NCBI GenBank assembly: GCA_014193315.1
Contig: BJHS01000021.1
Location: 1 to 32,337 of the forward strand
DNA length: 32,337 nt
Source: Verrucomicrobiota bacterium
GTDB lineage: Bacteria > Verrucomicrobiota > Verrucomicrobiia > Opitutales > UBA953
Reading direction: 5' to 3'
Under the pieces are notes generated by a model, which was not told where the DNA came from, ran no database searches, and saw only the letters and a list, made by a program, of their open reading frames with translations. This document shows positions 1 to 32,337 of the stretch, in pieces (the first letter of the stretch is position 1; each line of letters opens with the position of its first letter). Both the position numbers and the translations under genes were made by a program.

Positions 1-1055
1 TTGGCGCGCATGAGGCGGAGGTTCTTCTTCTTGCCGAAGATGGCGAGGGCGTCGGCGTCGAACTCCGGCGCGATGATGACTTCGGAGAAGATCTCGGCGA
101 TGGCTTCGGCGAGGCCCTTGTCGATGGTGCGGTTGGAGACGATAATGCCGCCGAAGGGGGCCTGCTTGTCGGTTTCAAACGCCTTGTGCCAGGCCTCGAG
201 AAGGGTGTCGGCCGAAGCCACGCCGCAGGGGTTGGTGTGCTTCAGGATGCCGATGGTCGGGCGCTCAAACTCGCCGATGAGGTAGGTCGCGGCCGTGATA
301 TCGAGGATGTTGTTGTAGCTGAGTTCCTTGCCCTGGAGCTGGTCGAAGGCTTCATGGAAGGAGCCATAGAGCGCGGCCTGCTGGTGCGGGTTCTCGCCGT
401 AGCGGAGGCGCTGGGCCAGCGACAGGGTGGTGGTGAAGCGCGCGGGGAGGCCGAGGATGTTGCCGAGGCCGGGCTGGGCTTGGGATTCCAGGTAGTTGGC
501 GATCGCGGCGTCGTAGGCCGAGGTGCGCTGGAATACTTTGAGCGCGAGCTCCCGGCGGAGTTCGCCGAGGGTCTCCGGCGCCTTCATCGCCGCCAGCACG
601 CGCTCGTAGTCGGCGGGGTCGGTGACGACGGAGACGGAGGCGTGGTTCTTCGCGGCGCTGCGGAGCATGGACGGGCCGCCGATGTCGATGTTTTCGATGG
701 CGTCCTCGAAGGAGCAACCCGGCTTGGCGACAGTGGCCTCGAACGGGTAGAGGTTCACGACGACGAGGTCGATGAGGTCGATGCCGTGCTTCTTGGCTTC
801 GTCGAGGTGCTCCTGCGAGTCGCGGCGGCAGAGGAGCCCGCCGTGCACCTTGGGGTGCAGGGTCTTCACGCGGCCTTCCATGATCTCGGGGAAGCCGGTG
901 TGCTCGCTGACGTCCGTCACCGGTAGGCCGGCGTCGCGGAGCATCTTGGAGGTGCCGCCGGTGGAGAGCAGTTTATAGCCGTGGTCCTTCACCAGGGCTT
1001 GGGCGAAGGGCAGGAGTCCGGACTTGTCGCTGACGGAGAGGAGGGCGATGGGCAT
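1..1055 (-). CDS. purH: Bifunctional AICAR formyltransferase / IMP cyclohydrolase PurH (N-terminal part, cut by window edge)
   Basis: PurH catalyses the last two steps of IMP synthesis: formylation of AICAR using 10-formyl-THF, then ring closure to IMP. Reading the minus strand from ATG at 1055-1053 gives a protein starting MPIALLSVSDKSGL, followed by STGGTSK, TDVSEHTGFPEIM, GRVKTLHPKVHGGLL and ENIDIGGPSMLRSAAKN. These are the conserved blocks of the MGS-like IMP cyclohydrolase domain, which is N-terminal in PurH. About 351 codons are present out of the roughly 510-530 usual for the family, so the rest of the AICAR transformylase domain lies beyond base 1. No Shine-Dalgarno sequence precedes the start; the upstream bases on the coding strand are pyrimidine-rich (CCTTTCTTTCACT). 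The gene is divergent from fabD across a 255-base spacer. Identification is firm; regulation cannot be judged from the sequence. Confidence 0.96.
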   Translation of the reverse strand, partial: MPIALLSVSDKSGLLPFAQALVKDHGYKLLSTGGTSKMLRDAGLPVTDVSEHTGFPEIMEGRVKTLHPKVHGGLLCRRDSQEHLDEAKKHGIDLIDLVVVNLYPFEATVAKPGCSFEDAIENIDIGGPSMLRSAAKNHASVSVVTDPADYERVLAAMKAPETLGELRRELALKVFQRTSAYDAAIANYLESQAQPGLGNILGLPARFTTTLSLAQRLRYGENPHQQAALYGSFHEAFDQLQGKELSYNNILDITAATYLIGEFERPTIGILKHTNPCGVASADTLLEAWHKAFETDKQAPFGGIIVSNRTIDKGLAEAIAEIFSEVIIAPEFDADALAIFGKKKNLRLMRA

Positions 1056-1156
1056 AGTGAAAGAAAGGCCAAGGGGTAGGGGGAGGGCTGGGGGTGGTCA
1101 AGAGTTAGGGGACAAGGGGGGTGTGGGCATGGGGCTGGGCTCAGATCCCAGATTAC

Positions 1157-1251
1157 GGAGTGCGGAGTACGGATTACCGAGGTCGGAAGGCATCCCTCCG
1201 AGGGCTGGGGGATCTGTTTGTCTGTGATCTGTCATCCGTACTCCGTACTCC
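1157..1251. repeat. Inverted repeat in purH-fabD spacer (GGAGTACGG words)
   Basis: The 18-base arm GGAGTGCGGAGTACGGAT at 1157-1174 is the reverse complement, with one mismatch, of 1234-1251. The loop is 59 bases. Each arm is itself a near-tandem repeat of GGAGTACGG. It lies in the divergent purH-fabD spacer, with the right arm ending about 59 bases before the fabD start. It has no T-tract, so it is not an obvious terminator. It may be a regulatory hairpin or a dispersed intergenic repeat. Confidence 0.7.
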
Positions 1252-1310
1252 ACTTGCCTCCCATTTCCCTAATCCTTGACCCTTAACCCGTTTTTCCACT
1301 CTTTCTAGCT

Positions 1311-2219
1311 ATGTCCACCGCTCTGTTGTTCTCTGGTCAAGGCGCCCAAGTCGTCGGCATGGGGAAGTCCCTGTACGAAGGTTCGCCCCTCGCCAAGGAC
1401 CTCTACGACCGGGCCGCCCAGATCCTGCCGTTCGACCTCCGGAAGCCCTGTTTCGAGGGGCCAGCCGAGCTGTTGACCGAGACCCGCGTTTGCCAGCCGG
1501 CCCTCTATGTCCAGGGCTATGCCATCGCCCAGATTCTCAAGGAGCGCGGCAAGCTTGGCGGTCTCAAGGCCTGTCTGGGTCTATCCCTCGGCGAGTTGAC
1601 CGCCTACGCGGTCGCCGGTGTTTGGGATTTCGATACGGGGCTCAAGGTCGTCGCTGAGCGTGGTCGGCTCATGCAGCTGGCCTGCGACCAGACCAAGGGC
1701 GGGATGGCTGCGGTCATCGGCGGCACCCGCGAGGATATTTTCAAGCTTTGCGCGGCCTTCGACATCGACGCCGCGAATTTCAACTGCCCTGGCCAGGTCG
1801 TGATCTCGGGCGACGCCGAGAAGGTCGCCCAGGCGGTCGCCCGGGCCAAGGAGTTCGGCGCGTTCAAGCTCGTGAAGCCGCTGGTGGTCGCCGGCGCCTA
1901 CCATAGCCGCCTGATGGAGCCCGCCCGCGTGGCCTTCGAGGCCTTCCTCCAAGGGGTCGAGTTTAAGCGCCCGCTGGTGACCGTCTACGCCAACACCACC
2001 GGCGGCACCCTCGCCGAGCCGGCCGACCTTCGCGCGGCCTTGGTCAAGCAGGTGGTCTCGTCCGTGCTCTGGGAGGATGGTTGCAAGGCCGCCGCCGCCT
2101 CCGGCATCGCCCAGTTCTACGAATGTGGCCCCGGCGGCGTCCTGGCCGGCATGATGAAGCGCACGGCCCCCGAGTCGCCGGTCGCTTCCCTGCACGAGTT
2201 CGCGGACATCCCTGCCTAA
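1311..2219 (+). CDS. fabD: Malonyl-CoA:ACP transacylase FabD
   Basis: FabD moves the malonyl group from CoA to acyl carrier protein to feed fatty-acid elongation in the cytoplasm. The 302-residue product has the expected length and order. An N-terminal FSGQGAQ block forms the oxyanion region. The nucleophile elbow G90-L-S92-L-G94 carries the catalytic Ser92. The ERGRLM block contains Arg117, which binds the malonyl carboxylate. The GAYHSRLMEPA block carries the catalytic His198. The elbow is unusual because FabD normally reads GHSLGE, whereas here the His before the Ser is Leu. The ATG start at 1311 agrees with the family N-terminus (ALLFSGQG). Its leader is C/T-rich with no Shine-Dalgarno sequence. 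No other fab genes are adjacent. LepA follows after 120 bases, so co-transcription is possible but not shown. Confidence 0.93.
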   Translation: MSTALLFSGQGAQVVGMGKSLYEGSPLAKDLYDRAAQILPFDLRKPCFEGPAELLTETRVCQPALYVQGYAIAQILKERGKLGGLKACLGLSLGELTAYAVAGVWDFDTGLKVVAERGRLMQLACDQTKGGMAAVIGGTREDIFKLCAAFDIDAANFNCPGQVVISGDAEKVAQAVARAKEFGAFKLVKPLVVAGAYHSRLMEPARVAFEAFLQGVEFKRPLVTVYANTTGGTLAEPADLRAALVKQVVSSVLWEDGCKAAAASGIAQFYECGPGGVLAGMMKRTAPESPVASLHEFADIPA

Positions 2220-2339
2220 TCCGCCTCCCGTCGGGGCTAACGCTGGACAACCGGCCCTGCCACCGTCCTATTAGCCCTCGGCCCAGTCGCTGCCTTCGTC
2301 CTCCGTCCTCGATACCTCCTCTTTTCCTCCCCCTTTCCC

Positions 2340-4139
2340 GTGTCCCTCGATCACATCCGTAACTTTTGCATCATCGCACACGTCGACCACGGCAAGACGA
2401 CGCTGTCCGACCGCCTGCTTGAGCACACGAAGACGATTGAAAAGCGCCAGATGAAGGAGCAGCTGCTCGATGCGATGGATCTCGAACGCGAGAAGGGCAT
2501 CACAATCAAGTGCCACCCGGTGACGATGAACTTCACCGCGCCCGATGGTAAGCAGTACATCCTCAATCTCATCGACACCCCGGGGCACGTCGACTTCGCC
2601 TACGAGGTCTCCCGCTCCCTGGCCGCCTGCGAGGGCGCCGTCCTACTGATCGACGCCTCCCAAGGGGTCGAAGCCCAGACCGTCGCCAATGCCACGCTGG
2701 CGATGAACCAGGGTCTCGAGATCGTGCCGGTCATCAACAAGGTCGACCTCCCGAGCGCCCGTCCCGAGGAGGCCCGCCGTCAGGTCGAGGACATCCTCAC
2801 CATCCCCGCCCAAGATGCCGTGCTGGCTTCCGGTAAGTCTGGGATCGGCATCGACGAGATCTTTGCCGCGATCATCAAGCGAGTCCCGCCGCCCCGCTGG
2901 TCCGAATACCCCCACCACCGCGCGCTGGTCTTCGACTCCCTCTTCGACTCCTACAAGGGCGTGATCAGTTACGTCCGCGTGTTTTCCGGCACCTTCAAGG
3001 CCGGTCAGACGATTGAACTGATGTTCAATGGTGTCCGCTCCGTGATCAAGGAAGTGGGAATCTTCGCCCCGAAGATGAAGCCGCAGGACGAACTGGGCCC
3101 TGGCACTGTGGGCTACATCGTCATCAATATCCGCGAGGTGGCCGACGTGAAGGTGGGCGATACGATTACCCTCGCGGCCGACCCCGCGAAGGAGCCGGTT
3201 CCGGGCTTCAAGGAAGTCCGCCCGATGGTCTTCAGCGGCATCTACCCGCTCGACACGGCCGACTACGAGAAGCTGAAGACGTCGCTCTCGAAGCTGGCGA
3301 TCAACGATTCGTCCCTGACCTACACCGCGGAGAGCTCGACGGCCCTCGGCTTTGGCTTCCGCTGCGGTTTCCTCGGGTTGCTGCACATGGAAATCGTCCA
3401 GGAGCGGCTGCGCCGCGAGTACGACCTCGATATCCTTTCCACCTACCCGTCCGTCGTCTACAAGGTGTTCACCGCCGACGGGGTGGTGCACATCCTCGAC
3501 AACCCGGTGATGATGCCCGATGCCTCCATGATCGAGCACATCGAGGAGCCGACGATCCGCGCCCACATCCATATCCCGGGCACGGCGATCGGCGACATGC
3601 TGACGCTTGTCCAGGAGAAGCGGGGTGTCTGTGAACGCACCGAGACGATCGATGGCGATCGCGTGGTGCTGGTCTGCCTCCTCCCGCTCAACGAGATCCT
3701 GGTCGACTTCAACGACCGGATGAAGTCCATCACTCGTGGTTACGGTTCGATGGATTACGAGCTGGGCGAGTACGTGACATCCGATCTGGTGAAGATGGAC
3801 ATCCGCGTGAACGAGGAGCCCGTCGACGCCTTTTCCTCGATCGTGCACGCCTCCAAGGCCGAGGGCCGGGGTCGTGCGCTGTGCGAGAAGCTGAAGGACC
3901 TCCTGCCGCGCCAGCTTTTCAAGATCGCGATTCAGGCGGCCATCGGGTCCAAGGTCATCGCCCGAGAAACCATCGGGTCGGTGGGTAAGGACGTGACCGC
4001 GAAGTGCTACGGTGGTGACATCTCGCGTAAGCGCAAACTCCTGGACAAGCAGAAGGAGGGCAAGAAGCGGATGAAGCAGATCGGTAAGGTCGACATCCCG
4101 CAGGAGGCCTTCATCAAGATTCTGAAGAACGAGGACTAA
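2340..4139 (+). CDS. lepA: Elongation factor 4 (LepA), ribosome back-translocation GTPase
   Basis: LepA/EF4 is a ribosome-bound GTPase related to EF-G that affects translocation and ribosome assembly under stress. The 599-residue length is standard. Visible GTPase motifs are AHVDHGKT (residues 13-20), DTPGH (79-83) and NKVD (about 132-135). The switch region contains EREKGITI. Downstream are domain II, the EF-G-like domains ([20 protein letters not shown]) and the LepA-specific C-terminal tail with [25 protein letters not shown] in two overlapping parts. The start is GTG at 2340, chosen because it places [13 protein letters not shown] at the usual distance from the N-terminus. The 25 bases just before it (2315-2339) are all C or T, with no Shine-Dalgarno sequence. 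LepB follows 65 bases downstream, the same order as the lepA-lepB operon of E. coli. Confidence 0.97.
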
Positions 4140-4204
4140 GGGTCGCCGGGCCGATTCCAGGCTTTCCCTCCGGGGCCAGGTCGCTAACTTGACGGGCCAC
4201 GGCT

Positions 4205-5560
4205 ATGTTCTCGATTTTCGCCTCCAAGGCGGGCAAGACCCGCAAGATCGCCAAGCAGCTCCTGGAGTTCGCGGAGAAGATCGATCTCTACCGCCGCGAC
4301 GTGGTCGCGCCGGCCGACCTGGTCGAGCAACGGACGCGTGCGGAGGAACTCCGGGCGAAAATCAAGGAGAAGCCTTTCCAGTTGGTCGAGGTGGAGACCG
4401 CGATGGACCGCCTGCACGGCGTGATGTGCCGCAACGGCGGGATGATCTACCCGGTCAGCGCGGGGACGGATTACACGGAGATGGTCATCATGGCCGTGAT
4501 TGTCGCCGGGGGTATCCGCAGCTTCTTCCTGCAGCCTTTCAAGATCCCGACCAACTCGATGTGGCCGACGTATAACGGGATGACTTCCGAGGTGCGCCAG
4601 CCCAATGACCCGGTGCCGGGGTTTGGTCAGCAAGTCGTGCGGAAGGTGACGTTATGGTCCTCGACCTACGTGATTCCGGCCGAAGCTTCGGGGGCGATTG
4701 GCATTCCCGTGGATTATCGTCGCTATGCCGATGGCACTTACCAGATCGGGCTACGCCCGAAGGTCACCACGCCCGACGGCGGTCTCCTCGGTACAGGCCT
4801 GCTGCGCGGGACGACCGACACCTATGCGCTCGATATCGACGGGCACACGCAGGCGATCCCCTTGCCGGGCGATTTTGGCTTCGAGGGGGTGTTGCTGCGC
4901 ACTTATTTTCCCACCGAGGCCGCGCTCCCTTTGCGTCGCCAGGACGCCGATCGCTGGCAGGCCGTGTTCCGCAAGGCGGTCGCGGAGGGGCGTATCAAGC
5001 AGACCCCGGCCGGGGCCGTGCTACTGACGGACCGCAAGGCCATCCAAGGTGAGCCGATCCTTAATTTCGATATCCTCACGGGCGATATGCTGTTCGTCGA
5101 CCGGGTGTCCTACAACTTCGTGGCCCCGAAGCGCGGCGACACTTTCGTCTTCCGCACCAACAACATCCCGGGGCTCAATGACCGCTACGGTAATCCCTCG
5201 CAGAACTATTACGTGAAGCGTCTCGTGGGGGTGCCCGGCGAACGCCTGCGCGTGAATCCCGAGGGGCAGCTGCTGGTCAATGGCGTCGCGGTGACCGCCC
5301 CGGCCCCGATCGCCGCCAATAACCGCCGCGACACCGCGGCAGGCTACTACGGTTACCTGCCCGAGATCGGGGGCGAGCGTTTCGCATTGCCCCTGGCCGA
5401 GGAGCATGCCGTCACGGACCATCATTACTTCGCCATGGGCGACAACTCCGCCAACAGCTACGACTCGCGTGGCTTCGGCGAGGTGCCCGAAGGCGATGTC
5501 GTCGGCCAGCCCCTCTTCATCCTGCACCCGCTCACCGCCCGCTGGGGCTGGGCGAAATAA
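4205..5560 (+). CDS. lepB: Signal peptidase I with a large insertion
   Basis: Type I signal peptidase removes signal peptides from exported proteins at the outer face of the inner membrane. One hydrophobic segment (about residues 91-108) precedes box B, PTNSMWPT, with the catalytic Ser118. Box D, YYVKRLVGVPGERL, holds the general-base Lys338. Box E is GDNSANSYDSR (412-422). The N-terminal 90 residues are a charged cytoplasmic region. At 451 residues the protein is long for the family. The Ser-Lys distance is 220 residues, against about 55 in E. coli LepB, so roughly 165 residues are inserted (about 125-285, rich in short hydrophilic stretches). The ATG at 4205 is the first in frame after lepA. 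LepA-lepB order is conserved in many bacteria. The many exported proteins in this window are its expected substrates. Confidence 0.94.
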   Translation: MFSIFASKAGKTRKIAKQLLEFAEKIDLYRRDVVAPADLVEQRTRAEELRAKIKEKPFQLVEVETAMDRLHGVMCRNGGMIYPVSAGTDYTEMVIMAVIVAGGIRSFFLQPFKIPTNSMWPTYNGMTSEVRQPNDPVPGFGQQVVRKVTLWSSTYVIPAEASGAIGIPVDYRRYADGTYQIGLRPKVTTPDGGLLGTGLLRGTTDTYALDIDGHTQAIPLPGDFGFEGVLLRTYFPTEAALPLRRQDADRWQAVFRKAVAEGRIKQTPAGAVLLTDRKAIQGEPILNFDILTGDMLFVDRVSYNFVAPKRGDTFVFRTNNIPGLNDRYGNPSQNYYVKRLVGVPGERLRVNPEGQLLVNGVAVTAPAPIAANNRRDTAAGYYGYLPEIGGERFALPLAEEHAVTDHHYFAMGDNSANSYDSRGFGEVPEGDVVGQPLFILHPLTARWGWAK

Positions 5561-5563
5561 TCA

Positions 5564-5690
5564 AGGGTCAGGGTGGGGCCCGGAGCAAGGTTGGCTGGTC
5601 GGGGGAAGCGTCACTCTTGGGCGGCTTTGTCTCGGTTGGGGCGGTCTGCTGTCCGTCTTGCCTATCCCTGCCCCTGACCCTAGCCCTAGC
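5564..5690. repeat. Inverted repeat and CCCTAGCCCTAGC word before the GNAT gene
   Basis: AGGGTCAGGG at 5564-5573, four bases after the lepB stop, is the exact reverse complement of 5672-5681. The right arm runs into the 13-base word CCCTAGCCCTAGC at 5678-5690, which ends 13 bases before the ATG of the next gene. The same word, in the same orientation relative to the following gene, appears upstream of the ABC-F gene and of alaS. No T-tract is present. Function unknown. Confidence 0.6.
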
Positions 5691-5703
5691 TCCACTTCGC
5701 CTC

Positions 5704-6375
5704 ATGTCCTGGACCCTCTACCGCCACTACAAGGGCAACCACTACCTGCGGTTGGGCGTGGGCGCGCATTCGGAGGACCTCGCGCCCCACGTGGTCTACC
5801 GTTGTCTCTATGATAATCCCGAGGCGCGGACGTGGATCCGCCCGCAGGGAATGTTCGAAGAGACATTGGAGGATGGCCGGCCGCGTTTTACGCCAGTCGC
5901 TCGGGTGCGACTCGTCCAGCCCGAGGATCACGCGACGGTCCTGGCTTTTGGTTACGACGCCTGGGGCGAAGGCAAGACGTTGCCGGAGTTCATCGCCGGC
6001 TACGACCAGAGTCGGAATCACCTGCGCGGCACGCGTTACCTCTTGGAGACCTTGGAGAGCGTGCCCGTCGCGGGGCTGAACACCTTGCGTTTCCGCCAAG
6101 GCCTGATGGGGCTCGCCTCCGTCGCGACAGATCCCGCGCATCGCGGCAAGGGCCATTCCGCGCTGCTCGTGCGGGCCGCGATGGAGTTGTTGCGTTTCCT
6201 GCACGGCGATAACCGTTTCCTGCTCTTCTCCGAGGTCCCGCCGTCCGTCTACGAACGCCACGGCTTCCGCGTGCTCCCGCCGGAGCATCAGCGCTTCCTG
6301 CCTTCGGTGGCCATGGCCACCGGCGAGGCGCCGCTCTCCGCCGAGGAAGCCGAGCCCCTGAGTAATTATTTCTGA
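5704..6375 (+). CDS. DUF1653-GNAT acetyltransferase fusion
   Basis: Two domains can be recognised in this 223-residue protein. Residues 1-55 match the small DUF1653 fold: YRHYKGNHYLRLGVGAHSED, then HVVYRCLYDNPEARTWIRP and an F(E)E end, a domain of unknown function usually found alone. Residues 65-215 are a GNAT N-acyltransferase, with the acetyl-CoA pyrophosphate loop R147-G-K-G150 after VATDPAH and the C-terminal block SVYERHGFRVLPPEHQRFLP. GNAT enzymes transfer an acetyl group to an amine; the acceptor here is unknown. An in-frame ATG exists at 5617, but it would encode a stretch lying in the repeat-rich spacer, so 5704 is preferred because it begins exactly at DUF1653. The TGA stop (6373-6375) abuts the first REP-like palindrome, which may also serve as its transcript end. 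Confidence 0.82.
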   Translation: MSWTLYRHYKGNHYLRLGVGAHSEDLAPHVVYRCLYDNPEARTWIRPQGMFEETLEDGRPRFTPVARVRLVQPEDHATVLAFGYDAWGEGKTLPEFIAGYDQSRNHLRGTRYLLETLESVPVAGLNTLRFRQGLMGLASVATDPAHRGKGHSALLVRAAMELLRFLHGDNRFLLFSEVPPSVYERHGFRVLPPEHQRFLPSVAMATGEAPLSAEEAEPLSNYF

Positions 6376-6376
6376 A

Positions 6377-6471
6377 AAGGGGTCAGGCCGTTTGCGGTCT
6401 CCCCTGTTAGTTTAAACGGCATTTTATTGCCTCCAAACTAACACCCAAGCCCACTAACGGCCTGACCCCTT
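6377..6471. repeat. REP-like nested palindrome, copy 1
   Basis: The outer arms AAGGGGTCAGGCCGTT (6377-6392) and 6456-6471 are exact reverse complements. The inner arms GTTAGTTT (6406-6413) and AAACTAAC (6435-6442) are also exact. Copy 2 at 7443-7539 has the same plan and the same arm sequences but a different centre. The left end directly follows the TGA stop of the GNAT gene. The right arm encodes the last residues and the TAG stop of the transposase gene on the minus strand. The layout is that of a REP/BIME-type element mobilised by the adjoining Y1 transposase. Confidence 0.88.
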
Positions 6472-7374
6472 GGGCGAAGCCGTCCAGATCAGTCGTCTCA
6501 CATTGCTGGCCGAGCCCATCGCCAATCGTTGCGCCAGCCAGCTGGAATGTGCAGGACATCGTTGCCTCACCTTAAGCGCCACGGCCAACTTCACGGCATC
6601 GCTGGCCGAGCGCCCGCCCATCTCTTCGCGCGTCAGGCCCGCTGCTTGCAGGACCTCATCCAAGATCGCATCCCAGCGGGCCCGTTCTTCGTCGATTAGT
6701 TCGGATCGTCCCTTTGCCGTCCGTAATGCCGGCCCTTTGGCTTCGCTCATGGACCCGCGGCGCCGAGCGGCCACTGCGCCAAATAGCTCGGCTTCGGTCA
6801 GTGGACGTTGATCGGATACCAAGCTCAGTCGCAGACGAGTCTCATAAGCCAGCCATCCTTCCGGTGAGTCCTTGAGTCCGTGCAGCGACTCGAGCCCGAC
6901 CCCCAAGGCAAGCAAACCCCTGTGGGCGGGCTGGCGAAGCGACCGATAACTTGTCCAAGGGTACTGTGACAAGAGCTCCAGCGAAGTCATCCCAGCCCGC
7001 ACCGGATTCAGGTGCACATAGTCCATGCGCGCAGCGGCCAGCGGACCGGCGGGGCTGTGGTCCGCCCGGTACCTGGACTGGAAGACATGCCCAATAGAGC
7101 CTCGGAAGGCCTTGTGTTTATTGGCGAAGTCGGACTGCAAGGCATGCATGCCCACGTCCAGGTTGCCTCGGGGCGTCGTCAGGAGCAGGTGGAAGTGATT
7201 GCTCATGATCGCGTAGGCGAACAACTCCCAACCATGGAGTTCGACGGTCCTGAAAAGTGCTTCGAGGAAAAGCCCCTTGGTCGCGTCGTTGGCGAAGATC
7301 GCCGCGCCGAGTTCGGCGCGATTGTAGACGTGATAGACGCCTTGGTTGGAAAGATGCCGACGACGGCGGGCCAT
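6454..7374 (-). CDS. REP-associated tyrosine transposase (RAYT, Y1/HUH family)
   Basis: RAYT proteins are single-strand DNA endonuclease/transposases related to the IS200/IS605 TnpA. They bind and cut REP palindromes. The 306-residue product shows the HUH metal motif NHFHLLL (His60, His62), the block GHVFQSRYRAD with the likely catalytic Tyr102, and the family signature YVHLNPVRAG. The region after about residue 170 is an extended C-terminal domain, as in many RAYTs, ending in a helix-turn-helix-like stretch (WLAQRLAMGSASNVRRL). The start MARRRRHLSNQGVYHVYNR at 7374 matches the family better than the in-frame ATG 18 bases upstream. The stop lies inside palindrome copy 1, whose arm encodes the final PKGSGR. 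The gene lies between menD (same strand, upstream) and the convergent GNAT gene. All visible catalytic residues are present, so it looks intact. Confidence 0.92.
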   Translation of the reverse strand: MARRRRHLSNQGVYHVYNRAELGAAIFANDATKGLFLEALFRTVELHGWELFAYAIMSNHFHLLLTTPRGNLDVGMHALQSDFANKHKAFRGSIGHVFQSRYRADHSPAGPLAAARMDYVHLNPVRAGMTSLELLSQYPWTSYRSLRQPAHRGLLALGVGLESLHGLKDSPEGWLAYETRLRLSLVSDQRPLTEAELFGAVAARRRGSMSEAKGPALRTAKGRSELIDEERARWDAILDEVLQAAGLTREEMGGRSASDAVKLAVALKVRQRCPAHSSWLAQRLAMGSASNVRRLIWTASPKGSGR

Positions 7375-7442
7375 CCTTGGTTCCTTGGGCAAATCTCGTT
7401 GCTGGGCTAATGTGAAGATACCCCGCGGGTAAATACTCAGCC

Positions 7443-7539
7443 AAAGGGGTCAGGCCGTTCGTGGTTGGGGGTGTTAGTTTAGAGGCCTGAAAGTGGCTTT
7501 TAAACTAACAGGGCATGGGACGAACGGCCTGACCCCTTT
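7443..7539. repeat. REP-like nested palindrome, copy 2
   Basis: The outer arms are a perfect 19-base inverted repeat, AAAGGGGTCAGGCCGTTCG (7443-7461) against 7521-7539. The inner arms TGTTAGTTTA (7472-7481) and TAAACTAACA (7501-7510) are a perfect 10-base inverted repeat. The right end touches the TGA stop of menD (7540-7542, minus strand). Arms match copy 1, while the sequence between outer and inner arms differs. It lies in the leader of the transposase gene, about 70 bases before its start, so it could also act on transposase expression. Confidence 0.9.
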
Positions 7540-9249
7540 TCAGCGGAAAGACTTCAGGCGCCAGGCGGCATCGGCTTCGCGGTCGGTGCGGAACTCGATC
7601 ACGCGCACGCCTTTACCCCGGCGTTCGAGGTGGCGGGCGAGGCCGGCCCAGGTCTCAGCCAGGTCGTGCCGGACCCCATGGGCGGCGCAGAGTTTGCCGA
7701 GGTCGGCGGCCTGCGGGGTGCCCCAGAGCTGCTCGAAGTGTCGGGTTTCCTTCGCGACGGCGAGGTGGTTGAAGATGCCGCCGCCTTGGTTATTGATGAC
7801 GAGCACGGTGAGGTCGCCGGCATGGCCGTAGGCGGAGAGCAGGGCGTTGCTGTCGTGGAGGAAGGTGAGGTCGCCGCAAAGGAGCACGGTGCGGCGGCCG
7901 TCGAGCGAGGCGCCGAGCGCGGTGGAGACGGTGCCGTCGATGCCGTTGGCGCCGCGGTTACAGAGAATCTCCGGGCCCGGTCCGGCGGGGTGCGAAAACC
8001 ACTCGAGGTCGCGGATAGGCATGCTGCTGCCGATGAAGAGCCGGTCGTCCGGACCGAGGGCGGTCTCGAGCAGCGCGATGACGCGGCCTTCGAACGGCCA
8101 GTCGACCGCCAAGACCTTCTCCAGCCGACGCCCGGCCTTGGCCTGGGCTTTCTGCCAGTTTCGCAGGGTGGCGCTCATGGGGCGTGCGACCGCCTCGCCG
8201 CCCGGCGTCAGTGAACCATCCAAGCGCGTCCAGCGCCCGTGCGTCGCGTCGGTGTTCTCGCCCGGTCGTCCGACCAGCAGCGTCAGTGGGTCCCCTTGGC
8301 GAAGCCAAGCGCGTAGCGACTTGCTCGTCGGCAACGGGCCGATGGCCACGACGGCCTCGGGGGCCAGCGCCTTGGCCATTCGCTCGTCGCGCAGAATGAG
8401 GTCGTAGGCCGAGACCACCCGGCCGGTGCTGGCGAGGTCGCCCCGGAGGGTGCCAGCCCCGTCGGCCAGGATCGGCCAGCCGGTCAGTTGGGAAAGCTCG
8501 AGTAAGGCTTGGGCGCCTTCCGCCCGGTCGGCAAAGGCATGCGGGCCCACGACGATCGCCCCGCGCTCGGTCCGGGGAAGGAGGCTGGCCACCACCGCGG
8601 GGGTGAGTGTCGGCTGGACTTGGCCGGCGGCCGGCAAGGTGGTGAAGGCCTCGAGATCGAGCCATGTCGGGGTCTTGAAGCCCTTTTCGGCCTCGGAGGG
8701 CGGTAGAGGGTCCCGGAAGGGCAAATTGAGGTGTACCGGGCCAGCCAAGGGCCCTTGCGCCCGCTGCCAGCCGTCCACTAGCAACTGCCGCCAGTGCCGA
8801 AGGAGTTCGCTTCCCGTCCCGGGCACGGCCGCCTCGGCCGACCAGACGGGGAAAGCGCCGAAGAGCCCGTTCTGCGGGATGGTCTGGCCGGAGTGGCAAT
8901 CCCGGAGCTCCGGGGGGCGGTCGGCGGTCAGCACGAGCAGCGGGGTTCCGGACATCCGGGCCTCGACGACGGCGGGCAGGTAGTTGGCGCCCGCGGTGCC
9001 TGACGTGCAGAGTAGGGCCGCCGGCCGGCGGGTGGCCTTGGCGATACCCAGCGCGATGAATCCGGCGGACCGCTCGTCGAGCGCGACGGTGACCTTGAAT
9101 TCCCTGTGCGAAGCAAAGGCGAGGGCGAGGGGGGTCGAGCGCGAGCCCGGCGAGATCACCACGTGCGTCAGCCCGCAGCGACGGAGCGTGCACACGCCCA
9201 CGGCGCTCCAGAGGGCGTTCGTGTTCAGGAACCTGGGCGGTCGGGCCAT
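7540..9249 (-). CDS. menD: SEPHCHC synthase MenD (menaquinone biosynthesis)
   Basis: MenD is a thiamine-diphosphate enzyme that joins 2-oxoglutarate-derived succinic semialdehyde to isochorismate, the first committed step of menaquinone synthesis. At 569 residues it has normal length. Blocks seen in order are VISPGSRSTPLAL, the DERSAGFIALGIAKAT block with the catalytic Glu59, CTSGTAGANYLPAVVEA, LTADRPPELRDCHSGQTI, and near the C-terminus the ThDP/Mg region GDLTFLHDSNALL followed by INNQGGGIFNHL. The ATG at 9249 is followed by FLNTNALWSAV, the usual MenD start. No other men gene is nearby, so the pathway is scattered in this genome or this gene is on its own. The stop codon is immediately followed by palindrome copy 2. 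Confidence 0.94.
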   Translation of the reverse strand: MARPPRFLNTNALWSAVGVCTLRRCGLTHVVISPGSRSTPLALAFASHREFKVTVALDERSAGFIALGIAKATRRPAALLCTSGTAGANYLPAVVEARMSGTPLLVLTADRPPELRDCHSGQTIPQNGLFGAFPVWSAEAAVPGTGSELLRHWRQLLVDGWQRAQGPLAGPVHLNLPFRDPLPPSEAEKGFKTPTWLDLEAFTTLPAAGQVQPTLTPAVVASLLPRTERGAIVVGPHAFADRAEGAQALLELSQLTGWPILADGAGTLRGDLASTGRVVSAYDLILRDERMAKALAPEAVVAIGPLPTSKSLRAWLRQGDPLTLLVGRPGENTDATHGRWTRLDGSLTPGGEAVARPMSATLRNWQKAQAKAGRRLEKVLAVDWPFEGRVIALLETALGPDDRLFIGSSMPIRDLEWFSHPAGPGPEILCNRGANGIDGTVSTALGASLDGRRTVLLCGDLTFLHDSNALLSAYGHAGDLTVLVINNQGGGIFNHLAVAKETRHFEQLWGTPQAADLGKLCAAHGVRHDLAETWAGLARHLERRGKGVRVIEFRTDREADAAWRLKSFR

Positions 9250-9341
9250 GACGCGAGGTAATCGACCGAGGGTGGGGGAGACAAGCGTTCGGTTAATTTG
9301 GGGTTTAAGTCGCCGGCATTCCCGCTAGATTAGCCCTTCGA

Positions 9342-9683
9342 ATGGAGACCTTCACGTGCCTCTGGCCCTTGCTCGTCGGCCTGCTGCTGCTCGCCGGGCT
9401 CGTGCACGCCATTTTCGTCGGCATGACCTTCACCGTCGACGCGAGCCACGTGCGGGTTCGCGTCTACGGTTGGACCGTCCGTAAGATCGCTTTGCCCGAC
9501 GTCGCTTACGCGGTGCACGACTGGGCGTTTTGGAACGAGCATTGGACCAATACCCTGAGCCCGCGTCGGTTGGTGCTGCTCCGCCGTCGTACCGGCCTCT
9601 TCCGCAATTTCCTGATCAGCCCGCCGGACGCCTTGGCCTTCCTTGCGGAACTTCGGGCCCACGGGGTGGTCATCCAAGCATGA
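9342..9683 (+). CDS. Small membrane protein with PH-like (bPH) domain
   Basis: This 113-residue protein has one hydrophobic segment (about residues 8-28, WPLLVGLLLLAGLVHAIFVG). After it comes a beta-rich stretch: FTVDASHVRVRVYGWTVRKIALPDV, LSPRRLVLLRRRTGLFRNFLISP and a final helix FLAELRAHG. That order resembles the bacterial pleckstrin-homology-like domains found next to membrane anchors, where residues such as 'R-R-T-G-L-F-R-N' form the last strands. The function of such domains is not established. Its TGA stop overlaps the ATG of the next gene (ATGA at 9680-9683), so the two are probably translated together. It is divergent from menD with a 92-base spacer. The domain assignment is by eye and moderately sure. 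Confidence 0.68.
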   Translation: METFTCLWPLLVGLLLLAGLVHAIFVGMTFTVDASHVRVRVYGWTVRKIALPDVAYAVHDWAFWNEHWTNTLSPRRLVLLRRRTGLFRNFLISPPDALAFLAELRAHGVVIQA

Positions 9684-10507
9684 GACTCCTTGCCTACCTC
9701 TTGCTCGCGCTCCCGCTGGCGGCCGCGCCCGACGGTTTCTTCGCGATGGACACCGCCGCGCGCCAAGCCCCGGCCGAGACCGCCGCCCTCTTAGCCGAAC
9801 TCGGCTATGACGGCTTCGGTGGGCGGCCGGCGACCGCGAAGGCTTTCGCCGCCGAGCTCTCCAAGCGCAAAATCGCCACCGTCAACGCCTACCACGTCAC
9901 CCAGTTCTCGTCGGAGGATGCCGGTCTCCCCGCCGACCTCGTTCAAGCCATCCACGCGCTGGAAGGTCTCGATACGACTCTCTGGCTTGGTATCCAGCAG
10001 GTCCGGTTGCCTGCGGGCATCAAGGCTGGCCCGACCGCCGGCGACACCATCGTCGTCCCCGCACTGAAGCGGGCCCTGGTCTTCGCCAAGGCGCGGCAGG
10101 TGAAAATCTCGCTTTACCCACACACGGGTTTTTGGGCCGACAGCGTGGATGCCTGCCTGCGTCTGGCGAACGCCGTCGACGACCCTGACCTCGGCGTCAC
10201 GTTCAACCTCTGCCACTGGTTGAAGGTCGAAGGCTCCGAGCGCGACCCGGTCCCGGTGATCAAGGCCGCGTTGCTCCGCCTGAACTTCATCACGATCAAT
10301 GGCGCCGACACCGGCGACACGCGTAAATTCGGCTGGGACAAACTGATCCAGCCGCTCGGGCGCGGCACCTATGACGTGAAGACTTTCGTGGCGAACGCCC
10401 GCGCCGCCGGTTACCGCGGGCCCTTTGGTTTCCAAGGTTTTGGCATCATGATGGACCCGAACTCACTCCTGAAGGAGACGATGGCGGCGTGGAAGGGGAT
10501 GAGGTAG
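9680..10507 (+). CDS. Exported sugar phosphate isomerase/epimerase-like TIM-barrel protein
   Basis: The 275-residue product begins with a signal peptide (MRLLAYLLLALPLAAA). Its body looks like the AP-endonuclease-2/xylose-isomerase-like TIM barrel: ETAALLAELGYDGFGG, KRKIATVNAYHVT, QVKISLYPHTGFWADSVDACLRLAN in two pieces, GVTFNLCHWLKVEG, LNFITINGAD, and a last strand YRGPFGFQGFG. Residues such as H in YPHTG, H in NLCHW and the Asp after NGA may form the metal site. Exported members are frequent in Verrucomicrobia and Planctomycetes; their substrates are mostly unknown. ATG at 9680 is chosen over a longer frame beginning at 9530 because it starts at the signal peptide and overlaps the preceding stop (ATGA), a sign of translational coupling. 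Confidence 0.78.
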   Translation: MRLLAYLLLALPLAAAPDGFFAMDTAARQAPAETAALLAELGYDGFGGRPATAKAFAAELSKRKIATVNAYHVTQFSSEDAGLPADLVQAIHALEGLDTTLWLGIQQVRLPAGIKAGPTAGDTIVVPALKRALVFAKARQVKISLYPHTGFWADSVDACLRLANAVDDPDLGVTFNLCHWLKVEGSERDPVPVIKAALLRLNFITINGADTGDTRKFGWDKLIQPLGRGTYDVKTFVANARAAGYRGPFGFQGFGIMMDPNSLLKETMAAWKGMR

Positions 10508-10584
10508 GTGGTAGGGGTTGGGAGTAGGGATGGACCCAACACCCAACACCCAACACCCAACACCCAACACCCCCTAACACCTAC
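10504..10584. repeat. Hairpin-forming repeat with five ACCCAAC heptads
   Basis: GTAGGTGGTAGGGG (10504-10517, overlapping the stop of the TIM-barrel gene) pairs with 10571-10584, 13 of 14 bases. The loop contains five perfect tandem copies of the 7-mer ACCCAAC (10534-10568). The 20-base word TGGACCCAACACCCAACACC at 10531-10550 recurs exactly at 26626-26645. The element lies between convergent genes and is followed by a separate terminator hairpin. Confidence 0.75.
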
Positions 10585-10610
10585 TCCCCAATCCCTATCG
10601 CCTCTATCAA

Positions 10611-10640
10611 CAAAGAACCCCGGCTTCCCGGGGTTCTTTG
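10611..10640. terminator. Bidirectional terminator hairpin
   Basis: CAAAGAACCCCGG (10611-10623) and CCGGGGTTCTTTG (10628-10640) form a perfect 13-base stem with the 4-base loop CTTC. T-rich sequence follows on the plus strand (TTTCGTTTATTT). The hairpin ends seven bases before the stop of the minus-strand DUF3500 gene, so it can serve both convergent genes. Confidence 0.85.
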
Positions 10641-10646
10641 TTTCGT

Positions 10647-11708
10647 TTATTTAGCGCCGTGGTCCTTCTTCAGGTGCTCGGCGAGCGGGTCGTAGCCGAA
10701 GTCCTTCTTAAGGTCGCGCCAGGTGGCATGCACGTGGTTCGCGTCGTTCTGGGTGTTGTCCAGTTCCATGAGGAACGTCGGGCCTTGGATGCTGTAATAG
10801 TGGCCTTGGCCGACTTCGAGGCCGCCGGCCCAGGCGAAGAAGACTTGGTCCTCGGGTAGCTTCGAGATCTCGACGATCTCCTTGGCGGCGAAGTCGTCGC
10901 GGGCGCGGCCGACGTATTCGTAGATGATCAGGCCGAGGAGCTTCTTCTGCTCGGCGTCGAGGGCGGAGAGGGCGATGCCCTTGTGCTTCAGGATGCCGTC
11001 GGCCTTCTGCTTGTTGCCGGTGATGACGTCGGTCGGGACCTTGCCGGTGAGGAAGGCGACCTTGCGTTGGTCGGCGTTGAGTGAAGCGGCGAGCTGGCGG
11101 CCTAGGCCGTCTTCCTTGTCGAGTAGTTCGAAGCCCACGAGGCCGGGGGTGTTCTCGGCGACGTGCTTGGTTGTCTTTTGGACCTGGCCCGGGTTGGTGC
11201 CGAGGAAGGATGGCGTCGAGCCGACGAGCTCACCGTCGACGACGGTGAAGTTCTGCGAGCAATGGTGGCCTTCCCAGCGGAAGCCCCACGTGCCCTTGGC
11301 GGCCGGCTGGCCGAAGATCGACACGAAGTAGTTCTCGGCGTCGCGCTTGTTGGCGCCTTTGCCTTCTTCGATGACGAAGAGCAGGTACTCGAGGGCCATG
11401 ACGGACTCGACCTTCATGTGGCCGCGCTGGCTGAGCGAGGTGGAGAGCAGGGCCTGCGCGAAGTGACGCTGGCCGGGGTTCATTTCCTTGATCGGCAGAC
11501 CCTTGCGGACGGCCGGGACGAAGATCCAGTTGGTGCGTTCGGCGTTGTCGAAGGCGAAGGTCGCCTTGGCGCGCTGGGCGTCGTCGAGCGAGCCAAGGAA
11601 CGCGGTGGCGGCCTTGGACATCTCTTCGCTAGCGCCATGGCCGAAGGCGGCGGGAATGGCGAGGGCCAGCAGGCTCAGCGTGGCGAGGATACGGTGGAGG
11701 GGTCGCAT
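10647..11708 (-). CDS. Exported DUF3500 protein
   Basis: This 353-residue protein has an N-terminal signal peptide (LATLSLLALAIPAAFG, likely cut near residue 23). The remainder matches the DUF3500 family: a start FLGSLDDAQRAKATFAFDNAERTNW in two parts, then FVPAVRKGLPIKEM, a central WEGHHCSQNFTVVDGE block, FLGTNPG, and the C-terminal VFFAWAGGLEVGQGHYYSIQGPTF in two parts with LDNTQNDANHVHATWRD. The biochemical role of DUF3500 proteins is not established. The conserved His residues (GHHC, GHYY, NHVHATWRD) suggest a metal site, but that is inference. The family length is about 330-370, so the gene looks complete. The ATG at 11708 is preceded on its own strand by C/T-rich sequence with no Shine-Dalgarno. 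It ends at the strong hairpin at 10611-10640. Confidence 0.86.
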   Translation of the reverse strand: MRPLHRILATLSLLALAIPAAFGHGASEEMSKAATAFLGSLDDAQRAKATFAFDNAERTNWIFVPAVRKGLPIKEMNPGQRHFAQALLSTSLSQRGHMKVESVMALEYLLFVIEEGKGANKRDAENYFVSIFGQPAAKGTWGFRWEGHHCSQNFTVVDGELVGSTPSFLGTNPGQVQKTTKHVAENTPGLVGFELLDKEDGLGRQLAASLNADQRKVAFLTGKVPTDVITGNKQKADGILKHKGIALSALDAEQKKLLGLIIYEYVGRARDDFAAKEIVEISKLPEDQVFFAWAGGLEVGQGHYYSIQGPTFLMELDNTQNDANHVHATWRDLKKDFGYDPLAEHLKKDHGAK

Positions 11709-11921
11709 AGGGATTCGGGTAGGACAGGGGTGTAGGGGAAGGGTTCCCGGAGAGCCAGAAAGGAATGACCGGGCTGGCGCCCCGAGGGGGCAGGTGGGCG
11801 CGAGCCTGGCGTATGCGGGGAGTCCGATGAGGCTGGACCCAGGAGTTGAGGGGCTGGGCTTCGGCCGGCTCCCTCCCCGATACTCGATACGCGTGCCGAC
11901 TCTGCCCCGCAGCAGGGGCGT

Positions 11922-13781
11922 TTACGCTCCTTCTGCTTCGCTCAGCTTCTGCGCGGCCTGTTCCCAGGCGGCGGTAGCGGCCTGCAGGGTGTTGATCGTG
12001 TCGCGCAGCCGGGCGTTCAATTGTGGGAGGTTGACCCCGCCGGTATAGGTCGCGGGGTCGGCGAGTTCGGCGGTGATCTTCGCCTGCTTGGCTTCGAGGT
12101 CAGCCACCTGCAGTTCGCACCGGGTGACTTCGGCCTTCAGCTTACGGAGTTCCGCGGCGGAGGGTTTGGCGGGGGCCTTCGGTTTTTCGACCTTCGCGGC
12201 TTCTTCCTGCTTCGGACGGGCGTCAGTGAAACCGGCGGTCAGCGCGGCGCGCTCGTTGCCGGACTTCGACTTCTCGAGGTAGTAGGCGTAGTCGCCCGCG
12301 TAGTTCGTCAGGCGGCCGGAATGCACGTGCAGGACGGTCTTGGCGATCTCCCGGATGAAGTGCACGTCGTGGCTGACGAAGTAAAGCGTGCCTTCATAGG
12401 TCTTCAGGGCGGCGATGAGCGCGTCGATCGACGTGATGTCGAGGTGCGTCGTCGGTTCGTCCATGAGCAGGAAGTTCGGCGGGTTGATCATCAGCTTCAC
12501 CAAGGCGAGGCGCGACTTCTCCCCGCCCGAAAGGACCGAGACGCGCTTGTTCACGTCGTCCTTGCGGAACAGGAACGTGCCGAGCATGCCGCGGGCCTGT
12601 TGTTCGGTGAGGCCGTTCTCCGAGGTGCGGAGCTCCATCACGTTCTCGAGGACGGTCAGCTTCGGGTTGAGGTTGTCGACGCGGTTCTGGGCGAAGTAGC
12701 CCGTGATGACGTTGCCGCCTTCTTCGCGCACGCCACCGTTGATCGGAATCACGCCGGCGAGGATCTTGAGCAGGGTGGACTTGCCGGCGCCATTGGGGCC
12801 GACGAGGACGGTCCGCTGGCCGCGTTCGCATTCGAAATTCAGGTCCTTGTAGACGACATGGTCGCCGTAGGCCTGCTGGACGTGCTCGAGCTTCATCACC
12901 TTCAGGCCGGAGCGCGGGGGCTGGGGGAAGCGGAACTGGATCTTCTTCAGGTCGTCCTCGGGTTCGTCGATCGCGACTTCCTCGAGGCGGGCAATCTGCT
13001 TCTCCTTGGACTTCGCGCGGGAGGCCATGGAGGCCTTGGCGCCGAAACGGTCGACGAACGTCTGGAGGTGTGCAATCTCGCGCTGCTGGTTCTTGAACAT
13101 CGCCTGCTGGCGATCCTTGCGGGCCACGCGCTCGAGGAGGAAATCGTCGTAGTTGCCGTTATAGCAATGGAGGCGTTGGGCCCGGAGTTCGATTGTGCCG
13201 GTGCAGAGCGCGTTGAGGAAGGCGCGGTCGTGCGAGATGACGACGAGGCCGCCTGGGTAGCGCGTCAGGTAGTCCTGGAACCAGAGCAGGGCTTCGAGGT
13301 CGAGGTGGTTGGTCGGTTCATCGAGCAGGAGGAGCGTCGGCTCGCTCACCAGGAGGCGGGCGAGGTGGGCGCGCATCACCCAGCCGCCGGAGAAGGTCTT
13401 GGCGAGCTTCTCGTGGTCGCTCTCGCGGAAGCCGAGGCCGGCGAGGATCTTCTTGGCGCGGGGCTCGAGCGTGTAGTCGATGTCCCAGTCGTCGTCGTTC
13501 TCCGGCTCCAGCTTGCCGCCGCTCGTCGCGATCTGCAGGATGGTCTCATCGCCGACCGGCGCGCTTTCCTGGGGAAGGAAGCCGAAGTTCGCGCCGCGTT
13601 CCCATTCGATAAGGCCTTCGTCGGGCTGGTCCTTGCCGAGGATGATGTTGAAGAGGGTGGACTTGCCCGCTCCATTGGCGCCGACGAGTCCGAGCCGGTC
13701 CGTCCGGGCGATATTCAGCGAGAGCTCCGCGAACAAAGTGCGGGGCCCGTAGGACTTGGAAAGGTTGGCAATCGTCAGCAT
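11922..13781 (-). CDS. ABC-F family ATPase with C-terminal coiled coil
   Basis: ABC-F proteins are soluble twin-ATPase factors that act on the ribosome. The 619-residue product has two ABC cassettes. The first has Walker A GANGAGKS (34-41), a degenerate signature FSGGW, and LLLLDEPTNHLDLEA. An arm/linker region rich in Lys, Gln and Arg follows (about 240-290; KNQQREIAHLQTFVDRFGAK type). The second cassette has GPNGAGKST (about 327-335), LSGGEKSRLALVKL and LLMDEPTTHLDI. A Pro/Lys/Ala-rich hinge leads to a C-terminal coiled coil (about 545-615). There are no membrane segments. This resembles the housekeeping YheS/Uup-like members more than antibiotic-resistance types, but that split cannot be settled by eye. 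A weak stem (GCCCC/GGGGC, 11904-11919) follows the stop. The word CCCTAGCCCTAGC lies 72-84 bases upstream of the start. Confidence 0.92.
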   Translation of the reverse strand: MLTIANLSKSYGPRTLFAELSLNIARTDRLGLVGANGAGKSTLFNIILGKDQPDEGLIEWERGANFGFLPQESAPVGDETILQIATSGGKLEPENDDDWDIDYTLEPRAKKILAGLGFRESDHEKLAKTFSGGWVMRAHLARLLVSEPTLLLLDEPTNHLDLEALLWFQDYLTRYPGGLVVISHDRAFLNALCTGTIELRAQRLHCYNGNYDDFLLERVARKDRQQAMFKNQQREIAHLQTFVDRFGAKASMASRAKSKEKQIARLEEVAIDEPEDDLKKIQFRFPQPPRSGLKVMKLEHVQQAYGDHVVYKDLNFECERGQRTVLVGPNGAGKSTLLKILAGVIPINGGVREEGGNVITGYFAQNRVDNLNPKLTVLENVMELRTSENGLTEQQARGMLGTFLFRKDDVNKRVSVLSGGEKSRLALVKLMINPPNFLLMDEPTTHLDITSIDALIAALKTYEGTLYFVSHDVHFIREIAKTVLHVHSGRLTNYAGDYAYYLEKSKSGNERAALTAGFTDARPKQEEAAKVEKPKAPAKPSAAELRKLKAEVTRCELQVADLEAKQAKITAELADPATYTGGVNLPQLNARLRDTINTLQAATAAWEQAAQKLSEAEGA

Positions 13782-13852
13782 CGAAAAGGGGTTAAAGTGA
13801 GGCCGAGGGGGAAAGACAAGGGGATTGGGGGTGCGAAGGGGCTCGGGCCGTG

Positions 13853-13865
13853 GCTAGGGCTAGGG
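13853..13865 (-). repeat. Intergenic word CCCTAGCCCTAGC upstream of ABC-F gene
   Basis: On the minus strand this reads CCCTAGCCCTAGC, identical to 5678-5690 (plus) and 18894-18906 (minus). It is in the spacer between nadK and the ABC-F start. In all three places the word is upstream of a start codon and in the sense orientation of that gene. Confidence 0.6.
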
Positions 13866-14023
13866 CCCGTGGGCAAAGGGACACGGAAGGCGGAGGGCAG
13901 GGAAAGGGCGCGGTGGCCGGCATCTTGAAAGGCCAGACGCAGCGGCAGGGTTCATCTCCCCCGACTACTTCTGGGCCGCGTTGTCTGATGGAGTGGTCGC
14001 TTTCCAGCCCCAGCCCTGTCCCT

Positions 14024-14040
14024 GCGAAGCCTCCCTTCGC
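14024..14040 (-). terminator. Small stem-loop directly after nadK
   Basis: GCGAAG (14024-14029) and CTTCGC (14035-14040) form a 6-base stem with a 5-base loop, touching the nadK stop codon. There is no T-tract on the minus strand, so it may only stabilise the 3' end or be a chance structure. Confidence 0.3.
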
Positions 14041-14853
14041 TCAGCTCCACTTCAACTTGCTCCGGAGCACGTCGAAGTGGGTCAGGTTTTTGGGGCGGAG
14101 GAGGGCGAGCTGGACTTTGGCGGTACGGATGCCGAGGGGTAGCCGGCCTTGCGCCTCCAGCGTCGGGCGGCCGTCCACGGAGAGTCCGAGCTGGGCGCCG
14201 TCCTCACTGCTGATCTCGAGTTCGGTCTCGCCGTCGAAGATCACGGAGCGGTTGGAGAGGGTGTGGGCGCAGATCGGGGTCAGGACGATGACGGCGGCGG
14301 CGGGGTCGACGAGCGGGCCGCCGGCGGCTAGGTTATAAGCCGAGGTGCCCGTGGGCGTGGCGAGGATCAGGCCGTCGGCCCGGTACTCGTTCACGCGGGC
14401 ATCGTCGGCGCGCACGGCGAAGCGGCCCATGCGAAAGACGTCGCGCGTCTTCAGCACCACGTCGTTGAGCGCGAGGGTGAAGCTGCCGTCGGCGAAGCGG
14501 ACCTCGAGGAGGGCGCGGTTCTCGCGGCGAAAATCCCCGGCGAGGATGGAGCGGATCGAGGCGCCGACGTCCTCCTCGGGGTAGGCCGCGAGGAAGCCGA
14601 GTTTACCGCGGTTGATGCCAAAGAGCGGGACGCCTTCGAGGGCGGCTGGTTCGGCCACACCAAGGAAGGTGCCGTCGCCGCCGACCACGCAGCAGGCGTC
14701 GGCCCCGCGCAGGGAGGCTCGGTCGACCGGCCAGGCATCGGCGAGGGCCAGCTCAACGCCGGCTTCGCGGGTGGCTTCCTCCACCGCCCGGACGATGTCC
14801 TCGACACCGGACTTGGTGCGATTGACGACGAGCGCGAGACGGCGGATAGCCAT
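14041..14853 (-). CDS. nadK: NAD kinase
   Basis: NAD kinase phosphorylates NAD to NADP in the cytoplasm, using ATP or polyphosphate. The 270-residue product has the family landmarks: GGDGT (58-62) with the metal-binding Asp, FGINRGKLGFLA, the NE/D-type motif in LNDVVLK, and the strongly conserved GLILATPTGTSAYNLAAGGP, with the Asp of the RADG just before it. The C-terminal part SNRSVIFDGETELEI and LSVDG completes the all-beta domain. The ATG at 14853 begins MAIRRLALVVNRTK, with a normal distance to GGDGT. No Shine-Dalgarno is visible. The gene upstream on the same strand is an exported protein (14922-15641), 68 bases away, so they could share a transcript. Confidence 0.95.
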   Translation of the reverse strand: MAIRRLALVVNRTKSGVEDIVRAVEEATREAGVELALADAWPVDRASLRGADACCVVGGDGTFLGVAEPAALEGVPLFGINRGKLGFLAAYPEEDVGASIRSILAGDFRRENRALLEVRFADGSFTLALNDVVLKTRDVFRMGRFAVRADDARVNEYRADGLILATPTGTSAYNLAAGGPLVDPAAAVIVLTPICAHTLSNRSVIFDGETELEISSEDGAQLGLSVDGRPTLEAQGRLPLGIRTAKVQLALLRPKNLTHFDVLRSKLKWS

Positions 14854-14921
14854 GAATGACGACTAGCCGGGCCGAGGGAAAGGGCAAGGACAAGCCGGAC
14901 CGAAGGGGGCCGGTAGGGCCG

Positions 14922-15641
14922 TTATTTTGTGGATTTTCCGGCCTTCGGACTCTCGAAGGTGAGCCGGTAGGTCATCCAGACGACGTAGCGGTTACCGCCG
15001 AGGTGGCGCACTTGTACGGGGTCGGCCAAGCCGGCGATCTCGAGGCGCATCTCGCCTTCAGGCAGGTGTCCCTTGGCGTTGGCGACGTCTTCCTTGATCT
15101 GGTCCAGTAATTCGTCGCGGTGGTCGTTGGCCGAGGCGAGAGCGTAGGCGATGGGGCTCAGGCGGCATCGTTCATCCTCGCTTTTCGAGTTGGTCAAGTC
15201 GCTGGCCTTGGCGCGGAGAATCTCGACGGTTTTCAGACCGTTCTCCGCCGGGCCGCGGAGGGCGTAGCGGGCGGTCGCCACGACCGGGTCATCGGGCTTC
15301 GGGTCCTCGTCCAGATCGCCGAAACTGAAGCTGGAGCGGGCGGTGCTCTTGCGGGGCGGAGCGGCGAAGGTCCGCTCAAGTTGCACGGCTTCCCAGCCAT
15401 CCTGGTTTTCGAAGCGTTTGCGGAGGGAGACCAAGATCGCCTCCAGGCGAGCGTCCACGGTGGTGCGATCCTTGCCCTTAATCGAAAGCTCCACCGTCGT
15501 CTCGAGGAAGTCCGCCTCGACCTCGACCTGCACCCGTTGGGCGCGGGGCGCCTCGGTGGAGGGGTAGTCGCCCCCCGCCAGCACGGTGGTCGGGAGCGGC
15601 AGGGAGAGGGCGGTGAGCAGGGCGGCGGAGAGCACTCGCAT
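14922..15641 (-). CDS. Exported protein of unknown function, possibly SIMPL-like
   Basis: I do not recognise this 239-residue protein with certainty. It starts with a clear signal peptide (MRVLSAALLTALSLPLPTTVLAG). The mature part opens with an alternating strand pattern (QRVQVEVEADFLETTVELSIKG in two parts), then a helix KDRTTVDARLEAILVSLRKRF. A middle strand VVATARYALRGPAENG is followed by a Ser/Asp-rich loop, a helix (SPIAYALASANDHRDELLDQIKED in two parts) and a last strand YVVWMTYRLTFE. This strand-helix order and the ARYAL...HRDELL pattern recall SIMPL/DUF541 periplasmic proteins, but the likeness is weak. A Pro/Asp-rich insert (FSFGDLDEDPKPDDP) breaks the middle. It is divergent from the 15724 gene across 82 bases. 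Confidence 0.55.
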   Translation of the reverse strand: MRVLSAALLTALSLPLPTTVLAGGDYPSTEAPRAQRVQVEVEADFLETTVELSIKGKDRTTVDARLEAILVSLRKRFENQDGWEAVQLERTFAAPPRKSTARSSFSFGDLDEDPKPDDPVVATARYALRGPAENGLKTVEILRAKASDLTNSKSEDERCRLSPIAYALASANDHRDELLDQIKEDVANAKGHLPEGEMRLEIAGLADPVQVRHLGGNRYVVWMTYRLTFESPKAGKSTK

Positions 15642-15723
15642 GACGGTTTGATAGGCCCGCTGGGCTCGGGGGCAAGCCCGGGTGCTGGCTTGCGGGGAGG
15701 ACGGGGTGCTTTAGTCTCCAGGT

Positions 15724-16116
15724 ATGGGCTGGGCCGACCTTCGTAAGCATCTCCTCCTTTGGATCCTCGGGGTCGGCGGCGTCGTGGTTTCGGTGGCGGT
15801 CATCCTCATGCTGAAGGACCGCCTCGATGAACTGGGCCGTGTCAACGCCACGCAGGAAGTCTTGCAGCGCCTTGCCGCCGCCGTGCCGATGCGGAAGGGG
15901 GGCCTTGGCCCGACGGAGGAGGCTCGCCGTCGCGAGTTGCCGCGCATCGCCCTAGTGGCCGTCTCGCCGGAATACGTCCAGAATGGACGCATCTATGACG
16001 CTTGGAATCGGGAGTTGAAGGTGACCTTCGACCGGCTAGGCGGGGTCGAGTTACGCTCCGCTGGGCCCGATGGTCGGTTTGATACGGCCGATGACCTGGT
16101 GGCGGCGGCGCGTTGA
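15724..16116 (+). CDS. Single-span membrane protein with a GspG-like C-terminus
   Basis: The 130-residue product has one hydrophobic segment (about residues 9-30, LLLWILGVGGVVVSVAVILML), then a helical stretch (DRLDELGRVNATQEVLQRLAAA). It ends in YDAWNRELKVTF...VELRSAGPDGRFDTADDLVAA. That ending closely follows the C-terminal signature of type II secretion major pseudopilins, where DxWGxPxxY...YDLxSxGxDGxxGTxDDI holds a calcium site. The N-terminus, however, lacks a prepilin peptidase motif (no G/A-F-T-L-x-E). It may be a pseudopilin-derived membrane protein, or one that uses a normal membrane anchor. It is convergent with alaS, with only 3 bases between the two stop codons. No other secretion genes are near. 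Confidence 0.62.
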   Translation: MGWADLRKHLLLWILGVGGVVVSVAVILMLKDRLDELGRVNATQEVLQRLAAAVPMRKGGLGPTEEARRRELPRIALVAVSPEYVQNGRIYDAWNRELKVTFDRLGGVELRSAGPDGRFDTADDLVAAAR

Positions 16117-16119
16117 CGC

Positions 16120-18810
16120 TTAGCCGACCGCAGCGAGGGCTTCGGCGACCTTGGTGACATCGGTGCCGCCGCCCATCGCCGCGTCGGGCTTGCCGCCGCC
16201 TTTGCCGCCCAGTTTGCCGCAAGCGTCGGTGACGATCTTGCCCGCGGCCTTGCCGGCCTTGATGGCATCGGCCCCGCAGTTGGCCACGAGGGAGACCTTG
16301 TCGCCGAAGATGGCGGCGAGGACGACGACGGCGGTCGGCCCGACTTTACCGGCCACCTTGGCGCCGAGGTCACGGAGGTCGTTGGGCGTCTCGGCGCTGA
16401 CCTGGGCGATGACGTACTTGAGGCCCGCCCGCTCGTTCGCCTTGGCGGCGAGGGTATCGGCGAGTTGGGAGGATTCGCGGTCGCGGTAGACCTTGAGCTT
16501 CTTCTCGACGGCGGCGGACTGCTCCATCACCTGTTCAAGGCGCTTGAGGAGGTCGGCGACCGGGGTGTTGGTCGCGGCGGCGAGCGACTTCAGTAGCTCG
16601 GCGTCGGCGCGGGCGCGTTCGTAGCCGGCGAGGCCGGCGACGGCCTCGATACGGCGGACCCCGGCGGCGATGGCGTTCTCGCCGACGATGCGGAAGAGAC
16701 CGATCTCACCGGTGTGGCGGACGTGCGTGCCGGCGCAGAGTTCCATCGACCAGCCGTTGAGCGCGGCGGACTGGCCGCCGACCTGCACGACGCGCACGGC
16801 GTCGCCATACTTGTCGCCGAAGAACTGCATGATGTCGGGCCGGCCCTTGACGGAGGCGTAGGCGACCTCGCTCCAAGTCACGGCGTCGTTGGCCAGGATG
16901 CGCTCGTTGACGAGCTTCTCGATGTCGGCCAGCTGACCCGGCGTGAGCGCCTGGCCGTTGAAGTCAAAGGTCAGCTTCGTCGGGTCGACCGCGGAGCCCT
17001 TCTGGGAAGCCTCCTTGGAGACGACCTCATGGAGCGCCCAGTGCAGGAGGTGCGTGACCGTGTGGTGGCGCTGGATGGCGTCACGGCGGGCTTGGTCGAC
17101 CGCGATCTCGATCGTCGCACCGGCCTCCGGGGCGTCTTCGCCGTCGAGGAAGTGCAGCCAGGTCTGGCCGGATTTCTGGGTGTCGGTGACGCGCCACTGG
17201 CGCCCGCCGAGGGTGATGACCGCGGAGTCGCCGACTTGGCCGCCCATCTCGGCGTAGCAGGGGGACTGGTCGAGGATGACCGCGGTCCGATCCTTGATCT
17301 TGGCGACCTGCGCGACCTTGGCCTGGGTGGCGAGAGCCTCGTAGCCGACGAACGCCGTCGGGTGGTCGGAGCCGATGTCCGAAAGGGTGATGACTTCCTT
17401 CTTCTGCGCGGCCCGGGCGCGCTGGCGTTGTGCTTCCATCAGTTGCTCGAAGCCCGCGCCGTCGACCGTCAGGCCGCGTTCGCGGGCCATCAGCTGGGTG
17501 AGGTCAAGCGGGAAGCCCTGCTCGTCATAGAGGCGGAAAGCGATGGCCCCGGAAATGACGCCGCCGGCCTTGAGCTTGCCGGCCTCGTCTTCGAAGAGCG
17601 CGATGCCCTTGTCGAGGGTGCGGTTGAAGGATTCTTCCTCGATGCGGATCACGTCGGCGACCACCGAGCGGCGGGTGCGGATCTCCGGGAAGACGTCGCC
17701 CATCGTGTCGGCGAGGACGCCGACCAGCTGATGGAAGAAGCCGTTCTTCAGGCCGAGCGTGCGGCCGTAGCGGACGGCGCGGCGCAGGATGCGGCGGAGG
17801 ACGTAGTTACGGTCGGAATTGCCGGGCTGGATCCCGTCGGCGATCGCGAAGGAGAGCGTACGGATGTGGTCGGCGATGACGCGGAAAGCCACGTCGTCCT
17901 TCTCCTGCGGCGTGTCGCCGATCGAGCCGGCGGCAGGCAGGGTGGAGCCGTATTTCTTGCCGGAGAGCTCCTCGAGGCGCCGGAAGAGCGGGGTGAAGAC
18001 ATCGCTCTCGTAGTTGGAGATCACGCCGGAGAAGTCCTTGAAGTTCTTGGTGCATTGCATGATGCCGGCGACGCGCTCGAAGCCCATGCCCGTGTCGACG
18101 TGGCGGGCCGGAAGCGGGCTGAAGGTGCCGTCCGGGTTGGCGTTGAACTGGATGAAGACCAGGTTCCAGATTTCCATGCAGCGGGCGTCGCTGCCGTTGA
18201 CCAGCGCGCCCTTCGTGTCGCCTTCGGGCGTGAGGTCGACGTGGAGCTCGGTGCAAGGACCGCAGGGGCCGGTCTCACCCATCATCCAGAAGTTGTCTTT
18301 CTTGTTCCCGTTCACGATGTGGACCGCCGGATCGAGGCCGGCGGCCCGGAACTTCTCCGCCCAGACGTCCCAGGCTTCCTGGTCAAACGCGGACGGGTCG
18401 CCCTTGGACGGGTCGGGCTTATAGACGGTGGCGTAGAGGCGGTGCTTCGGGAACCTCCAGACCTCGGTGATGAGCTCCCAGGCGAAGTCGATCGCCTCGC
18501 GCTTGAAGTAGTCGCCAAAGGACCAGTTCCCCAGCATCTCGAAGAACGTGTGGTGGTAAGTGTCGAGGCCGACATCCTCGAGGTCGTTGTGCTTACCGCC
18601 CGCGCGGATGCACTTCTGGGTATCGGCGGCGCGGCCGGGGGTGTACGGGCACTTCGTCTGACCGAGGAAGATCGGGACGAACTGGTTCATCCCGGCGTTG
18701 GTGAAGAGCAGGTTGGGCGAGTCCGGCATCAAGCTCGACGACTGGACGATCGAGTGCTGCTTCGACTTGAAGAAATCGAGGAAGGATTGGCGGACTTGGG
18801 CGGAGGTCAT
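16120..18810 (-). CDS. alaS: Alanyl-tRNA synthetase
   Basis: AlaRS charges tRNA-Ala and clears mischarged Ser- and Gly-tRNA. At 896 residues it has the expected length and domains. The class II core begins VRQSFLDFFKSKQHSIVQSSSL in two parts, with FTNAGMNQFVPIFLG, then HTFFEMLGNWSFGDYFK and GETGPCGPCTELH. The tRNA-recognition region includes VLRRILRRAVRYGRTLG. The editing domain has HHTVTHLLHWAL (about residues 580-592) and ELCAGTHV (about 687-694), which supply the zinc-binding His and Cys residues, so proofreading should be intact. A C-terminal coiled coil and a Gly-rich C-Ala domain (KLGGKGGGKPDAAMGGG) follow. The ATG at 18810 gives the usual MTSAQVRQSFLDFF start. The leader is C/T-rich without a Shine-Dalgarno. 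The word CCCTAGCCCTAGC lies about 84 bases upstream. Confidence 0.97.
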   Translation of the reverse strand: MTSAQVRQSFLDFFKSKQHSIVQSSSLMPDSPNLLFTNAGMNQFVPIFLGQTKCPYTPGRAADTQKCIRAGGKHNDLEDVGLDTYHHTFFEMLGNWSFGDYFKREAIDFAWELITEVWRFPKHRLYATVYKPDPSKGDPSAFDQEAWDVWAEKFRAAGLDPAVHIVNGNKKDNFWMMGETGPCGPCTELHVDLTPEGDTKGALVNGSDARCMEIWNLVFIQFNANPDGTFSPLPARHVDTGMGFERVAGIMQCTKNFKDFSGVISNYESDVFTPLFRRLEELSGKKYGSTLPAAGSIGDTPQEKDDVAFRVIADHIRTLSFAIADGIQPGNSDRNYVLRRILRRAVRYGRTLGLKNGFFHQLVGVLADTMGDVFPEIRTRRSVVADVIRIEEESFNRTLDKGIALFEDEAGKLKAGGVISGAIAFRLYDEQGFPLDLTQLMARERGLTVDGAGFEQLMEAQRQRARAAQKKEVITLSDIGSDHPTAFVGYEALATQAKVAQVAKIKDRTAVILDQSPCYAEMGGQVGDSAVITLGGRQWRVTDTQKSGQTWLHFLDGEDAPEAGATIEIAVDQARRDAIQRHHTVTHLLHWALHEVVSKEASQKGSAVDPTKLTFDFNGQALTPGQLADIEKLVNERILANDAVTWSEVAYASVKGRPDIMQFFGDKYGDAVRVVQVGGQSAALNGWSMELCAGTHVRHTGEIGLFRIVGENAIAAGVRRIEAVAGLAGYERARADAELLKSLAAATNTPVADLLKRLEQVMEQSAAVEKKLKVYRDRESSQLADTLAAKANERAGLKYVIAQVSAETPNDLRDLGAKVAGKVGPTAVVVLAAIFGDKVSLVANCGADAIKAGKAAGKIVTDACGKLGGKGGGKPDAAMGGGTDVTKVAEALAAVG

Positions 18811-18893
18811 GGACGGTAAAGCGGAGAGGAAAGGGTCGTTTTAACCCCCCAGAGGGGGAAAAGGGAAGGGGAAACGAGGGCGAGCCCTCCCGG

Positions 18894-18906
18894 GCTAGGG
18901 CTAGGG
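18894..18906 (-). repeat. Intergenic word CCCTAGCCCTAGC upstream of alaS
   Basis: This is the third exact copy of the 13-base word, read on the minus strand upstream of alaS. The rest of the 236-base spacer (18811-19046) holds related words (GGGTTGGGGCTGGTTGG at 18911-18927 and CCCAAGCCCAAGTCCAAGCCC near 19020), which could pair with each other. A C6/G5 stem sits at about 18845-18857. No gene is seen in the spacer. Confidence 0.6.
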
Positions 18907-19046
18907 ACTGGGTTGGGGCTGGTTGGATTCAATCCTGCACGGTGACGATGGGTTGAGGTAACGGTGGTCGCTCGTCGCGAAGACCTGAGTCGCCCAAACT
19001 CAAAGGTGACACCTGTTCAGCCCAAGCCCAAGTCCAAGCCCTGCTT

Positions 19047-19799
19047 TTATTTCTTCTTCGCCAGGATCCAGCTTTCGAGCTCGGGCTCCGTGTAGGCCTT
19101 GCCCCAGGATTGGTGTCCGACGCCGGGGTAGATGGTGAACTTGGCGACGGCGCCGGCCTGCTTGGCCGCGTCGATCATCGCCTGACCGGCGGTGAGTTTC
19201 ACCGCGGTGTCGGCGTCGCCGTGGAAGCCCCAGATAGGCATGCCTTTGAGGCTCGTGGCCGTCTCCGGCTTGCCGCCGCCGCAGACGGGGATGAGCGCGG
19301 CGAAGCGCTCCGGGTGTTCGGCGCCCCACTTCCAGGTGCCGTAGCCGCCCATGCTCAGGCCAGTCAGGATGACGCGCTTCTTGTCGATGCGGTAGTCGGT
19401 GAGCGTCTGGTCGAGCAGTTTATCCAGCGCCCCGGTATTCCAGCCGCTACCGAGCGGGCATTGCGGCGCGATCATCACGTAGGGGGTGGCGCCGCGCTGC
19501 TCCAAGGTCTGCGTCAGCCCGGTCTTGCGGACGAGCTGCACATCGGCGCCGCGTTCCCCGGAGCCGTGAAGGAAGACCACGAGCGGCCAGAACTTCGCCT
19601 TGTCCTGATCGTAGTCAGCCGGAAGGTAGACGAGGTAATCGAGGCCTTCCTTGTCGCCCTTATCGCCGAGGCGTTTGACTGTCGGCGGGAGCTTCGTGGC
19701 GGGTGCCACGAAGGCTATGGCCTTGCCTTTGGTGGGGGTGTCGGCGGCTAAGAGGGAGGGGAGGCAGGCGAGAATCCCGAGCAGGGCGAGGCGGCACAT
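19047..19799 (-). CDS. Exported alpha/beta-hydrolase (esterase, PHB-depolymerase/dienelactone-hydrolase-like)
   Basis: The 250-residue product has a signal peptide (LALLGILACLPSLLAA, likely cut near residue 19) and a full alpha/beta-hydrolase core. These are FLHGSGERG (oxyanion region), the nucleophile elbow G147-L-S149-M-G-G, the acid block FHGDADTAV (Asp197) and the catalytic His229 in YPGVGHQSW. The sequence DKLLDQTLTDYRIDKKRVILTG, shown here in one family block of typical spacing, is characteristic of secreted 'predicted peptidase'/feruloyl-type esterases of the phospholipase/carboxylesterase group. A Cys at position 13 lies within the hydrophobic core, but the context does not make a convincing lipobox. 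The substrate is unknown; carbohydrate esters would fit the neighbouring sulfatase and GDSL hydrolase. The enzyme appears catalytically complete. Confidence 0.85.
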   Translation of the reverse strand: MCRLALLGILACLPSLLAADTPTKGKAIAFVAPATKLPPTVKRLGDKGDKEGLDYLVYLPADYDQDKAKFWPLVVFLHGSGERGADVQLVRKTGLTQTLEQRGATPYVMIAPQCPLGSGWNTGALDKLLDQTLTDYRIDKKRVILTGLSMGGYGTWKWGAEHPERFAALIPVCGGGKPETATSLKGMPIWGFHGDADTAVKLTAGQAMIDAAKQAGAVAKFTIYPGVGHQSWGKAYTEPELESWILAKKK

Positions 19800-19849
19800 G
19801 GGAAGTTCCTAGCCCGACCGCCGAAGGGGTGCAAGCGTCCGCTGGCGGG

Positions 19850-20302
19850 CTAGGCGTCGCGGTGGACGATGATCCGGCCGTGCAGGCGGAGCAGGGAGCG
19901 GGCGGCGTTGGCATACCAGACGGAGATCCGGTCGACCAACTCATCGCCGTGCCGCGAGACCACGGTCGCCTGCAAACTGATCCGGGCCGCCCCCAGGGAT
20001 TCGGCGCGGGCGTCGTCGATCGTCTGCTGGAAGTGGATCGGCTGTTCGAGTTCCTTGGCGAGGGTCGCCTGTTCGGTAAGGAAGTAGGCGATGGCGCCCA
20101 TCTCCGACAGGCCGTCCAGCGTCAGGCTAGCATGCCCCTCGCCGGGGACGTCGCCTTCGCGCGGTTGATAGAAGAGGCCGAGGCGGGCGGTCGAGCCCTT
20201 GGCGCGTAAAGTCGCGTTGAAGTCGTCCTTGGCGACGAGCTTCAGGTCCGGGTGCGATTCCTTCAGGTTGTCCGCGACGGCCTTCCAGAGGGCAGGTCTC
20301 AT
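19850..20302 (-). CDS. Hypothetical protein (150 aa)
   Basis: I do not recognise this family. The 150-residue product has no signal peptide or membrane segment and is probably cytoplasmic. It starts MRPALWKAVADNLKESHPDLKL (given here as two helices, ALWKAVADNLKE then HPDLKLVAKDDF). It continues with strands around TARLGLFYQPREGD and HASLTLDGLSE, a helix AIAYFLTEQATLAKELE, and ends in strands ISLQATVVSRHGDEL and LLRLHGRIIVHRDA. A longer frame starting at 20377 is possible, but its extra 25 residues are low-complexity Ser/Pro/Arg and run into the terminator of the next gene, so ATG at 20302 is preferred. It lies 50 bases upstream of the esterase gene on the same strand and may be co-transcribed with it. 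The hairpin at 20376-20408 isolates it from the PVC gene. Confidence 0.6.
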   Translation of the reverse strand: MRPALWKAVADNLKESHPDLKLVAKDDFNATLRAKGSTARLGLFYQPREGDVPGEGHASLTLDGLSEMGAIAYFLTEQATLAKELEQPIHFQQTIDDARAESLGAARISLQATVVSRHGDELVDRISVWYANAARSLLRLHGRIIVHRDA

Positions 20303-20375
20303 GGAGTCAGGGTGGTCAAGCGGTGGCGGGGTGGCAAGTCGGACGGCACGTTGTGAAGAACTCGCCGACGGCGGC

Positions 20376-20408
20376 ACAAAAAAGGGCGCGCCGGCAAGGC
20401 GCGCCCTT
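20376..20408 (-). terminator. Rho-independent terminator of the PVC cytochrome gene
   Basis: AAGGGCGCGCC (20382-20392) and GGCGCGCCCTT (20398-20408) form a perfect 11-base stem with a 5-base loop. Read on the minus strand, the stem is followed by a run of six T. It sits 23 bases after the stop of the gene at 20432-23668, making a textbook intrinsic terminator. Confidence 0.92.
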
Positions 20409-20431
20409 CGCAGGGCCGGGGAGGGCGGCGC

Positions 20432-23400
20432 TTACTTGCCAGGCTGGAGCGGGTGCTCCTTCAGGATTTCCTCGGGCGTGTACATCGCGGTACGCGCCTT
20501 GTTGGCGTCGCGGACCTTCTTGACCTGCGCGGCGGTAACCGGGGACAGGTTATTGCCCCAAGACTGGCGGACGTAGGTCAGCACGGCGGCGATTTCCTCG
20601 TCCTTGAGCATCTGGCCGAGCGGCGTCATCGCGGCCTGGCCGGCGGTGACGTCGCCGTATTGCTTGCCGTCGAACGTCATCTTGCCGTACATGCCGTTGA
20701 GCACGAGCTTGATGGCGCGGTCGGGTTCGCCCTGGATCCAGGGGTTATTGGGGTAGCCGGTCATGCGGGCCAGGGACGGGTAGCTGCCGAAGGTCGGCTT
20801 GGACTTGTCGGGGAAGCTGTCGATTCCCTTGCCATCGGCCTGGTGGCAGGTGACGCAGAGCGCCTCGCGGTGGTAGACTTCCTTGCCGAGGTCGTAGAGC
20901 TTCTTGTCGGCCTTGGAGAGCTTTTTGTCCGACGGGCCGTACTCGATGTCCTTGGGCTTCTGGAGCGCCTTGGGGTCGACCACGCCCTTGCCTTCCGGCA
21001 GGGAGCCGAGCTGCTTCATGGTCTCGCGTAAGCAGTACGAGATGTACTGGTCCTTGGAGTCCTTGAGCGTCATCGCGGCGGCGATTGCCTTGGCGGTGTC
21101 GGCGCCGTTGAAGAAGCTCAAGGCGCGGATGGCCTCGAGTTGGACGCGCGGGGCCTCGTCCTTGGTGCCGGCGACGACGAGGTCGATGGCGTTCGGGATG
21201 CGGTCGCGCTGGTAGCAGACGACGCGGATGGCCTGGGCCCGGGCATTGTATTCCGGCGACTTCAGGAGGGCCTTGATCAGGTCGAGGTTGACGACGTCGT
21301 GCCACTGGTGGACCCAGAGGGCCTCGAGGAGGTGGTGGGCGTCGGCCTGCTTGGAGGCGTCGAACTGCTTGGCCCACTTCTGCGTGGCGGCGATTACCTC
21401 GGCGGAGTCATGCTTGTGGAGTTCGACCTTGGCGCGCTGGCGGACGTTGTCCTCGTGTTCCTTGAGGAGTTCCAGGAGCGCCTCGATCGGCTCGCCGTCG
21501 ACCTTCTTGGGGGTCAGCAACGGGCGGGACGGGAAGGTGATGCGGTAGAGGCGGCCGTGGGCGTGGTCGCGGTTCGGGTCACGCAGGTGGTGCTGCAGGT
21601 GACCGATGAGCATCTGGGACCAGTCCATCACGTAGAGCGAGCCATCGGGGGCGACGGCGACGCCGGACGGGCGGAAGTTGCCAGCCTTGGTGTTATCGGT
21701 CTTGACCAGGCCAGGCTCGACCGTTTCACCGCGGATGCCGGAGGCATCCTTGGTCTTCTCGGAACCCGGGCTGAGCTTGGCGCGGAAGATCCCTTGGTAG
21801 GTGATCACGTTCGTGTTCAGGAACATGCCTTGCCAGTCCTCGGGGAAGTGGCGGCTGCTGAGGATCGCGGTGCCCGGGCAGGGGCGCGAGGGGCGGCTCC
21901 ACATCTGCGGGTAGCCCGAATGGCTGCCGCTGTCGAGGTGACCGGAGAAGCCGGGGCCGAAGTAGTTGGCGTTGCCGGTGGCGTCCGTGATGATGTCGTT
22001 GCCCCAGTAGTCGAAGACGCGACCGTGCGGGTTGGCGAAACCATAGGGGACATAACGGGAGAACTTGCTGGTCGGGGGTTCGAAGCGGTAGATCGCGCCG
22101 TTCGTGTTGCGGACCGGCCCGTTGAAGGTCTCGACCTGGGTGCGGTGGAAGACGCCGTCGGAGAAGTACATCGCGCCACCCGGTTCATAGCAGATGGAGT
22201 TGGTCTCATGGTGGGAGTCGGCCGCGTCCATGCCGGTCAGGATCTTTTCCTTCCAGTCAGCCTTCTCCATCTTCCCGGAAGTGTCGCGGGCGAACCAGAT
22301 GTCGGGGGACTGGATGAGGATCACGCCGTCCTTGTAGAACTGGAAGCCGGTCGGGCAGTTGAGGCCGTCGAGGAACACGTGCGACCGGGCGACCTTGCCG
22401 GTCTTCGGGTCGAGGTCGAGGACGAGGAGCTTGTCGAAGTTCTTGGTGGTCGGGTTGGTCTCGGGGTAGTTGGGCCAGACGGCCAGCCAGAGGCGACCCT
22501 TGGTGTCGAAGTTCATCTGCACCGGGTTGATGAGTTCGGGGACGGTCGTCTCGTCCGCGATGAACTCGATCTTGCAGCCTTCCGGCAGGGTCAGGTGCTT
22601 GAGCTGTTCCTCCCCGGAAAGGTAGGGGACCGGTTCCTTGCGGTTCGGCGGGACGGAGAGGTCGGGGAGGAGGTTGGCGTCATCCGGCGCGAGATCCTTG
22701 CCCTGGGCGGCGGCCCAGATGGTCTTGTCACGGTTGGCGGTCTTGATGTCGCGGTTGGCGAGTTCGCGCCCGATGACGGTGGCGTTGTCGATGCCCTCGT
22801 ACTTGATGCGGGAGCGCTGGCCGTAGATGTTGAATTGGTCGACCGTGCGGTAGCGGTGGTGCCACTCGGTGCTCTTGTCCTTGACGGCCGCGAGGACCTT
22901 GGCGTCCACGGGCGGGGCGGTTTTGCCGAAGAGGCCTTGGAACTGGAGCGCGGCCACGGCCTTGTCGCCCGCGTCGTTCAGGTGGATCCCGTTGATCGTG
23001 AGGCGGGTCGCCGAGGCGGCGAAGAGCTGGGCGGACGGGTGGAAGAGGTCGACGAACTGCACGGCGTTGGCCTTGGCGACCTCGGCCATCGCGGCGGTGT
23101 AGAGCGCCAGGTTCTTGTTGTTGCGGGCGGCCACGGCGGCGTCGAAGAGCGGCGACTTCATGTCCTCATGGGCGAGGGGGGAGAACAGGACCACGCGGGT
23201 CTTGCCCTTGCCGTAGTCGGCCGCGAGGTGCTTCTTGAGGAAGCCGTCGAGGTTCTTCTTGAAGTCTTCGAGCCCTTCGGCGCCGCGGAAGGATTCGTTG
23301 AAGCCCCAATAAGCGAAGAGCACGTTGGCGTGGAAGTGCGCGCCGGCATGGTAGGTGACGGTGGTGTTGCCGGACTTGGTGGTCAGGTCGCCCGGCTTCA

Positions 23401-23668
23401 GGTCGAGGAAGTACTCGAGCGTGGGCACCTCGTCGGAGCGGTGCCGGGTGTTGATTTCATCGCCGGAGAAGCCGAGGTTGCGCACGACCAGTTCGGTGCC
23501 CGGGTTGGCCTGATGGATCAGGGCCTCCAGGTAGCCGTAGTGTTGTTGACGGTCAGCCAAGCCGCTGCCGACATAGGCGATGTTATCGCCCTTCTGCAGT
23601 TGGAGGGTCTGGGCCGGCAGGACCGCGGAGAGGGTCGAGGCCAGTAAGAGGGTGAGCAGCTTTCGCAT
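20432..23668 (-). CDS. PVC-type multidomain exported protein: SGNH-like + beta-propeller + HEAT + cytochrome c
   Basis: This 1078-residue exported protein is a PVC-group multidomain type. After a signal peptide (MRKLLTLLLASTLSAVLPAQ) comes an SGNH-hydrolase-like domain (about 25-250). It has NLGFSGDEI, FAYWGFNES and the His block GIHLNDAGD (His229), but the GDSL nucleophile site reads V33-G-S-G-L37. Next, at about 360-720, is the membrane-bound-dehydrogenase/sorbosone-type propeller (FDTKGRLWLAVWPNYPE, FADGVFHR-like blades, SGVAVAPDGSLYVMDWSQ). HEAT-like helices follow (about 760-900). A C-terminal cytochrome c has CVTCH (938-942), with a candidate Met ligand near 1014. Heme attachment implies a periplasmic location and c-type cytochrome maturation. 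ATG at 23668 is chosen because it begins the signal peptide; the longer frame to 23803 is low-complexity leader. Substrate unknown; oxidation of a sugar or alcohol with electrons passed to the heme is the usual suggestion. Confidence 0.9.
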   Translation of the reverse strand: MRKLLTLLLASTLSAVLPAQTLQLQKGDNIAYVGSGLADRQQHYGYLEALIHQANPGTELVVRNLGFSGDEINTRHRSDEVPTLEYFLDLKPGDLTTKSGNTTVTYHAGAHFHANVLFAYWGFNESFRGAEGLEDFKKNLDGFLKKHLAADYGKGKTRVVLFSPLAHEDMKSPLFDAAVAARNNKNLALYTAAMAEVAKANAVQFVDLFHPSAQLFAASATRLTINGIHLNDAGDKAVAALQFQGLFGKTAPPVDAKVLAAVKDKSTEWHHRYRTVDQFNIYGQRSRIKYEGIDNATVIGRELANRDIKTANRDKTIWAAAQGKDLAPDDANLLPDLSVPPNRKEPVPYLSGEEQLKHLTLPEGCKIEFIADETTVPELINPVQMNFDTKGRLWLAVWPNYPETNPTTKNFDKLLVLDLDPKTGKVARSHVFLDGLNCPTGFQFYKDGVILIQSPDIWFARDTSGKMEKADWKEKILTGMDAADSHHETNSICYEPGGAMYFSDGVFHRTQVETFNGPVRNTNGAIYRFEPPTSKFSRYVPYGFANPHGRVFDYWGNDIITDATGNANYFGPGFSGHLDSGSHSGYPQMWSRPSRPCPGTAILSSRHFPEDWQGMFLNTNVITYQGIFRAKLSPGSEKTKDASGIRGETVEPGLVKTDNTKAGNFRPSGVAVAPDGSLYVMDWSQMLIGHLQHHLRDPNRDHAHGRLYRITFPSRPLLTPKKVDGEPIEALLELLKEHEDNVRQRAKVELHKHDSAEVIAATQKWAKQFDASKQADAHHLLEALWVHQWHDVVNLDLIKALLKSPEYNARAQAIRVVCYQRDRIPNAIDLVVAGTKDEAPRVQLEAIRALSFFNGADTAKAIAAAMTLKDSKDQYISYCLRETMKQLGSLPEGKGVVDPKALQKPKDIEYGPSDKKLSKADKKLYDLGKEVYHREALCVTCHQADGKGIDSFPDKSKPTFGSYPSLARMTGYPNNPWIQGEPDRAIKLVLNGMYGKMTFDGKQYGDVTAGQAAMTPLGQMLKDEEIAAVLTYVRQSWGNNLSPVTAAQVKKVRDANKARTAMYTPEEILKEHPLQPGK

Positions 23669-23790
23669 GGTTAGGTTTGGGTAGAAGTAAGGGGAGGTCC
23701 AAGCCGGGGGTGGCTTGGTCGGGACGGGGAGGGGTGAACCTGTCGCTCTTTCAACACCCTGCCAAGGGGAATGTTCCTCAGCCGGATGGC

Positions 23791-23815
23791 ATTTGACCGC
23801 CAAAGTCGGTCAAAT
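23791..23815. promoter_or_regulatory. Perfect dyad ATTTGACCG-N7-CGGTCAAAT, candidate operator
   Basis: ATTTGACCG (23791-23799) and CGGTCAAAT (23807-23815) are exact reverse complements around a 7-base spacer. The dyad is 123-147 bases upstream of the PVC cytochrome gene start, in an otherwise GC-rich spacer between it and the GDSL hydrolase gene. Size and symmetry suit a dimeric regulator, but no regulator gene is in the window. Confidence 0.45.
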
Positions 23816-23911
23816 ATGGCGCCACGGTCAGCGGCTGGCGGAGGACTGGGGCCTCGGTATCCAGAAGGGGGTGCCTTTAGCCGCCCCTGAGCCTCCGAGC
23901 GTCTTCCATCC

Positions 23912-24622
23912 CTACTTGCCCAATTCCTTCTGCAGTGCTTTGACCACGGCTTGCGCCAGCACTTCGTAACCGGCCGCGTTGTAGTGGACGTCGTGAGGGT
24001 TCTGAAGCTTGGCGATTTCAGGGGCGACCGCGGTGTTGAGGTCGTCGATGGCGACGCCGTTCTCCTTCATGACCTTGAGGGCGATCTCGTTGTAGGTGGC
24101 GACATCGCCGAAGGTGCGGGGCGGGGTGAGTTTGCCTTCCGGGACCGGCGTGGTGGTTGCGAAGATCAGCTTCGCGCCGGTCTTCTTCAGGTCAGCGACC
24201 AGCGAACGGAGATTCCGCTCGTAGTCGGCGGGTTCGACTTGGCGCGAGCCGTCATCCATGTGCCGGAGGTCGTGCAGGCCGAAGTTGAAATGGATCACGT
24301 CCCACTTCCCGTCGCCGAGCCACTTGGTCAGGTTGGCGGTGCCGTTCTTGGTCGGTCCGCCATTGGTCGGAATCCGGTGCACGTTGGCTTTGCCCGCGAG
24401 CAGTTTGCGGACCGGCAGGGTGTAGCCGATGGAGATGGAGTCACCGATCAGCAGGACGCGCGGTAGGCCGGCCACGTCTAGGATGGGGAGCATGACGGTG
24501 TTGGGTGCCTTCGCCTTGGCCGTCACCGTGACTCTCTCCGCCGGCTTGGCGGCGGGGTCGGCTTCGGCTGACTGGGCGAAGGGGGCGAGGGCGAGCAGGA
24601 GGCCGAGGGGCAGCGTCTTCAT
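23912..24622 (-). CDS. Exported SGNH/GDSL hydrolase
   Basis: The 236-residue product begins with a signal peptide (MKTLPLGLLLALAPFAQSAEA). It then shows the SGNH blocks: VLLIGDSISIGY with nucleophile Ser62, NGGPT (Gly at 88/89), HFNFGLHDLRH in the position of block III, and PHDVHYNAAGYEVLA with Asp211 and His213. The pattern 'NFGLHD' is common in the GDSL esterases of this bacterial group and stands in for the classical GxND. These enzymes remove acyl groups from sugars or lipids; the target here is unknown. A longer open frame reaches 24931 but enters the preceding gene out of its frame, so ATG at 24622 is the start. It follows the YHYH gene by 52 bases on the same strand, probably one transcript. 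Confidence 0.88.
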   Translation of the reverse strand: MKTLPLGLLLALAPFAQSAEADPAAKPAERVTVTAKAKAPNTVMLPILDVAGLPRVLLIGDSISIGYTLPVRKLLAGKANVHRIPTNGGPTKNGTANLTKWLGDGKWDVIHFNFGLHDLRHMDDGSRQVEPADYERNLRSLVADLKKTGAKLIFATTTPVPEGKLTPPRTFGDVATYNEIALKVMKENGVAIDDLNTAVAPEIAKLQNPHDVHYNAAGYEVLAQAVVKALQKELGK

Positions 24623-24674
24623 GGGGGTGGCCCCACCTTGGCCGACCCGATCCCGCTGGCAAGCGGTCAATCGT

Positions 24675-26558
24675 CTAGCGGTTGAGCAACTGCTTGGTCG
24701 TCTCGACCATGTCGATCTCGGGCTTCGCCGTCCATCGCTGCTTATAGCCGGCCGGCGCTTCGACCTTGGTGCGGAAGAGGACGGTGTTGTCCAGGTCGAG
24801 ATCCTCGGACCAGATAAACTTGGCGCCGGTGAAGCTCTCGCGGGCTTGCTGGAAGCTCTCCTTTGGGCCGACGCGCTCCTCGGTGAACTCGGTCGCCGCC
24901 GCCCAGCCGGAGTCGTCGAAATCGACCGCATACCAGTTGGCCGGGAGCGGGTCGTGTCGCACCTTGGGGTTGGCGGTGTCGCGATTGAGCGGACCCTTGA
25001 AGAAACTCTTCGCCTTCCACTTGGCGTTGGTGACGGTGCCGTCGGAGAACTTGATGATGAGGCCCGCGTCGCCGATGTGGTTGCCGTACTCGAGCCCGGT
25101 CTTGGGGTCGGCGTTGTCCATCGCCATCACCGCGATCGTCATCGGGTATTCGGGCATGATGTCGACCGAGACGACGTTGTGCGGCATGTATTCGATCGGG
25201 TCGACCACGCGCAGTTTGCCGTTGATGAAGAGGATGAACCAATTGTCGGCGTAGACGTTTAGTTTGAGCGCGTCGGTGGGGGAAGGTTTGATCAGGCCGG
25301 ACGGGTCGCCGGGGCCACCTTTGCCCCCCTTGCCTTTGCCCCCTTTGGGGCGTTCACCCCTCGGGCGGTCGGCTTCGCCGGGGCCGGGTGGGGTCTGCTC
25401 ACCCGTGACGCCGACCTCACCTTTGGCGCCGTCCGGTTCATTGGCGGGTGGCCGTTTGCCGCCTTTGCCCTTGCTGTCGCCGCCCTTGCCGCCCTTCGGG
25501 CGTTCGCCGCCCGGGGCGCCTTGACCGCCTGGGCGACGCTCTCCTGGCTTGTAGGTCTCGGTCTCGGTCGTGCCGTCGGGCTTGGAATAGATAAAGGTCC
25601 AGGTGCCATCTTCATTCGCCGTGTATTTCACGCCGAGGGATTTCCCGTTGAGCGTGTAGTGCAGCTCGTAGTTCTTGCCGTCGGGTGACGCGGTGAAGTC
25701 CTTGATCAGGGCGCCGCGGAGGGGCGATTGCGAATAAGCCGAGCCTTCCTTGCGGACGTGGCTGGCCGAAGGCTGCGGGTCGACCTGGCCGCCGATTTCG
25801 GTGACTTCGCCGTGGAAGCCGCCGTTGATGTAGGGGTAGACCTTTTGCGCGTGGTAGTGGTAGCCCAGCGCCTTGGTCTCGTGGCCGCCGAAGTCGTCAA
25901 GCTTGCCCGTCGCCCCGCCCTCGGGTTCGTTGTAACCGTAGATGGGGTAGCCATCCAACGCGACCGCGATCGGCTTACCCTTACCGAGCGTCTTCTCGAG
26001 GAAGACCGGGGCATCGTGGTAATGGTAGTCATCGCCTTTGCCGCAATGGCCGCCGAAGTCGTCGAGTTCGCCGAACTTCTTGGCGTCATCGCCGCGGTTG
26101 TTCAGGGCGTTGAAGATCGGCACGCCGTTCGCGGCCAGCGCGATCGCCCCGCGCATGAAGTGTGTTTTGGCCGTCAGCGGTTCTTTCGCCGGCACGGGGT
26201 GGAGCGGGATCTTCCAGGCGCTCTCGCCGGAGTAAGTCTGCGGAATCGGTACCTGTTGCTGCCAGGACTTGATTCCGGCCATCAGCGGGTGATCTGGCAA
26301 TCCCTTCGCCTCGACGTAGAGGTATTTCTCATCCCAGCGCACCCCGACCTTCGGGGCGAACGCGGCGAAGGGCGCGGCCAGCGGCGGCGTCGGCCCGGTC
26401 GAACCGGCAACGGCCGGAAGGAAGAAGTTTAAGCGCGTCTCGAAGGCCACGGGCTCGCTGCCGAGCATGTACTTGGCGTCGAGCGGAGGGAGGTGGGCTC
26501 GGGCGGTGGCCCCGGCGAGGGTCAAGGCCAGGAGGGGGAGGAGGCGCGACGATTTCAT
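24675..26558 (-). CDS. Exported YHYH protein with long Gly/Lys/Pro linker and C-terminal domain
   Basis: The 627-residue protein has a signal peptide (about 1-21) and a YHYH domain containing two YHYH motifs (178-181 and 233-236), each after a DDFGGH block. This is the hallmark of the YHYH family, often found with extracellular enzymes and presumed metal-binding. Residues 338-420 are a disordered, highly charged linker of Gly, Lys, Pro and Glu in which GERPKGGKG occurs twice. The C-terminal part (about 425-627) reads as a beta-sandwich-like module (NWFILFINGKLRVVDP, SVDIMPEYPMTIAVMAMDNAD, WYAVDFDDSGWAAATEF), reminiscent of galactose-binding-like modules. The function is unknown. ATG at 26558 is preceded on its strand by TATACT at 26573-26568, a good -10-like hexamer, giving a very short leader. 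The GDSL hydrolase gene follows. Confidence 0.85.
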   Translation of the reverse strand: MKSSRLLPLLALTLAGATARAHLPPLDAKYMLGSEPVAFETRLNFFLPAVAGSTGPTPPLAAPFAAFAPKVGVRWDEKYLYVEAKGLPDHPLMAGIKSWQQQVPIPQTYSGESAWKIPLHPVPAKEPLTAKTHFMRGAIALAANGVPIFNALNNRGDDAKKFGELDDFGGHCGKGDDYHYHDAPVFLEKTLGKGKPIAVALDGYPIYGYNEPEGGATGKLDDFGGHETKALGYHYHAQKVYPYINGGFHGEVTEIGGQVDPQPSASHVRKEGSAYSQSPLRGALIKDFTASPDGKNYELHYTLNGKSLGVKYTANEDGTWTFIYSKPDGTTETETYKPGERRPGGQGAPGGERPKGGKGGDSKGKGGKRPPANEPDGAKGEVGVTGEQTPPGPGEADRPRGERPKGGKGKGGKGGPGDPSGLIKPSPTDALKLNVYADNWFILFINGKLRVVDPIEYMPHNVVSVDIMPEYPMTIAVMAMDNADPKTGLEYGNHIGDAGLIIKFSDGTVTNAKWKAKSFFKGPLNRDTANPKVRHDPLPANWYAVDFDDSGWAAATEFTEERVGPKESFQQARESFTGAKFIWSEDLDLDNTVLFRTKVEAPAGYKQRWTAKPEIDMVETTKQLLNR

Positions 26559-26602
26559 TATGTATGAAGTATAAGTCGTAAGGGATTAATGGCAGATTAA
26601 GG

Positions 26603-26645
26603 GGAGTAGGGAGTAGGATTTGGGTTGGACCCAACACCCAACACC
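26603..26645. repeat. Spacer repeat sharing TGGACCCAACACCCAACACC with 10531-10550
   Basis: The 20-base word TGGACCCAACACCCAACACC at 26626-26645 is identical to that at 10531-10550. It is preceded, as there, by GGGAGTAGGRNT-like sequence (GGGAGTAGG at 26609-26617). TTGGGT-TGG-ACCCAA (26620-26634) is a 6-base stem with a 3-base loop. It lies between the aldo/keto reductase stop and the YHYH start. Confidence 0.7.
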
Positions 26646-26658
26646 TTCTCCCTTCCGG

Positions 26659-27612
26659 CTAGCCCTTCAGCAGCCGCTCGATCTCCGTCAACGCGTCCGC
26701 GGGGATGGTCAGACGGCCGCCACCGATGGTCTCGGCGATTTGTCCCGGCTTGCGGGCGCCGACGATCGCGGAGGTGACGCGGGGCTGGCGCAGGACCCAG
26801 GCGATCGCAAGTTCGGCGGGGGTGGTGCCGAGGTGGCTGGCGATGGTGCGAAGTCCGCCGTTGAGGGTGATGTTCCGGGCGAGCAGCGGTTCGTTGAACT
26901 GGGGGTCGGCCCGTCGATGGTCGCTGACGGGCAGCGCATCCACCCAGGCTTGTGTCACCTTGCCGCTGAGCAGGCCTTTCTGCATCGGGCTGTAGGGGAT
27001 GATGCCGATGTCATGCGCCTCGCAATAAGGGATGAGCTCCGCTTCGATGCCGCGGTTGAGCATGCTGTAGGGCGGCTGCAGGAACGCCACCGGGTGGATG
27101 GGTTGGAGTCGCTTGAGCTGGACCACATTGAAGTTACTGACGCCGGCCCAGCGGACCTTGCCCTCTTGCACCAGCTCCGCGATGGCGGACCAGCCTTCCT
27201 CGATATCCTCGTCCGGTTGGGGCCAGTGGATCTGGTACATGTCGATGGCGTCGACGCCCAAGCGGCGCAGGCTGTCCTCGATTTCCCGGCGGATGCTGGC
27301 CCGCTTGAGGCGCGGGATGATCTGACGATCCTCGTCCCAGCAGCGTTCGCACTTCGTCGAGAGGATGGGGCGGCGGCCCTTCAGCTCCTGGAGCGCCCGG
27401 CCCACGACGTCCTCGCAGTGCCCGAGTCCGTACACCGGGGCGGTGTCGAGCCAGTTGATGCCGAGGTCGAGCGCCTCGTGGATGGTGCGGATCGACTGGG
27501 CGTCGTCCTGCGGACCCCAGCCAAACTTCCAATCGCCGCCGCCCATGGCCCAAGTGCCGAGGCCGACGGGGGTGAGGTGGAGGTCGGAGCGACCGAGTTT
27601 ACGGAGTTTCAT
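26659..27612 (-). CDS. Aldo/keto reductase
   Basis: This 317-residue NAD(P)H-dependent oxidoreductase has the AKR catalytic tetrad: Asp56 and Tyr61 (WLDTAPVYG), Lys87 (ILSTKCER) and His129 (DMYQIHWP). The N-terminal GLGTWAMGGGDW, GVSNFNVVQLKRL and the C-terminal cofactor-binding block SAIVGARKPGQIAE match bacterial AKRs of the YghZ/MocA type. No signal peptide is seen, so it is cytoplasmic. The substrate is probably a carbonyl on a sugar or other small molecule. It starts at 27612, 5 bases after the stop of the sulfatase, so the two are almost certainly one transcript. The pairing suggests handling of a desulfated sugar product, but that is inference. Confidence 0.92.
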   Translation of the reverse strand: MKLRKLGRSDLHLTPVGLGTWAMGGGDWKFGWGPQDDAQSIRTIHEALDLGINWLDTAPVYGLGHCEDVVGRALQELKGRRPILSTKCERCWDEDRQIIPRLKRASIRREIEDSLRRLGVDAIDMYQIHWPQPDEDIEEGWSAIAELVQEGKVRWAGVSNFNVVQLKRLQPIHPVAFLQPPYSMLNRGIEAELIPYCEAHDIGIIPYSPMQKGLLSGKVTQAWVDALPVSDHRRADPQFNEPLLARNITLNGGLRTIASHLGTTPAELAIAWVLRQPRVTSAIVGARKPGQIAETIGGGRLTIPADALTEIERLLKG

Positions 27613-27617
27613 GGGGG

Positions 27618-29000
27618 TTATTTGGACTCCTTCGCCCGGGCTTTGTTCGCCTCACTCATCTGCTTCTGCGTGCGCATCGGCCAGTCAGGGTGGTCGACGT
27701 GCGCGTTCTGGAAGATGGCCAGAGCCTTGGCGACGAGCTCGGGGCGTTGGGCCGCCAGGTCGGTCTTCTCGCCCGCATCGGCCTTGAGGTCGTAGACCTC
27801 GACCTTCGCCGCCGGGCCGTTACGCACCGCTTTCCAGTCCCCCCAGCGTGCGGCCTGCAGCGACTGCGCCTCGTGCAGCTCCCAGTAGAAGTAGTCGCGT
27901 TTGGGCGCCGCGCCGCCCTGCAGGAAGGAAGCCAGCGAGAGGCCGTCCGTCTTCAGTCCCGTCGGGGCGGGGGTGCCGGAGAGTTCCAGTGCAGTCGGGA
28001 GGAAATCCCAGAACGCCCAAGGCTCATCGCTCACCCGGCCGGCAGGGACCTTGCCTGGCCAGCGGGCGATCGCCGCCTGACGGAGCGCGCCTTCGTAGAG
28101 CCCGCGCTTGTAGCCACGCAGTCCGTTCGAGGCCTGCTCGAAGAGCTTGCCGAGCTCGGAGCCGGGCGCGAAGGAGGACCCGTTGTCGCCCGCCGTCATC
28201 ACCAGCGTGCGCTCGTCGAGCCCGAGTTCCTTGAGTAATTTCAGCACGCGACCGACGTCGGCGTCGAGGCGCGTCACCTGGGCGGCGTAGGCCTTCTGCG
28301 TGGGCGTCCACGGCTTATCTTTGTAGAGCCCGAGGTCGTCGATCTCCTGGCGCGCGTGGGGCAGGGTGATGGCGTAGAAGAGGAAGAATGGCTTATCCTT
28401 CTGCGCGCGGATCCAGGACTCGACGTCCTGCTGGATCAGCTCCTGCGCGTAGGTCTTGCCGACGCCCTTGCCGTCGTTGCCCGGGAGCTCGAAGCGCTGG
28501 TCGTCGCGGTAGAGGTAGGTCGGGAAGTAGCTGTGGGCGTGGCGTTGGCAGTTATAGCCGAAGAAGTGGTCGAAGCCCTGCTTCAAAGGGCTCCCCGGGG
28601 TGTCGAACATCCCCATGCCCCATTTGCCGGCGCAGGCCGTGGCATAGCCGGAGGTCTTCAACGCCTTCGCGACCGTGATCGAATCGGCAGGAATCGGGAG
28701 CTGGCCTTCGACCTTGAGTTCGCGGTTTGCGCGGATAGGGCTGTGGCCGGTGTGCTGGCCGAGCATCAGGGAAGTGCGGCTCGGCGCGCAGACCGAGGTG
28801 CCGCAGTAGCCTTGCAGGAACCTCGTGCCCTCCTGCGCCATGCGGTCCAGGTTGGGGGTTTGGATCAGCTTCTGACCGTAGCACCCTAGGTCGCCCTGCG
28901 CGAGGTCATCGCTCAGGATGAAAATGATGTTTGGTTTGCGCGGCTCGGCGGCGCCGGCGGCGGCGACCAGCAGAAGGTAGGGAAGGAGGCGGCGCAGCAT
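27618..29000 (-). CDS. Exported sulfatase (arylsulfatase family, Cys-type)
   Basis: The 460-residue product starts with a signal peptide ([19 protein letters not shown]). It has the sulfatase N-terminal blocks [20 protein letters not shown] (metal-binding Asp31-Asp32) and the maturation motif C71-A-P-S-R75 in [20 protein letters not shown]. The Cys becomes formylglycine, so a formylglycine-generating enzyme must be encoded elsewhere. Further blocks are [22 protein letters not shown] and TAGDNGSSF. It removes sulfate esters from an unidentified substrate, polysaccharide being likely for this phylum. A longer frame extends to 29186, but it has no signal peptide at its start and overlaps the divergent lipoprotein gene, so 29000 is chosen. 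Ten pyrimidines (CCCCTCCCCC) precede the ATG. The aldo/keto reductase follows 5 bases after its stop. Confidence 0.93.
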
Positions 29001-29163
29001 GGGGGAGGGGTAGACGGTCCATAGAGCGGTCCCGCGTCTGAGGCAATCGCGGTTGCGGATCATTTGTCGAAGGAGGCCTGAGGTGAAAATGGTGGCTCTG
29101 GACATCTTCCCGATACCGAAACTTGTTGTTGCAGCGTCGACAGGAACCAAGGCTGGACTGGTC

Positions 29164-29631
29164 ATGAGAATCCCTTTCGTCTGCATGCTGTTGTCATCGG
29201 TTTTCCTCTTCGCCGCGTGTTCGCCTCGGCAGTTGTCGACGCGCTCGCCCGAGTCCTTGGTGCGAGCGCTTTATGCCTCGCAGCTCACCGGTCGAGGTCC
29301 CTTCCGGGAGCCAGGCGGGAAGGGCGATTTCTTTACGCCTGACTTATCGGCGTTAATCGCCCGCGAGGCGGAGACCGAGCCGGGGTTAGTCGGCCGGCTG
29401 GATTTCGATCCGCTGTTCGACTCCCAGGATCCAGATGCCCGCCACCTCGTGGTGGAGCCGATTAAGATGGCCGCCGATGGTCAAAGGGCGGAGGTCCGCG
29501 CCGTTTTCGAGGATGGGGGTGCGCGCACTGTCGTGCGGTTCGAGCTGAGGCGCGGGGAGGATGGCTGGCGGATCAGCGACATACACGGCCCGCGAAGTGG
29601 CAGCCTGGTCCGGCTTCTGGGCGGCAAATAG
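29164..29631 (+). CDS. DUF3828-type lipoprotein
   Basis: The 155-residue product has a signal sequence with a lipobox (FLFAAC, Cys19), so it is probably a lipoprotein. After a short linker come [44 protein letters not shown] and a C-terminal strand set ending in [20 protein letters not shown]. This pattern matches DUF3828 proteins, small periplasmic NTF2-like domains with no known catalytic role. A Met at 29089 ([10 protein letters not shown]) preceded by GGAGG would give a longer protein, but the lipobox makes 29164 the better start. It is divergent from the sulfatase with a 163-base spacer. It is convergent with the PmoA-like gene across 123 bases, which contain an 8-base inverted repeat (AGCGGTCG at 29633-29640 against 29734-29741). 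Confidence 0.72.
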
Positions 29632-29754
29632 CCAGCGGTCGCCGTGCGCCTGCTCTGGGCCTGGCAACGTCGGGCCGGGTGAAACGGGCGGCCGATCCGC
29701 CGCGCGGTTCATCCGCTTGTCCGCCGGCACTTGGCCGACCGCTCCCTCGGTCGC

Positions 29755-30795
29755 TTACTCCGCCTGCTCCTTCAGCCACTGCTGGTACTGCGCCTCGGTC
29801 TGCTCCGCGGTCAGCTTGCCGGTGTGGATGAGGATGCGGAAGCGGAAGGTCTCGGAATTGCCTGGCTGGATGGTGAAGTTGAGGGTCGTCTTCCCCTTGG
29901 TGAACTCTTTGGCGCCGAAAGGGTTCGCGGCGAAGAGGCCGTAACCGCGGTTATGCCAGTAGGTCGGGAACGTGCTGTTCTTCGGGTGGTCGAAGATGCC
30001 GATGCACACGTCCTCGCCCTGGACCGCGCCGGAGAGGGTCATCCACTTGGCGCGCGTGCTCCAGCCGCCCTTCTCGCCGACCTTGCCTTCGCTGCTCAGG
30101 TAGACTCCGGCGACACCGGTGTTATCGAGTTTGGCGACGGCGGTGGGCTTGCCGGCTGCGTCGGTGAAGATTTCGGCCTTCTCGGAAGGTTCTTCCAGCG
30201 AACGGGTGACGCGGATCGCGATGACGCCTTCCTTGGAATCGTTGAAGACCGCGGGTTTGTCCTGGGCGGTCAGGGTGACGATACGGTCGATGATGCGCAG
30301 GTCCTTGGCGGCGCGGAAGACGAGTTTCTCGTCCTGTTGCAGGACCTTCGAGCCATCGGCCATAATCCAGTCGGAGCTCACCTGCAGGGTGGCGACGCCC
30401 GACCCGTCTTGGAGGGACTTGAGGGCGGTGTGCTTGATGCGGCCGTAAGGAATCTTGCTGTCGCGGCTGAAGCCCTCGGGCGGCGAGTTCCAGAAGTCGG
30501 TGCCGTTCACGTTGCCGTAGTTGAACCAGGACGAGATATGGTGGGGGTGGTCGGTGCGTTCGCCGGCGATCTTCTCGAGGGGGAAGCCGCGGGTGAAGAC
30601 CTTGCCGGTCGAGGTGCGCAGGGGGGTGAGGAGCGGCTTCTTCTGGTCGTTCCAGAACGCGTAGGTCGTGAACGGCTGACCGTCGACCAGCACGTCGACC
30701 TGCTGCTTGGCCTTCTGCTCAACGAGCTGAATCTGCTCGGCGCGGACGGGGCCGAGGGCGGCGAGGAAGGCGAGGAGGGGGAGGGCGGTGCGCAT
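29755..30795 (-). CDS. Exported PmoA-like protein (DUF6807 type)
   Basis: The 346-residue protein has a signal peptide (MRTALPLLAFLAALGPVRA) and the pattern of the 'methane oxygenase PmoA' domain family: TRGFPLEKIAGERTDHPHHISSWFNYGNVNG in three parts, followed by DFWNSPPEG, the strand GRIKHTALKSLQDGSG, an IDRIVTLTA block, KEGVIAIRVTRSLE and the C-terminal DHPKNSTFPTYWHNRGYGLFAANPFG in two parts. Despite the name, these proteins are not methane monooxygenase subunits. They are soluble, beta-rich proteins common in Planctomycetes and Verrucomicrobia, of unproven function and probably carbohydrate-related. The conserved DHPHH segment may bind metal. The ATG at 30795 is taken because it begins the signal peptide; the frame runs on to 32103 only as antisense of the next gene. 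It is divergent from the dehydrogenase-type gene. Confidence 0.82.
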   Translation of the reverse strand: MRTALPLLAFLAALGPVRAEQIQLVEQKAKQQVDVLVDGQPFTTYAFWNDQKKPLLTPLRTSTGKVFTRGFPLEKIAGERTDHPHHISSWFNYGNVNGTDFWNSPPEGFSRDSKIPYGRIKHTALKSLQDGSGVATLQVSSDWIMADGSKVLQQDEKLVFRAAKDLRIIDRIVTLTAQDKPAVFNDSKEGVIAIRVTRSLEEPSEKAEIFTDAAGKPTAVAKLDNTGVAGVYLSSEGKVGEKGGWSTRAKWMTLSGAVQGEDVCIGIFDHPKNSTFPTYWHNRGYGLFAANPFGAKEFTKGKTTLNFTIQPGNSETFRFRILIHTGKLTAEQTEAQYQQWLKEQAE

Positions 30796-30860
30796 GGGGA
30801 AAGCCCTTGATAGGGCGAGGGCGAGCCTTGCCAAGCCGAATGGCGGGTCGGCCCCGTGGG

Positions 30861-30896
30861 TTTTATTTGAAATATAGGAACCTCGGGGGCTACCGT
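30861..30896 (+). promoter_or_regulatory. AT-rich island, candidate divergent promoter
   Basis: The only A/T-rich stretch in this 120-base spacer is 30861-30880. On the plus strand TTGAAA (30867-30872) is 5 of 6 to the -35 consensus, and TACCGT (30891-30896) 18 bases on is a weak -10. That would put the start of transcription about 10-15 bases before the ATG at 30916. The same island could serve the minus-strand PmoA-like gene. Tentative. Confidence 0.25.
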
Positions 30897-30915
30897 GGGT
30901 CGAGACCCTTACCCC

Positions 30916-32337
30916 ATGCGTGCTTACCTCCCCGTGCTCGGACTGCTCCTCGCCCTCCTGGCCCGCGCCGAACTCCCGCCCGGCCCCGCCGTCCGCGTCC
31001 CGCTGAAGGACTACAAGCAGGGGCAGACGCCGGTCGAGGCCATGAAGGCGATGTCCTTGCCCGCCGGTTTTCAGGTCACCCTCGTCGCGGCCGAGCCGCG
31101 CGTGGTGCAGCCGATCGCGATGTGCTTCGACGAGAAGGGTCGGCTCTGGGTCGTCGAGGGGATGTCCTACCCGCGCAAGCGCGGTGACGGCAAGGGCCAT
31201 GACCGCATCCTCATCCTCGAGGACGTGAACGGCGACGGCACCTACGCGAAGGGCACGGTCTTCCTCGAGGGTCTCGATCTCGTCAGCGGCATCGAGGTCG
31301 GTCACGGCGGCGTGTGGATCGGCGCGGCGCCCGAGCTGCTCTTCATCCCCAAGGACGCGCAGGATCGCCCGGGCAAGCCCGAGGTCGTCCTCGATGGCTG
31401 GGCGATGCAGGATACCCACGAGACCTTGAACAGCTTCACCTGGGGGCCCGATGGCTGGCTCTACGGCTGCCACGGTGTCTTCACGCACTCCGTCGTCGGT
31501 AAGCCGGGCACGCCGCCCGAGCAACGGCGCAAGATCAACGCCGGCGTCTGGCGGCTCCACCCGCGGACCCGGGCCTTCGAGGTCTTCGCCGAGGGCACGA
31601 GCAACCCATGGGGCCTCGACTTCAACGCCCGCGGTGAGATGTTCATCACGGCCTGCGTGATCCCGCACCTCTACCACATCCTTCCTGGTGCCCGCTACCA
31701 GCGTCAGGCCGGCCAGCATTTCGAGCCCTACACCTACGACGACATCAAGACGATCGCCGACCACCCGCATTTCACGGGTTCGATCGTGCATCGGCCCGCC
31801 GAGCGCGGCATCGTGCAGCCGGAGAGCACCGACGAGGCCGGCGGCGGTCATGCCCATTGCGGCCTGGCGATCTATGACGGCGACAATTTCCCGGCGGCCT
31901 ACCAAGGCCTGCTGCTGTTCGGCAACCTGCACGGCCACCGCGTCCTCGCCGACCAAGTCGAGCCCAAGGGCAGCGGGTTCGTCGGCCATCATGCCGGCGA
32001 CTTCGCGCGCAGCAACGACGCCTGGTTCATCCCGGTCTCCCAGCGCGTCGGGCCGGATGGCGCCTTGTACGTCAGCGATTGGACCGACCCGCAGACCTGC
32101 CATAATAACAACCTGGAGACCTGGGACCGGAGCAATGGCCGTCTCTATCGGATCGCTTACGGCAACCCGAAGTCGCGCGCGCAGGACCTGACGAAGCTGG
32201 AGGCGCTGGCCTTGGCGAAGGTGGCGGTGGACGATCCCAACGGTCTGCTGGCCCGTCAGGCCCGCAAGGTCTTGGCTGAACGCGGCGTCCTAGCCGATCC
32301 GGCCCGCGCTTTTTTGGCGACCGTGGTCGCCGATGGT
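30916..32337 (+). CDS. PVC-type membrane-bound dehydrogenase propeller (5' part, cut by window edge)
   Basis: ATG at 30916 opens a frame that stays open for 474 codons to the window end. It starts with a signal peptide (MRAYLPVLGLLLALLARAE). A linker leads to MSLPAGFQVTLVAAEPRVVQPIAM (two parts), then blades of a sorbosone-dehydrogenase-like propeller: FDEKGRLWVVEGMSYP, ILEDVNGDGTYAKG, WIGAAPELLFIPKD, FTWGPDGWLYGCHGV, GTSNPWGLDFNARGEMF, HCGLAIYDGDNFP, VGPDGALYVSDW. A HEAT-like helix set appears to begin at the cut (LTKLEALALAKVAVDDPNG). In this family such propellers are usually followed by HEAT repeats and a cytochrome c domain, which would lie beyond the window. It shares the blade pattern of the 20432-23668 protein but lacks its SGNH-like N-terminal domain. 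It is divergent from the PmoA-like gene. Confidence 0.88.
   Translation, partial: MRAYLPVLGLLLALLARAELPPGPAVRVPLKDYKQGQTPVEAMKAMSLPAGFQVTLVAAEPRVVQPIAMCFDEKGRLWVVEGMSYPRKRGDGKGHDRILILEDVNGDGTYAKGTVFLEGLDLVSGIEVGHGGVWIGAAPELLFIPKDAQDRPGKPEVVLDGWAMQDTHETLNSFTWGPDGWLYGCHGVFTHSVVGKPGTPPEQRRKINAGVWRLHPRTRAFEVFAEGTSNPWGLDFNARGEMFITACVIPHLYHILPGARYQRQAGQHFEPYTYDDIKTIADHPHFTGSIVHRPAERGIVQPESTDEAGGGHAHCGLAIYDGDNFPAAYQGLLLFGNLHGHRVLADQVEPKGSGFVGHHAGDFARSNDAWFIPVSQRVGPDGALYVSDWTDPQTCHNNNLETWDRSNGRLYRIAYGNPKSRAQDLTKLEALALAKVAVDDPNGLLARQARKVLAERGVLADPARAFLATVVADG

Follow-up and report, generated by a model that had tools for sequence, protein, structure and literature searches.

Between two host genes of a verrucomicrobial genome lies a Y1 (HUH) transposase gene, of the type acting on single-stranded DNA, bracketed by two nested palindromes. 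The unit is probably best understood as a TIRtron in which both ends have been turned into double repeats, each about 95 bp long and self-complementary, with a short code that would change together with the enzyme. The window – the whole stretch of 32,337 nucleotides that was analysed – contains both ends of the unit and both flanking genes (Table 1). The bracketing of the gene had been noted in a preliminary description of this DNA and is confirmed here, as is the observation that the centres of the two bracketing elements differ while their arms are kept; the outer arms, given there as 16–19 bp, are in fact perfect over 16 and 20 bp.

The unit and its enzyme

Table 1. Features of the transposase unit and its flanks (positions in the window).
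Feature	Position	Strand	Details
Host gene (DUF1653 + GNAT)	5617..6375	+	left flank of insertion site
Whole unit, AAAA-GGGG...CCCC-TTTT	6375..7540	.	1166 bp
Nested palindrome 1 (element 1)	6377..6471	.	95 bp; downstream end of transposase unit
Element 1 outer arm, left, AAGGGGTCAGGCCGTT	6377..6392	+	partner 6456-6471; 16 bp perfect
Element 1 inner arm TGTTAGTTT	6405..6413	+	partner 6435-6443
Y1 (HUH) transposase gene	6454..7392	-	312 aa from TTG
C-terminal helical domain	6457..6723	-	residues 224-312; weakly DnaA domain IV-like
Tyr125 of YVHLNP	7018..7020	-	in 52/52 rows
NHFH (HUH) motif	7189..7200	-	residues 65-68; Asn and both His in 52/52 rows
Nested palindrome 2 (element 2)	7443..7539	.	97 bp; upstream end of transposase unit
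Element 2 outer arm, left	7443..7462	+	partner 7520-7539; 20 bp perfect
Element 2 inner arm TGTTAGTTTA	7472..7481	+	partner 7501-7510
Host gene (thiamine-pyrophosphate enzyme)	7540..9249	-	right flank of insertion site

Element 1 contains the stop codon of the transposase gene, whose seventh codon is an in-frame ATG. Both elements fold, on either strand, far better than their shuffled counterparts (z −7.0 to −9.7, with 0 of 200 shuffles equally good each time). The thiamine-pyrophosphate enzyme of the right flank is presumably MenD.

That the protein is a Y1 transposase of the RAYT superfamily, as first proposed, is supported both by the NCBIfam model REP_Tyr_transpos – at 54.5 bits, which is below the model's cut-off of 80 – and by its best fold match, the REP-bound TnpA 4er8 (Z 15.0); the Y1 HUH catalytic fold of the IS200/IS605 enzymes IS608 and ISDra2 is matched at Z 8.4–11.2. 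The catalytic residues are intact: this genome's transposase (P0001) has the motifs NHFH, FQ and YVHLNP, and across 52 rows N-H-[FY]-H is kept in 52, the F and Q of FQ in 52 and 51, the Tyr in 52, and the N and P of NP in 52 and 43. By analogy, Tyr125 would be the catalytic Tyr. The gene is under purifying selection (dN/dS 0.10–0.16 in all 10 pairs) and is broken or truncated in three genomes (G198, G207 and G235). For the model of the C-terminal domain, DnaA structures take the first six places when matches are ranked by Z (5.8–6.7), non-DnaA matches are weak and no Foldseek hit falls under E 0.001; no Pfam HTH was found among 43 members at E 0.01.

Copies, stems and the arm code

The 14-mer GGGGTCAGGCCGTT occurs exactly four times in the window – a fifth match, at 14276 with 2 mismatches, is at chance level (0.48 expected per shuffle at up to 2 mismatches) – and 13 times in the whole 2.36-Mb genome, where its reversed control is absent. 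The further copies that the preliminary description proposed to search for across the genome do exist: there are nine paired elements, together with one such transposase gene. Seven of the nine were found by the exact two-arm pattern and two have an altered right arm (C31:795 and C31:8511), the count leaving out places at which the left arm alone is well preserved (e.g. C25:10640, C34:4245 and C10:2588); by type, seven are of the window type and two of a sister type. When 2 mismatches are allowed, 70 matches in the genome stand against 41 for the reversed control, so that chance dominates and further decayed copies are indistinguishable. A search of viral contigs gave 0 matches and, when the arm strings were looked up in the literature, no title among the matches listed concerned a bacterial repeat.

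The elements sit between long reading frames or at their ends, a position that, with their strong folding, might suggest ordinary intrinsic terminators or intergenic regulatory hairpins. This we regard as highly improbable, as 58 of 62 distinct elements share a design with 91–93 bp between GGGG and CCCC, and as the elements are repeatedly associated with one gene family and show a precise presence/absence polymorphism – the two grounds on which plain terminators were set aside; a secondary terminator effect is nonetheless conceivable. In the same 62 elements, the outer-arm GGGG is preceded by AAA, AAC, CAC, CAT, TAA and similar bases, and GTTAG is found only within the arms of one subtype.

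In the stem alignment, 89% of cells are paired and changes tend to come in pairs; a further short helix at the tip, the third, reaches only 43.5%. Counted irrespective of the kinship of the elements, and with the first 12 outer letters fixed by the search pattern, double-change cells number 181 against 79 in shuffled and 20–68 in slid alignments; on the same footing, the pairs showing a double change (16, where shuffles give 15.0 and 137 of 500 are as high) and the further pair types (33 against 32.3, with 230 of 500 as high) do not exceed chance. The tip of the outer arm and the base of the inner arm tend to share four or five letters, which vary by lineage: the two agree in 3.0 of 4 letters, where 2000 shuffles give 2.32 (sd 0.11), for 56 distinct combinations but only about eight subtypes. 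This is suggestive, at the level of sequence, of the same code in outer tip and inner base. The code is not strict, because in one genome (G236) a single transposase has unlike subtypes at its two ends (TACC upstream, CTCC downstream). The transposase might bind the folded palindrome on one strand, recognising the constant outer arm and the lineage-specific code at the outer-stem tip and inner-stem base, and its HUH/Tyr site would then cut and rejoin the palindrome.

Relatives, empty sites and insertion

The exact element pattern occurs in 32 of the 55 genomes of the genus (Opitutales MAGs), with 119 copies in all, 0–14 per genome, and 0 for the reversed control; the remaining 24 of the 79 family genomes searched have none. 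The attribution to a verrucomicrobial lineage in the preliminary description is borne out. The palindrome-ended transposase unit belongs to a freshwater Opitutales lineage. That description's claim of a private arm sequence is valid for the inner arm but not for GGGGTCAGGCCG, which distant bacteria share: in a Pirellulales MAG (L289), part of a Y1 gene, with 38% identity to P0001, lies about 80 bp from a GGGGTCAGGCCG palindrome, and doubled ends are therefore not confined to the Opitutales family.

Elements are present in 14 of the 15 genomes with the transposase (mean 5.5) and in 18 of the 40 without it (mean 0.93). With the unit ends excluded, the figures are 13 of 15 against 18 of 40 (p 0.006) and a mean of 3.7 against 0.93 copies (p 0.00014), or 4.2 against 1.0 (p 0.0002) if the three broken or truncated genes are scored as absent. 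Of the two outcomes named beforehand as telling against the system, neither was found: the elements do recur in the genome, and they are less common where the transposase is missing, even if those 18 genomes keep some – genomes in which MAG gaps could hide a close transposase gene.

When weak partial family matches (G182, G184 and G185) and a row without a locus (G236:C89) are excluded, every one of the 25 family loci that match substantially has, on one side or both, a palindromic arm of 12 bp or more, and nested palindromes stand on both sides in 12 of 15 close relatives, the other three lying at contig ends with an element on the visible side. A palindrome scan of three weak partial matches from another genus of the family (L066–L068) found none. 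Among other families of the order, such an arm was found at 1 of 27 loci; GGGTCA inverted repeats accompany 21 of the 27 genes, 20 of them plain, and six genes are without. In the transposase tree, built with the same exclusions and also without the broken G198 row, the family rows fall together on one side of a branch with support of 100/99. The doubled ends would have arisen from plain repeats.

The home-site region was matched in 48 of the 55 genus genomes, and 11 were compared in detail. Six are empty with an identical tight junction (6 bp between the flanks), one has a solitary element (212 bp between the flanks) and four, including this genome (1171 bp between the flanks), have the whole unit. 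The site is 1165 bp longer here than the empty sites, which is the length of the unit with its AAAA/TTTT ends (1166 bp), and visual comparison with them shows no direct repeat flanking it. The two elements of the home unit are inverted in this genome (G000) and direct in G193. Most other loci holding both home-site flanks have a different stretch of 835–1095 bp between the genes. The element–transposase–element block seems to have been inherited between these two host genes by several species, and solitary elements are probably non-autonomous copies of it; one (in G231, compared with G193) would have lost the transposase and one end, and another, at a DUF1080-like locus, would have been inserted as a lone element.

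The single transposase copy, the strong purifying selection, what looks like inheritance of a single site by four genomes and the placing of elements at the ends of or between long reading frames are all compatible with a fully domesticated RAYT/REPIN, in which the transposase would work for the host and the elements would persist through a host function, for example in transcript ends or chromosome structure. We nonetheless hold this to be unlikely, since copy number is low and patchy (the exact pattern is missing from 23 of the 55 genus genomes), the home site is cleanly empty in six genomes and the gene has decayed in three. The earlier label ‘domesticated’ finds some backing in the single copy and the selection, but is at odds with the clean empty sites of the unit and a solitary insertion elsewhere.

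At the DUF1080-like locus, where a clean empty site is available for comparison, the solitary element comes with a 9-bp direct duplication. A Y1 enzyme would not be expected to leave one, and the duplication is confined to this locus; of the 13 loci compared there, two (G211 and G201) lack one anchor, and G208 and G215, which look empty, were left out. Target duplication as a rule was rejected, as flank direct repeats of 69 distinct elements resemble shuffled pairings: seven 9-mers were found, five of them copies of one locus, against expectations of 0.9 for 9-mers, 2.7 for 8-mers and 0.8 for longer repeats. The 9-bp duplication is therefore a single-locus claim, based on empty sites. A further empty-site search matched mostly dispersed repeats and gave no clean site, nor was one found for this genome's own elements C1a, C1b and C3 among the relatives compared; C31b was rejected as a precise loss in G199, where the element is absent but about 20 bp of other sequence are in its place.

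This duplication, with its clean empty site, and the elements in 18 of 40 genomes without a close Y1 gene are what one would expect if the 95-bp elements were MITEs of another, DDE-type transposon leaving 9-bp duplications, the Y1 gene merely lying between two of them. Such an origin appears rather improbable in view of the two-sided flanking of close Y1 relatives, the GGGTCA repeats common to order-level relatives, a copy number that tracks the Y1 gene even without unit ends, the lack of a general duplication and a home site whose extra length is that of the unit, with no flanking direct repeat visible. A bolder proposal strikes us as similarly doubtful: that this Y1/HUH branch inserts its code-bearing doubled ends by a staggered two-strand insertion leaving 9-bp duplications, rather than by the single-strand peel-and-paste of IS200/IS605, with the code as an exchangeable address between enzyme and element.

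Significance and comparison with known systems

The TIRtron with doubled ends that we favour is a distinctive branch within a class of mobile DNA that was already known. The original description of TIRtrons drew on a limited number of genomes, and they have hardly been followed up in the open-licence literature searched, where the term TIRYT appears in two papers. The present genus, with doubled palindromes, several arm codes and, at one and the same place, whole units, a solitary element and empty sites, forms a natural series when set beside the plain repeats of its relatives. The series makes testable both the route from single repeats to REPIN-like doubles and a joint change in the specificity of a transposase and its sites.

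A canonical REP/RAYT system, which the preliminary description had called complete, was rejected because the GT[AG]G foot is missing and nine copies fall short of the usual >100; protein and ends match TIRYTs/TIRtrons instead (PMC3733652, PMC6006769). Two inverted arms, a variable spacer and an adjoining Y1 gene are shared with REPINs and RAYTs (Bertels and Rainey 2011, PMC3116915; Nunvar 2010, PMC2817692). Those papers also report tandem copies that include flanks, as some of the present loci do, and the spacing is not far apart (71 bp between the 16-mers of the REPIN GI doublet, 77 bp between arm starts in this genome's six exact window-type pairs); the low copy number, the missing foot and a 312-aa protein with a C-terminal domain are not shared. 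With IS200/IS605 elements (IS608 and ISDra2), the unit has in common the Y1 HUH catalytic fold, the HUH and Tyr core and palindromic ends, but its protein is larger, its palindromes are nested and one site shows a 9-bp duplication, whereas IS200/IS605 are said not to make larger duplications (PMC2817692).

Judged by its protein and its GGGGTCAG ends, the feature would fit the TIRYT/TIRtron type, subclass 2.1 of TnpA-Y1. Subclass 2.1 has the motifs NH[YF]H, FQ and Y[IV]HLNP, all represented in P0001, and a C-terminal helix-turn-helix extension like Bac_DnaA_C, HTH_23 or HTH_28; Quentin et al. (2018; PMC6006769), who suggest that it corresponds to TIRYTs, found no REP-like structures beside its genes. 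Nested palindromes stand on both sides here, and the unit is therefore filed as a variant by its motifs. In Di Nocera et al. (2013; PMC3733652), a TIRtron is a Y1 transposase gene between terminal inverted repeats sharing GGGGWSAS, and such repeats can form moderately abundant families, some dimeric or self-complementary, with double-palindromic ones mentioned – a likeness compared by text description rather than by figures. Correspondingly, GGGGTCAG is found on both sides of the transposase and nine self-complementary elements in the genome. The end motif, the three protein motifs, the presence of a C-terminal extension and the low copy number are shared with TIRtrons (PMC3733652, PMC6006769); what sets this branch apart is that close relatives regularly have nested ends with two stems and an almost constant length, and that a short code tends to recur in both stems, with several subtypes and with solitary copies that have empty sites.

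Nested palindromes in the window and its genome

The arrangement proposed in the preliminary description – a transposase gene framed by two nested palindromes – is borne out by the window, where a single minus-strand gene, encoding the 312-aa Y1/HUH transposase P0001, is flanked by one such element on either side. The outer arms of the two elements are perfect (16 and 20 bp), their inner arms comprise 9-10 bp around TGTTAGTTT, and the folding z-scores of all four strands lie between -7.0 and -9.7 (200 shuffles each). Further copies of the arm, which the preliminary description had expected, are also present in the genome of the window (2.36 Mb in 44 contigs, 97% complete): GGGGTCAGGCCGTT occurs exactly 13 times, and its reversed control not at all. 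Twelve of these copies form six pairs with arm starts 77 bp apart, and the thirteenth (C31:795) has a partner arm with one mismatch at the same distance. When up to two mismatches are allowed, there are 70 matches against 41 for the reversed control. A looser arm search, combined with reading of the places found, brings the tally to nine elements, including a sister subtype with different arms. P0001 itself has one match in this genome, and the Y1_Tnp profile also matches only there, below its cut-off.

Several other repeats lie near the elements. A palindromic repeat of ~30 bp, GGGGCAGCACCGCGTGCTGCCC, has many matches at 90-100% among the 12 relatives searched and, unlike the nested-palindrome elements, looks like a true high-copy REP. 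An inverted repeat of ~45 bp with CGGGTCACGCTAAATGGGGCCAGTT, apparently another repeat family, is common to the flanks of both sister-subtype elements, and a dispersed 50-90-bp repeat with GGACAGCACGTGTTACTGTCC has matches across many genomes of the genus. Four loci have, next to the element, tandem repeats made up of element-end letters and ~10-20 bp of flank, which brings clustered REPINs to mind. On one contig, a 352-aa gene – which we take to be DUF1566-like – stands between two elements in inverted orientation. It is present in G199 with the first element alone; G219 has a single element without the gene; and G204 and G193 have the two outer flanks near one another and lack GGGGTCAGG within the stretch fetched. 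The gene is possibly a passenger.

Coordinates of elements and associated features (G, genomes, with G000 that of the window; C, contigs; L, fetched loci)
Feature	Position	Remark
Elements	6377-6471 and 7443-7539	window, two of the nine
Element	C1:75440	G000
Element	C1:230007	G000
Element	C3:101482	G000
Element	C31:793	G000
Element	C31:2223	G000
Element	C31:8511	sister subtype, GGCCGTACC outer / TGAACC inner
Element	C34:3039	sister subtype, GGCCGTACC outer / TGAACC inner
352-aa gene between elements	L034 793-2317	G000:C31
GGGGCAGCACCGCGTGCTGCCC repeat	G000:C1 ~229900-229940	L032
CGGGTCACGCTAAATGGGGCCAGTT inverted repeat	L036 near 1440-1500; L038 near 3640-3690	
GGACAGCACGTGTTACTGTCC repeat	L126 right flank	query ~321-410
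Tandem repeats beside element	L033 near 1450-1500	C3
Tandem repeats beside element	L204 near 500-560	G219:C52
Tandem repeats beside element	L038 near 3600-3640	C31c
Tandem repeats beside element	L120 near 570-600	
Second Y1 branch	L069, L070, L072, L062, L063, L071, L073, L074, L065	
Y1 stretch	L289 1373-1765	Pirellulales MAG
GGGGTCAGGCCG palindrome, 90 bp	L289 1202-1291	further CTGACCCC at 2308

The transposase, its relatives and their ends

P0001 scores 18.3 bits against Pfam Y1_Tnp (cut-off 23) and 54.5 bits against NCBIfam REP_Tyr_transpos (cut-off 80); at E 0.01, both profiles are matched by all 43 aligned relatives. The solved structure closest to its AlphaFold2 model (pLDDT 90.4) is the REP-bound TnpA-REP 4er8 (Foldseek E 3.1e-7; Z 15.0, 3.0 A over 154 residues). 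The N-H-[FY]-H motif and Tyr125 are conserved in 52/52 rows, and dN/dS is 0.10-0.16 in all ten pairs compared. Residues 224-312 form a C-terminal domain with five predicted helices (pLDDT 79.8), whose top six structural matches by Z (5.8-6.7) are all DnaA. The modelled domain hints, albeit weakly, at a DnaA-like tail of the kind described from some members of TnpA-Y1 subclass 2.1; no Pfam HTH was found in the 43 aligned relatives.

P0001 has matches in 22 of 79 family genomes at E 1e-5 and in 39 of 177 order genomes at E 1e-15. Flanks were inspected for 52 genes, 25 from the family and 27 from other families of the order. Each of the 25 family genes is accompanied, on one side or both, by a palindromic arm of 12 bp or longer. 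Close relatives (identity at least 52%) number 15 with the window's gene; 12 of these are bracketed by nested palindromes, and the other three lie at contig ends; distant family members (32-38% identity) have shorter hairpins starting GGGGTCAGAC, GGGGTCAGGC and similar. Three more weak partial family matches (L066-L068) have no palindrome in their flanks. In the other families, a GGGTCA-containing inverted repeat spans the gene in 21/27 cases, 20 of them plain and one palindromic (L090); the remaining six genes, one of which (L091) starts near a contig end, have neither inverted repeat nor palindrome. The maximum-likelihood transposase tree splits 24 family rows from the 27 others with support 100/99, and the simplest reading is one change within the order from single to doubled ends. 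In the Pirellulales locus L289, a Y1 match (38% identical to P0001, E 1e-22) lies ~80 bp from a GGGGTCAGGCCG palindrome, so doubled ends either arose also outside the order or are more widely shared.

The window's genus also has a second Y1 branch, 32-38% identical to P0001 and with shorter, mostly GGGGTCAGAC-initial hairpin ends, which sometimes shares a contig with the first (G231:C86, G236:C83).

Filled and empty sites

The home site, where the element-transposase-element unit of the window sits between a GNAT gene and a right-hand gene that is presumably MenD-like, was compared in 11 genomes, the window's among them. Six sites are empty, with 6 bp separating the anchors in every case. In the window's genome the site measures 1171 bp, 1165 bp more than when empty; the unit with its AAAA/TTTT ends measures 1166 bp, within 1 bp of that extra length, and no direct repeat flanking it was seen by eye. 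The unit is likewise present in G219, G193 and G225, where the stretch on its left is 49-90 bp longer than in G000. In G231 the site holds one element (212 bp), against the complete unit (1316 bp) in G193, its nearest tree neighbour, and the outer flanks of the two are near-identical. All four transposases at the home site fall into a single clade (99/97), and the host-gene tree twice joins an empty with a filled genome (G199 with G219, 99/98; G198 with G225, 92/97). Such a pattern might be explained by repeated insertion at this site; in our reading, the unit inserted once, long ago, and was later lost cleanly in some genomes, while one further loss left a single element behind. The clean losses could equally well have come about through replacement by recombination with an empty allele.

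A second locus follows a gene that we read as DUF1080-like, and has a solitary element in seven of 11 genomes and none in four. Compared with three of the empty sites, the filled ones have 146-147 bp more; for the fourth empty site (G210) other anchors were used. The extra DNA consists of 21 bp, the 92-bp element, ~24 bp and a second copy of ACGCTCGCC, which is single in all four empty sites; the copies are identical in five genomes (G226, G212, G223, G194, G211) and 1-3 letters apart in G116, G239 and G236. As the inner flanks of this insertion (CTCAGCCAAA / TTTGGCTGAG) resemble the upstream element-gene stretch of several units, some elements may in fact extend ~20 bp past the GGGG arms. No general target duplication was found among 69 elements. 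Judging from the fold and from the TnpA-REP and IS200/IS605 literature, the Y1 transposase would act on folded single strands – an account that the 9-bp duplication at the DUF1080-like locus fits poorly, although this single event may have arisen in some other way.

Distribution, arm structure and known kinds

Of the 79 family genomes, 32 contain the pattern GGGGTCAGGCCG-N55..80-CGGCCTGACCCC, every one of them from the window's genus (55 genomes), with 119 copies in total and none for the reversed control; a stricter pattern, AAGGGGTCAGG-N45..75-CCTGACCCCTT, occurs in two of 177 order genomes, both of that genus. Elements are found in 14/15 genomes with a close transposase (mean 5.5, counting both ends of each unit) and in 18/40 without (mean 0.93; Fisher p 0.0016, Mann-Whitney p 1.4e-6), with the provisos that related genomes are not independent and that gaps in MAGs may hide the gene. 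The same comparison among genomes at least 90% complete (7 vs 15) gives p 0.003, and when unit ends are left out, 13/15 genomes (mean 3.7) stand against 18/40 (Mann-Whitney p 0.00014). From these counts, the elements outlast or escape the transposase gene, yet their number follows it.

An exact-pattern scan of a collection of 84,980 species genomes returned 109 stretches; the 80 listed are mostly from Opitutae, Opitutales, Opitutia or Verrucomicrobia MAGs. Fifteen loci were read in detail. The outer arm without this nested inner stem is present in the deltaproteobacterium UBA2409, a Pirellulales, PL23a_bin.76, a Cephaloticoccus and two Opitutaceae, whereas L294 and L300, from records named Sphingomonadaceae and Streptomycetaceae, have elements of the window genus's own type, and we infer that these contigs are misbinned. 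None of the viral contigs scanned carries the pattern.

The length from GGGG to CCCC is 91-93 bp in 58 of 62 distinct elements. In 49 aligned elements, with the structure drawn from the first row, 89% of stem cells are paired, and double-change cells number 181, against 79 in shuffles and 20-68 with partners slid. Double changes appear in eight of nine inner-stem pairs; the outer 12 pairs are uninformative, as the search pattern demanded them. Two of the five covariation measures are no higher than in shuffles (pairs with a double change, 16 vs 15.0; further pair types, 33 vs 32.3), and a third helix at the tip pairs in only 43.5% of cells. The outer-arm tip and inner-arm base have similar letters: TTAGT goes with TGTTAGT, CTCC with GCGCTCC (and, matching poorly, TGTGACT), TACC with TGAACC or CGTAACT, and TTAC with TGATACT. 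Across 56 distinct combinations, tip and base agree on average in 3.0 of 4 letters, compared with 2.32 in 2000 shuffles, none of which exceeded 2.71; with few subtypes, such a code is suggestive. Nor is the pairing of subtype and enzyme strict, since the two elements beside one gene in G236 differ, the upstream one being of TACC type and the downstream one of CTCC type.

Among the best matches in the open-licence RAYT/REPIN, TIRYT and verrucomicrobial literature, we found no account of this lineage. Di Nocera et al. 2013 (PMC3733652) name TIRtrons (TIRYT genes between terminal inverted repeats, TIRs) and TIRYTs, give the motif GGGGWSAS, note double-palindromic TIRs and refer to GTAG repeats of the verrucomicrobium O. 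terrae. In Quentin et al. 2018 (PMC6006769), 20 of 26 TIRYTs fall into subclass 2.1, beside whose genes no REP-like structures were found; P0001 has the motifs given there for this subclass. The best-supported reading of the feature is a TIRtron with doubled ends.
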